NCBI GenBank assembly: GCA_029941865.1
Contig: JAPYTO010000005.1
Location: forward strand, 1 to 64,000
Direction: 5' to 3'
DNA: 64,000 nucleotides
Origin: Fuerstiella sp.
GTDB taxonomy: Bacteria; Planctomycetota; Planctomycetia; Planctomycetales; Planctomycetaceae
Part shown: in pieces, positions 1-64,000 of the stretch
Position numbering within the stretch: the first letter of the stretch is position 1
Layout: the number at the start of each line of letters is the position of its first letter
Position numbers and translations under genes: made by a program
The notes under the pieces: generated by a model
Told to the model about the DNA's origin: nothing
The model's input: only the letters and a program-made list of their open reading frames with translations
Databases searched by the model: none

Positions 1-116
1 GCCCCGTTTTCCTCCACCCCGCTAAAAATCAACTGCGGATCACCGATCACACCCGACGCCCCACGACAAAAACGTGCAGCCTCCACATCCGACTGCCGAT
101 TATTATATTAGTGAAG

Positions 117-338
117 ACAATCACTGAAGAGACAGAACGACTCTTCAGCAAAGACATCAGACATTTCGGATTACCCCGACGGAAGTCTCAAATTATTTGC
201 GTAGGCCCGGACCACTAAAGAGTGCACGCCAAGCGTGACTCGGTTCTCGCCTGACTCGCTGCGTCTCCACCGTCGCAGTACCCGAAATGTCTGAGTTACA
301 AACGGCCGCGAGGAAGCATTCCTTGCGGCCGTTTTTTT
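117..338 (+). ncRNA. structured non-coding RNA, 6S RNA-like
   Basis: No credible protein gene covers this stretch, but strong RNA structure does. A 5' hairpin (124-131 with 141-148, perfect 8 bp) is followed by a long-range perfect 13-bp stem (157-169 with 282-294), an inner 6-bp stem (177-182 with 270-275), an asymmetric bubble, short stems 203-206/249-252 and 210-213/242-245, and an apical hairpin (220-229 with 233-241, one bulge). A terminator follows at 301. A TATATT box at 104-109 is a plausible -10, with no clear -35. A rod closed by a terminal stem with a central bubble is the shape of 6S RNA, the RNA mimic of an open promoter that binds RNA polymerase. I infer a free-standing RNA gene because the next gene is convergent. 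The 6S assignment is tentative; another structured RNA is possible. Confidence 0.55.
301..338 (+). terminator. Rho-independent terminator after the structured RNA
   Basis: A near-perfect 15-bp stem (301-315 with 319-333; one G-U pair, loop GCA) runs into a seven-T tract at 332-338. The stem is GC-rich at its base (AACGGCCGC). It ends the upstream RNA on the plus strand. Confidence 0.88.
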
Positions 339-380
339 GCATCTGGCTGACGTCCCGTTCCGTGTGACGTCATTTCCACA

Positions 381-1193
381 TCAGGCGTCTGCGATGTGCT
401 GCATCACGACTCGTACCAGCGGTCCCATTTTGGGTGGGCTGGCTTCGACGCTGACGGCAAGGCCTTCTTCGCGGAGCGTCTGGGTGCAAGTCGGGCCGAT
501 GGAACCAACAACAGCCCTGTTGGCGAAACTCAACCATTCGTCGCGATGGCCCATCTGTTCGGCGATCTGCAGAACGTGGCGGACCTGCTGAGCACTCGTA
601 AACAGTAAGGCGTTAATTTCACCATCGATTGTCTGCCGGATAGCCTGGCGCAGAGGTTCGACATCATCCGGCAACGCCCAGCGATAAACAGGAATTGGCA
701 GGATCGTGGCACCGCGCGATTCCAGGCCATTACAGAGTTCCGGGTTTGGTATGCCGTATTCCTGAACGGCAACGTTTTGATCGTTCAGTTCAATCTTCGC
801 CTGATCGATGGCGGTCAGCAACTCTCTCCAGGTGTTCGGTTCCGGCGCTTTGACCGTGAACTTCAGGCCGTAACGGCTTAGCACGGCCGCAGGCTTGGGG
901 CCACGAACCAGCAACGGCATTCGCCCCATCGACTGCAACAGGCCTTCTTTCAGATCCTGAGACGCTGCCACATTCAGCATCGCTTCTGTGCCGACTCCGG
1001 TCAGCAGAACCATGTGCGAAACAGCCCCGGAGGTCACTTTCTGAATCGCATCAAGAGCCCTGGCGTTTTCTTCAATCGGCACCTCCTGCATCGAAGGTGC
1101 GACCATCGCATGGCCGTCGAAACGCTCGATCAATGATCGCATTTCCGTGGCTCGCCGGCTTTCGAAGCTGCAGATGACGGGCCGTGTGTTCAT
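381..1193 (-). CDS. hemD: uroporphyrinogen-III synthase
   Basis: This 270-residue protein resembles HemD, which closes hydroxymethylbilane and inverts ring D to give uroporphyrinogen III for haem and siroheme. The family is poorly conserved and has no short catalytic motif. I recognise it by the N-terminal pattern of naming a reversible 'cut' (residues 1-45, with R13-R14), the TGVGTEAML segment after the first strand, and the C-terminal lobe with LLFTSAQQVRHVL and GSIGPTCTQTLRE, typical of the two-lobed fold. Length is normal. The ATG lies 3 bp after the stop of the upstream nucleoside-hydrolase-like gene, and a GGTAGGG stretch in that gene's end can serve as its ribosome site, so the two are co-transcribed. 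Siroheme demand fits the sulfite reductase encoded at 52984. Confidence 0.85.
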   Translation of the reverse strand: MNTRPVICSFESRRATEMRSLIERFDGHAMVAPSMQEVPIEENARALDAIQKVTSGAVSHMVLLTGVGTEAMLNVAASQDLKEGLLQSMGRMPLLVRGPKPAAVLSRYGLKFTVKAPEPNTWRELLTAIDQAKIELNDQNVAVQEYGIPNPELCNGLESRGATILPIPVYRWALPDDVEPLRQAIRQTIDGEINALLFTSAQQVRHVLQIAEQMGHRDEWLSFANRAVVGSIGPTCTQTLREEGLAVSVEASPPKMGPLVRVVMQHIADA

Positions 1194-1196
1194 ACC

Positions 1197-2156
1197 CTAC
1201 CGAGCCGCGCGGCGGAAACTGCGGGAAAAATAATCGACCACACCGTGTTCATCAATCGATGACACGAGGTCCAGATTCGACTGCCCGGTCACAACCTGTC
1301 GCCGGTCGATGACCGTCATGCCGCGAGTCAGCTGTCCGCTGGTTTCCACTTCGCCATGCAGCGCTTCCACAGAAAACGATTCCGCTTTTGCGGCCACGGC
1401 CAGAGCCACAACGCCGTGCAACGGGATGCCTTCGAATGCCAGTTCCTGGCGATTCGCTCGAATGGCATATTGCAGCATCGACGACAACACAGCGCCGTTC
1501 ATGGTGTCTTCTGTCAACTGCGACAGCATATCAACGTCTTCAAACGTCAGAACCGGCGTTCCACTGATGTCCAGCGGGATCAGCGTCTTGATCGCCGGCA
1601 ATCGAAAAACGGCCGCAGCCGATTCCGGGTCGCACCAGATATTAAACTCGGCGACAGCAGTGACGTCGCCGCAGGCGTTGTTGACTCCGCCCAGCGACAC
1701 AATCGCATCCAGCAGTTCAGGTAATTCCGGATCCAGGTCACAGGCGGCCGCCAGGTTGGTGAGTGGCCCCAGCGTCAACAGCTTCACCTCGTGCGGGAAT
1801 TCTCGAACAAGATCCACAATCAGTTTTGCCGATTCGCGACGATTGTGAAGGTCCGGTATGTCGACTGTGACATCGCCCAGTCCGTGGCTGCCAAAAAAAC
1901 TGTGTCGAGTGGGCACCGAATGGGACGACAGACGGGCAGCCGCCATCGGCAGTTCAGACTGTCCGATCCTGGGATATTTGACGGGATCGATCAGGTCGGT
2001 CAGAAACTTCAGGTTTCGTGTGGCCTGCTGCCCGGAGACGGAACCTGCCGTCGCTGTCAGACCGATCACCTCCAGCGACGGGTCCACCAAAGCGGTGAGA
2101 ACCGCCAGGGCGTCGCCAATGCCGGGATCTGCGTCAATGATGATTTTCTGAGGCAA
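1197..2156 (-). CDS. nucleoside-hydrolase-like protein with altered active site
   Basis: The 319-residue protein has the inosine-uridine nucleoside hydrolase fold, whose members split ribonucleosides into base and ribose using a Ca2+ ion. The N-terminus (DADPGIGDALAV), the GPLTNLA segment at 130-136 and AEFNIWCDPESA at 169-180 are family landmarks. Two landmark acidic residues are missing: position 14 is Gly where the family has Asp (DPGxDD), and the HD pair near the C-terminus is His247-Gly248. In characterised members these Asp residues bind ribose hydroxyls and calcium, so normal catalysis is doubtful (inference). The start is TTG with only a weak GAAAGAAG upstream; it is chosen because the strand-1 motif begins at once. 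It is the first gene of an operon with hemD. Confidence 0.82.
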   Translation of the reverse strand: MPQKIIIDADPGIGDALAVLTALVDPSLEVIGLTATAGSVSGQQATRNLKFLTDLIDPVKYPRIGQSELPMAAARLSSHSVPTRHSFFGSHGLGDVTVDIPDLHNRRESAKLIVDLVREFPHEVKLLTLGPLTNLAAACDLDPELPELLDAIVSLGGVNNACGDVTAVAEFNIWCDPESAAAVFRLPAIKTLIPLDISGTPVLTFEDVDMLSQLTEDTMNGAVLSSMLQYAIRANRQELAFEGIPLHGVVALAVAAKAESFSVEALHGEVETSGQLTRGMTVIDRRQVVTGQSNLDLVSSIDEHGVVDYFSRSFRRAAR

Positions 2157-2650
2157 CGTGCTTCTTTCGTGCGTTTTCCGACGCTGTCAACGCCAACTCG
2201 TTCCTGCGGAACAATCCCGGTCTTTGCAGGAATGTGTGCACCGTATCAAATGTGTGTGTTCTGGCAGTCGATTGACTGATCATTTCTGATCTGAACAGAC
2301 TGCGACTGTAGGCCACTGTAGAGAAAAAAGCTCTTCGATAGAAGAAACGACGGTCTTGCGGCTGCAATTCCGCTGCAAGGAGGCCGATCTTCTTGAACGG
2401 CCCGGATTTACTGCTAACCTTCTCGAAATTTTGCGCGCTTTGCCGTTGCTGCCTGCCTGCAAAGTCACTCGCTGCCGTTGGGAAAGATCCCCGGAACGCC
2501 GTCAGCGGTCACTCTGCGCGCTTGCGGTGTGGTGGAACGAGGCAAACGTCACAAATTTCGGAACTGAATAAGCGTCGGACAGACCCGATGGATTGTGTTC
2601 TTACGTGACGTCGATCACAAGTTGCGAGTACACCCCTAAGGCTTCACCAA
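2157..2650. other. intergenic region upstream of carB
   Basis: This 494-bp gap lies between two divergent genes, so it must hold promoters for both. I see no strong -35/-10 pair, riboswitch or repeat. A TAAGG at 2637-2641 is the likely ribosome site for carB. Confidence 0.5.
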
Positions 2651-4714
2651 GTGCCACGTCGAGACGACATTAAGAAAATTCTGATTATCGGTTCCGGTCC
2701 TATCGTGATCGGACAGGCATGCGAATTCGATTATTCGGGAACTCAGGCCTGCAAGGCTCTTCGTGAAGAAGGGTATGAGGTCGTGCTGGTCAATTCCAAT
2801 CCGGCCACCATCATGACGGACCCGGACACCGCTGACCGCACTTACATCGAACCGATCACGTGGCAGTACGTCGAAAAAATCATCGAAAAAGAGCGTCCGT
2901 GCGCCTTGTTGCCGACACTGGGCGGGCAGACCGGTTTGAATACCGCGATGGATCTTGCTCGCGAAGGCGTGCTGAAAAAATACAACTGCGAGATGATTGG
3001 AGCTCAGGAGGACGTCATCAGGAAGGCAGAGGAACGCGAAGCCTTCAAGGAAGCGATGACAAAAATCGGATTGGAACTTCCCCGGAGTTTCATTGTTCAC
3101 AATCTGGAAGACGCCAGGGATGCAGTCAAAGAAATCGGTCTGCCGATCATTATCCGCGCCAGCTTTACGCTCGGCGGCACAGGCGGCGGTATCGCCTACA
3201 ACATCGAAGAACTTGAAAACCTTGTGCGTCAGGGGCTGACTCTGTCGCCCATCAGCGAACTGCTTCTGGAAGAATCCATCCTCGGCTGGAAGGAGTACGA
3301 GATGGAAGTGATGCGTGACTGCGCTGACAACGCTGTCATCATCTGCTCGATTGAAAACTTCGACCCGATGGGTGTCCACACGGGCGATTCCATTACGGTT
3401 GCTCCAGCGCAGACGCTGTCCGACAAAGAGTACCAGCGAATGCGGGACGCAACGCTGGCCTGCATGCGTGAGATCGGTGTCGAAACCGGTGGTTCGAATG
3501 TGCAGTTCGCCATCAATCCGGACGACGGCCGGATGGTGATCATCGAAATGAACCCGCGCGTCAGCCGATCCAGTGCGCTGGCGTCAAAGGCGACGGGATT
3601 TCCGATCGCTAAAATTGCGGCGAAACTGGCCGTCGGTTATCGGCTGGACGAAATCAAAAACGATATTACTCGTGAAACGCTGGCGTGTTTTGAACCAACG
3701 ATTGACTATGTCGTTACCAAGATCCCTCGCTGGACCTTCGAGAAATTTCCCGAAGCCGATCCGACCCTGACCGTGCAGATGAAGTCTGTGGGCGAAACCA
3801 TGGCGATTGGCCGCACGTTCCGCGAGTCTCTGCAAAAGGCTCTGCGCGGGCTGGAGATTGGCCATTTCGGGCTCGGCGGAGGCAAGAAGGATTTGTGGGA
3901 CACGGATCGCCGGCCCAGCGAAGAGGAGATTCTCAACAAGTTGTCGGTGCCGAATGAACACCGCATTTTCTACCTGCGATATGCGCTCAAATCCGGTAAG
4001 TCGATCGAAGACATTCATGAGACGACGGATATTGATCCGTGGTTCCTGAGAAATCTGCAGCAACTGGTGGAACTGGAAAACGAAATCCGTGAATTCACTC
4101 GGCTGGGCGATGCATCGCCGGAGCTGATTCGCAGGGCCAAGGAAAATGGATTCTCTGACGCGCAGCTGGCTTTCTGGTGGGACACGTCGCAGGTTGAGGT
4201 GCGAAAACATCGCAAAGAACTGGGCATCGAAGCCACGTTCAAACAGGTCGACACCTGTGCGGCCGAGTTCGAAGCGTACACGCCTTACTACTATTCCACC
4301 TACGAACAGGAAGACGAAACTCCGGCAAAGGAATCCGGCAAAAAACGGATCATGATTCTGGGCGGCGGACCAAACCGCATAGGGCAGGGGATTGAGTTTG
4401 ACTACTGCTGCTGTCAGGCGGCCTTCGCTCTGGAAGAGCTGGGCATCGAGAGCATCATGGTCAATTCCAACCCGGAAACAGTTTCCACCGACTACGACAC
4501 GTCGGATTTTCTGTTCTTTGAACCGCTGACGATAGAAGACGTACTGAACATCTGCGACCGCATGCAGCCTGACGGAATCATCGTGCAGTTTGGTGGCCAG
4601 ACACCTCTGAATCTTGCCCGCGGTCTGGAAGCCGCCGGAGCGAACATTATCGGCACGTCGCCGGACATGATTGACGCCGCGGAAGACCGTGAACGCTTCC
4701 AGGCGATTCTTTAG
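2651..4714 (+). CDS. carB: carbamoyl-phosphate synthase large subunit, N-terminal part, ended by in-frame TAG
   Basis: CarB makes carbamoyl phosphate from bicarbonate, ammonia and two ATP for pyrimidine and arginine synthesis. This 687-residue piece carries the whole first ATP-grasp half ([20 protein letters not shown] at the N-terminus, the glycine loop TLGGTGGG, and [18 protein letters not shown]), the oligomerisation domain, and the start of the second half ([19 protein letters not shown]). The GTG start at 2651 has TAAGG about 10 bases upstream. The frame stops at TAG 4712-4714, after [11 protein letters not shown], where homologues continue with Q-K-L. A single C-to-T change (CAG to TAG) explains it. 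The remaining ~395 codons are intact in the same frame. The break is not at a domain boundary, so this is not a natural two-gene carB. Confidence 0.9.
4712..4714 (+). other. carB: in-frame amber codon inside carB
   Basis: The codon TAG falls in frame between the two halves of an otherwise unbroken 1084-codon reading frame (2651-5902). Nearby genes end in TAG (1197-1199, 13548-13550, 14022-14024, 32589-32591), so UAG is used as a normal stop here. Confidence 0.95.
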
Positions 4715-4798
4715 AAACTGAAGCTCCGCCAGCCACCGAACGGAATCGCCACCACCACAGAAGCGGCTCGAGCAGCGGCTGACCGAGTCGGCTATCCG

Positions 4799-5902
4799 GT
4801 GTTGGTCCGCCCCAGCTACGTGCTGGGTGGCCGCGCCATGGAAATCTGTTACGACCAGACGTCACTGGTACGGTACATGACCGAAGCGGTCGACGTATCA
4901 CCGAACAAACCGGTCCTGATTGACAAGTTTCTGGAAGATGCGATCGAAGTGGATGTCGACGCAGTGTCGGACGGGACAGACACTGTGGTGGGCGGTGTCA
5001 TGGAACACATCGAAGAAGCTGGTGTGCATTCCGGCGATTCGGCCTGTGCCCTGCCGCCACATTCACTGTCCAGTGAGGTACTGGAGGAGATCCGTACGGC
5101 CACTCACGCTCTGGCAAGGGAGCTGAAGGTTTGCGGGCTGATGAATATTCAGTTCGCCGTCAAAGCCGAAGACGATGGCCACGCCGTTTACGTTCTGGAA
5201 GTCAATCCACGAGCCAGCCGCACATCACCATTCGTATCCAAAGCCACAGGCCGATCGTTGGCGAAGATCGCAGCCAAGGCGATGACGGGAGTGTCTTTGA
5301 AAGATCAGGGTGTCACGTCGGAGATCGTACCGAAATACACGTCGGTCAAAGAAAGCGTATTTCCGTTCAACCGTTTCTTTGGTGTGGATATCGTGCTGGG
5401 ACCGGAGATGCGTTCGACCGGAGAAGTGATGGGTATCGACGACGAGTTTCCGATGGCGTTCGCCAAGGCTCAAACGGCCGCTGGTGCGAATCTTCCCAGC
5501 ACCGGCAACGTGTTCATTAGTATTGCCTCGTCGTACAAAAAGAAGATGATCGAACCGGCTCGTCGTCTGTTGGCACTGGGTTTCAGCATCGTCTGCACGT
5601 CGGGCACGGCACGAGTCTTAAACGATGCCGGACTTGACGTGAACACCGTGAAGAAGCTGCAGGAAGGACGACCCAACCTGCTGGACCTGATGGCCAATCA
5701 GGAGATCCACTTCATCTTCAACACACCCAGCGGTAAAGGAGCACGCACGGACGAAGGGCGAATTCGAGCCGCATCCGTGACGCACGGTGTTCCGTGTGTG
5801 ACGACATTGCCCGGCTGTCTGGCCGTCGTCGATGCTCTGGAAGCTCTCGCCGCCCAGCCGAAACCCTACGTGAAAGCGCTGCAGGACTGGTCCGTGGAGT
5901 AA
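4799..5902 (+). CDS. carB: carbamoyl-phosphate synthase large subunit, C-terminal part
   Basis: This piece continues carB in the same frame. The frame is open from 4715 (KLKLRQPPNGIATTTEAARA), so the conserved sequence begins before any start codon; the GTG at 4799 lies inside the conserved strand VLVRPSYVLGGRAME and has no ribosome site. It contains the rest of the second ATP-grasp domain (LEVNPRASRTSPFVSKATG) and the C-terminal MGS-like allosteric domain (from about STGNVFISIAS; FNTPSGKGARTDEG), where the E. coli enzyme binds UMP and ornithine. Codon use and conservation show no decay, which argues for a recent mutation, a base-calling error or readthrough. Without joining, neither fragment should make carbamoyl phosphate. 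Confidence 0.88.
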   Translation: MLVRPSYVLGGRAMEICYDQTSLVRYMTEAVDVSPNKPVLIDKFLEDAIEVDVDAVSDGTDTVVGGVMEHIEEAGVHSGDSACALPPHSLSSEVLEEIRTATHALARELKVCGLMNIQFAVKAEDDGHAVYVLEVNPRASRTSPFVSKATGRSLAKIAAKAMTGVSLKDQGVTSEIVPKYTSVKESVFPFNRFFGVDIVLGPEMRSTGEVMGIDDEFPMAFAKAQTAAGANLPSTGNVFISIASSYKKKMIEPARRLLALGFSIVCTSGTARVLNDAGLDVNTVKKLQEGRPNLLDLMANQEIHFIFNTPSGKGARTDEGRIRAASVTHGVPCVTTLPGCLAVVDALEALAAQPKPYVKALQDWSVE

Positions 5903-5970
5903 TTGTTCATGGTAAACCACCGGCTCTGCGGTTGAGTCTCATGTGGTTTTTCCGTCTTGATAAGCGGGTA

Positions 5971-6030
5971 AGCAAGCAAGTGAGTTTCTAAATCGCACCA
6001 GACCCACTCGCTGGCGCTTATAGCTTGTAT
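5971..6030. repeat. intergenic repeat family C, copy 1
   Basis: The segment GACCCACTCGCTGGCGCTT followed by AGCTTGTAT (6001-6030) recurs at 10160-10189. The preceding TAAGCAAGCAAGTGAGT can pair imperfectly with it to form a hairpin. It lies between the convergent carB and amidohydrolase genes. Confidence 0.7.
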
Positions 6031-6099
6031 TCCGACCCCTTCCACGGGTGTTCTCCCCCGTGCATGCGTCTCTCGACCCGGCACATTGGCGGTCGACAC

Positions 6100-7389
6100 T
6101 TACTTCTTCATCAGCTCAAGCACTGTTTCCACCATCGTGGCAATGCCCGTGCGCAGGGTGAGTTCATAGTCCGGATAGTAAATCGGCGAATGCAGAGACG
6201 GTGGCGTCCGCCCGGTGGCCTTGTATTGTTCCAGACGTCGTTCGCTGACACTGCCAAGGCGATACATCAGGATCGGCACGCCAGCCTTGCCGTACAGACT
6301 GAAGTCTTCGGCTCCCATGACCGGCTCAACGTGTTCCACATTCTTCTTACCCAGTGTTCGTTCCAGCACAGAGCCCACACGCGCGGCAAGATCGTCGTCG
6401 TTGTACAGCGACGGTGTTCCTTCTGATACGGTGACAATCGGTGCCGGGGCACGTGAGCCCATCGCCACCGCCCTGGCCTTACGTTCAATCGCTTCCAGTA
6501 ATTGTTTTCGCACATCGTCCGCGTAGCTGCGGACCGTCAGTTGCAGTTTGCATTCGTCCCCGATGATATTGTGCTTGGTTCCGCCGTGGATGGAGCCAAC
6601 TGTCACGACCGCCGGCTCCAGCGGCTTGATCTCACGACTGACAATTGTCTGCAGCGACACGACAAGTTCTGCCGCCAGCAGGACCGGGTCGATGGTTGTG
6701 TGCGGCGCTGATCCGTGACCGCCACGCCCCTTCATCGTGATGTCCACGCTGTCAACGTTGGCCAGTGCGTAGCCGCTGCGATAGCCGACTTTTCCAGCCT
6801 GCATGTCACCCGCCACATGCAGAGCGATGGCCATATCCGGTCTGGGAAATCGTTCGAACAGTCCGTCTTTCAGCATCGCCCTGGCACCACCGACTCGTTC
6901 CTCGGCCGGTTGCCCGATCAGGATCAGAGTCCCCTGCCACCGGTCCCTGTGTGACGCCAGATAACGTGCCACACCGACAAGGTTGGTCATGTGAATATCG
7001 TGCCCGCAGGCATGCATGACGCCGGTTCTGCTGCCATCGGAGTTGTTGACGACGACCGTCGACGCATACTCCCGTCCGGTGTTCTCAGTCACCGGCAAAG
7101 CATCCAGGTCCGTTCGTAACATCACCGTTGGTCCGTCGCCGTTCCTCAGCAATGCGACAACGCCGAAACCTCCCACGTTCGACGTGACCTCAAACCCGGC
7201 GGTTTTCCACTCCAGTGCAATCCGTGCCGACGTTTCCTTTTCTTCGTACGACAGTTCCGGATGCTGATGAAAGTGAAAGTACAACTGCACCAGTGAATCC
7301 AGATTCGCTTCCGTCCAGTCATTCACGTTCTGTGCAAAGACGACGGAATGAGTCAAACAAAACAGCAGCAACGCGCACGTCGTCTTCAT
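6100..7389 (-). CDS. exported M20-family amidohydrolase/peptidase
   Basis: The 429-residue protein belongs to peptidase family M20D, zinc or manganese amidohydrolases that split N-acyl amino acids or hippurate-like amides. A signal peptide (MKTTCALLLFCLTHSVVFA, cleavage before QN) sends it across the inner membrane. Metal-ligand motifs are visible: HACGHDIHM near residues 127-135, the PAEERVGG pair about 35 residues later, and MGAEDFSLY near the C-terminus. The dimerisation (lid) domain lies between (KGRGGHGSAPH). It lies 118 bp downstream of a creatininase-family gene on the same strand and could be co-transcribed. The substrate cannot be read from the sequence. Confidence 0.85.
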   Translation of the reverse strand: MKTTCALLLFCLTHSVVFAQNVNDWTEANLDSLVQLYFHFHQHPELSYEEKETSARIALEWKTAGFEVTSNVGGFGVVALLRNGDGPTVMLRTDLDALPVTENTGREYASTVVVNNSDGSRTGVMHACGHDIHMTNLVGVARYLASHRDRWQGTLILIGQPAEERVGGARAMLKDGLFERFPRPDMAIALHVAGDMQAGKVGYRSGYALANVDSVDITMKGRGGHGSAPHTTIDPVLLAAELVVSLQTIVSREIKPLEPAVVTVGSIHGGTKHNIIGDECKLQLTVRSYADDVRKQLLEAIERKARAVAMGSRAPAPIVTVSEGTPSLYNDDDLAARVGSVLERTLGKKNVEHVEPVMGAEDFSLYGKAGVPILMYRLGSVSERRLEQYKATGRTPPSLHSPIYYPDYELTLRTGIATMVETVLELMKK

Positions 7390-7507
7390 GATTGATGAAC
7401 CTCAATGAGAGCGGTCAGGGAACGTTCGGAAGCAATTTGTGGATCACGGTTAGTGCAAAGTAATGGGTTGAGCCGTCGCATTCACCAGTCGGTTCTCTTC
7501 CCCACGC

Positions 7508-8290
7508 CTAAAACGGAAAGCGTTCGTCGATCGGGGATTCTGCCAGTTCCACAAGGAACGCGGACAGGCGGTCAACGATCACCTGCATCAAACGCTCTCC
7601 TTTTTCTGCCGTTGCCGGATGAGGATTGCCGGAACCGGTATTCGTTGTCAGCAGATGCCACGCGCGGGTAATGCTGACCCAGCCATTGTTGATGGCGTCA
7701 AAGCGAGTCGCGTTGACGGCTCCGTCATCGGCCACGACGGAACCATCGTCATTCTTCAGGACACAGTCGTTAAAGAATGCCAGCCCCAGAGCCGTCTCCA
7801 TTTCACCAGCGTGGTCACCGGCGTCGTCGAAGATCTCCTTTTGAACATCTGCAGTGATGCCTCGAAACCAGTCACATAGAAATATCTGCACCGGTGTCTT
7901 GCCGTGCAGTTCTCTGAGCAATGGCTTAAATTCGTTGCCGCCGTGGCTGTTCAGGATCATCAGTTTGTGAATGCCGTGTCCATTCAGAGAATCCACAAGG
8001 TCGCTGATGACGCAGGCCAGCGTCGATGGATTAACGTTCATCGACAGCCGACATTTTGCCTGATTCGTCTCTGTGCCATACGGAATGGCCGGCAGCATCA
8101 CCACCCTGGCGCCACGATTCCAGGCGGCTTCGCAGACTCGCGAACCGATTGCGTCGGCCTGAAACGTATCCGTTCCATATGGCAGATGCAGATTGTGTGG
8201 CTCAGTGGCCCCCATTGGCAGGACGGCGACGCTGTATTCGCAGTCCTTAACGTGAGTGTAGTTCGTTTCAGAAAGAATCCATGGGCGCAT
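7508..8290 (-). CDS. creatininase-family amidohydrolase
   Basis: The 260-residue protein matches the creatininase family, metal-dependent enzymes that open cyclic amides such as creatinine or act in mycofactocin and riboflavin-type pathways. Visible ligands are MGATEPHNLHLPYGTD (E30, H32, H35, D41), NSHGGNE in the middle, and DHAGEMETALGL with the late His and Glu. There is no signal peptide, so it is cytoplasmic. Length is normal. The amidohydrolase gene follows on the same strand after 118 bp, which suggests linked amide breakdown, though their locations differ (cytoplasm and export). No mycofactocin genes are present, so a specific reaction is not assigned. Confidence 0.85.
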   Translation of the reverse strand: MRPWILSETNYTHVKDCEYSVAVLPMGATEPHNLHLPYGTDTFQADAIGSRVCEAAWNRGARVVMLPAIPYGTETNQAKCRLSMNVNPSTLACVISDLVDSLNGHGIHKLMILNSHGGNEFKPLLRELHGKTPVQIFLCDWFRGITADVQKEIFDDAGDHAGEMETALGLAFFNDCVLKNDDGSVVADDGAVNATRFDAINNGWVSITRAWHLLTTNTGSGNPHPATAEKGERLMQVIVDRLSAFLVELAESPIDERFPF

Positions 8291-8817
8291 GGGCGTGTGA
8301 CTTTGGAAGCGAAGGAATGGAATTCAGAAAATCCGGACCAGAGCAAAGGTTAGCGACACGTTTGGCGGGTGTCCTCCGTCATGGCATCATTCAGAAATTG
8401 GAGGGTGCAAGTCACGGACTGTGGTTTCACCCCAGGGATGGCACCGTTTGCTCGCACCGGAGGCACACGAGGCTGCGATTTATCAATCGGATGCCGATCT
8501 GCAGTTGGAGAGCGTGACGGACCTCCTGTTGCTGTTTAACCCTTGTTGGCAGCAACAGGGCCACCCGCGGATACCGTGTCACCCTCAAAGTTGATGAAAA
8601 AATCCTTTTGACCGTTGTGGTTGATACGACCGGCGGGACGATAACAAGCTATGAGCAGGAGGATCTCAGCCCTCGAAAGAATGATAACTCTTTGCTCAAC
8701 AACGATTTACTGAGATTCTCAGCCGTTGTGAACATCTTGACAGCCCCGAATCTTTGGCCTAGTCTGCCCGAGATCTGCCGTCTTCGGACGGCGTTCAGCA
8801 GCGAATGGAGTCGCTCG
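8291..8817. other. intergenic region upstream of the DegT-type gene
   Basis: This stretch lies between divergent genes. It holds a repeat-like segment (8391-8566) and an open frame from 8608 that continues into the aminotransferase but has no homology to the family. GGAG at 8806-8809 supports the ATG at 8818 as the true start. Confidence 0.5.
8391..8566 (+). repeat. diverged repeat, possible group II intron-like relic (copy 1)
   Basis: The segment begins with GAAATTGGAGGGTGCAAGTC and ends with GCAACAGGGCCACCCG. A similar start (AGATTGAAGGTGAAAGTC) and the same end recur at 20929-21077, with a diverged middle of similar length. GGTGNAAGTC resembles the 5' domain I segment of bacterial group II introns (from memory). 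No intron-encoded protein or domain V was found. Confidence 0.35.
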
Positions 8818-10029
<1,212 letters not shown>

Positions 10030-10159
10030 CGCACGCGGGCTGTACTGCTAACAAGATGGCCGCAGCGAATTCGAGTGTTCTGTTGGTGAGCACTCATAAG
10101 GACTTGCCGATTCTGATCCAGGCTCGCAGCGCAAACAAGAGTGTTTATCGAGTGCACGT

Positions 10160-10189
10160 GACCCACTCGCTGGCGCTTCCAGCTTGTAT
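10160..10189. repeat. intergenic repeat family C, copy 2
   Basis: The same word as at 6001-6030, differing at two bases after CTGGCGCTT (CC instead of AT). Confidence 0.75.
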
Positions 10190-10313
10190 GGCGGCCGATT
10201 GCCGTTGAACGCTCCGCGACACCATGGTGTGCCGAGCGAACAACGACAATATTTCCTGCGAACTCAGAACAGGCTACCCCTGCATGTCCGACTGAGTTTG
10301 CCCTGAAGTGATG

Positions 10314-10338
10314 TGTGCCACTGGCTCTGCCAGTGTGT
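10314..10338. repeat. CCACTGGC palindrome family A, copy 1
   Basis: TGTGCCACTGGC is followed by TCT and GCCAGTGTGT, forming a 7-bp hairpin (10319-10325 with 10329-10335). Related copies occur at 28491, 29231 and 57917. It lies about 100 bases past the end of the minus-strand small gene. Confidence 0.8.
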
Positions 10339-10441
10339 CCGGATACCTGAAACAGTGAGCCGCAAGGCGCGGGTGTATACACTGCCAATAACCGGCGGCT
10401 GGCGCCGTGCCGCTCACCAGAGCAGACGTATCCGGACGGCT

Positions 10442-10651
10442 TTAGCCACGAGTGAATCTGGCTCGCAACCATGCGTTCTTGCGACGCTCAAGTTCCATCA
10501 TGTTGGAAAGGAAGCCGCCATTCGAACTTGACTGAACCGTCGCTCGTGAGGCCTTCCTGGAAGCTCGGCGTTTTCCGGCTTCGGCTTCGGAACCAGCCGT
10601 TACCGAAAAGGCAATGATTAGCGCTACGGCTGTTGTCAGGACTCGTCGCAT
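10442..10651 (-). CDS. small secreted basic protein, unknown function
   Basis: I do not recognise this 69-residue protein. It starts with a clear signal peptide (MRRVLTTAVALIIAFSVTAG, then SEAEAG), and the mature part is short, basic and Ser-rich (KRRASRKASRATVQSSSNGG) before a helical, charged C-terminus (MMELERRKNAWLRARF). A good ribosome site (GAAGAAGGTG) sits 5-12 bases before the ATG, which is the main reason to call it real. It is 317 bp downstream of the DapA-family gene on the same strand, probably with its own promoter. The Arg-rich C-terminus could bind a surface, nucleic acid or another protein; that is a guess. Confidence 0.6.
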   Translation of the reverse strand: MRRVLTTAVALIIAFSVTAGSEAEAGKRRASRKASRATVQSSSNGGFLSNMMELERRKNAWLRARFTRG

Positions 10652-10968
10652 GATACACCTTCTTCATTGATCGTGTGATTTTTGTCGGCGCAGAAGCATG
10701 GAATGTGGCTTCAACGCACGATTGTCAGAATACATGTATCTTGGTCGACTCTGACGATTGCTCAGATCAGGCTGTTGGGCAACTTGCCCCCCATGCACGC
10801 AAAATCTGCCGGTCTCGGTTCACTCTGGGCGGATTCTACCGATCAGACTGCGGAGGAAAACTGCGATCGCACATCGTTCAAGGTTCGGACCAACCTGTTC
10901 GACGTGTCACGCGATGGGCAAGGCTGCAACGTTTTCTGTTGGCGCCCAGTTGTCTCTGAATTGCGAAC
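10652..10968. other. intergenic region
   Basis: It holds the ribosome site and presumably the promoter of the 69-residue gene. A palindrome ATACATGTAT lies at 10730-10739. A 120-codon plus-strand frame (10682-11044) runs into the DapA-family gene antisense and shows no recognisable features. Confidence 0.4.
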
Positions 10969-11907
10969 TTACGCCGTTCCGACAGACGTTGTGGATTCGA
11001 CGCCAGCGATATTCAGCACGGTTGCCAGTTCACTGGTGACCTGAGTTGTGTGTTCGGGCGTCAATGGCGGCAATGGTGGGGCAATGCACGAGGAACAGAT
11101 GCCCCGCAGTCGCATGGCCAGCTTCAGAGCAGGAATCAGATTCATTTCACCCGCCGGATCGCGGTAAATGTGTTCGAAGACCTGTTCGACAACATTCCTG
11201 AGCCGCCGAATTTCCGAATCATCACCGCGTTTTGATGCTTCGAACAGATCAACATACGTGCGCGGCAGCAGGTTGCCTCCGCCACAAACGCCACCATCCG
11301 CTCCTGCCGCAACGGCTTCCGGAATGAGTTCTTCCGGCCCCATGAAAACGGCGAAGTCAGGATTATCAGAAAACGTCCGGCACAGCTGTTGAAAGTAATC
11401 AACGTCGCCGCTGCTGTCTTTCACGCCCACGATATTCTGATGAGCAGAGAGTTCGACCACGGTGTCCAGCGCCAGATGGATTTCCACACAGCCAGGCATG
11501 TTATAAAGCATCAATGGAAGCGGCGACGAGTCCGCCAGTTGTCGAAACCAGTCCGCAACCGCGTTCTGACTGGTGGCATAATAGTACGGAGCTGCCGCCA
11601 CGATCGCCGCTGCTCCGCTTGTTGCGGCGTGTTCCGCAAGAAGCAGAGACTCTGCCAGCGACGTATCCGTGACACCAACAAGCACAGGCACGCGACCAGC
11701 AGCAGCTTCGCAGGCGACTTCTACCATTTCATAGCGAATCTGGTACGTCAATGACGGCCCCTCGCCTGTCGTCCCCAAAACAAACAAACCGTTTACACCG
11801 CCAGTCAGCAGGTGTTCCACGATGCGACGGACGGCATCACCGTCCAGTTGATCCGGTCGCGTCAAAGGAGTGACAACAGGAGGGATGATTCCGGAAAATC
11901 GAGCCAT
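10969..11907 (-). CDS. DapA/NanA-family aldolase or lyase
   Basis: The 312-residue protein is a class I aldolase of the dihydrodipicolinate synthase/N-acetylneuraminate lyase superfamily. These cytoplasmic TIM-barrel enzymes form a Schiff base with pyruvate. Seen in the sequence: the GTTGEG pyruvate-carboxylate loop at 45-50, Tyr135 in LYNMPG, and the Schiff-base Lys163 in VGVKDSSGD. The C-terminal residues after about 285 are a short Thr-rich tail. Known members include DHDPS, sialic-acid lyase and 5-keto-4-deoxyglucarate dehydratase. No lysine-pathway or sialic-acid genes are adjacent, so a catabolic keto-acid lyase is as likely as DapA. It is divergent from the transhydrogenase operon. Confidence 0.85.
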   Translation of the reverse strand: MARFSGIIPPVVTPLTRPDQLDGDAVRRIVEHLLTGGVNGLFVLGTTGEGPSLTYQIRYEMVEVACEAAAGRVPVLVGVTDTSLAESLLLAEHAATSGAAAIVAAAPYYYATSQNAVADWFRQLADSSPLPLMLYNMPGCVEIHLALDTVVELSAHQNIVGVKDSSGDVDYFQQLCRTFSDNPDFAVFMGPEELIPEAVAAGADGGVCGGGNLLPRTYVDLFEASKRGDDSEIRRLRNVVEQVFEHIYRDPAGEMNLIPALKLAMRLRGICSSCIAPPLPPLTPEHTTQVTSELATVLNIAGVESTTSVGTA

Positions 11908-12257
11908 GTTCGGAATTCCAAAACTGTGCAGGTGGGTACGTATAGCGGCAATCTATGGGTTTCGTGCCTCCTGATTCTACCCGACAAAATCCATCAAGGC
12001 CACGAATGAACTGACGTTCACAGCCGCAAAGTTGACATCGGAACCCGACGCACACGTCTGGCCGACGAATTCCGAATCAACGGATTGCATGAACTGGGTT
12101 GCCAGTGGCTGATTTCAGGAAACGGGCGGACCATGGCGGATTACAGCGGGCTGAATCGTAATTCAGGTCGCTGTATTGCTGTCGTACGATGCTCTATGAT
12201 TCTTAGTTCATTATAAAATATTGATTCCCGAATTCTCCGCACCGGAAGGGGTGCTTG
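11908..12257. other. divergent promoter region before the transhydrogenase operon
   Basis: An AT-rich patch with TATAAAAT at 12212-12219 is a possible -10 for pntAA, without a good -35. GGAAGGGG at 12244-12251 is the pntAA ribosome site. Nothing else could be supported. Confidence 0.45.
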
Positions 12258-13550
12258 ATGTCGAATAGTGTTTCTGAGTTGGTCGTAGCCGTTCCCAGGG
12301 AAGCGGATCCTGAGGAGCAGCGAGTCGCGTTGGTACCCGCAATGGTGCCGGTATTGACCAAAGGCGGGCTGAAAGTGCGGCTGGAAACGAACGCCGGAAT
12401 GGCGGCCGGATTTCCTGATCAGCTGTATCTTGACAGGGGAGCCGAAATCGACAGTGATCGGGCTGAACTGCTGAAACAGGCCGATATCGTGCTGCAGGTC
12501 AGAGCACTGGGCGCGAATGATGGCGTTGCAACGGACGACGTGTCTTTGCTGCACGATGGACAGGTGCTGATCGCCAGCTGCGATCCACTGTCTTTTCCCG
12601 ACAGTGTTGCTCCGGTCGCCGAACAGGGCGTCACGGCGTTCTCGTTGGAACTGGTGCCACGGATTACACGAGCCCAGAGCATGGACATTCTGTCGTCGAT
12701 GGCGACAGTGGCCGGTTACAGAGCGGTGCTGCTGGCCGCCACGGCAGCTCCGCGAATGTTTCCGCTGATGATGACAGCGGCAGGAACGCTTAAGCCCGCG
12801 CGTGTGCTGGTGATCGGTGCGGGGGTTGCCGGTCTGCAGGCGATCGCGACAGCAAAGCGTCTGGGAGCGGTTGTCTATGGTTACGACATTCGTCCGACCG
12901 TACGTGAACAGGTCGAAAGTCTGGGCGGAAAGTTCGTGGAACTCGATCTGGAAGCCGGGCAGTCGGAGACTCAGGGCGGTTACGCGAAACAAATGGATGA
13001 AGATTTCTATCGCCGCCAGCGCGAAGCCATGAAGAAAGTCATCGCCGACTGCGACGTCGTCATCACGACGGCTGCAATTCCAGGCAGGAAGGCCCCGATT
13101 CTGGTGACGACGGAAATGGTCGAAGCGATGGCTCCAGGGTCGGTGGTCGTCGATCTGGCGGCAGAACGAGGTGGCAACTGTGAAGTCACGAGACCTGGCG
13201 AAACGATTGACCACAACGGTGTCGCGGTACTCGGACCGTGCAATATGCCGTCTGACGTACCGGTTCATGCCAGCGAGATGTTCAGCAAAAATGTGGTCAC
13301 CTTTCTGCAGCTGATGATCAAAGACGGGCAGCTCAACATTGATACAGAAGATGAGATCATCCGTGATACGCTGCTGACTCGGGGAAAAGTCATCGTCAAC
13401 GGTCGCGTTCGTGAGTTACTCAACATGGAACCGCTGGAACCGCCAGCCGATTCTGCAGCCGAATCCATAGACAGTGGCAAGCCGACTGTGACTGCGAAGG
13501 AAGAATCGGCTGACGAAAATGTCGTCGCAGGCGATTCGGCAGCTCCCTAG
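12258..13550 (+). CDS. pntAA: NAD(P) transhydrogenase subunit alpha part 1 (NAD-binding domain I)
   Basis: This 430-residue soluble subunit binds NAD(H) in the proton-translocating transhydrogenase, which uses the proton motive force to reduce NADP+ with NADH. It resembles alanine dehydrogenase: AVPREADPEEQRVALVP at the N-terminus, MDILSSMATVAGYRA, the Rossmann loop VIGAGVAGLQAIATAKRLGA, and the mobile-loop region near ETQGGYAKQM. The alpha subunit is split, as in Rhodospirillum, so this gene lacks the membrane part. The C-terminal 50 residues are a non-conserved Glu/Ser-rich linker. ATG 12258 has GGAAGGGG just upstream. The membrane half follows after 78 bp, then pntB. Confidence 0.92.
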   Translation: MSNSVSELVVAVPREADPEEQRVALVPAMVPVLTKGGLKVRLETNAGMAAGFPDQLYLDRGAEIDSDRAELLKQADIVLQVRALGANDGVATDDVSLLHDGQVLIASCDPLSFPDSVAPVAEQGVTAFSLELVPRITRAQSMDILSSMATVAGYRAVLLAATAAPRMFPLMMTAAGTLKPARVLVIGAGVAGLQAIATAKRLGAVVYGYDIRPTVREQVESLGGKFVELDLEAGQSETQGGYAKQMDEDFYRRQREAMKKVIADCDVVITTAAIPGRKAPILVTTEMVEAMAPGSVVVDLAAERGGNCEVTRPGETIDHNGVAVLGPCNMPSDVPVHASEMFSKNVVTFLQLMIKDGQLNIDTEDEIIRDTLLTRGKVIVNGRVRELLNMEPLEPPADSAAESIDSGKPTVTAKEESADENVVAGDSAAP

Positions 13551-13628
13551 TCATCGTGTTCCAGGACGGGAAGTCCTCGGCATGTTCACATCAAGCACAA
13601 CGGATCGTCGTTTTTCCGAAAGACTCTC

Positions 13629-14024
13629 ATGCTATTTTCAATTCTTGCGGTGCAGGAAACTGTCGCGGAAGTCGACGGCACGGTGGAAACCCTCGCGAAA
13701 GTCGTCTCGGCCGTCACTGAGGCTGTTCCGCAAAGCGGAGGTGCGGCTCATCTAATTTTGTTGCTGACGGTCTTCGTACTGGCTGTTTTTCTGGGCATCG
13801 AGATCATCACGAAGATCCCGCCGACGCTGCACACGCCGCTGATGTCCGGATCGAACGCGATCTCCGGAATCACTCTGGTGGGGGCCGTTCTGGCGACCGG
13901 TGCCGACAACGGACCGTGGGCCACCATACTTGGTTTTTCGGCCATCGTGTTTGCCACGATGAACGTGGTCGGGGGCTTTGTCGTGACGAACCGCATGCTC
14001 GCAATGTTCAGGACGAAAAAGTAG
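13629..14024 (+). CDS. pntAB: NAD(P) transhydrogenase subunit alpha part 2 (membrane domain)
   Basis: This 131-residue protein supplies the alpha-side membrane helices of the proton channel. Hydrophobic helices run at about 42-60 (LILLLTVFVLAVFLGIEII), 72-90 and 98-122. The segment KIPPTLHTPLMSGSNAISG is the hallmark of this subunit. An N-terminal 35-residue amphipathic stretch precedes the first helix. It sits between pntAA and pntB, in the usual split-alpha order, and with pntB forms domain II. Confidence 0.92.
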   Translation: MLFSILAVQETVAEVDGTVETLAKVVSAVTEAVPQSGGAAHLILLLTVFVLAVFLGIEIITKIPPTLHTPLMSGSNAISGITLVGAVLATGADNGPWATILGFSAIVFATMNVVGGFVVTNRMLAMFRTKK

Positions 14025-14084
14025 TTCCGCTGCATGCCCTCTGATTCTCTGCCGGTCCCACTTTCATAATCGGAACCAAGTCTC

Positions 14085-15485
14085 GTGAGTCCAGATCTGA
14101 TCGACCTTAGTTATCTACTTGCTGCCAGCCTGTTCATCATCGGATTGAAGGGGCTGACCAAACCACGTACCGCAGTACGCGGCAACCTGCTGAGCGCCCT
14201 GGCGATGCTGATTGCCGTAGCCGCAACCTTGCGGCATCAGGACATCGTCGGTGTGACCGGACTGCTGATCGCCGTTGGCATCGGCTCGTTTGTGGGCACC
14301 ATACTGGCTCTGAAGATTGAAATGACGGCGATGCCGCAACTGGTGGCTCTGTTCAACGGTCTTGGAGGGGGGGCGTCCGTACTGGTTGCTGGTGCGTATC
14401 TGGCGGGCAAAGAGTTTTCAGCGCGTGTTGCTTCGGGTGCCTGCTTTACCGATGTGCTGACGGCCACTGCCGCATCGGGACTGATCGGTGCCGTCACTCT
14501 GTCCGGCAGTCTGGTTGCCTTTGCGAAACTTCAGGAACTCAAGTTCGTCAAGGACGTGTCGTTTCCCGGTCAAAAGCTGCTGAACCTGTTCCTTGCAGTC
14601 GGGGCGATCGGCCTCGGCTGGATGCTGGTGACACAACCGGAACACGCTCAGGCGTGGTATTGGGTGATGGCCTGTGTGGCAACCGGGCTGGGGATTCTGC
14701 TGGTGATTTCGATCGGCGGAGCGGACATGCCGGTCGTGATTGCCCTGCTGAACTCGTATTCCGGACTTGCTGCGTCTGCGACGGGATTCGTGCTGAACAA
14801 CAATCTGCTGATCATTGCCGGAGCCTTGGTTGGCGCATCAGGACTCATTTTGACTCGCATCATGTGCAAAGCGATGAATCGTTCGCTGGGGGCCGTTCTG
14901 TTCGGAACGATGCAGTCCGGGGGAACTTCTCTGTCAGACGAAGAAGTCTACACCAGCGTCAGGTCAACGTCGGCCGATGAGGTTGCGATGATGCTTGAGG
15001 TTTCTCAGAACGTGCTGATTGTTCCCGGCTATGGAATGGCCGTAGCCCAGGCACAGCATGCGGTCCGTGATCTTACGAATCTGCTGCTGAATCGGGACGT
15101 GGACGTACAGTTTGGCATTCATCCGGTGGCGGGGCGGATGCCCGGGCACATGAACGTGCTGCTGGCCGAAGCGGACATTGACTACGAACGTCTTAAGGAA
15201 ATGGACGAAGTCAATTCCACGATGGATCAGGTCGACGTGGCCATTGTTCTGGGAGCCAACGACGTCGTCAATCCGCTCGCACGTACCGACCCCAACAGCC
15301 CGATCGCGGGCATGCCGATCATCGACGTCGACAAAGCACGGACGGTGATCGTCATCAAACGCAGCCTGAGTCCCGGGTTTGCCGGGATCGCCAATCCGCT
15401 GTTCGCTGCCGACAACACCCTGATGCTGTTCGGCGACGGCAAGAAGGCCATCACCGAGATCACCAAAGCATTTGACGACGCGTAG
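14085..15485 (+). CDS. pntB: NAD(P) transhydrogenase subunit beta
   Basis: The 466-residue subunit contains several membrane helices (residues 1-~260) and the soluble NADP(H)-binding domain III (from about 290). The family words FNGLGGGASVLVA, LNSYSGLAASATGFVL and, in domain III, VPGYGMAVAQAQHAV and IHPVAGRMPGHMNVLLAEA are present, with the NADP-specific VILGANDVVNP. Length is normal. The start is GTG (MSPDLIDLSYLLAAS) with only a weak GGAACC ribosome site, but the conserved helix begins at once. It is last in the operon pntAA-pntAB-pntB and is followed by repeat D. Confidence 0.92.
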   Translation: MSPDLIDLSYLLAASLFIIGLKGLTKPRTAVRGNLLSALAMLIAVAATLRHQDIVGVTGLLIAVGIGSFVGTILALKIEMTAMPQLVALFNGLGGGASVLVAGAYLAGKEFSARVASGACFTDVLTATAASGLIGAVTLSGSLVAFAKLQELKFVKDVSFPGQKLLNLFLAVGAIGLGWMLVTQPEHAQAWYWVMACVATGLGILLVISIGGADMPVVIALLNSYSGLAASATGFVLNNNLLIIAGALVGASGLILTRIMCKAMNRSLGAVLFGTMQSGGTSLSDEEVYTSVRSTSADEVAMMLEVSQNVLIVPGYGMAVAQAQHAVRDLTNLLLNRDVDVQFGIHPVAGRMPGHMNVLLAEADIDYERLKEMDEVNSTMDQVDVAIVLGANDVVNPLARTDPNSPIAGMPIIDVDKARTVIVIKRSLSPGFAGIANPLFAADNTLMLFGDGKKAITEITKAFDDA

Positions 15486-15548
15486 AGCAGTTTTCAAAAT
15501 GATGTGGGCCGTGGGGCTCGTGGGAAGGCGACTCTCGTAAGTGCAGAG

Positions 15549-15587
15549 ACGTTCGCCGCGGCCACAAGTCAGCGTCACACGCTGTAG
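15549..15587. repeat. intergenic repeat family D, copy 1
   Basis: ACGTTCGCCGCGGCCACAAG continues with TCAGCGTCACACGCTGTAG. An inverted copy with few mismatches lies at 49522-49559. This copy lies 64 bases past pntB. Confidence 0.75.
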
Positions 15588-15718
15588 CAGAGGCTGTCAG
15601 TCAGTGCGAGCGGCGCTCAACGTCATACGGAAACGTTTTTCCCTCACACATTTTGTGTTGATGGGGAAAGAGTAGCGGAAGACAAAGGGCGACTCAGTAA
15701 TACGATCCGCCGGTTGAA

Positions 15719-15946
15719 TTACTCGGACGCACAATCCGGCTGACGCAGAATTTGCACATCGTGGCCGTCATGACGCACCTTCACTGTGGCGTCGCCGCGC
15801 TGGCAGGCGTGTTGGGCGATGTGTTTCGCTTCCTGCAACGTCCGAAACTCGGCAACGTAGACCTTCCCGGCTTTCGTCTGCAGACATACAGAGTACTCGG
15901 CAGAAGTTTCGTCGATAGAAACAAGACTGTCCGGTAACGTATTCAC
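15719..15946 (-). CDS. small hypothetical protein
   Basis: I do not recognise this protein. The open frame extends to 16069, but GTG at 15946 has GGGG seven bases upstream and gives a compact 75-residue product. It has alternating strand/helix character: a strand with YSVCLQTKAGKVYVAEFRTL, a helix with EAKHIAQHACQ, and strands with ATVKVRHDGHDVQIL, suggesting a small alpha/beta domain of the kind seen in short DUF2188-like proteins. It has no signal peptide, membrane segment or obvious partner. It is convergent with pntB. Confidence 0.5.
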   Translation of the reverse strand: MNTLPDSLVSIDETSAEYSVCLQTKAGKVYVAEFRTLQEAKHIAQHACQRGDATVKVRHDGHDVQILRQPDCASE

Positions 15947-16210
15947 GATTAGTCCCCTATTCCCGGACACCACAGTCTCCGAGATTTGTCTAACAGGTTC
16001 CCGCAGTCCTGAGGGGGACGTCAACGACATACGGGGCAACAGATTGAACTGGCCAAGGGCAATTTTCAACGTAGCCTGGAAAATCGGTAATTGGGTACGG
16101 AATCCCTCATTTTTTTATCTGTGGAATGGCTTCAACCACCCTCGCCGGGTTGATGCAGTACGCCGTCGGCCGACCAACGCATTATTCGTTTCCCTGGTCG
16201 GGTGAAGTGC

Positions 16211-17788
16211 TCACGTGATGGCCGGTTCTTCAGGCAATGGGGCCGTTTCCGCGTGACGCACCCTTCGGGAAACCCTCACAGATGCGGAGCTGAGTGAAGA
16301 GTCAACGACCGCCCGGTTTCTTCCGCTTTGCTTTGCCTGATACAAGGCGTTGTCTGCCCTGGAGAATAACTTCAAGCCGAACTCGCTATTTGTCGGGACA
16401 CCGCAGCAAACCCCAACACTGACGGTAATGGGGATCTCAGTGCCTTCAAAGCTGATGTCGAGTTCCTCAATGGTCGCTCGCAATCGCTCGCCGACGATGG
16501 CCATCCCGTCCGTTGCAATGTCTTCCAGCAGGACGGCGAATTCTTCTCCCCCATATCGAGCCAGCGTTTCATCGGAGCGTGTCACACTTTCAAGTGCCTG
16601 AGAAACCTGCTTCAGAATTTGATCACCGGCCTGATGGCCATGCGTGTCGTTCACTTTTTTGAAGTGATCAATGTCAATGACCGCGACACCCATTTGGACG
16701 CTGTTGCGCAGGCACTGGAAGACCATTTCGGTCAGTCGCCGATCAAAGAAAGCACGATTGGCGATGCCAGTCAGGGCGTCTGTGGTGGTTTGCCTGACCA
16801 GGTGTTCAACCTGCGTCTTGAGCCGTCCATTCTCCGCAACCAGTTCGGTCGGTACGGCGCAGGTATCGACCCGAATCATATCGGTGAATTCAGTCAGCTG
16901 ATCCAACGCGTCCTCAAGCAGCTGGTCCGAATCCGGGAGTGCCGACGGATCGATGTCAAACAAGCTGGCAGAATCGTCCAGCTTCGCTCGGACTCTGGTC
17001 GTCAGTTGTTCGACATCCATTGCGTCGGCGTTTAGTTTCTCCAGTCGTTCCTGAAGTACAATCAGGGCAACGCCGGTGTCTGTGTCGCATAGATACCGTG
17101 CGAATGCATCCGCGACACCCGTCACATCTGTCAATTGCTGAGTCTCGTCGTCCAGTTGCCGGTCAGCCGAATCGGGCACCAGCGAATTGATCGCAGCAAT
17201 GCAGCGTCGCGGCAGTCCGGAACGTTCCAGCATTTCTACTGAAATTTCATGATGAGTGGATCCGTAGACCTCTCGTTCGAGATCGGCAAGTGACTGACTG
17301 CCTTGCTGAGACTGCTTGATAACATCGATGTATTTGTCAGCGCCCTGGTTCAGCAGACCAAGCTGACCGATACCGGCCAGCAGATTGGTTGTGAAACATT
17401 CGGCCTCGACACTTGCGCTAAAGAGTGATCCAACCACTTCACCAGCTGATGCCTGAACAAATGAGCGAAGCCAGAAGTGTCTGAAGTGTTTTGCGGCTTC
17501 TTCGGACTCCAGCGAGTCGGCTGAGAGTGAGAAACTCAGGACCAGTGGTGTGACTTTCGCCTTGCCCAACAGCACGATCGCCTGCCGCAGGTCAGCGATT
17601 TCGCGGCGCAAACCGAAACGACTGGAATTGGCGGCTTTGAGAAGCTTGCTGGCAATTGCCGGGTCAGCCTGAACGAGATCAGCGACCTTCTTGACGGGGA
17701 CGTCGGGATCACTAAAGACCCTGAGTATCTCCACTGCGATAGTTGGCAGCGAAGGCAGTCTGGTTAGTGATCGCCTGCGTTTCGTCAT
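16211..17788 (-). CDS. HDOD-GGDEF signalling protein (probable diguanylate cyclase)
   Basis: The 525-residue cytoplasmic protein has an N-terminal HDOD domain (starting at TRLPSLPTIAVEIL, with LVQADPAIASKLLKAANSS and LGKAKVTPLVLSFSL) and a C-terminal GGDEF domain (DALTGIANRAFFDRRL, DIDHFKKVNDTHGHQAGD, and RYGGEEFAVLL). An intact GGEEF signature and metal-binding Asp predict synthesis of cyclic di-GMP from two GTP. The inhibitory I-site reads R-S-D-E instead of RxxD, so product inhibition may be weaker (inference). ATG 17788 is preferred: a GGAAA site precedes it and the HDOD domain begins ten residues later, whereas the longer frame begins at TTG. HDOD proteins often act as signalling hubs. 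Confidence 0.86.
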   Translation of the reverse strand: MTKRRRSLTRLPSLPTIAVEILRVFSDPDVPVKKVADLVQADPAIASKLLKAANSSRFGLRREIADLRQAIVLLGKAKVTPLVLSFSLSADSLESEEAAKHFRHFWLRSFVQASAGEVVGSLFSASVEAECFTTNLLAGIGQLGLLNQGADKYIDVIKQSQQGSQSLADLEREVYGSTHHEISVEMLERSGLPRRCIAAINSLVPDSADRQLDDETQQLTDVTGVADAFARYLCDTDTGVALIVLQERLEKLNADAMDVEQLTTRVRAKLDDSASLFDIDPSALPDSDQLLEDALDQLTEFTDMIRVDTCAVPTELVAENGRLKTQVEHLVRQTTTDALTGIANRAFFDRRLTEMVFQCLRNSVQMGVAVIDIDHFKKVNDTHGHQAGDQILKQVSQALESVTRSDETLARYGGEEFAVLLEDIATDGMAIVGERLRATIEELDISFEGTEIPITVSVGVCCGVPTNSEFGLKLFSRADNALYQAKQSGRNRAVVDSSLSSASVRVSRRVRHAETAPLPEEPAIT

Positions 17789-18050
17789 CAGCTTGTTTCC
17801 AGACGTCCGGCCCCGGACAGCAGAATATTTTGTTACACCCCTCATCGAGGCGGGCGTGCCGGTACTTGCCTGGGTTCTGAAACATAGCCTGGATTTCAAT
17901 TAAATGACGAACCGGAATAGATTCCTTTCGGCCACCAACTACGTGTTATCCCTACCGGATGACGCTATAAATCGAGACGTTCGCCGGTCGCAGCAGGATT
18001 TCCCTGACATTGGATCGTGGCGTGATGGCACGCGAGCGGCAGCTCGGTTG

Positions 18051-20603
18051 TTACTCGCGGCTGAGCGTTTCATCCAGATTCAGCAACATCAGACACACAG
18101 AGGCCCATGCTGCGTGTTCAACCGGGTCAAGTTCTTCATGGCGTGATGATTCGCCGACGGACAGCAGGTCAACAGCAGCCTCCCTGTCATCGCGGTATTC
18201 GGCTCGACTGCGATTCAGCCCAGCGGTGATCACATGAAGTTCGGCCTCGGTGGGTCGACGCGTCAGAACGCGCATGAATGCGTGTCCGATGCGTGGTGTG
18301 TCGCCATCCAGCTGCTCGTTGGTCAGGAGTTTCCGGGCCAGAGTTCGAGCGGCCTCCACATAGGCTGTCTCGTTCTGCGTCAGCAGGGCGTGCAGTGGCG
18401 TGTTGGTCCGCGCCGTTTTGACTGTACAGTATTGCCGTGAAGCATTGTCAAAAAACATGGTCGGCGCGATGATGCGTCGCCAGAAAATGTACAGGCTGCG
18501 TCGATAGAGTTTCGTTCCTGTGTCCTGTTGATACGTCTTCTTGCCGAAGGTTGCCTCTTCCCAGACGCCAGCGGGCTGATATGTGTTCACAGGAGGACCA
18601 CCTGTCTGGTCATTCAGCAGTCCGGACACTGCGAGAGCCTGATCGCGCAGCATCCATGCCGGCATGCGATATCGTGCAAACCGGGCCAACAGACGGTTCT
18701 CCGGGTCGACCTCGGAAAGATTCAAAAGAACGCCGTCGACACCGGCGATTGCCGAAGGGCGAATTACGGATGACTGCCGGTACGTGTGGCTGGTGACGAT
18801 GGTTCTGATCAGCCGTTTCACGTCCCAGCCGTTGTCACGAAAATCGGCCGCCAGCCAGTCCAGCAGATCCTTGTGCACGGGATACTCTGCCTGCACTCCG
18901 AAATCTTCGGTCGTTTTGACCAAACCGATACCGAACAGTTGCTGCCAGAAACGGTTGACCGTTACCCGGGCCGTCAATGGATGTTCGTCGGAAAGCAACC
19001 AACGGGCCAGGTCCAGGCGATTCCTGTGTTTGCCGCCCGAAGTCATGGAGGGAAGACTGCGGGGTGTCAGCGCCGTGACCTCACGCTTCGTGACGTCGTT
19101 GTACAGACCTCGGTTGAGTACATACGTCGGCCGCCACTGGTCCTGGTCCGCCATGACCATAACTTTGGGTGTGGCTTTCCTGACGGCGGCAGCTTGCGCC
19201 ATCAACGATTCTTTGCGCTTGCTGAGTTTTGCATATTCCCCATCGTGCTGTAAAAACGCCGTGCGAATTCGATCGTTTTGTTTATTGGTACGACGCGAAG
19301 GATCGACATGCAGGTCCGCCACCAGCGTTTCCCTGCCTGATGCAGATTGCGGCGCGACCTTTTTCGGCTGACTGTTCGCCAGCAGTTCTTTTTCCCACTC
19401 GGTCTGGCGGGGCTGAAGTTTTTCCTCCCTGTCGGCCAGGGTTCTGGTGGTCTCTCCCAATTGCTTCTGCAGGTCCGTCTGGCGACTCTGTTGGTCAGCC
19501 GTCGGGGCGGCGAGAACGGGAGCAGTCTGCGGGTCACCGCCGCTGCCGGACACCGGAGTCTGGTTGAAGAACGCAAAAAACTGGTAATATTCCTGCTGAG
19601 TCAGCGGGTCATACTTGTGATCATGACACCGGCAGCAATTGAGCGTCAGGCCGAGCCAGACGGTGCTCATCGTTTCGGCCATATCCATGACGTAGTCGAC
19701 TCGATTCTCTTCCGCAATGCGGCCGCCTTCGCCGTTGATCATGTGGTTGCGACAGAAACCGGTTGCCAGTGTCTGTTCAGGGGTGGCGTCGGGCAACAAA
19801 TCACCGGCCAATTGCAATGTCGTAAACTGGTCAAACGGGATGTTGTTGTTGAATGCCGTCACGACCCAGTCGCGCCACGGCCACATCGTACGTTCGCGGT
19901 CGCCCTGATAGCCGTTGCTGTCGGCGTAACGTGCTGCGTCCAGCCATTCCCACGCCATGCGTTCGCCGTAGGCGTCGGAACTTAGTAAGTGATCGACCAA
20001 CTTCTCATAGGCGTCCGACGATTTGTCAGCAGTAAACGCCTCGATGGCCTCCATCGTCGGCGGCAGACCTGTCAAATCCAGCGTCACTCGTCGCAGCAGC
20101 GTATGGCGTGCAGCTTCGATGGATGGACGCAGTTTCCTTTCGGCCAGGGTCGACTGCACAAAGGCATCAATCGGATTGCGAACAAGCTGCCGGGCCATGA
20201 CTGCTTTCGGAACAACCGGGGCCACCAGTGGTTCAAACGACCAGTGTCGACCCCACGGCGCTCCACTGATCACCCAGCGTTTCAGATTTTCTTTTTCGGG
20301 CGTTGACAGACTGCGATTGGAATCCGGGGGCGGCATCATTTCGTCAGGGTCGGTGGAGAAAATTCGCTGCAGTAAGACGCTGTCAATCAGGGAATCACGC
20401 CCGATTGCGTTGGCCGTGCCGGTCTCTGTATCGAGCCGCAGATCTGCCTGACGCTGTGCTTCGTCAGGCCCGTGACAGAAGTAACAATTCTCAGAAAGAA
20501 TCGGCAGGACGTCTCGTGAATAACGAATGTCGGGCGACTCATCTGCGAACGAATTGGAATCGCAGACAAAAATGAGACCGACGATGACAAAGAGTCTATG
20601 CAT
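18051..20603 (-). CDS. PSCyt1/DUF1549/DUF1553 planctomycete cytochrome-type protein
   Basis: The 850-residue exported protein has a signal peptide (cleavage near SFA, residue 20), a Planctomycete cytochrome C domain with haem site C40-Y-F-C43-H (DVLPILSENCYFCHGPDEA), DUF1549 (about 140-345, including the CCRCHDHKYDP signature) and DUF1553 (about 525-790). These proteins are almost restricted to Planctomycetota and relatives and are linked to degradation of complex polysaccharides, but the reaction is unknown. The usual partner, a DUF1501 protein encoded immediately downstream, is missing on both sides, so this is an orphan copy. The middle (about 375-450) is a charged coiled-coil-like insert. 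A likely cytoplasmic-membrane or periplasmic location follows from the signal peptide. Confidence 0.92.
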   Translation of the reverse strand: MHRLFVIVGLIFVCDSNSFADESPDIRYSRDVLPILSENCYFCHGPDEAQRQADLRLDTETGTANAIGRDSLIDSVLLQRIFSTDPDEMMPPPDSNRSLSTPEKENLKRWVISGAPWGRHWSFEPLVAPVVPKAVMARQLVRNPIDAFVQSTLAERKLRPSIEAARHTLLRRVTLDLTGLPPTMEAIEAFTADKSSDAYEKLVDHLLSSDAYGERMAWEWLDAARYADSNGYQGDRERTMWPWRDWVVTAFNNNIPFDQFTTLQLAGDLLPDATPEQTLATGFCRNHMINGEGGRIAEENRVDYVMDMAETMSTVWLGLTLNCCRCHDHKYDPLTQQEYYQFFAFFNQTPVSGSGGDPQTAPVLAAPTADQQSRQTDLQKQLGETTRTLADREEKLQPRQTEWEKELLANSQPKKVAPQSASGRETLVADLHVDPSRRTNKQNDRIRTAFLQHDGEYAKLSKRKESLMAQAAAVRKATPKVMVMADQDQWRPTYVLNRGLYNDVTKREVTALTPRSLPSMTSGGKHRNRLDLARWLLSDEHPLTARVTVNRFWQQLFGIGLVKTTEDFGVQAEYPVHKDLLDWLAADFRDNGWDVKRLIRTIVTSHTYRQSSVIRPSAIAGVDGVLLNLSEVDPENRLLARFARYRMPAWMLRDQALAVSGLLNDQTGGPPVNTYQPAGVWEEATFGKKTYQQDTGTKLYRRSLYIFWRRIIAPTMFFDNASRQYCTVKTARTNTPLHALLTQNETAYVEAARTLARKLLTNEQLDGDTPRIGHAFMRVLTRRPTEAELHVITAGLNRSRAEYRDDREAAVDLLSVGESSRHEELDPVEHAAWASVCLMLLNLDETLSRE

Positions 20604-21155
20604 TGTTCAAAACAGCTGGCGAACAGTGCCGGACGCCGTCCGGGAAATGCGGGTCGTCAGATTCGGAAGGAAGGAACAGGGAGGGTCTGCGTCTGCTGGT
20701 ACCGCTGCCCCGATTAATCGGCACCGGATTTTCTGACCAGTCGTCCAGTTCGGGCGTCCGCAGGTGATTGATCCAGAATGGCATTGTATGCCAGATCCAC
20801 CGAGATGGCATCACCGATCAGACGAAAGGTGGCAGGGTGGCACCGTTTGAGTGGGTGGCAAACGGAGTGCCGCGGAAGGTAGGCCGGATCCAGGAGCGCA
20901 GCGACGCTGCGTGCGCTGGGCATGATTGAGAGATTGAAGGTGAAAGTCCTTTATGGAGCCTATCGGAGGCAACCAATTTACGTTATGCGGGGCGACCCCG
21001 ATGAAACGCTTGGTGCCGGAACAGCGTTTCGCTCGGTCGCGGCCTACGTGGCTTGTTGCAAGCAACAGGGCCACCCGAGGGTTCACTCGTACCTCGTTCC
21101 AGCCCCGGCCACACTCTGCGACTTTACAGCCATTAATGATTGCGCCCGTGGCCGA
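20604..21155. other. intergenic region carrying an intron-like relic
   Basis: A 552-bp gap between two minus-strand genes. It holds the group II intron-like segment at 20911-21077. Short plus-strand frames across it show no recognisable features. No terminator was seen for the PilO/GspM-like gene. Confidence 0.5.
20911..21077 (+). repeat. diverged repeat, possible group II intron 5' relic (copy 2)
   Basis: It starts GTGCGCTGGGCATG and continues with GAAGGTGAAAGTCCTTTATG. GTGYG is the group II 5' consensus, and GGTGAAAGTCC resembles domain I of bacterial introns. It ends at GCAACAGGGCCACCCG, also found in copy 1 (8391-8566). No reverse transcriptase or domain V follows, so if it is an intron it is a 3'-truncated relic. 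Confidence 0.38.
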
Positions 21156-23039
21156 CTATTCTTCTGAAGAGCTGGGTGGATCTTTGTCATAGTCAGCGGC
21201 TTTGTCGGCTGCCGTCTTCTCGGCTGCCGGCTTTTCATCACCAGCGGTCGGCGTATTCACGGCCGGGGCGTCATCTGCTACGACCAGCGTTTTCGCATCT
21301 ACTGGTTTCTTGACAACGTCAGTTGCAGCAGGTGTGGCGGCGGGCTTTGCAGCAGGTTCTATCAGCACTCGCTCCCTCAGATTCTGGCCGAGCTTCAATT
21401 GCCAGATACCTGCGGCATCTTTCATCCGAATATGACGTTTTGCGATCTCGATAAGTTCGGCGTCAATGTCTGCCGCCTCGATCCAGTCTCCGACCCGCAA
21501 TTCCGGCTTCTTGTTTTCCGCCTGATTCCAGAAAAATGCGACAAGCTGGCCGTCCCGGCCAACAGCACCGGTGAATCGTGTCAATGCGGCGATGTCGTCC
21601 ATGACTTTCAGTGTCAACGTTCCGACAGCGGACATGGCCGGTTCGCCACCGTCGGTGACCTTCACCTTGATCGGGTACTCGCCGGGCGTGAACGTGCGCG
21701 GCGCGGTCCACTTCAGGATATTGCCGTCTTCGCCAAAGACCATACCTTCCGGATTATCGTCACCTTCAAGTGAGTATTTCAGATTGGCCATCGGCCCATC
21801 GTCCTGAGCAGCGACGGTTAGAATGAAGTCACGCCCCAGCACGGCGATGGCGTCAGCAGGCAGAGTGATCTCAGGCGCGTCATTCGGCAGCTTGACAGTG
21901 ATCGTAATCGTTTTTTCCACTCGCAGATCTTCGTTGTTTTTCTGCGTCAGTATGACAGTGCCTTCGTACTTCTTCGGTTCGATGTCTTCGCCTGTCGTCC
22001 ATTCCAGCTCACCCGATTCAGCATTGATCGCCATACCATCGACAGCATCTTCCAGAGCAAACACCGGCACACCGATGTCTTCATTAATGTCTTCTGCACG
22101 TGCCGTCATTTTCACGGACTCGCCGGGAGCAATCGTCTTGTCGAGGACGGACGCGATTCGCGGTTTGTAAACTCGCGGCGGAGTCGGCTTGGCAAACGGT
22201 GACGAATTCAGAAAGTTATCGTAATCAGAAAAACTCACGTTGCGCCGTCCGAAAGCGACGGGAAACAGTTGCACGCTCTCTTCAACAGTATGGGGCGCAG
22301 CAATGGTTCCCTCCTGCCCGCGTTCGACGGTCCATTTTCCGTTGTTCTCACTATCGATGGCAGTGACCTTCACCATTTCCTTGCCAACCTGAGCAAGGAA
22401 CGGTGCCTTCGTGGGGAATCCCTTAGCAGAGGTGACCGTTAGTTCCGTGTCGGTCGCAGACAGGGGTTGCGGCAGTTTTGCTCGGACAAAAACGTCGTTG
22501 CTGTCCGGGCAGCCAGCGACACTCATACCCTCTGCAGTAAGCAGAATTTCCATGCGCGGGTTCCCCTGGGAACCGGTGCTCTGGATTTCCAGGTTCGCAA
22601 TGCGATGCATCAGACCGGCCTGTTCGAACAGGTACAGAAACCGGCTGAGCCCTTCAAGATCCGTTTCTGCCTCCACATCCACGTTGACTGTCAGGTATTG
22701 GTTGCGACGATTGTCCGTCCTGCCAGGGTTCACATCCAATTGAGAAAATTTACATTGTTTCGCAAGGTTGGTGATCCAGATCTGATACAACCACTGCGCA
22801 TCGGAGATTCGTGGCGGCAGACTGGCAGCACGGCCCTGGCTGATGTGTTCTTTCGCCACCAACAGCTGCATCTGCTTCAGCTCTTCCCGCTCGTATTCGG
22901 TGGTGGCGTTGTCCAGGTTGCGTTGAGCATCGCGGACCGGTCCCATGATGACGTCGTCGACCAAAGGCCGAAGTACGCCGAGTCCAAGCACTCCTGCAAG
23001 GACCATCGCGAGTACTTTTGTACGTTGTTTATCGTCCAT
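21156..23039 (-). CDS. PilO/GspM-like inner-membrane protein with cadherin-like extension
   Basis: The 627-residue protein ends the secretion cluster. The N-terminus has one membrane helix (residues 8-26, KVLAMVLAGVLGLGVLRPLV), then a periplasmic coiled coil and ferredoxin-like domain like PilO/GspM (about 35-175, with YLTVNVDVEAETDLEGLSRF). Unusually it continues with a beta-rich part (about 190-270) and a cadherin/He_PIG-like Ig region (about 300-500, with the words IAPGESVKM and MAINAESGELEWT), then a Pro/Ala/Lys-rich acidic tail. GspM normally has about 160 residues. It lies 10 bp after the PilM-PilN-like gene, so both are translated together. I infer an inner-membrane assembly platform subunit with a long periplasmic arm. 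Confidence 0.75.
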   Translation of the reverse strand: MDDKQRTKVLAMVLAGVLGLGVLRPLVDDVIMGPVRDAQRNLDNATTEYEREELKQMQLLVAKEHISQGRAASLPPRISDAQWLYQIWITNLAKQCKFSQLDVNPGRTDNRRNQYLTVNVDVEAETDLEGLSRFLYLFEQAGLMHRIANLEIQSTGSQGNPRMEILLTAEGMSVAGCPDSNDVFVRAKLPQPLSATDTELTVTSAKGFPTKAPFLAQVGKEMVKVTAIDSENNGKWTVERGQEGTIAAPHTVEESVQLFPVAFGRRNVSFSDYDNFLNSSPFAKPTPPRVYKPRIASVLDKTIAPGESVKMTARAEDINEDIGVPVFALEDAVDGMAINAESGELEWTTGEDIEPKKYEGTVILTQKNNEDLRVEKTITITVKLPNDAPEITLPADAIAVLGRDFILTVAAQDDGPMANLKYSLEGDDNPEGMVFGEDGNILKWTAPRTFTPGEYPIKVKVTDGGEPAMSAVGTLTLKVMDDIAALTRFTGAVGRDGQLVAFFWNQAENKKPELRVGDWIEAADIDAELIEIAKRHIRMKDAAGIWQLKLGQNLRERVLIEPAAKPAATPAATDVVKKPVDAKTLVVADDAPAVNTPTAGDEKPAAEKTAADKAADYDKDPPSSSEE

Positions 23040-23049
23040 TCTATCTGCC

Positions 23050-24525
23050 TCAGGCTTTCTTCTGCTTCTTCGCCAGTTCTTTTTTTGGCGTTGGAATGCT
23101 GACTTCCAGAATCAGTTCCGTGGGATAGTTGGGATCGCGTGGATTCTGTTGAATCGGAGTCGCCGCCACTTCGTAGCCGGCATCCGTAAGTACTCGCATC
23201 AGGTCTTCGACATCGCGGGGTGATTTGGCGTAGCCTTCGGCATCGAAAGAAGCGATGTAGTCTCCCTTCCGCAGGCTGAATTTGAACTGCCTGATGAAGA
23301 CACGTTCTGTACTGCCCATGATCTGCTGAATCTTTTTTAGTTCATCCAGCCAGCTGATGTCTCGATCCGTCCATTCCGTCAGACGTTCGTCCAGCAGAAG
23401 GTCGTTCTTACCCAGCTTGTAGGCATCCTTCATGTCATCGGCTTCACCGGCCAGGGCGGTGGCTTCCTTATTCAGTGCACTGACCTTATCGGTTCGCCAT
23501 TTCCAGCCGCCGACCAGCAGCAATGTTGCGATGCCGGCGATCAGAATGGTTTTGAGCCGACGATAGTCTTTCTTTTCCGGAGTCTGCCTGGGGTTCACCA
23601 GGTCGACCGCAGCGACCGACGCTTTCTGCGAATTGGCAATCGCACCAATAGCAGCCAGCAAGTCGGACGGTACCAACCCTTCTGCCAGGTTGCCGTTGAA
23701 CAGAGTGCCTGCGGGATCGATACGAACAATTTCTGCGTCGTTCAGTCGTTTCGTGATCGAATCGGGTACCCTGGCTGAGACGTCGGGACTGCCAATCACC
23801 GTCAGACGATGGACCGCATATTTGCCGATGTCTTCAGCGGCTGCCAGGCGAGCACGTGACACTTCTGCCCTCACCGCCTGTTCGACTCCGTCCAGCGACG
23901 ACCATGACGCACCGCTGTGCGAGAAAGCAACGTTGTGCCCGGTCATGAAGATCATTTCGATGGAATCGGATCCCAGCGAAATGACAGCCTCCACGGCCTG
24001 GTTGTCGACCTTCTTCGAAAGCAGACCTGCGTGCACAACAGCGGCAGCGATGCCGAACGAGCTGACGCGAATACCAGACACTTCCAGACCGGCAACGGTC
24101 AGAGCTTTACGAACATCGTCGACGTGTTTCTGCGGCAGCGTCACCAGTAATACTTCGCGTGTCTGGGCACCTGCACTGACGGGCAGAGGCACAAAGTCCA
24201 GACCGACGGATTCCACGGGCACAGTCAGCCGTGTGGCCGCCTGCATACGCACCATGTCGGGAATTTCGTCGTCGGAAAGATTCGGCAGTTCAACGCGATT
24301 AAACGTCACTTGGTGGCGCGGAAACACAACAATTGCTTCTGTCGCAGTGACTGCGGCAGACTCAAGTGCTGTCTTCAGCATTTCGCCGAGTTCGATGGCC
24401 GTGAATTTGCCGTCTTCACGGTCAATGGCGACCGACGCGCGAACCTGCACGGATGATCCGGAAGTCGAACCAACAGCAGCGATCAAGCGGTCGCGGTCCC
24501 ATTCTATGACAAGGGTTTCAGCCAT
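23050..24525 (-). CDS. PilM/GspL-like and PilN-like fusion protein
   Basis: The 491-residue protein starts with an actin-like ATPase fold as in PilM and cytoplasmic GspL (residues 1-~280: TLVIEWDRDRLIAAVG, IVVFPRHQVTFNRVELPN, IPDMVRMQAATRL). After a short linker come a single membrane helix (about 328-343, TILIAGIATLLLVGGW) and a periplasmic PilN-like domain (about 360-490). In GspL both parts are in one chain, so this is a GspL-type arrangement with PilM-like sequence. It would connect the GspE ATPase to the periplasmic platform. The PilO/GspM-like gene follows after 10 bp; gspK is 253 bp upstream. Confidence 0.78.
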   Translation of the reverse strand: MAETLVIEWDRDRLIAAVGSTSGSSVQVRASVAIDREDGKFTAIELGEMLKTALESAAVTATEAIVVFPRHQVTFNRVELPNLSDDEIPDMVRMQAATRLTVPVESVGLDFVPLPVSAGAQTREVLLVTLPQKHVDDVRKALTVAGLEVSGIRVSSFGIAAAVVHAGLLSKKVDNQAVEAVISLGSDSIEMIFMTGHNVAFSHSGASWSSLDGVEQAVRAEVSRARLAAAEDIGKYAVHRLTVIGSPDVSARVPDSITKRLNDAEIVRIDPAGTLFNGNLAEGLVPSDLLAAIGAIANSQKASVAAVDLVNPRQTPEKKDYRRLKTILIAGIATLLLVGGWKWRTDKVSALNKEATALAGEADDMKDAYKLGKNDLLLDERLTEWTDRDISWLDELKKIQQIMGSTERVFIRQFKFSLRKGDYIASFDAEGYAKSPRDVEDLMRVLTDAGYEVAATPIQQNPRDPNYPTELILEVSIPTPKKELAKKQKKA

Positions 24526-24778
24526 GATCTATTTCCTGAACGGCGGGCGAATGTGCCTATTAAACACCGGAAACGCCATCGTGGTGTCGGTGTGAACCAA
24601 ACGCAATATCTGGTCTGGAGTTATGTCGATTGAATTCAGCGTCCCGGCGGCTTGTGCCAACAAAAAACGCCCGCTTTACATGCATCTTTGGAGCGCCTCT
24701 CGGAAGCGGGCCGTTGATTTCTGAATGGTCGTTCGATTTTGGTTATCCCGATGCCGCTTTGCGACGATTGTCTGGAAG

Positions 24779-26410
24779 TTACCGGTCGGAATCTGTGGGT
24801 GTGAGGATGCTGGGGTGGTAGCCGCGTCCCAGCGACGTCAGGTCACGAACGGACATAATGCGAGGCGGGTATTCCGTGGCATCAATCATGGCTTCAAGAC
24901 GCGTGCTGGGGCCGCCAGCGTCGAAGTGACCGATGGCCTGAAAACGATAAACGTCGCCACCAGTCGTGATGTACGGGCCGATGGTGCGGAGAGTTTCCAG
25001 ATCGACGAGTCCTTCTGCCAGTATCCACGCCGCCGTGTTGTGGCGTGCCGTCATATTAGACGAGGAACTCTGCAGATCAATGGGTGGTCTCGCCCCGAGA
25101 ATCGAATCCGGCAGATCTGCAGGAATATCGAAACCCAACCCCGGCAGCACCGTCAGGACTTCCAGACGAGCCTGGTTGATGTTGATCCGGCCCTCGACGT
25201 AAGCGTCGTCTGTGGTGGTCAGCATTTTCTCCAGGTCGGGGAATACGTTCAGCAACACGCTGCTGTCTTCCGGCCACGGGCTTTCAAAGGACTGATCCAC
25301 GCCGGTGAGCATTTTGGTTGCATTGGAAGGGCCACCGATCAGTTGGTAAATCGAAGTGAACTGATACGTGGACACAACGGTCAGATCAATGTCGTTTCGC
25401 GAGATCTGGTCCTGAATTCCGGATTCCGCGGCTGGAGTACCGGGCGTCATGTATTCGGTCCCCGCCAGACGTATCGCGACGATATAGCTGGCGGCTTCTG
25501 CTCCGAACTCCTCTTCTATGGCATCGTACAGTTCGGTCATTTCGCCCATATTGATGTTGATTTTTTCTTCCCCATCAGGCGTTGTGTTTCGTTCACGACT
25601 GCGAGCAGTGAGGTAATCTTTCCAGCCCAGGTCCAGAATGCCATCGGCATTGTCAAAGGGGAGCGTTTGTTCGCCGTCGTTCTCGTTGGCGTCCAGTATT
25701 CCGTTGTGGTTCGCGTCCTCTCCATAAAACAGATCCGGCGTGACTCCCTGGACCTTCAGCAACTCGTCAATGGAATCCATCGGGCCGTTCTTGCAGGGAT
25801 AGGGAACGCTGAGTCCTTCGTATTCGTTGGATTCCGCACCGCCGGGGCGGCGATCTTCATCAGTATCCAGCCAGTCCAGAATGGCGTCGATGATATCATC
25901 TGTCATATTCGGAATACTGGACGTTGCCATATATACCAGGCCCAGCCGTTCTTCTTCCGGCAGCAACTGTTCCAGTGTGTCCAGTTCCAGCAGTCGGTTG
26001 ATGTTGAACTTGGCGTTCTCGTTGCCCAGACCGAAACGAATACCTCCCGCTGACGAGTTGGATTCGTCCGGTGCGATGATCGTGTAACGAACACGTCCCC
26101 GATCGACCGAGGAATCCCGCAGCAACTGCCCTCGAAAGACGTCCGGATCGTTATACAAATCGACGGTGTCGTCGTAATCGCGTTCCAGAATGCGGGTCGC
26201 CGCATATTCAATGGCGGATTCCGCAGCGGTGCGAGCTGTGACATCGCGACCACCCATGGCGGCCGCTTCGTGTTCCACCAGCATTGTGCCCGAATAGTTG
26301 TAAGCCGCCAGCGACAGCAGCACGATGGCGATGGTGACGACCGCCAGTACGAAGCCACGGCGTGGCTGGTATTCCGTTGCGGAGTCGTAAGTTGCAGCGT
26401 TTCGTTTCAT
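24779..26410 (-). CDS. gspK: type II secretion minor pseudopilin GspK-like
   Basis: The 543-residue protein has a class III (prepilin-like) signal: basic start, then R-R-G followed by FVLAVVTIAIVLLSLAAYN. The residue normally Glu at +5 is Val, as is typical for GspK, which caps the pseudopilus tip. The rest has alpha-rich repeats with helix-hairpin-helix-like NININ/INRLLELD segments, and a Ca2+-type acidic insert (DANHNGILDANENDGEQ) around 240. It is longer than GspK in Proteobacteria (about 330). It overlaps gspJ by 4 bp and lies after it. Processing needs a prepilin peptidase, which is not in this window. Confidence 0.8.
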   Translation of the reverse strand: MKRNAATYDSATEYQPRRGFVLAVVTIAIVLLSLAAYNYSGTMLVEHEAAAMGGRDVTARTAAESAIEYAATRILERDYDDTVDLYNDPDVFRGQLLRDSSVDRGRVRYTIIAPDESNSSAGGIRFGLGNENAKFNINRLLELDTLEQLLPEEERLGLVYMATSSIPNMTDDIIDAILDWLDTDEDRRPGGAESNEYEGLSVPYPCKNGPMDSIDELLKVQGVTPDLFYGEDANHNGILDANENDGEQTLPFDNADGILDLGWKDYLTARSRERNTTPDGEEKININMGEMTELYDAIEEEFGAEAASYIVAIRLAGTEYMTPGTPAAESGIQDQISRNDIDLTVVSTYQFTSIYQLIGGPSNATKMLTGVDQSFESPWPEDSSVLLNVFPDLEKMLTTTDDAYVEGRININQARLEVLTVLPGLGFDIPADLPDSILGARPPIDLQSSSSNMTARHNTAAWILAEGLVDLETLRTIGPYITTGGDVYRFQAIGHFDAGGPSTRLEAMIDATEYPPRIMSVRDLTSLGRGYHPSILTPTDSDR

Positions 26411-27315
26411 AACGCGGTCTCCCCAACGTATGGCGTGCAGACAGGAAGCGGCACAACCAGTCGGTGCACGGTATCCTGCAGTGCTCCCACGGTTTCCGCG
26501 AGATTGCGGTCGTCATTTTCATCCTGAACGACTGTCAGTGTCAATTCAATGATGATCGCCAGCGGCATTGCATTCTGAGCCGTACTGTCCCATTCCGTCA
26601 GGTAATCGACTCCGTCAAAGTATTCGAACTTCAACGCCGCCACTTCCGGGGCCAGCAGTGCGGTGGCCGCCAGCTGCATTCCCATGTCGCCCTGATTGAT
26701 GGCCGTGCTGAGTCCGATAAGATCGCCCTGCATACGAGCCAGCCCTTCCGACGGCCCGGATAGCGTGGCGTTCGAAGCTGCGAATTCTCCGCCCAGGCTG
26801 CTGCCACCTTCCCGTGCCATCAGGTATCGCACGACCAATGCGTCGCTGCTGCGATCTGTGGGCAACATCAACTCCTGAGCACTGATGTAATCCTGATCAC
26901 GATCCGGACGGCTGATGTACAACACCAGATCGGAGTCGGAACCAAATAGGCCGTTGGTGTAGCTCGCCATCGCCGTATCGGCATCGACATCGTCCGTCTG
27001 GTCGTCGTCTTCTTCGGACGTACTCAATTCCTCTTCGACAAAAGTACACGACTGAATGTCACGAGCCATCTGACGCAGCACGGCTCTGGCGATCTGAGCT
27101 CGTTCGATTTCGTCATAACTTTCTGTCGCGGTCGTCCAGTACACGGACATCGCCGTGTACAGAGCGGCCATCAACAGTGTGGTCAGTCCGGTGGCCAGCA
27201 GAACTTCCAGCAGAGTGAAGCCGTGTGTGCGGGATACAGGAACCTCGCTGCCGCGCGGCCCGATGGGCACGCGGTTAAACGAATAATCGGTTCGATTTCG
27301 TCTACACGAATTCAT
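26407..27315 (-). CDS. gspJ: type II secretion minor pseudopilin GspJ-like
   Basis: The 302-residue protein carries a prepilin signal at residues 30-54: R-T-H-G before FTLLEVLLATGLTTLLMAAL, with Glu at +5 of the mature chain. The following domain is poorly conserved, with an acidic loop (SEEDDDQTDDVDADTA) and a C-terminal strand region. GspJ, GspI and GspK form the pseudopilus tip in the type II system. An N-terminal basic extension of about 30 residues precedes the signal. The ATG overlaps the gspI stop by 4 bp. Confidence 0.78.
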   Translation of the reverse strand: MNSCRRNRTDYSFNRVPIGPRGSEVPVSRTHGFTLLEVLLATGLTTLLMAALYTAMSVYWTTATESYDEIERAQIARAVLRQMARDIQSCTFVEEELSTSEEDDDQTDDVDADTAMASYTNGLFGSDSDLVLYISRPDRDQDYISAQELMLPTDRSSDALVVRYLMAREGGSSLGGEFAASNATLSGPSEGLARMQGDLIGLSTAINQGDMGMQLAATALLAPEVAALKFEYFDGVDYLTEWDSTAQNAMPLAIIIELTLTVVQDENDDRNLAETVGALQDTVHRLVVPLPVCTPYVGETAL

Positions 27316-27797
27316 TCTTCGGCCTCCGCTTCTTCAGCCGCCATGGCTGCGTCCAGAAACAGCTGCGGATCTCGCATCAGACGGACCAGCAGGAACGCCG
27401 AATTGGGCAATTGCTCGGCAATCACGTGTTCCACTCGGACGCTGATCAGCAACAGACTTTCCCCCGGGCCTTCTTCCACGGTGACCGAATACCGCCAGTT
27501 TTCACTGTCTGTAAACGGCTGGTTGGATTCCGACGTCAGTGGGCTGATTCCGGAAACGAGTTCGCCCATCAGGCTCTCACACCGCAGGGCGGCTTCCGAA
27601 TCCAGTTTCGCGCTCAGCCGAGAATCATGGCCCACACGCATCACCTGCAGAATAGCGGTCAATGACCCCATGAAGATCGCAGTGGCCAGCAGCACTTCCA
27701 GCAGCGTGATCCCTGAACGGCCGGCGTTGTTCACGCCGGCAGCAGAAGACAACCCACGTGTTCTGCGTTCAGAAGACTTGCCTGTGGACAGCTTCAT
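27312..27797 (-). CDS. gspI: type II secretion minor pseudopilin GspI-like
   Basis: The 161-residue protein has a prepilin-type segment around 28-48 (R-S-G then ITLLEVLLATAIFMGSLTA), with Glu at +5. The soluble part (about 50-161) is short, as in GspI. It overlaps gspJ by 4 bp and touches gspH by 1 bp (TGATG), so these three are translationally coupled. A Glu-rich C-terminal tail (EAEAEE) ends the chain. Confidence 0.78.
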   Translation of the reverse strand: MKLSTGKSSERRTRGLSSAAGVNNAGRSGITLLEVLLATAIFMGSLTAILQVMRVGHDSRLSAKLDSEAALRCESLMGELVSGISPLTSESNQPFTDSENWRYSVTVEEGPGESLLLISVRVEHVIAEQLPNSAFLLVRLMRDPQLFLDAAMAAEEAEAEE

Positions 27798-28399
27798 CAG
27801 TCTTCCTCCTGATAAACCTGCGACGTGCGAGCAGTTCCGGTGATGCCGCGCAATGCGATTTTTGAGGTGAGTCCTTCTTTGTCGGACACCCTAAATACGA
27901 AATCGTCGGCCATCCCGTCAAAACGAAACATGATCGGTCGGGACCAGGTTTTTCGCGCCAGTTCACTGCCGCCGAGTGATCCGAACCGTTCGGGGTCGAG
28001 AGTTTCTGACAGTTCGTCGACGCCGTCGTCGGCTCTCAAACGCATGTCGTCAGACAGCACATCCAACAGACGCACATATTCTTCAGTTGTTGTACTTCTG
28101 CTGCCGGAATCGTCGAGATTCAATTCGCTTTCGGACGGAAGAACGACCATGGCCGGACCGTTGAGTTCATACCGAAACTCGTAGTCAATGCCTGTGTCGA
28201 CCGCAAACTGCCTGGTCTGTCCCAAAGTCTCACGCACTCGGTCGGCCGCTTCAAAGACGGTACTCTCACGAATCATCGACATCAGTTGCGGTGCTGCCAT
28301 GGCTGAGATCATGGCCAGAATCGCAAGCACGATCATCAATTCCATCAGCGAAAAGCCACCTGGGTGGCGTGTCTGATGGGAATGATGGAATCGTTTCAT
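27797..28399 (-). CDS. gspH: type II secretion minor pseudopilin GspH-like
   Basis: The 200-residue protein has a prepilin signal at about 12-36 (P-G-G before FSLMELMIVLAILAMISAMA), with Glu at +5. The mature part has the GspH-like beta-sandwich pattern (RVRETLGQTRQFAVDTG, then ELNGPAMVVLPSESE). It follows the major pseudopilin gene after 164 bp that hold a hairpin and a repeat, so expression relative to gspG may be set by that gap. Confidence 0.78.
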   Translation of the reverse strand: MKRFHHSHQTRHPGGFSLMELMIVLAILAMISAMAAPQLMSMIRESTVFEAADRVRETLGQTRQFAVDTGIDYEFRYELNGPAMVVLPSESELNLDDSGSRSTTTEEYVRLLDVLSDDMRLRADDGVDELSETLDPERFGSLGGSELARKTWSRPIMFRFDGMADDFVFRVSDKEGLTSKIALRGITGTARTSQVYQEED

Positions 28400-28418
28400 G
28401 GCCGTTACGGTTCATTTG

Positions 28419-28453
28419 AAGAGTCCCGGTCTCTGCGAGAGATCGGGACTCTT
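28419..28453 (-). promoter_or_regulatory. long perfect hairpin between gspG and gspH
   Basis: A 16-bp stem (28419-28434 with 28438-28453; one G-U, loop GCG) begins AAGAGTCCCG. No T-run follows on either strand, so it is not a classic terminator. In the gspG mRNA it lies past the stop codon and may protect the 3' end or reduce read-through into gspH. Confidence 0.6.
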
Positions 28454-28490
28454 ATTTGTTCGGCAAGACAGTGTTTGAATGACCGGTTGG

Positions 28491-28540
28491 GTGCCAGTGT
28501 TTTCGTCAGCCATAAAGCACTGGCGGAGCCAGTGGCACAG
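28491..28540. repeat. CCACTGGC palindrome family A, copy 2
   Basis: GTGCCAGTGTTTTCGTCAGC, then a spacer, then GCACTGGCGGAGCCAGTGGC (28517-28536). It has the same two-hairpin arrangement as copy 3, and lies just past gspG. Confidence 0.8.
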
Positions 28541-28563
28541 ATCAATCCTCGGCTGACGCTGCA

Positions 28564-29025
28564 CTACTCTATGTCACGTCGCAGGTTGCTGACGTCGTCA
28601 GTTGAATGACTTCCGTTGCCGTCTTCACCGTCCGGACCAAACGACCAGATCTTTGGTTTCAGGTCGCCGGAATCGTAGGAAACCTGAAACTCGTGGTTCC
28701 ATGCGTCCATTGGAAGTTCTTCCAGCAGCGGCTGCTGTTGCTGCCCAAGACTGTCTTCCCATTGCTCAGTCAACGCCTGAATGTCCGCCGATCCGCCTTG
28801 TATGTCAAAGACACCGTTGTTCTTGACAGCCTTCCGCTTGAACGCATCTTCGATCGTCTTAATTGTCGTCCGAGTGGTCATGATGTTGGCGTCCTGCTGG
28901 CTGCTGAGCAGATTGGGCGCCACCATAGCCGCGATGGCGACAATAATGGCCAGTACGATCAACAGCTCAAGCAGCGTAAAACCGGAGCGACGACTGGATG
29001 GTTGGCGTCGTTTCATTGTCTTCAT
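28564..29025 (-). CDS. gspG: type II secretion major pseudopilin GspG
   Basis: The 153-residue protein is the major pseudopilin. The prepilin signal is R-R-S-G followed by FTLLELLIVLAIIVAIAAMV, with Glu at +5, and the domain keeps the GspG pattern: NLLSSQQDANIMTTRTTIK helix, then MDAWNHEFQVSYDSGD and KIWSFGPDGEDG near the end, a Ca2+-loop-like region. The ribosome site AAAGGACAACAG is strong. A GGGCC hairpin lies upstream at about 29050-29064. Sub-unit repeats of this protein extend the piston-like pseudopilus. Confidence 0.9.
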   Translation of the reverse strand: MKTMKRRQPSSRRSGFTLLELLIVLAIIVAIAAMVAPNLLSSQQDANIMTTRTTIKTIEDAFKRKAVKNNGVFDIQGGSADIQALTEQWEDSLGQQQQPLLEELPMDAWNHEFQVSYDSGDLKPKIWSFGPDGEDGNGSHSTDDVSNLRRDIE

Positions 29026-29408
29026 TTTCTGTTGTCCTTTTCAATTAGGCCGGGCCTTCCGGGCCCTTTGGTCGTGAGTGTGGGAATTGTGGTTTTGGAT
29101 TTGCCTTTGAGCCGTGACGAAGAACGGTCGTAGCCGATGTCGTGAGACTTCCGACGGACCCTCAAAACGCACCGAATTCTCACGAATCCAGCTACATGTC
29201 ATGAGTCTCGTCAGCGATAAATTGAATTGTTGTGTGCCACTGGCTTCGCCAGTGTTTTCATGAGCCTCCAAGCACTGGCACAGCCAGTGGCACACATCAA
29301 ATTCTTCGTTCAAACGAGTACTCCTATTAACCCCTGATGACAGGTATCCTGTTCGAACAAAACTGTAACTTATTGTATCCGTAGGAATTTCCTGCTGGAT
29401 CTGAATGT
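29026..29408. other. intergenic region between gspF and gspG
   Basis: It holds a GGGCC-TTCCG-GGCCC hairpin near 29050-29064, the gspG ribosome site, the family A repeat at 29231-29296 and about 110 bases with no detectable feature past it. A separate promoter for gspG is plausible. Confidence 0.55.
29231..29296. repeat. CCACTGGC palindrome family A, copy 3
   Basis: TGTGTGCCACTGGCTTCGCC starts a hairpin and AAGCACTGGCACAGCCAGTGG forms the second. The inner block AGTGTTTTC-TNAGCC is shared with copy 2. Confidence 0.85.
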
Positions 29409-30620
29409 TCAGCGAACGCTGGACATGTTCAGAATCGGCAGCAACAGAGCCGCGATCACGAAGGTCACAACGGCCGCCATGATTAATAACAGGAAGGGTT
29501 CCAGCAGTCGCACGATTACGTCGATCTTGCGGCTGGTGTATTTTTCCAGATTGTCGGCAATGCCGATCAATACGTTTTCCAGGTTGTTCGCTTCTTCTCC
29601 AATAGAAATCATTTCCACGATTTCGTTTGAAAACTGCCCGCTGGCACGCAGCGGAATGGCAAGTGATTTACCGCCGGAAACGCTGTCCGCAGCGTTTCCA
29701 ATCGCTTCGCTCAGCACTACGTTACCGCTGGCGTCCTTGGCAATCCGCAACGACTGCAGAATCGGCACGCCGTTACCCAGCAAAGTCCCCAGCATGCGAC
29801 AGAAACGAGCGACGGCAAGATTCCGAACGATGGGTCCCAGCCCCGGGGCTTTCAGCTTCCACTGATCGATTTTGTCCTGAGCCTCTTTTGATTCTGAGAC
29901 GTAGTAGAACAAGCCGGCAACCCCGCCGACCAAAGCCGGCAGGATGACGTACCACCATTTCTGCAGGCTCTCACTGAACGACATCAAGGTCGTCGTGGCC
30001 CACGGCAGTTTCCCCTGCTCCTCCATGCGACCGAAAATCTGGGCGAACTCGGGTACGAACCAGACCAGCAGCACCGTGATGATGATGGAACCGACGCCCA
30101 TCAAAAACAGCGGGTACACCATGGCTCCGGTGACCTTGCCTTTTAGCTCTTCCTGATGGTCATTGAAGGCGGCGACTCGGGCCAGCACATCTTCCAGAAA
30201 ACCACCCTCTTCACCCGCCCTGACCATGCTGGCCGTGAGGCTGTTGAACGCCTTGGGGTGCCGCCGCATGGCTTCGTTCAGTCGAGTACCGTCGGCTACC
30301 TGCTCACGGATATCCTGCACGACAAACCGCAATGCTGCATGCGACGTCTGATCTTCCAGTAACTGCAACGATCGCAGCAGTGGAACACCGGAACGCAGCA
30401 GGTCGGACAGCTGGTTATAGAACGTCGTCAGATATCGTCCGGGGACGCGTCGTGATCCGGTGACAACCTGTCGTCGTGTCGCTTCGGACATTCCGACTTT
30501 GATTGGAAACAGACTCTGCGTCTGCAGAGCCACCAGCGCATCTTTTTCGCTGCCGGCAGTTAACGTTCCCGTTACCTGCTTTCCGGAGAGTTCTCTGGCG
30601 GTGTAATCGAAATCCGGCAT
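29409..30620 (-). CDS. gspF: type II secretion inner-membrane protein GspF
   Basis: The 403-residue platform protein has two GspF domains, each with helices, and membrane segments at about 170-192 (YPLFLMGVGSIIITVLLVWF), 222-240 and 370-395 (LLIMAAVVTFVIAALLLPIL). The N-terminal MPDFDYTARELSGKQVTG is typical of the family, as are LSDLLRSGVPLLRSLQLLEDQ and the paired FCRMLGTLLGNGVPILQSL. GspF couples GspE ATP hydrolysis to pseudopilus assembly. It lies downstream of gspE after about 150 bases. Confidence 0.92.
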   Translation of the reverse strand: MPDFDYTARELSGKQVTGTLTAGSEKDALVALQTQSLFPIKVGMSEATRRQVVTGSRRVPGRYLTTFYNQLSDLLRSGVPLLRSLQLLEDQTSHAALRFVVQDIREQVADGTRLNEAMRRHPKAFNSLTASMVRAGEEGGFLEDVLARVAAFNDHQEELKGKVTGAMVYPLFLMGVGSIIITVLLVWFVPEFAQIFGRMEEQGKLPWATTTLMSFSESLQKWWYVILPALVGGVAGLFYYVSESKEAQDKIDQWKLKAPGLGPIVRNLAVARFCRMLGTLLGNGVPILQSLRIAKDASGNVVLSEAIGNAADSVSGGKSLAIPLRASGQFSNEIVEMISIGEEANNLENVLIGIADNLEKYTSRKIDVIVRLLEPFLLLIMAAVVTFVIAALLLPILNMSSVR

Positions 30621-30772
30621 TGTTATTCTTGACCAAACCGACAGTTTCCTGCAGGACTGGTTTTCGACGGCTTAAAGGTTTCAATAGACGCTTATACAGC
30701 GACCAACGGGAGCGGCCAAACACCTTCCGAGCGTTAGCTCGCATCGGCTCGCGGGCCGTCCCGCGTCCCGCA

Positions 30773-32458
30773 TCAGGCGATAATATCCCCGCGAGTAATT
30801 CTGACCACTTCTTCCACGCTGGTTCCGCCTTCCATGACTCGTTCCCAGCCGCTGTCTCGCAGCGTTGCCATGCCATGTGCGATCGCGTATTTTCGGATCT
30901 TGTTCGCACTCTCGTTTTCAGCGCACATCTCCTTAAGCACTGGATCTATGGTCAGCAGCTCAAAAACACCGGTTCGACCTGCGTAGCCCGAGTCGCTGCA
31001 TTCCCGGCATCCGACCGGTTCGTAGATGAATTCCGGACGTTCTTCGGGAAAGTCTGCCGGCAGATCCAGTGAATCGGTCGCGACCTTACGTTTGCAGTCC
31101 GAACAAAGGCGACGGACCAGACGCTGAGCCAGAACGCCCTCTACGGTGCTGGCCACCAGGTACGGTTCGACACCCATGTCCACCAGTCGCGTAAAAGCGC
31201 TGGGAGCATCGTTGGTGTGCAGTGTACTGAAGACAACGTGCCCCGTCAGCGATGCCTGGATGGCTGCCTGACCGGTTTCGCCATCGCGAATTTCTCCAAT
31301 CAGCACAACGTCCGGGTCGTGCCGCAGGATACTGCGAAGTCCGGCGGCGAAGGTCAGTCCGATCTTGCTGTGAACCTGAATCTGACTGATCCCGTCCATC
31401 TGATATTCCACCGGATCTTCGACAGTGATGATCTTTGTATGCGGGTTCTTGATTTCATTCAAGGCGCTGTACAGCGTTGTGGATTTACCGCTACCGGTGG
31501 GACCTGTCACCAGGATGATTCCATGCGGCAGAGCAATGAGCTCCCGAAAGCGTTTGATGATTGTCGGCGGCATGCCGACATTCTTCAGGTCAAAGGTCAT
31601 CTTGTCCTTGTCCAGCAGACGCATGACCACGCCTTCGCCGTGTGTCATGGGAATGATGGACACACGTACGTCGACTTCCCGACCGGACACCCGCAGCTTG
31701 ATACGACCGTCCTGCGGCAGTCGCTTTTCTGCAATGTTCAGATGTGACATGATTTTCAGTCGAGTCACGATGGCCGAATAGAAATGGTTAATTTCGATCG
31801 GCACAGACTGAATTCGCAGCATTCCGTCGATGCGGTAACGAACTCGCAGGGCATGTTCCTGAGGTTCGATGTGAACGTCACTGGCCTGCATTTTGACGGC
31901 TTCGATCAGCAGTTCGTTCACCAGTCGGATGACAGACGGTGCCTGAGCTCCTTCGGCCAGTTCGCCGTAGTCCTCCTCAATGTCTTCAAGAAGTTCAATG
32001 TCTTCTTCGCTGCGTTGGCGAACCAGTTCGTTGATCGTGTCGCCGCCAACACCCAGCAGCTCGCGAATACGGTTGCCCAGTTCATTGCGTCGAGTCAGAA
32101 CAGGTTCCAGACGCAGACCGCTGACAGTCCCGAGCTCATCGATTCCCTCCAGATTGAGCGGGTCATCTGTGGCGACGACAACGTGTCCATTCTGGCGGTA
32201 GAGTGGCAGTAATGAGTGGCGATAAATCGCCGATGTCGGGAACTGGTTGAGCAGTTCAATATCAATTTCGACGTCATTGAGATCGACGTACTCCATCCCG
32301 AATTCATCGGCCAGCAATCGCAGCACGGCGTCTTCGGTCACCAACCCCATTTTGATCAAAGTCTGATCAATGCGATCGTCGTCCTGTTCACTCTTCGCCA
32401 GCCCCAGCTGTTCCGAAGTGATCAGACCTTCATCAACAAATAATTGTCCGAGTTCCAT
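30773..32458 (-). CDS. gspE: type II secretion assembly ATPase GspE
   Basis: The 561-residue hexameric ATPase powers pseudopilus assembly. An N-terminal N1E-like domain (about 1-150) precedes the NTPase core. Visible motifs are Walker [10 protein letters not shown] at 319-327, the Asp box and Walker B ([17 protein letters not shown]), and His box [13 protein letters not shown] four-cysteine zinc motif is present near 455-500 (LCSDCKRK and [11 protein letters not shown]), as in GspE of Gram-negative type II systems. The start is ATG at 32458 with a poor ribosome site. The GspD-like gene lies upstream after 130 bp. Confidence 0.93.
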
Positions 32459-32588
32459 AGTTTTGACTTAAGTTTGCAGTTTCATGCACACGCGTCTGTC
32501 GTTCCCGGCGGTATTTTCACGTACCCGCCAGGGCAGTTTCTGTCAGCGGGACCGAAGCCAACGCCGATAGAGTGGAGACATGCCGATG

Positions 32589-35500
32589 CTATCGGCCGCC
32601 TGGACGGCCACCACCAGCACCACCAGCACCGCGTCCGCCGCCTGGCGTCCCACCACCGCCAAATCCTCCTCGACCGCCTGACGCTCCACCACCGCCAAAT
32701 CCTCCTCGACCGCCACCCGTTCCGCCACCACGTCCGCCGCCTGCACCGCCGCCTGCACCGCGAATCCGTTCCTGAATCGCTCTGTTGATGGCATCCTGCT
32801 GCGGATTGCTGCCGGGACGCGACTGGCCGCCGGAGGCTCCGGAACCGCTCGCTCCGGAACCACTCGCTCCGGACGACGTTCTGGTCGACGAAGCACTGAC
32901 CGAAACTCGCGGCAGCAGATTTGTCAGCACCTGCTGAATCAATAACGGATCAGCGTTCTTCAGCTGAATCGGACGAACCATTCTATTCGCGGATTTTGCA
33001 CGGTCATCCAGTCCGCGAACCACAAATTCCACTTCATCAAACAATGCCAGACTGCTGCTGACCAAAAGTGTGCTGGTCTGAGCATCAACGCCCAACGTCA
33101 TACGAACCTTACTCGCGGCGTCGTCCCCTCCTCGTCCACCACCGCCACCAAACACGGCCGCCAGTGGATTCTGTTGCTGCTGACGGTTCTGCCCCTGAGC
33201 CTCAAGGTATGGCTTGAAAACATCTCCCAACAACGAGGCAACATCATTGACATCGGCGTGTTCCACCATGATGGCCCGCGGTTGCATGTCTTTCAGAGAA
33301 TCCGGCACGTCGTTGGAATCAAGAACTCTCAGAAAGGCCAAAGCGTCCTTGACCATCATCTGAGGTCCGGAGATAAACAGTGAGTTGGTCCGGAGATCCG
33401 GAATGATTTTCATCGTAGACGAGCTGACCCCCAGACCGCTGAGGCCGGTCATGTCCATCAGACTGCTGCCCATAGAAGAAAAGCTGCTGCCCAGACTCCC
33501 GAGCATGCTGCCGCCGATGGCACTGCTGCTGGATGCCACGGAGCTGCTGGGAAAAAACTGCGACAACATGTCGGCCGCTTCTGTCGCATCTGCAGATTCA
33601 AGGTACACGACCGTCCATTCCGGCTTGAACGGGATCGACTGCTGCAGTTCGTCCAGCAGGTCTTCCAGACGATCCAGCTGCGCTTCGTCTCGCGATGACA
33701 GAATCAGTTCGTCGCCGTATACAATGATGTCCACATCACCAAAGGTGCGGGACTGTCGGTCCTGCCGCCGGCCGCCCGATGAGGCCCGTGGTTCATCGGA
33801 CTGCGTGGGGTATGGTGACCTCACAGGAATAAATCGTTCCGCCGGTTGGGTGGAAAACTCTGATTCACCACGACTGGATGCGGTGGCAGCTGGCCGAGCC
33901 GCCCGCCAACGGCTGTCGGAAATCATGTTACGTGACGACGGAAACGCTCGCTGTGACAGCGGGGCATCGACCGGTTCGTTACCTTGTCGTTGAGCTTCAG
34001 GAGGTGGCTCCGGCTCCTCACCGAATTCTCCCGTGCTGGTCCGCCGACTGCGAATTGGTCCCGGGTTTTCTGGAATGACGATGTTGATCTTCGTCCCTTC
34101 CTGAGCCTCCCATGCCTGCTGCAGAATTTTGATGAAGTCGTCCGGATTGCGGCCCTGCATAGAGAAGCGTCGCACGGTGCCACCATCAGTTCGCTGTCGT
34201 ATGCCAGTGCCATCTTCGCCCAGATCTGCCAGCACCTGCTTGATTTGCGTAATATGTTCAATACTGCCGCGAACAATTAATCGGCGACCGTACAGATCGG
34301 TTTCAATCGTCGGGGCGTCTGCGCCGTCAGCCAGAAACAGAGAACGCAGCGTTGCGGCCGCAGAAAGCGGATCCATCTGGGCCAACGGGATCACAGCCAC
34401 AGAACCGATGCTGCCACCTCCATCCAGTTGACGAATCAAGGAGGCCACTTCCTGATGCTGACGTTCGGTGGCCATGATGTGAATCCGTCCGGTGCGACGG
34501 TCTTCGTTCACAACCTGGACACCGGGGACATTCATCGCCGTCAGTGTTTTTGTGACTTCGCCGGCATCAGCAGACTTCACCTGATAAACCTCAAGATATG
34601 TGCCCTTGCGTCCTCTCGCCAGCGGATCTCCATTCGGAGTTTCATTAACATCCAGCGTTTCAATGATTGTCGCTACCAGTTCATGTTGCTTGGCCGTACC
34701 CGTCACCAGCAGGCTGTTTAACCGCAGATCCGCGGCAACCTGGATTTCCGGTTCTGCCTTTGCAGGTGTTGCAGGAGTCTGACCACGGCTAAACGCCTGA
34801 CTGCGTGCCTGAGCCCGAGATCGTTCTTCCGCACTGACGCTGACGTTGGCCACGTTTTGTCGCATGCCAAACTGAGTCATCACCGCGATTTCCGCTTCCT
34901 CAGCATCCATGTATCGCAGATGGTAGGCCGTAAAAATCAGAGCATCGGGCTTTGACTTGGCCATTGCTGCTGTCAGCAAACCGTGAATCCGACGCAGGTT
35001 GGCTCCGATGTCCGTGACGATCAGAATCTTCGATTCCGTCAAGGCAATCAGACTGCCCATTGGTCCCAGAAGTGCTTCGACTTCCTGAGCAGCACGACCG
35101 GCGTCCAGTTCGTCCACGGCGATGGTGACATTGACCAGTTCGTTGTCGCCCACGACAAGTTCGTCGCCGATCTTCAACAATGCATCGGCATCGACATCGG
35201 GAATCAGGCTGGGCGGAATCCCGTTGTCCCCGTTCAGGACGATCAGGAAATTGTCCTTCTGAACCATGGCATACCCCTTACGCAGCAGGTAACCATTCAT
35301 CACGTCCAGCGCTTGCTTGGACGTATATATGTTGTCGTCGATATGACTGAATGTGCCTGGAGGAACTGTTGTCAGGTCCAGAGTCAGGTCGGATCCGTCG
35401 GCAAACATCTGCAACACCTGATCCCACGGGGCATAGCGAAAGTTGAATGTGAATTCTTCAACCAACTGCCTTTCGCCAGGCACAACGCTGCCACCGAAAC

Positions 35501-36242
35501 TGGCGACGGACTCCTCTCCGGGAGGAGGCTCATTCATGGGGGCCCGCGGTGTGTCACCCTGTGGCGTATTCCCGCCTGCCGCATCGGTTCGTTCAGCGAC
35601 CGCTTCTTCCTGTGGTTTTGGTGCCTGAGACAATTCCTTTTCAAACCGAGACTTTTGATCCGCCGTCAGCACGGAGGTAAATTTCGCCCGCCACTGCTCA
35701 TTGAACGTGTCCCGTTCTTCTTCGGACGCATCAAAGCCCAGTGCACGTGAGGCCGTACGTTGAGCACTGCTGAGTTCGGTGATCTTTTTGACCTGCTCTT
35801 CGCTGAGACCATAATCTTTTGCTAAAGCTTCGTTCGCCAGACCGCGTGGCCCGGCATTCGTGAGATACAACCCTCGAAGTGACTTGCGCTGAGAATCCTG
35901 AAGGATGGTCAGGGCGTTGTCCTGAAAGACGGTTCTGGCCTTGATGATGGCCTGGCCGAACTCTTCGCGGATTTTTGCCTTTTCTTCATCCGTCTCAGCA
36001 GCTTCCAGCTTCTTTCGGTTCTCCTCAAACTGATCGCGAGTCGTCTGTGACGACGCCTGCAGTTCCTGCAGTTTCTTCGACTGTTCTTCAGACAGTCCCA
36101 GTTCCTGGTGAACTTCCTCACGCCGCAGAAGATCCGTTTCTGAACCACCCCGACTACGCTGCGCCGATGCTTCCGAACCGAACGAAAGAACCAGGCCCAG
36201 AATCATCAGGCGGTGGGTTGTTTTGAGATCAAACATAGCCAT
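32589..36242 (-). CDS. GspD-like protein made of secretin N-domains, no visible secretin barrel
   Basis: The 1217-residue protein has a signal peptide (MAMFDLKTTHRLMILGLVLS, cleavage near EASA), then a charged helical LTXXQ/Spy-like region (about 30-210, ELGLSEEQSKKLQELQ and a second repeat), then repeated alpha/beta secretin N-domains: FNFRYAPWDQVLQMFADGS near 275, LRLNSLLVTGTAKQHELV, VYQVKSADAGEVTKTLTAM, LYGRRLIVRGSIEHITQI, LRTNSLFISGPQMMVKDA and STLLVSSSLALFDEVEF. I find no canonical secretin domain motif (VPxLGDIPxxGxLF) and the chain ends in a Gly-rich tail (about 1140-1217) coded by ~39-bp tandem repeats. ATG 36242 has AAGG upstream; the longer frame is not needed. It starts the T2SS operon. 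Confidence 0.85.
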   Translation of the reverse strand: MAMFDLKTTHRLMILGLVLSFGSEASAQRSRGGSETDLLRREEVHQELGLSEEQSKKLQELQASSQTTRDQFEENRKKLEAAETDEEKAKIREEFGQAIIKARTVFQDNALTILQDSQRKSLRGLYLTNAGPRGLANEALAKDYGLSEEQVKKITELSSAQRTASRALGFDASEEERDTFNEQWRAKFTSVLTADQKSRFEKELSQAPKPQEEAVAERTDAAGGNTPQGDTPRAPMNEPPPGEESVASFGGSVVPGERQLVEEFTFNFRYAPWDQVLQMFADGSDLTLDLTTVPPGTFSHIDDNIYTSKQALDVMNGYLLRKGYAMVQKDNFLIVLNGDNGIPPSLIPDVDADALLKIGDELVVGDNELVNVTIAVDELDAGRAAQEVEALLGPMGSLIALTESKILIVTDIGANLRRIHGLLTAAMAKSKPDALIFTAYHLRYMDAEEAEIAVMTQFGMRQNVANVSVSAEERSRAQARSQAFSRGQTPATPAKAEPEIQVAADLRLNSLLVTGTAKQHELVATIIETLDVNETPNGDPLARGRKGTYLEVYQVKSADAGEVTKTLTAMNVPGVQVVNEDRRTGRIHIMATERQHQEVASLIRQLDGGGSIGSVAVIPLAQMDPLSAAATLRSLFLADGADAPTIETDLYGRRLIVRGSIEHITQIKQVLADLGEDGTGIRQRTDGGTVRRFSMQGRNPDDFIKILQQAWEAQEGTKINIVIPENPGPIRSRRTSTGEFGEEPEPPPEAQRQGNEPVDAPLSQRAFPSSRNMISDSRWRAARPAATASSRGESEFSTQPAERFIPVRSPYPTQSDEPRASSGGRRQDRQSRTFGDVDIIVYGDELILSSRDEAQLDRLEDLLDELQQSIPFKPEWTVVYLESADATEAADMLSQFFPSSSVASSSSAIGGSMLGSLGSSFSSMGSSLMDMTGLSGLGVSSSTMKIIPDLRTNSLFISGPQMMVKDALAFLRVLDSNDVPDSLKDMQPRAIMVEHADVNDVASLLGDVFKPYLEAQGQNRQQQQNPLAAVFGGGGGRGGDDAASKVRMTLGVDAQTSTLLVSSSLALFDEVEFVVRGLDDRAKSANRMVRPIQLKNADPLLIQQVLTNLLPRVSVSASSTRTSSGASGSGASGSGASGGQSRPGSNPQQDAINRAIQERIRGAGGGAGGGRGGGTGGGRGGFGGGGASGGRGGFGGGGTPGGGRGAGGAGGGRPGGR

Positions 36243-36698
36243 CAAGTAGACCTTGAGGTTGTGGCAGGCTTGTGAAGTCCAGGAAGAATATCCAACAGGC
36301 GGAACCCCGTGGAAACGCACAAAGAGTCTGTATAGTTTACAGAATCGACCCAGATTCAGAGTATTCTTCGGCAGGAGTAGGGCGATGCAAGCGAATTGGG
36401 CAACCTACGTGGAAGTTGTCGGTTGTGACGGTTGGCGAGTGTGAGAATCTACCATCGCGCGACGGTGTGTAGTTCTCAAAATCCCCTCGTCCCCGTGTTT
36501 GCTGCCGAAATTCTTGCTGTTTTCTCCAGACAGTCCGATACTCCAAAACGTTGCAAGTGTTTACGAACTGCAGCCAGCATTCGCTGAATTGCGAACACAA
36601 GAGGCCGATGTGCCCTTGGCTGCCTCTGGTGTGTTTTACGTAAGTCCATTCAGGTAAATAGCTTATACGTTCCGTATTGGTTTTCTTTGGGCAGCCAC
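36243..36698. other. divergent intergenic region between the GspD-like and EF-hand genes
   Basis: A 456-bp gap that must hold promoters for both genes. It has no repeat or clear operator. AAGG lies upstream of the GspD-like start. A TTATAC box at about 36662-36667 could be a -10 for the EF-hand gene, without a clear -35. Confidence 0.45.
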
Positions 36699-37829
36699 AT
36701 GAAACGATCATTCGCATTTGTCGCCGTAGTATTAGTGGTAATTCTGCTGGCACCGGCCGCTCCCTCACAGGACCGGCGTGATGGTGGCGGTCGAGGTCGC
36801 GGCGGGTTTGGAGGCGACAGAGGTGATCGTGGGCAGGGTGGCGGCGAACGCGGTCGTCCTTCTGGCGGTGCCACTCGAGGCGGCTTCGGCGGGGGGCAAC
36901 CCGGTAGTGGTGGTACTCGAGGCGGCTTTGGCGGCGGACAACCCGGTGGCGGTGATCGAACCCGTGGCGGCTTTGGCGGTGGCCCTCCCGGTGGCGGTGA
37001 TCGAACTCGTGGCGGCTTTGGCGGTGGATCTCCCGGTGGTGGCGATCGAGGCGGTCGTCCGACGTTAGACGGCAACGGCGACGGTCGCATTGACCAGAAC
37101 GAAATCAATCAGATGTCCGATCAGATGAAGCAATTCATGCAATCACGCGGCATCACCATTCGACCGGGCATGTCAATGGACGACTTTCGTAACAACATGC
37201 GAGAACAATTCAGCCGTGGCGGCGAAGGCGGTCGTGGTGGCGATCCTCAGGCCCGTAACCGCGGCCAGAATGGCGTGCTTAGTCCCTTCCGGCCTCGCAC
37301 GAAAGATCGAATGACGGTGGACCTGCCGCCCAAGTACAGCGAACTGGATATCGACTACGACGGTCAGATCGGACTTTACGAATGGATTACTGCCCGACGC
37401 GAGTCCCTCAGCCAGTTTGATCAGATGGACCTGAACTTTGACGGGATACTGACTCCGTCAGAGTTGTTGGTCTATGACGAAGTCCTGGCCAGCGGCGAAC
37501 CCAAAGTTACGTCCTACAAACGCGAACGAATCACAATCGTCGGTGGCGGCGGCAGCACGCGGTCCACAGGTTCCGCCGCGATCCGCCTGGGTGGCTCAGC
37601 AAAAGCCAGCAAGCCTTCCGCGGAAGAAGTGCAAAAGCACGCAGCCACGGCCAAACGCTATTTTGCCAGCATGGACAAGAACGGCGATGGAAAGATCGGG
37701 GAAGACGAATGGGCGCAAAGCCGTCGTCTGAAACCGTGGTTCGAAAAGGCGGGCATCAAGCTCACCACGATGTCGGAGTCTGATTTTGCGGGAAAGTTCG
37801 CCATCGCGATGAAATCCGTGGGCAAATAG
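36699..37829 (+). CDS. exported EF-hand protein with glycine-rich repeats
   Basis: The 376-residue protein has a signal peptide (MKRSFAFVAVVLVVILLAPA, cleavage near PSQ), an Arg/Gly-rich segment (about 26-120) built from repeats of TRGGFGGG-PGGGDR coded by 36-39-bp tandem repeats, then four EF-hand-type calcium loops: DGNGDGRIDQNEI, DIDYDGQIGLYEW, DLNFDGILTPSEL and DKNGDGKIGEDEW. The first and last keep all acidic positions. The Gly-rich part resembles the tail of the divergent GspD-like protein. Function is unknown; I infer a Ca2+-responsive extracytoplasmic protein, possibly tied to the secretion cluster. ATG 36699 is preferred over the TTG at 36687 because the signal peptide starts there. 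Confidence 0.85.
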   Translation: MKRSFAFVAVVLVVILLAPAAPSQDRRDGGGRGRGGFGGDRGDRGQGGGERGRPSGGATRGGFGGGQPGSGGTRGGFGGGQPGGGDRTRGGFGGGPPGGGDRTRGGFGGGSPGGGDRGGRPTLDGNGDGRIDQNEINQMSDQMKQFMQSRGITIRPGMSMDDFRNNMREQFSRGGEGGRGGDPQARNRGQNGVLSPFRPRTKDRMTVDLPPKYSELDIDYDGQIGLYEWITARRESLSQFDQMDLNFDGILTPSELLVYDEVLASGEPKVTSYKRERITIVGGGGSTRSTGSAAIRLGGSAKASKPSAEEVQKHAATAKRYFASMDKNGDGKIGEDEWAQSRRLKPWFEKAGIKLTTMSESDFAGKFAIAMKSVGK

Positions 37830-38363
37830 AATCCCTGGCGACTCGCAGTTCTATGAACTGCACTGTTGAACGACGGCGTGCACCGTGCTGCTGCTTGCTT
37901 GCAAGCAGTGAATACGTGCCCGTTGTCCAGGCAGCCCCGCTTCCCCGCAGCGCCGGCACGACAACGTAGTGGTCTGTCCATGTTGAGTTTACTAGTAGCG
38001 GAACTCGCCAAGAGTTTCGGCCAATGAGGGGAAACGCCGAAAGTCGTGGCGACTTCCGCTACCGTCAGCATTAGTAAGCTTAATGTGGATGCAGCAGTAG
38101 GACTCCCGTCGTTCCTGCCATTGCCCGCGTGGTCACGGCTTGCTGCCGCATCAGGATTGCCCTTGTTTTGCTCAGTCCACGCCACCCAACTGTCCGAAAC
38201 CACAATCCGTGAGCGCACTCGGCTCGAAACCAGGCGACGGAATTGCGTGCAGGACGACCGTCCCTGAAGTAGGATTACCATCAATCCGGAGCATGTCGAC
38301 GCGTTCAGAGCGTTCCAGACGTGGTCGACACTAGTATTGAATGCCTGATGGGATCTTCAGTTG
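37830..38363. other. intergenic region with a hairpin repeat
   Basis: A 534-bp gap between two plus-strand genes. GCAGTTC and GAACTGC form a short hairpin at 37845-37861, just past the EF-hand stop, without a T-run. A long inverted repeat lies at 37995-38062. The remainder shows no support for genes. Confidence 0.55.
37995..38062. repeat. inverted-repeat hairpin family E, copy 1
   Basis: The left arm GTAGCGGAACTCGCCAAGAG continues with TTTCGGC (37995-38021), and the right arm (38036-38062) pairs with it over 27 bp with three mismatches. A looser relative lies at 48055-48121. Confidence 0.8.
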
Positions 38364-41300
38364 ATGATAAGTCTGAATCGTTCGGCGTTGATTTGTCTCT
38401 GTGGATTGGCGGCCGCTGCTGACGATCTGCCACCGGGAGTCGTGAACACGCAGCAGGCCAGCGATGTTTCTTTGTCGCCACAGGAATCACTGGCACGCAT
38501 CACCGTACCGGACGGCTTTCACGTGACGCTGTTTGCTGGCGAGCCGGATGTCAGGCGGCCCATCGCTTTTGATTTTGATGATCGAGGACGTTTGTGGGTT
38601 GTTGAAAACTACTCGCACCCCGAATGGAAGACCGACGGAACCAGCGATCGCATCATCATTCTGGAAGATTCAAATCACGACGGGCAGTTTGATCAGCGAA
38701 CCGTGTTTTGGGACAAGGGTCGCTTTCTGACCGGCCTGGCGGTTGGTCACGGTGGCGTATGGATCGCCAATACGCCCGAACTATCATTTCTGCCGGACCG
38801 CAACCACGACGACGTGCCGGATTCCGAACCGATCGTAATGCTGGACGGATTTCAGATATCCAGTAACAACGTTGTGAACAACTTTCACTGGGGTCCGGAC
38901 GGTTGGCTGTACGGAGCCATCGGTCTATCCACGAAGTCGCTCGTCGGCAAACCGGGGACACCGGAAGAAGGCCGGACCAGTATCACGCGCGGGATCTGGC
39001 GGTTTCACCCGGTGGATCACATCTTTGAAAAGGTGGCCGAAGGCATGGTGAATCCGTGGGGAGCGGACTTCAATGAATACGGTGATCTGATCACCTCCAA
39101 TACTGTGCTCGCACATCTGTGGCACATCGTACCGGGCATGTATTGTGAACGGCGGGCATCGGAACAGGACAACCCGTATGCGTACGGCCGCATTCAATCC
39201 ATCACCGACCACTTACACTGGGGTGGCGGCGGATGGCAGGACTCACGTGCGCCGACGAGTGGCAAGGGCAACGGCAAAAAATCAAAGGCCGCCAGCCAAT
39301 CATCGCACCACGACGTAAACGATCCGACCGCGCATTACCACACTCACTCAGTGGCGGGCGGCGGTCATGCTCATTGCGGGGCCATGATCTACCTGGGCGA
39401 CAACTGGCCACAGCAATATCGCGGCACGTTCTTCACGAATAATCTGCACGGCAACAGAGTAAACAACGACATCCTGGTGCCCACAAAATCGACATACGTC
39501 GGAGGACACGGCGAAGATTTTCTGTTCGGCAACGATCCATGGTTTCGAGGCATGTCGATCAAGTACGGCCCGGACGGCGGTGTTTATATTTCTGACTGGC
39601 ACGACATCGGCGAATGTCACGACAGCGACGGCAGTCATCGCAGCAGCGGCCGCATCTACAAAGTGGTCTTCGGACAACCGTTGCGCACCGCCGTTGATCT
39701 GCGGCAACTGAGCGATACCGAACTGGTGGAATTACAACTACATCAGAACGAGTGGTTCGTTCGCCATGCCCGCAGAATTCTGCACCAGCGATCAGCGACG
39801 GGCACTGACCTGACAGCTGCCATACGGCGGTTGCGGAACATCTTTGATGACGAAGAGGACGAGTTGCTGAAGCTGCGAGTACTCTGGACGCGGCATGTCG
39901 TCGACGATCTGAACGAATCAGAACTGTTGGAATTGCTGAGCCATCACAGTCAGCATGTACGACGCTGGGCTGTTCGCTTTCTGGTTGACCGACAGCGGCA
40001 GGAACCCTCTTCCCTGTCGTCGTCCGTGTTCCGCCAGTTCATCAAAATGTCTCACCACGACACGTCACCCAAAGTACGACTCGAACTCGCTTGCGCGCTG
40101 CAACGCGTCAGCACTGAACAACGTTTGGCAATCGCCGCAGGATTGGTGTCTCATGCCGCAGATGCTACCGATCCCTACCTGCCGCTTATGATTTGGTATG
40201 GTATCGAACCCGTCGTCACGGTTGATACGACGGCCGCGTTGCAGCTGGCGGTGGCTTCGCGGTTGCCACTTGTCCGGCGGTACATTGCTCGTAGAACGGT
40301 GGACGTGGAATCGCCACCGATCGCGCACGTCGTAGACGTGGCGATGCAGAATCACGATGAGACGATTCGGCTGGACCTGTTGCAGGGTATGCTGGACGCC
40401 CTGGACGGTCGAGGCCACCAGACGGCCCCCGAATCGTGGAACAGATTGTATCCGCAGGTGTCGTCTGCAAAGCAACCATTGTTGCGGTCCGTGGCTGTTC
40501 GGCTGGCCATCATCTTCGGCGATGAACTCGCCATCACTCGACTCCGCGAAACGGTACTCAACCAAACGGCTGCCGCCGCTGGCCGCGGTGAAGCACTGCG
40601 TGCACTGCTGCAGGTGAAGAATGGCGTGCCGGTTGAAATGCTGCACCAGCTTGTGGCAGAAGATTCGGTTCTGCGGCCCGATGCACTGCACGCTCTGGTC
40701 ATCAGCAATGCTCCGTCCACGGCCAACGTGCTGCTGAACCAGTACGCAAAATTGGCACATGATGAAAAACAGGACGCCATCAGTGTTCTGGCAACTCGTC
40801 GCAGTTTTGCCGAGGCACTGTTGACGGCCATCGAGGACGGTCGAGTGAATCGTACCGACGTATCCGCCTTCGCCCTGCAGCAACTACGAGCTTTCAACAT
40901 TCCCCTGCTGCAAACACGGATTCAGTCACTGTGGGCAGATGACGCTCAGCGGCTGAAGAAGTCGGACCAGATTGCTCACTACACAAAGCTCATGTCTGCT
41001 GACTACATGGCCCACGGGGACGTCAACGCGGGGCGTCTGGTGTTTGAACGCACGTGTGCCAAGTGCCACACTCTGTTTGGTGAGGGAGGAACAATCGCTC
41101 CCGACCTGACCGGTTCCGGGCGAAAGAAGACAGACTACGTCCTCAGCAATTTGATTGATCCCAGTGCCGAAATTGACCGGGCTTATCGGCTGACAACGGT
41201 GCTCACGACTGATGGAAGGCTGCTGAGTGGATTCATGGTGCAGCAGGATGACACCTGGCTGGTCGTCCGTACTCAGGACGCGCGAATCCGCGTGGCGATG

Positions 41301-41450
41301 AAAGAAGTCGAAGAACTCATCACGTCAAACACATCCATGATGCCGGAAGGCATGCTCCGCGATTTCACCGATCACCAGGTGCGAGACCTGCTTGTCTATC
41401 TTGGCCATTCAGAACAGGTTCCGCTGCCGGAGCCGGTCAGTGGCGATTGA
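38364..41450 (+). CDS. PVC-type membrane-bound dehydrogenase with HEAT repeats and C-terminal haem site
   Basis: The 1028-residue exported protein has an N-terminal signal peptide (ISLNRSALICLCGLAAAA), a six-bladed propeller-like dehydrogenase domain (about 35-440; ITVPDGFHVTLFAGEPDVRR, FDFDDRGRLWVVENYSHPEW), a run of HEAT-like helical repeats (about 450-860), and a C-terminal cytochrome c domain with the haem site CAKCH (RLVFERTCAKCHTLFGEGG, about residue 897), followed by IAPDLTGSGRKK. This domain order is common in Planctomycetes and Verrucomicrobia. Substrate and electron acceptor are unknown. TTG 38361 directly precedes ATG 38364; the ATG is chosen. Confidence 0.9.
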   Translation: MISLNRSALICLCGLAAAADDLPPGVVNTQQASDVSLSPQESLARITVPDGFHVTLFAGEPDVRRPIAFDFDDRGRLWVVENYSHPEWKTDGTSDRIIILEDSNHDGQFDQRTVFWDKGRFLTGLAVGHGGVWIANTPELSFLPDRNHDDVPDSEPIVMLDGFQISSNNVVNNFHWGPDGWLYGAIGLSTKSLVGKPGTPEEGRTSITRGIWRFHPVDHIFEKVAEGMVNPWGADFNEYGDLITSNTVLAHLWHIVPGMYCERRASEQDNPYAYGRIQSITDHLHWGGGGWQDSRAPTSGKGNGKKSKAASQSSHHDVNDPTAHYHTHSVAGGGHAHCGAMIYLGDNWPQQYRGTFFTNNLHGNRVNNDILVPTKSTYVGGHGEDFLFGNDPWFRGMSIKYGPDGGVYISDWHDIGECHDSDGSHRSSGRIYKVVFGQPLRTAVDLRQLSDTELVELQLHQNEWFVRHARRILHQRSATGTDLTAAIRRLRNIFDDEEDELLKLRVLWTRHVVDDLNESELLELLSHHSQHVRRWAVRFLVDRQRQEPSSLSSSVFRQFIKMSHHDTSPKVRLELACALQRVSTEQRLAIAAGLVSHAADATDPYLPLMIWYGIEPVVTVDTTAALQLAVASRLPLVRRYIARRTVDVESPPIAHVVDVAMQNHDETIRLDLLQGMLDALDGRGHQTAPESWNRLYPQVSSAKQPLLRSVAVRLAIIFGDELAITRLRETVLNQTAAAAGRGEALRALLQVKNGVPVEMLHQLVAEDSVLRPDALHALVISNAPSTANVLLNQYAKLAHDEKQDAISVLATRRSFAEALLTAIEDGRVNRTDVSAFALQQLRAFNIPLLQTRIQSLWADDAQRLKKSDQIAHYTKLMSADYMAHGDVNAGRLVFERTCAKCHTLFGEGGTIAPDLTGSGRKKTDYVLSNLIDPSAEIDRAYRLTTVLTTDGRLLSGFMVQQDDTWLVVRTQDARIRVAMKEVEELITSNTSMMPEGMLRDFTDHQVRDLLVYLGHSEQVPLPEPVSGD

Positions 41451-41515
41451 TCGTCCGGTCACCCTTCGTTCAACGCCGAATGTTCTTCATGCCACTGTCT
41501 GCGGAGTTCAATGCC

Positions 41516-42364
41516 ATGACTCAGAATAATCGGTTCAGTCCGTCGACGTTTTCCGCTGCATTGGCCGGATGTTGTCTGGTCTTATTTGCTGGTTCCGTAT
41601 CTGCCGCAGACGAGACTCCACGTGCTGCAATTGTTGTCGATCGGACGTTCATTGCCGATCACGACGGCACTGAGCAAAAATACGTGGTTATGAGGCCGCA
41701 GGAGTTTTCACCGGATCAGCCGGTTTCGATATTGATTGCGCTGCATGGACATGGTTCGGATCGCTGGCAGTTCGTTCGTCAGACGCGGGGTGAATGTCGT
41801 GCCACACGAGACGTCGCCGTGGCCAACGGAATGTGGCTGGTTTCTCCGGATTACCGAGCAAAGACATCATGGATGGGACCAGCCGCCGAAGCAGACGTGC
41901 TGCAGATCATCAGAACTCTGAAGCAGCAATTCAATGTGTCGCGAGTGATCATTTGCGGCGGGTCGATGGGCGGCACGGGGGCCCTGACGTTTTCCGCCTT
42001 GCACCCGGACGTGATTGACGGCGTCGTTTCCCTGAACGGAACCGCCAACCTCGTAGACTACGATCGCTTTCAGGACGCCATCGCCGCATCGTACGGCGGA
42101 TCAAAGGCTCAGGTCCCGGAAGAATATCGCAACCGCAGCGCCGAGTTTTTTCCAGAGAAGGTTTCGATGCCATTGGCCGCCACAACGGGCGGTCAGGACA
42201 ATGTGGTGCCCCCCGAAAGTGTTCTGCGGCTTATCGACAACATCCGCAAACACAATTCGAACGTGCTCAGCATCCACCGACCAACTGGAGGTCACAGCAC
42301 CAACTATGCGGACACAAAGAAGGCGCTGGAGTTTGTCATCGCCGCATGCGGCGTGAATCCGTAA
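41516..42364 (+). CDS. exported alpha/beta hydrolase (prolyl-oligopeptidase/esterase type)
   Basis: The 282-residue protein has a signal peptide (ending near GSVSA) and an alpha/beta-hydrolase fold with the oxyanion word ALHGHGSD, the nucleophile elbow GGSMGG (Ser150), and a C-terminal His in GGHSTNYAD. It resembles esterase/PHB depolymerase or peptidase S9-like proteins. ATG 41516 has GGAG 11 bases upstream; an in-frame start at 41447 would add 23 unlikely residues and overlap the upstream gene. The substrate is not known. It follows the PVC dehydrogenase after 65 bp and is likely co-transcribed. Confidence 0.85.
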   Translation: MTQNNRFSPSTFSAALAGCCLVLFAGSVSAADETPRAAIVVDRTFIADHDGTEQKYVVMRPQEFSPDQPVSILIALHGHGSDRWQFVRQTRGECRATRDVAVANGMWLVSPDYRAKTSWMGPAAEADVLQIIRTLKQQFNVSRVIICGGSMGGTGALTFSALHPDVIDGVVSLNGTANLVDYDRFQDAIAASYGGSKAQVPEEYRNRSAEFFPEKVSMPLAATTGGQDNVVPPESVLRLIDNIRKHNSNVLSIHRPTGGHSTNYADTKKALEFVIAACGVNP

Positions 42365-42673
42365 TCGCGACGTCAGGAGGATCGACAACTGGTGCTCCCA
42401 AACTGGAGTTTGGGGCCGAGAATGAAACGGTGTGAACATGAATTACGAAATGTTACTCTCCCGCCGGGAGAGTCGCGAGGAACGAGCGGGGAGGGGATTC
42501 TTGTTTGTCCATTAATCTGATTAGTTTCGGCATGCCCTAGCTCTCCTCGCTTAGGCTCGACTCTCCCGGAGGGAGAGTGAATCAACATGGTCGACTTCGT
42601 CCTTGGGGAGAGTCGGGCTATCAGGGCCATTGAGTTCCACGCAGCAGCTCAAGTCCGCCGCGACCGGTGCCGC
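42365..42673. other. intergenic region with the MITE-like repeat
   Basis: Between convergent genes; 42454-42599 is repeat family B. No other feature was seen. Confidence 0.6.
42454..42599. repeat. MITE-like repeat family B, copy 1
   Basis: TACTCTCCCGCCGGGAGAGT at 42454 is matched in inverted form by ACTCTCCCGGAGGGAGAGTG at 42560-42579. A further ~20 bases to 42599 (TCGACTTCG) are shared with copy 2, which is in the opposite orientation (54738-54882). The two copies are near-identical at the ends and diverge in the middle. There is no coding capacity and no clear target duplication. Confidence 0.82.
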
Positions 42674-44056
42674 CTATTTGAAACGCAACGAATACACGTC
42701 CGCGTTCGTGATCGTGAAACGCAGTTGAACAGTGCCTTTACCCAACGCCGGCTTCTGCACCCACGTAACCTTTGCATGCACGGCGTTGCCGCTCAGCGTT
42801 CCTGATTTGCCGATGACTTCGCCTGCGTCGTTCAACACTTCCACCGTTAACGCGCCGCCTGGCTTGACCACGTAATTCAACAACAACTGCTGTCCCTTGT
42901 ATCGCAACGGCTTCGTGGTCACCTGTCCTCCGTCGGCACCTCCACGCAAAGCAACAAATCCATCAACACGGTACACGAATCGTCGGACTCGCCCGGGAGT
43001 GCTTTCGTAATAGTTCTCTGTGCCGTAGATGGAGATTTCGTTCGGTTTTCCGGGCAGCTGAAACATGCCCCAGACCATGTAGTTACTGCGATTGTGGTTG
43101 CGGTCCTTCGGAGCCGTTCGAGGAATCACGGCATCAGCATAGCGCTGGAACATGACTCCGTCGCGACTGGTCATCAGAATTGGTTCGACCTGCTGGCTCT
43201 TCGGTTCAAATCGTGTGGGGAAACCGATGAACAGATGCGGGGCTCGAAAGTACTTCTGAATCGCGTTTGTGTACAGATGCTCATTCGGCGTGCCTTCGGG
43301 ATAAGCCAGGTCCGCTTCGTTTTCCCAATGGATGAAGTCCGTTGATGTGGCCGTGCGGATGGCACGGACTCCGTCACCGAAATACCGCCAGTAGGCTCGG
43401 TATTCGCCACGATCGGTATCCCAAAACGCCAGGTTCTGCGAATCGAACGCGCCGTTCGTAATCACCGGCTTTTCCTGTCTCTGCGCCCAGTGCACGCAGT
43501 CGGGTGATGTAAAAGGCACCAGCCCACCACCAAAGCTCCCGACACCACCGAACGCTTTGTACTTTTCCTCAGCCGGGGCCGCTGGATTTGAGTCGCGAAA
43601 CGCAGTGAAGTTGTGAGTTCCTGGCCCCAGCCAAACGATGTTGTTTTCTTTCGAGCCGTTCCATTCGAACAGTCCGAGCTTCGGCTTTGTCCAGTGAATA
43701 CCGTCTTTGCTTTCGGCGTAACAGGTGACTTCCTTGTGAACCGCCTTCATCTTTTCGTCGTGCCGCCAGCCTCGATAAATCATGCGGTACGTGTCGCCGT
43801 CCTGAAACACCGTGTAATACCCACTCGTGTTTCCTTCCCACGGCTCACCGGTTTCGAACACAACCTCCTGTGGTTTGGGGCGAAGCAACTGCCGACTGAC
43901 GTCTCCTTCCGTTTTGTCGATCAGGTGATCGTCAACAAATAGTTCCAATCGGTTACCGACGTCAATCGGTTCCGCACTGATGGCCGTTGTGGATGCCGTC
44001 ACCAGCAGGCACAGCGCCGCGGTCGTTATCACTATTGATCTGATGCAAGATGCCAT
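42674..44056 (-). CDS. exported glycosidase-like beta-propeller protein
   Basis: The 460-residue protein has a signal peptide (ending near AISA, residue 28) and a five-bladed propeller pattern resembling glycoside hydrolase families 32/43/117 or related DUF proteins: RLELFVDDHLIDKTEG, YAESKDGIHWTKPKLGL, FTSPDCVHWAQRQEKP and TATSTDFIHWENEAD repeat a xxSxDxxHW motif (blade signature). A beta-sandwich C-terminus (about 370-460) follows. The catalytic acids cannot be fixed by eye, so hydrolytic activity is inferred. It is near a sulfatase, as in polysaccharide-use clusters. Confidence 0.72.
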   Translation of the reverse strand: MASCIRSIVITTAALCLLVTASTTAISAEPIDVGNRLELFVDDHLIDKTEGDVSRQLLRPKPQEVVFETGEPWEGNTSGYYTVFQDGDTYRMIYRGWRHDEKMKAVHKEVTCYAESKDGIHWTKPKLGLFEWNGSKENNIVWLGPGTHNFTAFRDSNPAAPAEEKYKAFGGVGSFGGGLVPFTSPDCVHWAQRQEKPVITNGAFDSQNLAFWDTDRGEYRAYWRYFGDGVRAIRTATSTDFIHWENEADLAYPEGTPNEHLYTNAIQKYFRAPHLFIGFPTRFEPKSQQVEPILMTSRDGVMFQRYADAVIPRTAPKDRNHNRSNYMVWGMFQLPGKPNEISIYGTENYYESTPGRVRRFVYRVDGFVALRGGADGGQVTTKPLRYKGQQLLLNYVVKPGGALTVEVLNDAGEVIGKSGTLSGNAVHAKVTWVQKPALGKGTVQLRFTITNADVYSLRFK

Positions 44057-44331
44057 GTTTGGTCATTCTGTTTGTTCGGACATCGAAACAAAAAAGGGGG
44101 GCTGAATTCGAAAGACGTTTCTGTCTTCTCTGGGCTCCACTCAGGAAGCGGCGGCACACTGACCGCGTTGACTGGCATCCTGGCAAACCCGCGTCAAACT
44201 ATACGTAACACGACAGCTCGATTGGTACTGTTCGACCAGAGACGCCTCAACCACGAACGCAGCTTAATTAAATCATACTGAGTTCCGTGGCCGAAACGCA
44301 GTGCCACGACAAATTGAACGGAAGCCCTGGT

Positions 44332-45630
44332 ATGAAACTCCTGCTGACCCTTTCAATTCCAGTCGTCGCCGCAATCCCTTTCACCGTTGTCGGCGGTGAC
44401 GACGTCAAAGGCAGCACACGTCCAAACCGCTATGGCCAGCCGGGGCCCCCCGGTTTGATGGTCGTGTCGGATTTTGAAGGTGCATCGGTGGCTGATGTGT
44501 CGATTGATCAGGTTGCGCGTTCCGTAAGTTTCATGCCGGGCGGAAATCCGGCACGCGGTTGGCCGTGTTGGTGGTATTTTCGCATTGATGGGGTGAGCCC
44601 CGGTGAGACCATCACGCTGAAACTGCGAGGATCGACGGCCACCGTGGGCAAACAAAAACCGCTGGCCGCGTCATGGGCAACGCCGAAGCAGGCCACCTGG
44701 TCCGTCGATGGCGAGACATGGCGGCACACTGACGATGGTCAGCGTCAGGCCGAGTGGATGATCTATTCACTCAAGCCCGACGCCACTTCAATATTTGTCG
44801 CCTGGGGACCGCCGTACACGCCAGGCACAGCTGCGAATTTCATGCGTGCAATTGGCGAAGCGTCGCCGCATGCAGAAGCGACTGAACTCTGCCGTTCGCG
44901 CGAAGGTCGCTCCGTGCCTATGCTGCATGTGAGCGAAGGCGACCGAACCGCGGAGCAGCGCTTTGGCGTCTGGGTACAGGCTCGGCAACATGCATGGGAG
45001 AGCGGTTCAAGCTGGGTGGCGCAGGGTTTTGCTGAATGGATTGTGAGCGATGATCCCGATGCTGCGTGGCTGCGACAGCACGCTGAAATATTTATCGTTC
45101 CCGTGATGGATGTCGACAACACCGCGTCTGGCAACGGTGGCAAGAATTCGTTGCCCCACGACCACAACCGGGACTGGTCGTCCAATCCTCATTGGAATGA
45201 AGTCCAGGCAGCTCAGCGAATGGTCAGCAATCTGATCGATGAAGGGCGCATGGATGTGTTTCTGGATCTGCACAACCCCGCACCGGGTGATCCCAGCTTC
45301 TTCTACATTCTTCCGCAGGAGATGTTGAAAGAGCCAATGATCAGTCTGCGTAACCGGTTCATCGACCTTGCCTACGCGCGAATCAGCAGGATCAAGCCGC
45401 TGATCCCGATGAGCAATAAACCCAAAGTGACCGGGGCCGGCTATCATCCACTGTGGCGGCAGATCAGTTCTAACTGGGTCTGCATGAATGGCAATCCGCA
45501 CACAGTGAGTCTGTGCCTAGAGACGATCTGGAACTACAGGAACAGCACGACGGAAGGCTATCGAGCGGTCGGTGCCAACCTGGCGGCTGCCGTACGTGAG
45601 TACCTTGCCGAACAGCCTGCACGCGAATGA
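44332..45630 (+). CDS. exported M14 zinc carboxypeptidase-like protein
   Basis: The 432-residue protein has a signal peptide (MKLLLTLSIPVVAAIPFTVV), an N-terminal beta-domain (about 30-170), and a peptidase M14 domain with the HxxE ligands in RQHAWESGSSW (His about 220), the third ligand in FLDLHNPAPGDP (His about 313) and the catalytic Glu in LCLETIWNY near 394. The HDHNRDWS segment carries substrate-binding Arg. The N-terminal domain plus M14 fits cytosolic-type carboxypeptidases, but with an export signal. ATG 44332 with GGAAG upstream is preferred over the GTG at 44287. It is divergent from the propeller gene. Confidence 0.83.
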   Translation: MKLLLTLSIPVVAAIPFTVVGGDDVKGSTRPNRYGQPGPPGLMVVSDFEGASVADVSIDQVARSVSFMPGGNPARGWPCWWYFRIDGVSPGETITLKLRGSTATVGKQKPLAASWATPKQATWSVDGETWRHTDDGQRQAEWMIYSLKPDATSIFVAWGPPYTPGTAANFMRAIGEASPHAEATELCRSREGRSVPMLHVSEGDRTAEQRFGVWVQARQHAWESGSSWVAQGFAEWIVSDDPDAAWLRQHAEIFIVPVMDVDNTASGNGGKNSLPHDHNRDWSSNPHWNEVQAAQRMVSNLIDEGRMDVFLDLHNPAPGDPSFFYILPQEMLKEPMISLRNRFIDLAYARISRIKPLIPMSNKPKVTGAGYHPLWRQISSNWVCMNGNPHTVSLCLETIWNYRNSTTEGYRAVGANLAAAVREYLAEQPARE

Positions 45631-45775
45631 TCCATTTTTACCGCTGACGAGTGCCATGCCGTCTTGTGTTGAGTAGACTGCCACTTGGCGACAGGGTCGC
45701 CGTTGTCCGTGTCTGACGTACCGCCAGGGGGCGTTCGTCTGTTGCGTCGAAACCAAAACCAATCAAGTCATTCAC

Positions 45776-47965
45776 ATGAAAACCATCCTGATTCTTCTTC
45801 CGTTGCTGTCGCTTTCGGTCGGAAAGTTGTGCGCCGACGAGCGTCCCAACATCGTCTTCTTCTTTGCCGATGATCAAACCATCAGCACGATCGGCTGCTA
45901 TGGTAACGACGTCGTTAAGACGCCGAATATCGATTCACTCGCAGCACGTGGCACGCGATTCAAAAATGCGTTCGTCAGTCATTCGATCTGCTGGGTGAGC
46001 CGCACCACGATTTTGACGGGACTGATCGGGCGCAGTTACGGCACACCCTCCAACGCTGATCAGGCACGACCCGATGCCGTTGAGAAGTTGCATTCGGACA
46101 TCCTGCATGAGAACGGTTACCGCACCGGCTACTTTGGAAAATGGCATGCAAAAATGCCCAGGGGTTACCGCAAGGAGGACCATTTTGACGAATTCGAAGC
46201 GATTGGAAGGAACCCGTTCTACAAAAAACAACCCGATGGCAGTCTGCGGCACGAGACGGAAGTGATCGTCGATCGCGGGATCGAGTTCATAAAGAATCAG
46301 CCAAAGGACAAACCATTCGCGCTGAACATGTGGTTTAATGCGTGCCACGCCGAAGACAGCGATCGCCGCCCGGGCATTGGAGCTTTTCCGTGGCCTCGAG
46401 CGGTCGACGGCCTGTATGACAGCGTAAACATCGCCCCACCCCGGCTAAACGATCCGGCCATCTTTGATGCGCTGCCGGACTTCCTGAAAACGACCATCAA
46501 TCGAGAACGTTTCTTCTGGCGTTGGAATACGGACGAGAGGTATCAAACCAACATCCGAGCGTATTACCGCATGGTCAGCGGCATCGACGGTGCCATCGGC
46601 CGATTCATGGCGGCACTGGAAGAAGCGGGGCTGGCCGACAATACAATCATCGTCTATTCCGCGGACAACGGTTATCACATGGGCAATCGCGGTCTGGCGG
46701 GCAAGTGGTCGCACTATGAGGAATCACTCCGCGTGCCATTGATCGTGGTCGATCCACGTGTCCCCGAAACTCAGCGCGGCCAGGTCACTGACGCGCTGGC
46801 GTTGAATCTTGACTTACCGGCGACGTTTCTTGACTGGGCTGGTGTCGAAGTCCCCGAGCGGTATCAGGGACACAGCCTGCAGCCGGTCGTCTCCAGCGGC
46901 AAACCGGCCGATTGGCGGACAGAAACGTTTCACGAACACTTTGCCGTTCGCCATCGCATCCCCGCATTTGAGGGCCTGAGGAACGAACAGTTCAAATACG
47001 TCCGTTACTTTGATCACGGCAACCGTGAGTTTCTTCACGACCTGCAGAATGACCCCGACGAATTGATCAACCTGGCGGATGATCCTCGGCACGCGGACAC
47101 GCTGAAGGCGATGCGTGACCGAACCACTTCGCGGGTGAACGAAATCGGCGGGCCGCTGGATCCGTTGCGAGCCAAATTCACAACTTCCACCGTGCCTCAT
47201 CCGGAAGCATCTGCCGCGATTGGCACGCGCCCTGATGCAGATGGTTTCGTCCGTGTCTTCGATGGCAAATCGTTGCGGCACTGGACGGGCGATTCGGCGT
47301 ATTGGTCTGTGCAGGACGGAGCTCTGACGGGCGTCACGGATGGTACGCTGAAGACGAATCGTTTCATCACGTGGAAAGATTCGACCATCCGCAATTTTGA
47401 TCTGCGGGTCAAGGTAAAGGTGACCGCCGGAGGCAACAGTGGCATCCAGTACCGTGGCACGTCGCGGCCGGATCTTGGACTGGACACCGTAACGGGTTAT
47501 CAATGCGACGTTGTCGCAAACACTCCGAAGTACAACGGCATGCTGTACGAAGAAAGAGGCCGCCGGATTTTGTCACACACTGGCGAGAAAGTCATCATCG
47601 ACACAGCCGGGCAACCGTGGGTTGTCGGCCAAATGCCGGTGCAGGAATTCGCCGCCGACGAATGGCACGACTTCCGTGTTCTGGTGCGGGGAAATCATCA
47701 CCAGCACTGGATCGACGGCAACCAAACCGCTGACCTGATTGACCTGGACGAAGACGGCCGAGTCCTGGAAGGCGTTCTGGCTGTGCAGGTTCACGTCGGG
47801 CCTGCCATGAAAATCCAGTACAGGGATTTCAGGATCAAACACCTGCCCGACGATCTGCCGCTGCAGACGGCAGCAGCTCACCCGATTCCCAATGACGCCC
47901 ATGGCGTGCGCCCGCAGGGACGTTTGCCCAAGGACTGGAAGCCACCGATTTACGGCCAACAGTAA
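45776..47965 (+). CDS. sulfatase fused to a DUF1080 (3-keto-disaccharide hydrolase-type) domain
   Basis: The 729-residue exported protein (signal peptide MKTILILLPLLSLSVGKLC, then ADERPNIVFFFADDQTISTIG) has a sulfatase domain to about 475 and a DUF1080 beta-sandwich from about 490 (FVRVFDGKSLRHWTGDSAYW, SGIQYRGTSRPD) to 700. Sulfatases hydrolyse sulfate esters; the catalytic Cys (or Ser) becomes formylglycine. The site here is C72-W-V-S-R, with Val where the usual motif has Pro or Ala (CxPSR/CxASR). The GKWHAKM segment and DNGYHMGN metal region are normal. DUF1080 includes carbohydrate-binding and 3-keto-glycoside hydrolase proteins. The fusion suggests action on a sulfated sugar. Confidence 0.88.
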   Translation: MKTILILLPLLSLSVGKLCADERPNIVFFFADDQTISTIGCYGNDVVKTPNIDSLAARGTRFKNAFVSHSICWVSRTTILTGLIGRSYGTPSNADQARPDAVEKLHSDILHENGYRTGYFGKWHAKMPRGYRKEDHFDEFEAIGRNPFYKKQPDGSLRHETEVIVDRGIEFIKNQPKDKPFALNMWFNACHAEDSDRRPGIGAFPWPRAVDGLYDSVNIAPPRLNDPAIFDALPDFLKTTINRERFFWRWNTDERYQTNIRAYYRMVSGIDGAIGRFMAALEEAGLADNTIIVYSADNGYHMGNRGLAGKWSHYEESLRVPLIVVDPRVPETQRGQVTDALALNLDLPATFLDWAGVEVPERYQGHSLQPVVSSGKPADWRTETFHEHFAVRHRIPAFEGLRNEQFKYVRYFDHGNREFLHDLQNDPDELINLADDPRHADTLKAMRDRTTSRVNEIGGPLDPLRAKFTTSTVPHPEASAAIGTRPDADGFVRVFDGKSLRHWTGDSAYWSVQDGALTGVTDGTLKTNRFITWKDSTIRNFDLRVKVKVTAGGNSGIQYRGTSRPDLGLDTVTGYQCDVVANTPKYNGMLYEERGRRILSHTGEKVIIDTAGQPWVVGQMPVQEFAADEWHDFRVLVRGNHHQHWIDGNQTADLIDLDEDGRVLEGVLAVQVHVGPAMKIQYRDFRIKHLPDDLPLQTAAAHPIPNDAHGVRPQGRLPKDWKPPIYGQQ

Positions 47966-48054
47966 TCGCAGGGCCGATTGCGTCACCGATTCTCGGTGAC
48001 GCAACTGTCAACTGGCGGCGATAATCTACTGCTTCGCCAAGTCCTGATTTGGGG

Positions 48055-48121
48055 GTAACCGAGGTCGCCAGACACTGGACGACATAGAGAAAAACCTCCA
48101 AACTCTGGCGAGTTCGGCTAC
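48055..48121. repeat. inverted-repeat hairpin family E, copy 2 (diverged)
   Basis: GTAACCGAGGTCGCCAGAC at 48055 pairs imperfectly with CTCTGGCGAGTTCGGCTAC at 48103-48121. It resembles the arms of 37995-38062. It lies between convergent genes. Confidence 0.55.
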
Positions 48122-48155
48122 GGAACAGCCCCAATAATCAAGCCTCGAAGAGAGA

Positions 48156-49364
48156 CTATGCCCCGTATTTCTCCAGACGCCCGGCATGTGCCAGCACCTG
48201 GAGCATCAGGTATTTCGCTTCAAACTGGCCCAGTTCGCCGATGCGACAGGCGGCTTCGCCGAACGAAGTTGATCCATCGAACCGGCAGATGTCCGACGCC
48301 AGTAATGTCGGCACTGCGTGTCCGCTGTGTGCTTTCATCTTTGCCGGTGTGCTGTGGTCGCCGGTCACAACCAGAACATCGGGCTTCAACGCGGTCATCC
48401 TGGGAATGGCAGAATCAAGCTCTTCCGTGCGCTGCACCTTGGCATCAAAGTTTCCGTCTTCGCCCGTGCTGTCTGTGTACTTGAAGTGCACGAAGAAGAA
48501 GTCGTAGTTGTTCCAGTTTTCTTCCAGACACTTCATCTGGTCATCCAGTGTCTGACCGGCATCCAGAATATCCATCCCGACCAGTCGGGCAAGCCCGCGG
48601 TACATCGGATAAACGGCGATCGCAGCAGCTCTGGTCCCGTAGACTTCTTCGAAGGTTGGAATTGGCGGCATCTTTGCAATGCCTCGCATCGTCAGCAGGT
48701 TGGCGGGCGCTTCGTCCTTCAAAACTTCAGCCGCCTGACGCAGAAACTCGGTACAGACTTCGGCGGTTTTCTTCGACGCGTCGTCGTTGCCCTTTGGTGC
48801 CAGAGGCGGGACACCCGTTCTTTGCGGATCGGTATCGTCAACATCGCCACCCAGCCCTGCGGCCCGAAAGACGATCACCAGTCGGTATTCCTTCACGTGG
48901 TGGACAAAGACTTCAACGCCGGGAATTTCAATCGTGTCCAGTTTTCCGCACAGCTTCTCTCCGATCTCGCAGGCAATGCGTCCGGCTCGACGGTCGCTGA
49001 TGTTGCCATCGCCGTCAATCGTGCAGTAGTTGCCACGAATCGCGACATCGTTCGGACCGAGTTCAAAGTCGATCCCCAGGGCTTCCAGCACTCCGCGACC
49101 GATGTCGTATTGCAGCGGGTCGTAGCCAAACAGACCCAGATGCCCCGGTCCGCTGCCGGGAGCAATCCCCGGCAAAACCGGGATACTCATGCCCAGCGAT
49201 GCTCGTGCAGCAAGAGCGTCCAGATTCGGAGTGTTGGCGGTCTCCAGCTCCGTCTTGCCGCCGGGTTCCAGTGGCAGTCCACCAAGACCGTCTCCCACGT
49301 ACAGGATGATTTTCGAATCGTTCTTGCGTTGAAGTTTGCGAGTGAGTTTGTGGATGTCGGTCAT
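48156..49364 (-). CDS. apgM: 2,3-bisphosphoglycerate-independent phosphoglycerate mutase, archaeal type
   Basis: The 402-residue enzyme interconverts 2- and 3-phosphoglycerate in glycolysis, without a bisphosphate cofactor, using two metal ions. It belongs to the ApgM branch of the alkaline phosphatase superfamily. Visible are the first metal loop (YVGDGLGGLP), the Ser-containing phosphate loop GSGPGHLGLFGYDP, FVHFKYTDSTGEDGN and VTGDHSTPAKMKAHSGHAVP with late metal ligands. Length is typical. ATG 49364 is preferred (MTDIHKLTRKLQRK); a GTG 39 bases upstream gives a longer frame. Neither has a strong ribosome site. It is cytoplasmic. Confidence 0.88.
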   Translation of the reverse strand: MTDIHKLTRKLQRKNDSKIILYVGDGLGGLPLEPGGKTELETANTPNLDALAARASLGMSIPVLPGIAPGSGPGHLGLFGYDPLQYDIGRGVLEALGIDFELGPNDVAIRGNYCTIDGDGNISDRRAGRIACEIGEKLCGKLDTIEIPGVEVFVHHVKEYRLVIVFRAAGLGGDVDDTDPQRTGVPPLAPKGNDDASKKTAEVCTEFLRQAAEVLKDEAPANLLTMRGIAKMPPIPTFEEVYGTRAAAIAVYPMYRGLARLVGMDILDAGQTLDDQMKCLEENWNNYDFFFVHFKYTDSTGEDGNFDAKVQRTEELDSAIPRMTALKPDVLVVTGDHSTPAKMKAHSGHAVPTLLASDICRFDGSTSFGEAACRIGELGQFEAKYLMLQVLAHAGRLEKYGA

Positions 49365-50018
49365 GGATCTGTGGTCAGTGTCAGAAGTTATTGAAGGGGA
49401 CACGTTGTGTGTCGTTTACAGCATATTGGTTGGCGACCGAGCAATGCAAACAGGGCGGACGTTCAGCACTCAGAGTCCCGGTTTTTCCTGAGAACGGAAG
49501 TCTTCGCCGGGGACTGGAGCACTACAGCGTTTCACGCTGACTTGTGGCCGCGAAGAACGCTTTTCGATAGCAGTTTCGTTACTCCCACGAGCCAGTATCG
49601 TTCACGACAATAAGTAAACTGCTCTAATGTCGTGGACCGCCGTCGCAACTGAGGCGGCAACAGACCGACCGACCGCCACATCGTCACTTGTTTCTGCCGT
49701 GTTTTTCACAGGTCGACCGGGATCGCAGCGACCATTCCGTCTGTCAGCACTCAAAGGGGTTCAATCGATTATGGAGGGTTATCGTTGACCGCCCGCTCCT
49801 ATAATCGTAAGAGAGACCTGCCCCCGCGAATTCCCGGAACCTGTTCTGCAGGCCCTTCGACAGTTTCGGCCAGTCTCACAGCCCATCCGCCTGGGAGTGC
49901 CGACTTCAGAGTCTCAGCCTCTAAAGCAAGTGACGCACGAAACGAACCGGGCTGTTGTCGACGCCGGTTCAATAGTTCTTTTTTGCTACTGTGCTTTTAT
50001 TCCTGAACGGTCCATGCA
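49365..50018. other. intergenic region with repeat D
   Basis: A 654-bp gap between divergent genes. It holds repeat D copy 2 (49522-49559) and otherwise nothing that I can support; short open frames have no homology. Confidence 0.5.
49522..49559. repeat. intergenic repeat family D, copy 2 (inverted)
   Basis: CTACAGCGTTTCACGCTGAC, followed by TTGTGGCCGCGAAGAACG, is the reverse complement of copy 1 (15549-15587) apart from a few mismatches. Confidence 0.75.
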
Positions 50019-50444
50019 GTGCACGCGATTCTCGAGACAATTCGGTCAAATGCGACGGCAACATGGATCGTCCTGATTTCCGTTCTGATGTTCTTCGGCA
50101 GCATCGTTCTGACATGGCTGTTCATCGTGAAAATCCCAACCGACTATCTCACCAACGACCACTGCAGAGTCCAGACGTTCCGCTCAAATCACCCAGTCGC
50201 CGGTATTGTCGTGTTCGTCTGCAAGAACCTGTTCGGGCTGCTTGTGGTGATCTGTGGCATGATCATGCTATTCACCCCCGGTCAGGGAGTCCTGTTCATT
50301 TTCCTGGGCCTGACGCTGATTGACTTTCCCCGAAAGAAACAACTTATCCGACGCATGGTCCGCTGGCGAAATACATTGAATGTGATCAATCGAATTCGCA
50401 GGCAGGCCCACCAACCGCCCATTGAGCCTCCTGTCCATGGGTAG
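50019..50444 (+). CDS. PGPGW-type transmembrane protein
   Basis: The 141-residue protein has membrane helices at about 13-35 (ATWIVLISVLMFFGSIVLTW) and 60-98 (GIVVFVCKNLFGLLVVICGM and the segment after it), with the word TPGQGVLFIFLGLTLIDFP matching the PGPGW family signature. The function of the family is unknown. The C-terminus is basic and cytoplasmic-looking (KKQLIRRMVRWRN). The start is GTG with no good ribosome site. It is convergent with the following NAD-binding protein gene. Confidence 0.75.
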   Translation: MHAILETIRSNATATWIVLISVLMFFGSIVLTWLFIVKIPTDYLTNDHCRVQTFRSNHPVAGIVVFVCKNLFGLLVVICGMIMLFTPGQGVLFIFLGLTLIDFPRKKQLIRRMVRWRNTLNVINRIRRQAHQPPIEPPVHG

Positions 50445-50463
50445 CCGTCCTGTGGACAGCTTC

Positions 50464-51747
50464 TCAGTCAGCGGCAGTTCGACAACGGCCTTCTCCAAAC
50501 CACTCCGAATGCATGCCGGACAACAACAAATCCCCTGTACTGACGACTTCAAAATCACACTCACCTGCAATCTGTTCCGCAAACGTCGAATGACGAAAAC
50601 AGCGCGCCAGAACTTTCGCGTGAACATATCGATGAGAAAGCCATAGTGCCGTCCGAATGTTGACGCTGTCATTACCCGAACCGAGTATGAACACGGGCTC
50701 GTGCCCTTCGTCAGAAATTTCCTCCGCGACACGCTGCCAGGTCCGGGGATGCTGCAGGTTCTCGGTGATCAATTGCCACTCATACCCGCTTTGGAATCCA
50801 ACCTGCTCAGCAAATACCATCGTCTGCAGATCACCAGCCTGATCGATGATGATGACCCGGGAAAATTTGCCCTCGGCGCTTTGCTGAAGCTGATCCAGGA
50901 CACTCTGTCCAAACCGGCCGAATCCTGCGAGCACTACGATATCTGCGGATTCTGTCTTGCGGAAATGTGGTAACAGTTTTTCGGCGACAAGGAACTCCGC
51001 AGCGCGCCGATAGGAGTTGAATTTGACTGCCTGCTGCAGCAGTTTCGAATCTTCGACAACACGCAGCAATCGAAGATCAGAGATATGTATCAACGTCTCT
51101 GTCGCCAGGTGTGGCGCTATGCGTATGGCGTTGGCAGCGGTATCCAGATTTACGTAGTCGTCGCCCGTCAGAATAACCAGTCGCTTTGCGGTTTCCAGAC
51201 GAAGTGCACGAACGGTGGGCTTGGTAGAGAGATCACCAATCAGCAAGTTGGCATGGAAGCGTTCGACCGCGGTTTGCCCATGCGGATTGTCTGCACGGTT
51301 GTCAATGACCAGGACCGGCGTTCTCGGCTCAGTTTCACGTAGTCGTTCAAGGTACAGCATGGCGAGTCGTCCGCAACCTGCGATCACGACATGATGACGC
51401 ATGTGTCTCAGGCGGAGTCGATCGGGGCGAATGGCACGTAAAACAGCCTCAACCAATGCCGACGTCGTGATGGCGGGCGCCGCGAAATAAACAAACCATA
51501 ATATTGCTCGCGCCCACATGGGCCCCCTCACCGGCACTCCCAGGTCCAACCCGCCAAGAACAAAAAGGCCCAGCGAGTAGTAGATCCGGGTCATGAAATC
51601 TGCTGAGTGAACGTCGCGTTCACTGACTTCAGCGCCACCAAGAAACGCCGTCAATCCAAGCATGAAGACGACGACGAGAAACAGTCCTCGCCATCGAAAC
51701 CACCGTAGTCCACCATGCACTATGTCGATGTCGATTCTGGAAGTCAT
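50464..51747 (-). CDS. ion-channel-like protein with two TrkA-N (RCK) domains
   Basis: The 427-residue protein has an N-terminal pair of membrane helices (about 20-40, GLFLVVVFMLGLTAFLGG; about 82-103, ILWFVYFAAPAITTSALVEA) with a loop between them, then two NAD-binding Rossmann (RCK-like) domains: HHVVIAGCGRLAMLYLERL (about 117) and ADIVVLAGFGRFGQSVLDQL (about 263). This is the layout of single-pore K+ channels with RCK domains. The selectivity filter TVGYGD is not visible; the loop has FVLGGLDLG instead. It could be a channel of altered selectivity, a transporter subunit or a regulator. ATG at 51747. Confidence 0.7.
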   Translation of the reverse strand: MTSRIDIDIVHGGLRWFRWRGLFLVVVFMLGLTAFLGGAEVSERDVHSADFMTRIYYSLGLFVLGGLDLGVPVRGPMWARAILWFVYFAAPAITTSALVEAVLRAIRPDRLRLRHMRHHVVIAGCGRLAMLYLERLRETEPRTPVLVIDNRADNPHGQTAVERFHANLLIGDLSTKPTVRALRLETAKRLVILTGDDYVNLDTAANAIRIAPHLATETLIHISDLRLLRVVEDSKLLQQAVKFNSYRRAAEFLVAEKLLPHFRKTESADIVVLAGFGRFGQSVLDQLQQSAEGKFSRVIIIDQAGDLQTMVFAEQVGFQSGYEWQLITENLQHPRTWQRVAEEISDEGHEPVFILGSGNDSVNIRTALWLSHRYVHAKVLARCFRHSTFAEQIAGECDFEVVSTGDLLLSGMHSEWFGEGRCRTAAD

Positions 51748-51993
51748 TCAGGGCCCTTCGTTGTAAATTTCCGGAGGCGATCTGACGTGATGCAACACTT
51801 CCCCGGTGGTAAGCTGTTTTTTACAGTTTCGCTTGATCCTGATGCCGACCTGCCAACAGACGGCGTTTCCCTGCGGCCTGAATCCCGGAGACTGCCCGGA
51901 TACTATCAGCAGTCCTCAGCCAATCGCCACTTTTTTGAAATCCAGACGCGGCTGGGCCACGCCGACTATGTGGAAGAACCGACGGCGATCCTG

Positions 51994-52384
51994 ATGCAAA
52001 GATTCATGCTGGTTGTCGCTTCGGTTTTGGTGCCCGTGATTTCATGGGCAGAAGAGACGCACCCCAACGTGGTTTTGATCGTCAGCGATGACCAGGGACA
52101 CAACGATCCTGGTTGTATTCGGGGCGGCGACATCATTACACCCCACCTGGATCGGCTGGCCGAAGAAGGCACACGGCTGACCAGTTTTTTCGTAACGTGG
52201 CCAGCGTGCACCCCCGGGCGTGGTGGATTCCTGACGGGGCGATATCCGCAACGAAATGGGATTTACGATATGATTCGGAACAAGGCGCCGGATTACGGAC
52301 ATCTCTACAAACCGGGCGAGTACGACGCCACATTTGAGCGCACGGAAGGGATGCGCCACCCACAGGATTTCACATTACTCGAGA
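51994..52384 (+). pseudogene. truncated sulfatase (N-terminal fragment)
   Basis: The frame starts with a signal peptide (MQRFMLVVASVLVPVISWA) and the sulfatase metal site VVLIVSDDQGHNDPG, and keeps the formylglycine site C72-T-P-G-R followed by GGFLTGRYPQRNG. After about 130 residues (RHPQDFTLLE) the sulfatase sequence stops and the frame continues into the opposite strand of pgpA, where a sulfatase would have about 350 more residues. The core metal and substrate residues beyond GKW are absent. It is a fragment left by a deletion or rearrangement with its breakpoint near 52380. The nominal stop is at 52440. Confidence 0.8.
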
Positions 52385-52843
52385 CACCAGGTACAGGGCC
52401 AGTGCTGCGTAACATGCGGCGACGGTGTCATCGATCATGATGCCAAAACCGCCGCCTAGCTTGTCACACTGACGCACGGGTGGCGGTTTCCAGATGTCGA
52501 AGATTCGGAACAGGACGAAGCCCAGTATCAGAACGATCCACTGGTGGGGCCCGTCGAGGGGGACAAATGCATAGACCAGCGGGAACGCGGCGATTTCGTC
52601 CCAGACCACGCTGCCGGGATCTTTCGTGTTTCGTAGTCGGGCGGCACGGTTGCAGAGCGGCACTCCGACCACAAACATGGTTGCTGCCACCGCCAATCGA
52701 ACCCACCAGAGCGTGTGAAAGTAGCCCAGCGACCAGCCCAGCGGAAGCCCCCACAGACTGCCCCAGGTACCCGGTGCAAAGTGGATTCTTCCCAGGCCAA
52801 AGCCTTCGGCAATAAACAGGATGACTCTGTCACGGAAACTCAT
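52370..52843 (-). CDS. pgpA: phosphatidylglycerophosphatase A
   Basis: The 157-residue inner-membrane phosphatase removes phosphate from phosphatidylglycerophosphate to give phosphatidylglycerol. The motifs are HFAPGTWGSLWGLPLG, DPGSVVWDEIAAF, FRIFDIWKPPPVRQ and GGFGIMIDDTVAACYAAL. Membrane helices are spread through the chain. The TGA at 52370 lies within the end of the truncated sulfatase on the other strand. It is divergent from the sulfite reductase gene. Confidence 0.92.
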   Translation of the reverse strand: MSFRDRVILFIAEGFGLGRIHFAPGTWGSLWGLPLGWSLGYFHTLWWVRLAVAATMFVVGVPLCNRAARLRNTKDPGSVVWDEIAAFPLVYAFVPLDGPHQWIVLILGFVLFRIFDIWKPPPVRQCDKLGGGFGIMIDDTVAACYAALALYLVSRVM

Positions 52844-52884
52844 GGACGGGCACTTCCTGGATTACGCAAACTGAGCAAAACGAC

Positions 52885-52913
52885 TGTTCACAAAATTCAC
52901 CGCCCCTTATACT
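52885..52913 (+). promoter_or_regulatory. possible promoter for sulfite reductase
   Basis: TATACT at 52908-52913 is one base from TATAAT. A weak -35 TGTTCA lies at 52885-52890 with 17 bp between. It is 70 bp before the ATG. A regulatory site is not identified. Confidence 0.35.
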
Positions 52914-52983
52914 CAAATATGGACAACGATTCTCCTGAAAATCGCGGCAACGTATCGTAACTCGATGGCTCGGAAAAAGTCTT

Positions 52984-54690
52984 ATGTCAACGGCAGAAGT
53001 CAAACTCAGTAAGCTGGAACATCTCAAAGAAGGCAGCCATCAGCTTCGTGGCACCATCCCCGAAGAGCTGTTGAACGACAAGCCTGAATTCAGCGGAGAC
53101 GCAGGACAGCTGCTGAAACATCACGGCAGCTACATGCAGGACGATCGAGACGTCCGCAAAGAAAAAAACGAAGACGGCACAAAAAAAGGCAAAGCCTATT
53201 CGTGCATGGTCCGTACGCGGATTCCTGGTGGACGAGTAACGGCCGAGCAGTTCCTTGCAGAACTCGACTTGTGCGACAAACTCGGCAACGGCAGCGTACG
53301 AATCACCACCCGGCAGGGCTTCCAGCTGCACGGAGTTCTGAAGAGCAATCTGAGAGAAACGATCCGGGCCATCAACGACTCCATGCTGACGACCTTTGCC
53401 GCGTGCGGAGACGTGAACCGCAATGTGATGTGCTGCCCGGCGCCGTACAAAAACAATCCTGTTCATGATGAAATGCAGGCCCTGTCTCAGGAACTGGCCG
53501 ATCATTTCAAACCCAAAACGACCGGCTACTTTGATATCTGGCTGTCAGACGAAGATGGCGAAAAAACCAACGTGGCAGATTTCAATCCGGTCGAAGAACC
53601 GATCTACGGCGAACGCTATCTGCCTCGCAAATTCAAGATGGCCATTGCCGAACCATCCGACAACTGCATCGACGTTTATACGCAGGACCTCGGACTGCTG
53701 GCTGTGGTCGAGGACGGAAAGATCACGGGTTACAACCTGCTTGTCGGTGGCGGAATGGGAACGACGCCTTCGGCTGCAAAAACCTATCCGCGAATCGCCG
53801 ACAAGCTGACGTTTGTCACACCCGACCAGGTGATTGCCGTTGCAGAAGCGATTGTCAAAGTACAGCGTGATCATGGCAACCGAGAAGATCGCAAGATCGC
53901 TCGTCTGAAGTACCTGATCGAATCCTGGGGACTGCCAAAGTTTAAGCAGAAGGTGGAAGAGTATTTCGGCCAGGCATTGCCCGAGCCGCATGCGACCGAC
54001 GTGACTGGCGTCGAAGATCACATCGGCTGGTATGAGCAGGGCGATGGCAAACTGTTCCTGGGCATCAATATCGAAAGCGGTCGCATCAAGGACGACGGTG
54101 ACTTACGGATCAAGTTGGGGTTGCGAGCGATCCTGTCGAAATTTGGGATGGAAACACGTCTGACGGCACTGCAAAGCGTGATTCTGTGTGACATTGATCC
54201 GGCTGACAAAGAGCAGATCAACGGTTTGCTGGCGGAACACGGAATCAAGAACGCCGACGAACTATCTTTGGCTCGACGCTACGCCGTGGCCTGTCCGGCC
54301 TTTCCAACGTGTGGTCTGTCCATCACGGAATCAGAACGAATTCTTCCGGACGTGATTGATCAGTTGGACGTGGAGATGGCCAAACACGGGCTGGCATCAC
54401 AGAAAATCGCCGTCCACATCACCGGTTGCCCCAACGGCTGTGGTCGACCCTATACGCCGGACATCGGTCTGGTTGGTAAAGCGGTGGGCAAGTACACGCT
54501 GTTTCTGGGCGGCAACCCGGAAGGCACTCGACTGTGTTTCATCTACAAGGATATGGTCCCGCTGGATGAAATTGTGCCCACGGTGTCGCCGTTGCTGGGT
54601 GTCTATAAGTCCGAACGCAACGACGGAGAATCCTTCGGCGACTACTGTGCACGGATCGGGAAGGAAGGCCTGGAAGCGAAGATCGCGTAA
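52984..54690 (+). CDS. cysI: siroheme sulfite reductase, hemoprotein subunit
   Basis: The 568-residue enzyme reduces sulfite to sulfide with siroheme coupled to a 4Fe-4S cluster. The four cluster ligands are visible: C437-PAFPT-C443 (CPAFPTCGLSITESER) and C482-PNG-C486, with the same spacing as E. coli CysI. The siroheme-binding words TTRQGFQLHGVLKSN and VLGGGMGTTPS-like LLVGGGMGTTPSAAKTYPR are present. Length fits the CysI/plant ferredoxin-type family (about 570). A role in assimilatory sulfate reduction is inferred; partner genes (cysJ, cysH) are not in the window. The hemD gene here supplies the siroheme pathway. Nitrite reductases of the family share most residues, so nitrite is a possible alternative. 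Confidence 0.88.
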   Translation: MSTAEVKLSKLEHLKEGSHQLRGTIPEELLNDKPEFSGDAGQLLKHHGSYMQDDRDVRKEKNEDGTKKGKAYSCMVRTRIPGGRVTAEQFLAELDLCDKLGNGSVRITTRQGFQLHGVLKSNLRETIRAINDSMLTTFAACGDVNRNVMCCPAPYKNNPVHDEMQALSQELADHFKPKTTGYFDIWLSDEDGEKTNVADFNPVEEPIYGERYLPRKFKMAIAEPSDNCIDVYTQDLGLLAVVEDGKITGYNLLVGGGMGTTPSAAKTYPRIADKLTFVTPDQVIAVAEAIVKVQRDHGNREDRKIARLKYLIESWGLPKFKQKVEEYFGQALPEPHATDVTGVEDHIGWYEQGDGKLFLGINIESGRIKDDGDLRIKLGLRAILSKFGMETRLTALQSVILCDIDPADKEQINGLLAEHGIKNADELSLARRYAVACPAFPTCGLSITESERILPDVIDQLDVEMAKHGLASQKIAVHITGCPNGCGRPYTPDIGLVGKAVGKYTLFLGGNPEGTRLCFIYKDMVPLDEIVPTVSPLLGVYKSERNDGESFGDYCARIGKEGLEAKIA

Positions 54691-55450
54691 CCGCGCGGCC
54701 TGCTGCCGGCCTTGTTTTCCAGCTCTCTCTGGTCGCGCGAAGTCGACCATGATGAATTACTCTCCCCCCGGGACAGTCGAGCCTAAGCGAGGAGACGGCC
54801 TGCCGGAAGGCAGCGGTTTTGCCGAGCAGCAATCCCATCCCCTCTCCGCTCGTTCCTCGCGACTCTCCCGGAGGGAGAGTGACAATCGAGACCATCGCAT
54901 AGCTCTCGGACAGCGGCACAGCACGATCGATGCTGATCAGATTCAACATCTGATCGATGCCGACAACTTCCCGCAACAACCACAGACCATCGGCTGTTTT
55001 CTGATGCTGCTCGACCCGGGGTTCGTCCTGCCAGACGACCAGATACTCTTTCAGCGATGGTATCTGGCGGTAGTGTCCAAACTTGCCGCCCCGATCAGAG
55101 TCCGCCGTTGAAGGTGACAGAACTTCTACCAGCAGTACGGGGTTGGAAATAACATCCTCGGACTCGCCTTCAACCGACGGGCAGACCACCGAGACATCCG
55201 GGTACGCATAGTAGCCCGTTGCTTCGATGTGAATTCGCATGTCACTGCCATGAGCTTCACGCTCATGCCCGGTCAGTTCCACGCCAATTACACGCGCCGT
55301 GTTTGTACTGATAAGGCTGTGTTGTCGCGTCCCGCCCGCCTGGGCGAACACTTCACCGTCGTAGAATTCGTGCCGGACGGTCTGCTGCCGATCCCACTCG
55401 AGATACTGAGCGGCAGTCATTCTGTTGTCAGATCGAGCCACAGAACTCAT
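54539..55450 (-). CDS. Uma2-family nuclease-like protein with replaced C-terminus
   Basis: The 303-codon frame starts at ATG 55450 with GAAGG seven bases upstream. Residues 10-185 match the Uma2 family (PD-(D/E)XK-like fold; TAAQYLEWDRQQTVRHEFYD, YYAYPDVSVVCPSVE, PVLLVEVLSPSTA, and KFGHYRQIPSLKEYLVV). After VPLSESYAMVSI (about 188) the sequence becomes MITE-coded (about 190-237, including LPPGESRGTSGE), then runs antisense to the 3' end of cysI (54539-54690, about 253-303). The repeat has removed the original stop, so the tail is not native. The core domain is nearly complete, so it may still fold. Uma2 proteins are often multicopy in planctomycetes; function is unknown. Confidence 0.7.
   Translation of the reverse strand: MSSVARSDNRMTAAQYLEWDRQQTVRHEFYDGEVFAQAGGTRQHSLISTNTARVIGVELTGHEREAHGSDMRIHIEATGYYAYPDVSVVCPSVEGESEDVISNPVLLVEVLSPSTADSDRGGKFGHYRQIPSLKEYLVVWQDEPRVEQHQKTADGLWLLREVVGIDQMLNLISIDRAVPLSESYAMVSIVTLPPGESRGTSGEGMGLLLGKTAAFRQAVSSLRLDCPGGRVIHHGRLRATRESWKTRPAAGRAVTRSSLPGLPSRSVHSSRRRILRRCVRTYRHPATATPWAQFHPAGPYPCR
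54738..54882. repeat. MITE-like repeat family B, copy 2
   Basis: TACTCTCCCCCCGGGACAGT at 54758 and ACTCTCCCGGAGGGAGAGTG at 54862-54881 form the inverted ends, with a further ~20 bases to 54738 (CGAAGTCGACCATG) matching the end of copy 1. Orientation is opposite to copy 1. It lies within the Uma2 frame. Confidence 0.82.
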
Positions 55451-55543
55451 GGCGTTACCTTCGCACAGAAAAGAGACCAATCACAGGGCTTCGTCGATAC
55501 TCACTGTCAGCAAGCGACATGCTGTCTGTGGATCAAACGTCAG

Positions 55544-56962
55544 CTACTTGCGCAGATCGTACTCTTTGATTTTGCGGTACAGCGTTCTTTCGCCGATGCC
55601 CAGCAGGCGAGCACTTTCTTCGCGGTTGCCGTCGGTCAATTCGAGAGCTCGCTGAATGTAGTATTTTTCGACTTCATCCATTGGGCGACCGATCAGCGAA
55701 TCGGCTCCGGACACGCCTTCACCTTCGGCCAACGCCTCATCGTTTGTCGCGAGCGGTGCGATTTCCGGAGGAAGACCATCGACGTCCAGCAGCCCGTCGG
55801 TATCCATCACCAGCATGCTTTCGATGGTGTTCCGTAACTGGCGGATATTACCAGGCCAGTTATAGCTGAGCAGTGCTCGGCGAGCGGTCCGGGAAAACCC
55901 TTCGACCTCGCGGCCCGTCCTTTTGGAAAGATCCTTCAGGAAGTGTTCCATCAGCAATGGAATGTCGCCAGGCCGTTCTCGCAGCGGAGGCAATTCGATG
56001 CTGACGACGTTCAGGCGATAGTAAAGGTCTTCGCGGAACTTACCTTCTTCGACCAGCTTCTTCAAATTGGCATTTGTTGCGGCTACCAGCCGAACGTTGA
56101 TATCCAATTCATCGTTGGCGCCCAGGCGAGTTATCTTGCGCTCTTCCAGAACTCGCAGCAGCTTCACCTGCGTGTCCATCGGTGTCTCGCCGACTTCGTC
56201 CAGAAACAAAGTGCCGCCGTTAGCATGTTCGAATTTGCCAATTCGACGACCGATCGCCCCGGTAAAGGAACCCTCTTCATGCCCAAACAGCTCGCTCTCC
56301 AGAATGCTGTCCGGCAGGGCCGAAATGTTCAGGGGAACGAATGGCTTGCTTTTGCGGGGACTGTTCTGATGAATAGCTTTGGCGACCAGTTCTTTTCCGG
56401 TACCGTTTTCTCCGTGAATCAGAATCGTTGTGTCCGTAGGGGAAACGTTCTTCAGGATTTCGATAATGCGATGCATCGGCGCGCTGTTGCCGATGACACC
56501 TTCAAACCCGAAGCGTTCCTCCAGCGATCGCCGCAATTCCGCGTTTCGTCGAATCAATCGTAATCGCGCGGAAGCTTTTTCGACGGCTGATCTCAACTCG
56601 CCGATATCAAGCGGCTTTGTCAGATAGGTGTACGCACCATGCTGCATGGCGGTGACGGCCGAGGTGATTGAACCGTGACCGGTGAGCACAATGACTTCTG
56701 CGTCCGGCAGTTCTTCTTTGGACTGACTCAGGATTTCCAGACCATCGATTTCCCCCATCTGCAGATCCGTCACAACGACGTCCCACGACTCGCTGGAAAT
56801 CATCTTGGCGCCGAGTTCACCGGAACCTGCCACCTTGCACTCGCAGTTGATCCGTTCCAGGCTTTCCGCAACTGCCTGCGCATGACTTTCGTCGTCGTCC
56901 ACGACCAGCACGCGGACGGGGATTGACCTGAGGTCCGGGGGTTCGTTCTTGTCGTCAGCCAT
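55544..56962 (-). CDS. NtrC-type sigma-54 response regulator
   Basis: The 472-residue regulator has a receiver domain (VDDDES with phospho-acceptor D66 in VVTDLQM, and K116 in YTYLTKPLD), a sigma-54 AAA+ domain (Walker A GENGTGKE at 184-191; 231-236 [25 protein letters not shown]) and a C-terminal Fis-type helix-turn-helix ([19 protein letters not shown]). The sigma-54 contact loop is usually GAFTGA; here the second residue is Ser. The kinase gene lies 18 bp upstream, so the pair is one operon. Targets are not known. The DNA-binding domain predicts activation of a sigma-54 promoter with bent upstream sites. Confidence 0.92.
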
Positions 56963-56980
56963 TTCTTTGAGAATGAATGC

Positions 56981-57703
56981 TTACGGTGCGACGGTGGTGG
57001 GAAGAAGAATTGTGAACCGAGTGCCTCGGCCGGGCTCACTTTCGCACGCGATCGTGCCTCCGTGAGCTTCGATGATACGCCGAACTGTCGGCAATCCCAG
57101 CCCACTTCCGCCTGAACGAGTCGAAAAGAAGGCCTGAAACATTTTTGAAACGGTTTTCTGGTCCATGCCCTCACCCGTATCGATGACCTGCAGCACAATT
57201 CCGTTGTCTCGCGCCATCGTCAGAAACTCCAGCGTGCCGCCTTCTGACATTGCCTGCAGGGCATTTCTCGCAAGATTCGACAACACCTGTCGTATCAACG
57301 CGCGATCAATTTTTACCTGAGGCAGATTTGCGTCCAGGTGAGGCCGAAGTTCGACACCCTGTTCTTCGGCCTGACGGCTGAGGAACGCCAGAAACGCATC
57401 GACTTCGTCGTTAAGACTGCATTCCTGCAGATCCAGTTGACCAGCCTTGGCAAACTGCAGAAATTCGTTGAGGACATCTTCCAGACTCAGACACTCATTC
57501 TGCAGTTTCCCAATGCGATCCAGCATCCTGCGGGCTCGGCCGGAATCCTCTTCCTCCAGATCCTCCGCCAGCAGCTCCAGATTCATCCGAATCGTCGACA
57601 GCGGATTTCGGATCTCATGCGCAAGACCGCCGGCCAGAGTTGCCAGTTCCGTATTCTGAGCCTGCAGGCGTTCGCGTTCGTCGGTGTTCAGCACTGAGGT
57701 CAT
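56981..57703 (-). CDS. cytoplasmic sensor histidine kinase (NtrB-like)
   Basis: The 240-residue kinase has a dimerisation and phosphoacceptor segment (AGGLAHEIRNPLSTIRMNLE with His in LAHEIRNP), then the HATPase domain (N box QVLSNLARNALQAM, G1 DTGEGMDQKTV, G2 GSGLGLPTVRRIIEAHGG). It lacks a sensory domain and membrane segments, so it probably senses a cytoplasmic ligand or another protein. ATG 57703 (MTSVLNTDERERLQ) is preferred; the frame extends to 57760 without homology. The NtrC-type gene starts 18 bp downstream, so they form a two-component pair. Confidence 0.85.
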   Translation of the reverse strand: MTSVLNTDERERLQAQNTELATLAGGLAHEIRNPLSTIRMNLELLAEDLEEEDSGRARRMLDRIGKLQNECLSLEDVLNEFLQFAKAGQLDLQECSLNDEVDAFLAFLSRQAEEQGVELRPHLDANLPQVKIDRALIRQVLSNLARNALQAMSEGGTLEFLTMARDNGIVLQVIDTGEGMDQKTVSKMFQAFFSTRSGGSGLGLPTVRRIIEAHGGTIACESEPGRGTRFTILLPTTVAP

Positions 57704-57916
57704 AGTGGCTGAATTCCTGAAGTTCCAGCGTTCGTTTTCGGGCGAGGCGACAATCGTCACTTGCCCGGGCCCGTGTCACGTTACAAACGACAGCTGCGTC
57801 ACGCGGTCTACGTCCCCTTTTTCCCCGTGTGAGGACGAAGGGGGTCGATGCGTTAAACAGAACGACAAATCGGAGATTAGTAACGCCGACGAGTGCAGCG
57901 TCAGCCCGGTATTGAA

Positions 57917-57945
57917 GTGTGCCACTGGCAAAGCCAGTGGCACAC
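57917..57945. repeat. CCACTGGC palindrome family A, copy 4
   Basis: GTGTGCCACTGGC and GCCAGTGGCACAC form a perfect 13-bp hairpin with loop AAA, 28 bases past the pnp stop. It could act as a 3'-end hairpin for pnp. Confidence 0.88.
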
Positions 57946-57973
57946 AATTCCTCACATAATCACTGACAAAGCA

Positions 57974-60112
<2,139 letters not shown>

Positions 60113-60645
60113 GATCAATCCTTACCCGGCCATGCCGGAATAAAGACCACTGATCGCGGTTCAAAATCAGATTTTCGGCACGTGTAGTAACTTCACGGCA
60201 TCAAAACAGCAAGCCGCAGACCGGACTCGGTCCGCGATATCACGCGTTCTTCTGTGGTTAGTGGCTGAGGCTTCCAGCTGCAAACAGTCAGAACAGACTG
60301 CTGCAACCGATGACATCTTCTCTACCACACCCGATACGCGTTGAGGGTCAACAACGTCTTCGAACTTCCAACCCGTCAAACAATACGCCTGCAAATTCCG
60401 ACAATTTGAAGTCACCCCAGGTGGCGGCAATCCGCGACGAACCTGCGGCAGCAGTCAAACAAACAACGAAATATTCAAATCCACAAACAATGAGATCTCA
60501 TCTACATAGACGAGCACGACAGAGGTCAGCCCGCTGGAACAGACCCAGTCGCAACGACTCTTGTCAGAGTGCGGCCCGGGTCCTGCCGATCGCGGCGACA
60601 GAGATCTCCTGACAATAAAGGACTGCGCCGAACAACTTTGCAGCC
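60113..60645. other. intergenic region upstream of pnp
   Basis: It carries the pnp ribosome site at 60119-60123 (AAGGA on the minus strand) and lies after the rpsO terminator, so pnp needs its own promoter here. No promoter was convincing. Short frames inside it do not look real. Confidence 0.5.
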
Positions 60646-60648
60646 CAA

Positions 60649-60683
60649 CAAAACAGGCGTTGGCTTCTCAGGAAACCAACGCC
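60649..60683 (-). terminator. Rho-independent terminator of rpsO
   Basis: A 12-bp stem (60656-60667 with 60672-60683; one G-U pair, loop TCAG on the plus strand) reads GGCGTTGGTTTC on the RNA strand. It is followed by TGTTTTGTT in the RNA direction. It lies 9 bases past the rpsO stop. Confidence 0.85.
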
Positions 60684-60691
60684 GTAACTTG

Positions 60692-60961
60692 TTACTTTCG
60701 AATCCCGAGTCGACTCAACATTTCCAGATACTGATCCGGGGCAGTCGTCTTCAGATAGTCCAGATGCCGGCGACGGCGACTGACCATGCGAAGCAGACCA
60801 CGTCGAGATGAATGGTCTTTCTTATTCGCCCGCAGGTGTTCGGTCAGAACGTTAATCTGGTGAGTGAGGCACGCGATCTGAATCTGAGGTGATCCAGTGT
60901 CGTTGTCGCTCTTTCCAAAGTCTTTGCGAAGCTGCTGCTTCACCTCTGATGTAATTGGCAT
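60692..60961 (-). CDS. rpsO: 30S ribosomal protein S15
   Basis: The 89-residue protein is the normal length for S15, which binds the three-way junction of 16S rRNA. The words GSPQIQIACLTHQINVLTEHL, HSSRRGLLRMVSRRRRHLDYL and a conserved basic tail match. The longer frame to 61009 is not needed: ATG 60961 starts MPITSEVKQQLRKDF as in homologues. It is followed by its own terminator, so it is not simply co-transcribed with pnp as in E. coli. Confidence 0.95.
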   Translation of the reverse strand: MPITSEVKQQLRKDFGKSDNDTGSPQIQIACLTHQINVLTEHLRANKKDHSSRRGLLRMVSRRRRHLDYLKTTAPDQYLEMLSRLGIRK

Positions 60962-61675
60962 TCTTAAAACTGTACTTTGCTTATGCAACGCAGACACGCT
61001 GCAGGCCATCCGACGGGGTGATCAGTGTACGATTCGCCGATAAAGACTCGATATAAATCGGCAAATGGCCTCTGAAGCCCTGAAGCGACGGAAATGGACC
61101 AACCAAAAAAACGGGGAAACCACGATGGTTCCACTTTTGAAGCAGCGGATTGTACCGCCGTCAGCCGCTCGATCAATCGAGATCTCAGAATGATCGGCGT
61201 GTCAGGCAGTTCTGTTCAAACAAAACCACAAAACGTGGCAATTCCTTGCTCATTCTCTTTTCTGGTCCAGGTCTGGGCCTGTTTGACAGGGTGGTTGTGG
61301 ACAAGTTCACACGCTGCGGACCGGCGACGTCCGGATTTCCAGCATATTTCGGCTGCTCAACTCCGCCTTGCACGTATTTCTTCACCGTGAATTCTCAATT
61401 CGGGAATCAGTGAATTTTTCAGGGATCAATGGGTGCCGCCACGTGGGGTGGCTCGGAACGCCTTAGCTCTACGAATCAACGCCAAATCCGTGCGTTCGCC
61501 AATGAAATCGTCACGATCGCCAATCCATGACTCCGGTCCCACGGCTTTGCCGCTGCACAAATTCCTGGCCGCAACGGTTAACGCCAGTCCGGCGAACACT
61601 TGATAATCCTGGGATTCGTGGAAATGATGGGCGTACGGCAAGTCATTCCTGGCTCGTACGCAAACAGAACAAATC
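60962..61675. other. intergenic region between rpsO and the gluconolactonase gene
   Basis: A 714-bp gap between divergent genes. It holds the promoters of both. A short palindrome GGAAACCACGATGGTTCC lies near 61117-61134. A minus-strand frame at 61426-61677 has no detectable homology. Confidence 0.45.
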
Positions 61676-62608
61676 ATGGTGAGTCAACTCATGTCCATAA
61701 TTCGTCGTTCGTGTTGCCTGCTGACACTATTCGTATGCATTCCGATGTCTACTGCGCAGGAAATCCCGGGCATCGGACCTGTTGGCAAAGTGCAGCGTCT
61801 TAATACAGATTTTGCATTCACCGAAGGTCCGGCTGCGGATGCTGCCGGAAATCTGTACTTCACTGATATTCCGAATAGCCGAATTCACAAACGCGACGTC
61901 AAAGGCACGCTGTCTGTGTTCGCTGAACCGTCCGGGCACTGCAACGGCCTGATGGTCGTGGGCAATCGTTTGCTGGCCTGTGAAATGGATGGGCGGCTGA
62001 AAGAGTACGATCTGAAAACAGGAAAGGAAATGTCACTAGCCGCAGAATACAAGGGCACCAGATTTAATGCACCAAACGATCTGGTGATTGACAGGACAGG
62101 CGGCATCTACTTCACCGATCCGCGTTACCGCGCACCCGATCCGTGGCCTCAGGGCAAAGAGGCCGTTTACTACCGAGCCCCCGACGGAACGGTGACTCGT
62201 CTGATCGATGACCGTACTGCGCCAAACGGCGTGATTCTGTCTCCGGATGAAGAGACGCTGTACGTGATCCCCAGCATGGAAAAACAAATGTGGTCGTATC
62301 CCGTTGTATCGCCGGGAAAAATCGGTGTCGGCAAAGTCTTCTGTGAATTGACTCAGCCGGAAGGCCAAAACAACGCCGGTGGAGACGGACTGACGATTGA
62401 CGTGAAGGGAAATCTGTACATCACCACGGCACTCGGTCTACAGGTGTTCGACCCGTCCGGCAAACAGTTGGGCACGATCCGGATTCCCGAGCATCCGGCC
62501 AATGTTTCGTTCGGTGGCAAAGATCGCAAGACGTTATTTGTGACCGCCCGCAAATCGCTTTACTCCGTGGAAACACGAGCGACAGGCCACGTGTTTCCTG
62601 GGAAATAG
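61676..62608 (+). CDS. exported SMP-30/gluconolactonase-like protein
   Basis: The 310-residue protein has a signal peptide (residues 1-27, ending near MSTAQ) and a six-bladed propeller of the SMP-30/gluconolactonase/LRE-like family (FTEGPAADAAGNLYFTDIPN, EMDGRLKEYDLKTGKEM, PNDLVIDRTGGIYFTDPRY, APNGVILSPDEETLYV, GDGLTIDVKGNLYIT). The Glu in FTEGP and Asn/Asp in APNDL and GDG fit the metal site. These enzymes open sugar lactones such as gluconolactone; the substrate here is unknown. The start is ATG 61676, with a second ATG at 61691 that fits the signal peptide better. Neither has a strong ribosome site. Confidence 0.85.
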   Translation: MVSQLMSIIRRSCCLLTLFVCIPMSTAQEIPGIGPVGKVQRLNTDFAFTEGPAADAAGNLYFTDIPNSRIHKRDVKGTLSVFAEPSGHCNGLMVVGNRLLACEMDGRLKEYDLKTGKEMSLAAEYKGTRFNAPNDLVIDRTGGIYFTDPRYRAPDPWPQGKEAVYYRAPDGTVTRLIDDRTAPNGVILSPDEETLYVIPSMEKQMWSYPVVSPGKIGVGKVFCELTQPEGQNNAGGDGLTIDVKGNLYITTALGLQVFDPSGKQLGTIRIPEHPANVSFGGKDRKTLFVTARKSLYSVETRATGHVFPGK

Positions 62609-62624
62609 TGGGCGTGGAGGGTAC

Positions 62625-62698
62625 AGGGTCGGGAGTCTTTTTCGGACGAAGGGTAATCCACTGCCGCTGTGCCTGACCCGAAAAAGACTCCCGACCCT
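62625..62698. repeat. 21-bp perfect inverted repeat between convergent genes
   Basis: GGGTCGGGAGTCTTTTTCGG at 62626-62645 is the exact reverse complement of 62678-62697, with one more matching pair (62625 with 62698). The loop is 32 bases. It is placed to act as a bidirectional terminator or mRNA end for the gluconolactonase and GDSL-type genes. Confidence 0.85.
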
Positions 62699-62711
62699 CT
62701 GGCCTGTTTTG

Positions 62712-63944
62712 TTAGCGTTGAACGACATTGACCTGCGTCAGTACACGAGCGGCAGCGGTTGCGTACGCTTCATATCCGGCCGAAAGCGGATGTCCATTGT
62801 CATAGTCGGCGTAGATATGGGTTACTGATTCGACGGCCGCCACCATCTCCGGCAGCACATCCAGAAATCGAATGTGACGTTCGTGCATGGCGTGCTGAAA
62901 CCGCGTTCGCACAAGTGTCTCCTGCTCAACGATCAGCGAGAATTGCGCAGGCCACTCCCGCTGTACGGCGATCGAATAAACCGACTCCCGAGTCGGCAAC
63001 AGCATCACCAGCAGATCAACTCCACGAGCACTGCATCGCTGTTGAATGTTCTCAAATATCTTCAACGTTTGATCAAAGGCAGCGTTAATGTCCGGGTCGG
63101 TCAGGTCAAGTTCTTTCAGTCGATAGCGCAGTCGACGGTCGGCCACGAAGGTCGGATTCAGTGAATGCGCGATCGCAAATCCGGGCGGCTGTGCGGCCTG
63201 GGATTGTCCGCAAAGGTGTGAGGCCGCACTTCCCAACGCAGTGTGATATTTGATTCCATATCGGAAGTGATTGTCGATTTCAGCCACCGTGTCGCGCGGC
63301 ACAATGCCGCGAACGACGTCGCCCAGGTCGTTTCCGGCATACAGTGCAACGACGATCTGCCGGGGCTGCATTTTCAACGCTCGCATGACCAGAATCTCAT
63401 AATGCAGCGGGCCATAGCCTCCTACGCCGACATTGTAGACAGATCTGTTCAATTGCCGGCTAAGCACGGCTGGCCATGATTCATCTGCAGCGACGTTGAA
63501 TCCCTGCGTGTGTGAGTCCCCAATGGCCACGATGTCAACTCGTTCCGGAATAGACGGATTGCGAAACCCATTCGCGTCAACGTCACTCAGATCCGGATCA
63601 AGGACGTATCCCAGTTCCGTGTGCGGAATCCGATTCGACGCCGTGTTGACCGGAAAATGAGTTACACTTCGCAACAGAACTTCTCCACCCAGCAGCATCG
63701 CGCTGGTCGACATCAGCAACGCCGCGATTCGAAGTCTCAGTCGCGGTGACGCGCACCGCGCCAGCCCGCAGGTTACGCTGCCGACCGCCAGCACCGCACC
63801 GCCGATGAGTCTGGTGCCATAACTGCCAGACACCGAAAATGCGACGGCTGCAGCGACCAGGGCAATTCCGAACATCCAGCAAATGCTCATTCCCAGAATC
63901 TGCAGGCGTACCGACAAATCAGGCTTCACAGATGAAAGCACCAC
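62712..63944 (-). CDS. membrane-anchored SGNH/GDSL-type hydrolase
   Basis: The 410-residue protein has three hydrophobic segments near the N-terminus (about 15-40, 45-62 and 72-90), then an SGNH hydrolase domain with block I VAIGDSHTQGFNVAADESW (Ser144), block II GVGGYGPLHY, block III ALYAGNDLGD and the C-terminal D-x-x-H in DYDNGHPLSAGYEAYA. These enzymes are lipases, esterases or O-acetyl transfer enzymes, often acting on polysaccharide acetyl groups. The GTG at 63944 has GGGGAG nine bases upstream; ATG 63890 (MSICWMFGIAL) is an alternative. It is convergent with the gluconolactonase gene. Confidence 0.8.
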   Translation of the reverse strand: MVLSSVKPDLSVRLQILGMSICWMFGIALVAAAVAFSVSGSYGTRLIGGAVLAVGSVTCGLARCASPRLRLRIAALLMSTSAMLLGGEVLLRSVTHFPVNTASNRIPHTELGYVLDPDLSDVDANGFRNPSIPERVDIVAIGDSHTQGFNVAADESWPAVLSRQLNRSVYNVGVGGYGPLHYEILVMRALKMQPRQIVVALYAGNDLGDVVRGIVPRDTVAEIDNHFRYGIKYHTALGSAASHLCGQSQAAQPPGFAIAHSLNPTFVADRRLRYRLKELDLTDPDINAAFDQTLKIFENIQQRCSARGVDLLVMLLPTRESVYSIAVQREWPAQFSLIVEQETLVRTRFQHAMHERHIRFLDVLPEMVAAVESVTHIYADYDNGHPLSAGYEAYATAAARVLTQVNVVQR

Positions 63945-64000
63945 AACCGTTTTCTCCCCATGGCTGATCCGGTTCCCGGACTTGATCTGGTACCCAAACT

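What the first reader, a model, noticed from the sequence alone, without database searches (positions are those of the whole stretch)
32589..36242. GspD-like protein without a recognisable secretin barrel at the head of a type II secretion operon
Every inner-membrane and pseudopilus component is present (E, F, G, H, I, J, K, L, M-like), but the GspD-like gene encodes only repeated secretin N-domains, preceded by an LTXXQ/Spy-like helical region and ended by a glycine-rich tail. The pore-forming C-domain, with its conserved end motif, is not visible. The system may use a separate pore protein, or act as a pseudopilus or adhesion machine in the planctomycete envelope rather than a standard secretion channel.
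Basis: partly seen in the sequence, partly recalled or inferred. Interest (0 to 1): 0.75.

Follow-up and report, generated by a model that had tools for sequence, protein, structure and literature searches.

The report
Secretion channel made from two proteins
In this planctomycete the long channel protein of a type II secretion machine appears to be cut into two genes: this one seems to make only the inner stack of rings, while the outer-membrane pore is encoded far away in the genome.

Summary
Window 36242-32589 (minus strand, 1217 aa) heads a T2SS operon (E to M-like) and has secretin N-domains but no Secretin barrel: no PF00263 hit, no barrel in an AlphaFold model of its C-terminal half, and no barrel attached in any of about 79 relatives. 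The pore is not missing. The genome has a complete GspD, 1326 aa, on contig C4. In four same-family genomes its ortholog is the last gene of the operon whose first gene is the ortholog of our protein. Barrel and GspE trees agree. Two other planctomycete families encode one giant GspD. In one (f3) its N-terminal half matches our protein, its C-terminal half the barrel protein, and a glycine-rich linker joins them; our protein ends in the same kind of tail. One genome has the halves as tandem genes. Best reading: a split secretin, with our protein as its inner-membrane-side ring stack. Co-assembly is inferred, not shown. New variant of a known kind.

The parts
32589..36242 (-). N-domain-only secretin protein (proposed inner half of a split GspD), 1217 aa
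36159..36242 (-). Sec-type signal peptide, residues 1-28
   Evidence: sequence by eye (MAMFDLKTTHRLMILGLVLSFGSEASA|Q)
35628..36140 (-). LTXXQ/Spy-like helical domain, residues ~35-205
   Evidence: stand-alone homologues beside gspE in two relatives
35232..35456 (-). N0 domain, residues 263-337
34206..35138 (-). four N1-type ring-building domains, residues 369-679 (AlphaFold; the home-made HMM finds three of them)
33633..34175 (-). fifth N1-type domain interrupted by a ~115-residue disordered insertion, residues 690-870
   Evidence: model
32994..33626 (-). two further N1-type domains, residues 873-1083; a partial motif follows to 1148
32592..32762 (-). glycine-rich tail, residues 1161-1217 (67% Gly), counterpart of the Gly-rich linker inside the fused f3 giant GspD
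30773..32458 (-). gspE ATPase (MshEN + T2SSE)
29409..30620 (-). gspF
28564..29025 (-). gspG major pseudopilin
27797..28399 (-). gspH-like pseudopilin (N_methyl)
   Evidence: gene order
27312..27797 (-). gspI-like pseudopilin (weak N_methyl)
   Evidence: gene order
26407..27315 (-). gspJ-like pseudopilin
24779..26410 (-). gspK
   Evidence: T2SSK_1st
23050..24525 (-). gspL/PilM-like
21156..23039 (-). gspM-like protein with inserted Ig-like (He_PIG) domains and a C-terminal small beta domain that may be GspC-HR/PilP-like
   Evidence: HR assignment weak

Best explanation
It is one half of a split T2SS secretin. This gene encodes the inner-membrane-side module of GspD (a Spy-like cap, the N0 domain and about seven N1-type ring domains). 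The outer module (further N1-type rings plus the outer-membrane barrel) is a separate protein, in this genome at contig C4:69499-73479 (minus strand), followed by a conserved lipoprotein gene that is a candidate pilotin. Shown: no barrel in this protein; a cognate barrel GspD exists elsewhere; in relatives both genes lie at the two ends of one operon; other families carry both as one fused chain, joined in f3 by a Gly-rich linker, and one genome carries them in tandem. Inferred: the protein is exported, forms stacked rings, and docks end to end under the barrel protein (Gly-rich end towards it), so that two chains line one long conduit across the wide planctomycete periplasm, with N0 meeting the assembly platform and the pseudopilus running inside. 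The Spy-like cap may act as a chaperone or substrate guard at the entrance (guess).
For: (1) Pore found: the C4 protein has Secretin E 1.3e-42 and passes the TIGR02517 GspD cut-off, 383 against 351 bits. (2) Linkage: in G010, G014, G016 and G020 (same family) the order is N-only, E, F, G, H, I, J, K, L, M, barrel GspD, and the barrel is the ortholog of C4 (36-44% identity). (3) The barrel tree puts C4 with those operonic barrels (SH-aLRT 99) and apart from the second system's barrels; the GspE tree gives the same grouping (97). (4) Fused counterpart: families f3 and f4 (five genomes) have a single GspD of roughly 2200-3270 aa. In f3 the N-only profile fits the N-half (E 2.2e-76; C-half 2.5e-12) and the barrel chain's N-domains fit the C-half (1.1e-63; N-half 4.7e-21). 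(5) The f3 halves are joined by a Gly-rich stretch (61-67% Gly); the N-only proteins of the window's family end in Gly-rich tails (25-67%), often ...GGR. (6) G031's second system has K-L-M-[N-only 941 aa]-[barrel 1079 aa]-lipoprotein in tandem. (7) Second T2SS of this genome (C75): N-only giant first, barrel without N0 last, one operon. (8) In the f4 tandem system, f5, f6, f7 and C75 no N0 was detected on the barrel chain, while the N-only protein has one. (9) gspE is the next recognised gene in 46 of 60 scorable relatives. (10) AlphaFold and Foldseek: GspD-type N-domains.
Against: In the window's own family the barrel chain carries an N0 of its own, forming a separate divergent clade, so the C4 protein could in principle work alone, with this protein as an accessory. 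No interaction, stoichiometry or expression was measured. Gene dispersal (C4 is unlinked in this genus) weakens the operon argument for this genome alone. For the f4 giants the N-only profile fits the N-terminal part (E 5.6e-38) but without clean one-to-one domain register, because of repeat expansion. The genome holds three N-only proteins, so exact pairing is not unique. No GspC was identified; the HR-like domain on the M-like protein is only weakly supported.
Confidence: 0.72

Rival explanations
1. Accessory paralogue: a duplicated GspD that lost its barrel and now acts beside a self-sufficient C4 GspD (assembly scaffold, gate, substrate receptor or Spy-like chaperone at the channel mouth) without being part of the wall of the conduit.
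For: The C4 barrel protein has its own N0 and seven N1 domains; the Spy-like domain suggests a chaperone role; three N-only proteins exist in one genome.
Against: The fused giants place this module in line with the barrel, and in five other lineages an N0 is found only on the N-only chain, so there it must serve as channel base if N0 does its usual job.
Confidence: 0.18
2. A pseudopilus or adhesion machine that has no outer-membrane channel.
For: No barrel gene on contig C5, which holds the operon, appeared in the whole-genome PF00263 search.
Against: The orthologous barrel closes the same operon in close relatives and is retained, with its lipoprotein neighbour, where it has moved; the trees agree.
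Confidence: 0.05
3. The N-only protein works with another pore in the genome (second-system barrel on C75, the C326 or C6 secretins, or the large secretin on C231) rather than with C4.
For: Five barrel genes exist in the genome.
Against: C75 has its own N-only partner in its operon; C326, C6 and C231 are in other contexts; the C4 clade alone tracks this operon in linkage and in trees.
Confidence: 0.05

Closest known systems
T2SS secretin GspD/PulD/XcpQ (TIGR02517, PF03958 + PF00263)
   Same: N0 and N1-type domains, signal peptide, gene beside gspE in a T2SS operon
   Different: No barrel; about seven N1-type domains instead of three; Spy-like N-terminal domain; Gly-rich tail; barrel on another polypeptide
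Mitochondrial GspD plus GspDN1-3 of jakobids, heteroloboseans and malawimonads (PMC8134430)
   Same: Secretin N-domains encoded apart from the barrel; GspD-GspDN1 interaction seen by yeast two-hybrid
   Different: Eukaryotic; very short single-domain pieces; the mitochondrial barrel protein lacks the N region, whereas here each half keeps a long stack of rings; no sign that the two splits are related
Giant single-chain planctomycete GspD (families f3 and f4 here, roughly 2200-3270 aa)
   Same: In f3 the N-terminal half is collinear with this protein up to the Gly-rich linker
   Different: One chain with the barrel attached; gene at the end, not the head, of the operon
Spy/LTXXQ periplasmic chaperones (PF07813)
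   Same: Helical N-terminal region matches Spy weakly
   Different: Below the Pfam cut-off here; fused to secretin N-domains

Membership tests
GspD secretin (complete) | Secretin C-domain barrel PF00263 | tested here: not met
   No hit at E<=1; no barrel in the model
GspD secretin (complete) | TIGR02517 equivalog cut-off 351 bits | tested here: not met
   124 bits; the C4 protein passes with 383
GspD secretin N-module | N0 plus repeated N1-type domains (PF03958), T2SS gene context | tested here: met
   context
Type II secretion system | ATPase E, platform F, L, M, pseudopilins G to K | tested here: met
   H, I and J partly by order and N_methyl motif only; M weak
Type II secretion system | Outer-membrane secretin cognate to the system | tested here: met
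   In trans on contig C4; linkage in relatives
Type II secretion system | GspC with HR domain bridging to N0 | tested here: inconclusive
   No separate gspC recognised; C-terminal domain of the M-like protein matches GspC HR only at E 0.9 and PilP at 0.07
Split secretin (barrel and N-module as two cooperating chains) | The two chains correspond to halves of one fused homologue | tested here: met
   2x2 profile comparison and Gly-rich junction
Split secretin (barrel and N-module as two cooperating chains) | Physical co-assembly in one channel | not testable with these tools
   Needs biochemistry or tomography

The most novel reading that the evidence does not exclude
Planctomycetes build very long secretin conduits modularly: separately encoded, stackable ring modules (one to three N-only proteins per genome) are combined with a barrel module, so that channel length could be set by which module is used to match a variable, very wide periplasm.
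Probability: 0.3. Interest if true: 0.85.

Novelty: new variant of a known kind. Interest (0 to 1): 0.58.

Why it matters
Secretins are thought of as single-chain channels from base to pore. A bacterial T2SS whose base and pore are two gene products, with fused, tandem, operonic and dispersed versions in related genomes, gives a natural series for testing how N-rings assemble, what N0 must be attached to, and how a secretion channel spans an unusually wide periplasm. It also parallels the split GspD of mitochondria. In practice, annotation that looks only for barrels next to gspE will call these systems incomplete.

Tried and rejected
Frameshift, truncation or assembly artefact: rejected, the 64 complete relatives are all barrel-less. 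Barrel hidden in the C-terminal half: rejected by Pfam and AlphaFold. One-domain BLAST assignment of giant domains to single positions: too noisy in the repeat-expanded giants, replaced by profile-profile comparison of halves. HR domain of GspC on the M-like protein: the sequence search gave only weak hits and spurious designed-propeller matches, left open. Origin of the barrel-chain N0: the N0 tree shows a separate clade on a long branch; direction of fission or fusion not resolved. Literature: no held paper describes planctomycete N-only GspD. Mahajan et al. 2020 (doi 10.1093/gbe/evaa159), which from memory reports extended periplasmic segments of T2SS outer-membrane proteins in Planctomycetales, is not held, so prior description cannot be excluded. 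One genome search failed and was repeated on named handles.

Full report
Observation. The gene lies on the minus strand, 36242 to 32589. Pfam finds five Secretin_N stretches and no Secretin domain; LTXXQ is seen below its cut-off. NCBIfam GspD reaches 124 of the 351 bits needed. AlphaFold, run in two halves on 72-74 homologues, gives a helical domain (residues about 35-205), an N0 fold, and seven N1-type domains, the fifth interrupted by a disordered insertion of about 115 residues; there is no barrel. pTM is 0.39 for both because the chain is flexible, so only the domain level is used. Foldseek matches are GspD, PulD, XcpQ and T3SS secretins. The Spy-like assignment has support from a PDB profile match (E 3.9e-5) and from free-standing LTXXQ proteins beside gspE in G027 and G028.

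Where is the pore? The same genome has PF00263 in five genes. On C4 there is a 1326-aa protein with N0, seven N1 domains and a barrel that passes the GspD equivalog cut-off. No GspE match lies on C4. On C75 there is a second, complete T2SS operon: an N-only giant (broken into two frames by a 100-N assembly gap), E, F, G, H, I, J, K, L, M, a barrel GspD without N0, and a lipoprotein gene. C326, C6 and C231 are other secretin types by context.

Is C4 the partner of this operon? The window's family appears to be Planctomycetaceae: named relatives carrying the N-only protein include Fuerstiella, Gimesia, Thalassoglobus, Planctomicrobium and Schlesneria. In the window's genus and in G008, G011 and G018 the barrel gene lies elsewhere; in the closed genomes the separation is about 0.4 Mb (G008), 1.9 Mb (G004, around the circle) and 2.5 Mb (G011). 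The barrel tree places C4 among these (SH-aLRT 99) and the GspE tree mirrors it (97); the C75 system forms its own clade in both. A small lipoprotein-like gene (by eye: signal peptide with a lipobox cysteine) follows the barrel gene in most of these genomes whether it is operonic or relocated, so barrel and lipoprotein move together. It has no Pfam match. A pilotin role is a guess.

Are the two proteins halves of one? Families f3 (G025, G030, G034) and f4 (G031, G035) carry a single giant GspD with barrel. In f3 the domain layout is N0, three N1, gap, two N1, Gly-rich linker, then a run of N1 and the barrel. The first part is the layout of the window protein. Profile comparison as a two-by-two test: N-only against f3 N-half E 2.2e-76 and against the C-half 2.5e-12; barrel-chain N-domains against the C-half 1.1e-63 and the N-half 4.7e-21; f5 proteins behave alike (1.2e-59 against 1.2e-10; 8.4e-52 against 8.3e-11). 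The alignment of N-only to the giant ends at residue 1054 of 2291, at the end of the Gly-rich linker (954-1053 is 63% Gly), and the N-only proteins of the window's family end in Gly-rich tails, commonly ...GGR. G031 also has a second T2SS with K, L, M, N-only (941 aa), barrel (1079 aa, no N0) and lipoprotein in tandem; in G032 N-only, barrel with lipoprotein, and E-to-M lie in three places. So fused, tandem, operon-ends and dispersed layouts all exist.

Mechanism. Shown: gene content, co-inheritance, homology of the halves. [quoted passage not shown] Inferred: the window protein forms the inner ring stack with its N0 towards the inner membrane and its Gly-rich end towards the barrel chain, giving a two-chain tube. 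Planctomycetes have an enlarged, variable periplasm, with crateriform outer-membrane structures in contact with the cell membrane (PMC5394234); any link between those structures and this system is speculation. The main weakness is that in this family the barrel chain has its own N0, of a separate divergent clade, so it might stand alone.

Known or new? Mitochondrial T2SS-like systems split GspD into a barrel and GspDN pieces, and GspD and GspDN1 interact by yeast two-hybrid (PMC8134430). I found no description of a bacterial counterpart in the held library. The most relevant paper, Mahajan et al. 2020, is not held, so the elongated planctomycete GspD is probably known and the split may be too. 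I rate this a new variant of a known kind.

Noticed in passing
G000:C75 (loci L017, L027): Second T2SS operon in the same genome with an N-only protein carrying about 25 secretin N1-type domains over ~2,190 aa (two frames separated by a 100-N assembly gap), plus its own barrel GspD without N0.
   Followed up: partly
L023:9769-12357 (-), G000:C93: Third N-only secretin protein (862 aa, N0 + five N1) with no T2SS genes beside it; homologues of similar size recur in many relatives.
   Followed up: partly
L019:8553-9458 (-); L027:12233-13279; L152:4244-4840: Conserved lipoprotein-like gene without Pfam match directly after the barrel gspD (motif RGF(A/G)G(Q/R)), operonic or relocated; candidate pilotin.
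   Followed up: partly
window 21156-23039 (-): GspM-like protein with inserted Ig-like (He_PIG/cadherin) domains and a small C-terminal beta domain that may correspond to the GspC HR/PilP domain.
   Followed up: partly
L020:6545-10477 (-), G000:C231: Unusual ~1310-aa secretin with a long repeat-rich N-terminal region and Gly/Gln-rich insertions inside the Secretin domain, not T2SS-linked.
   Followed up: no
L041:11934-12731 (-) and L038:1399-2187 (+): Free-standing LTXXQ/Spy-like proteins encoded beside gspE in two other families, the same domain that is fused to the N-only protein in the window.
   Followed up: partly
window 36687-37829 (+): Divergently oriented secreted protein with long Gly-rich repeats and what look like EF-hand-type motifs (DxDxDG, by eye), next to the operon head.
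   Followed up: no
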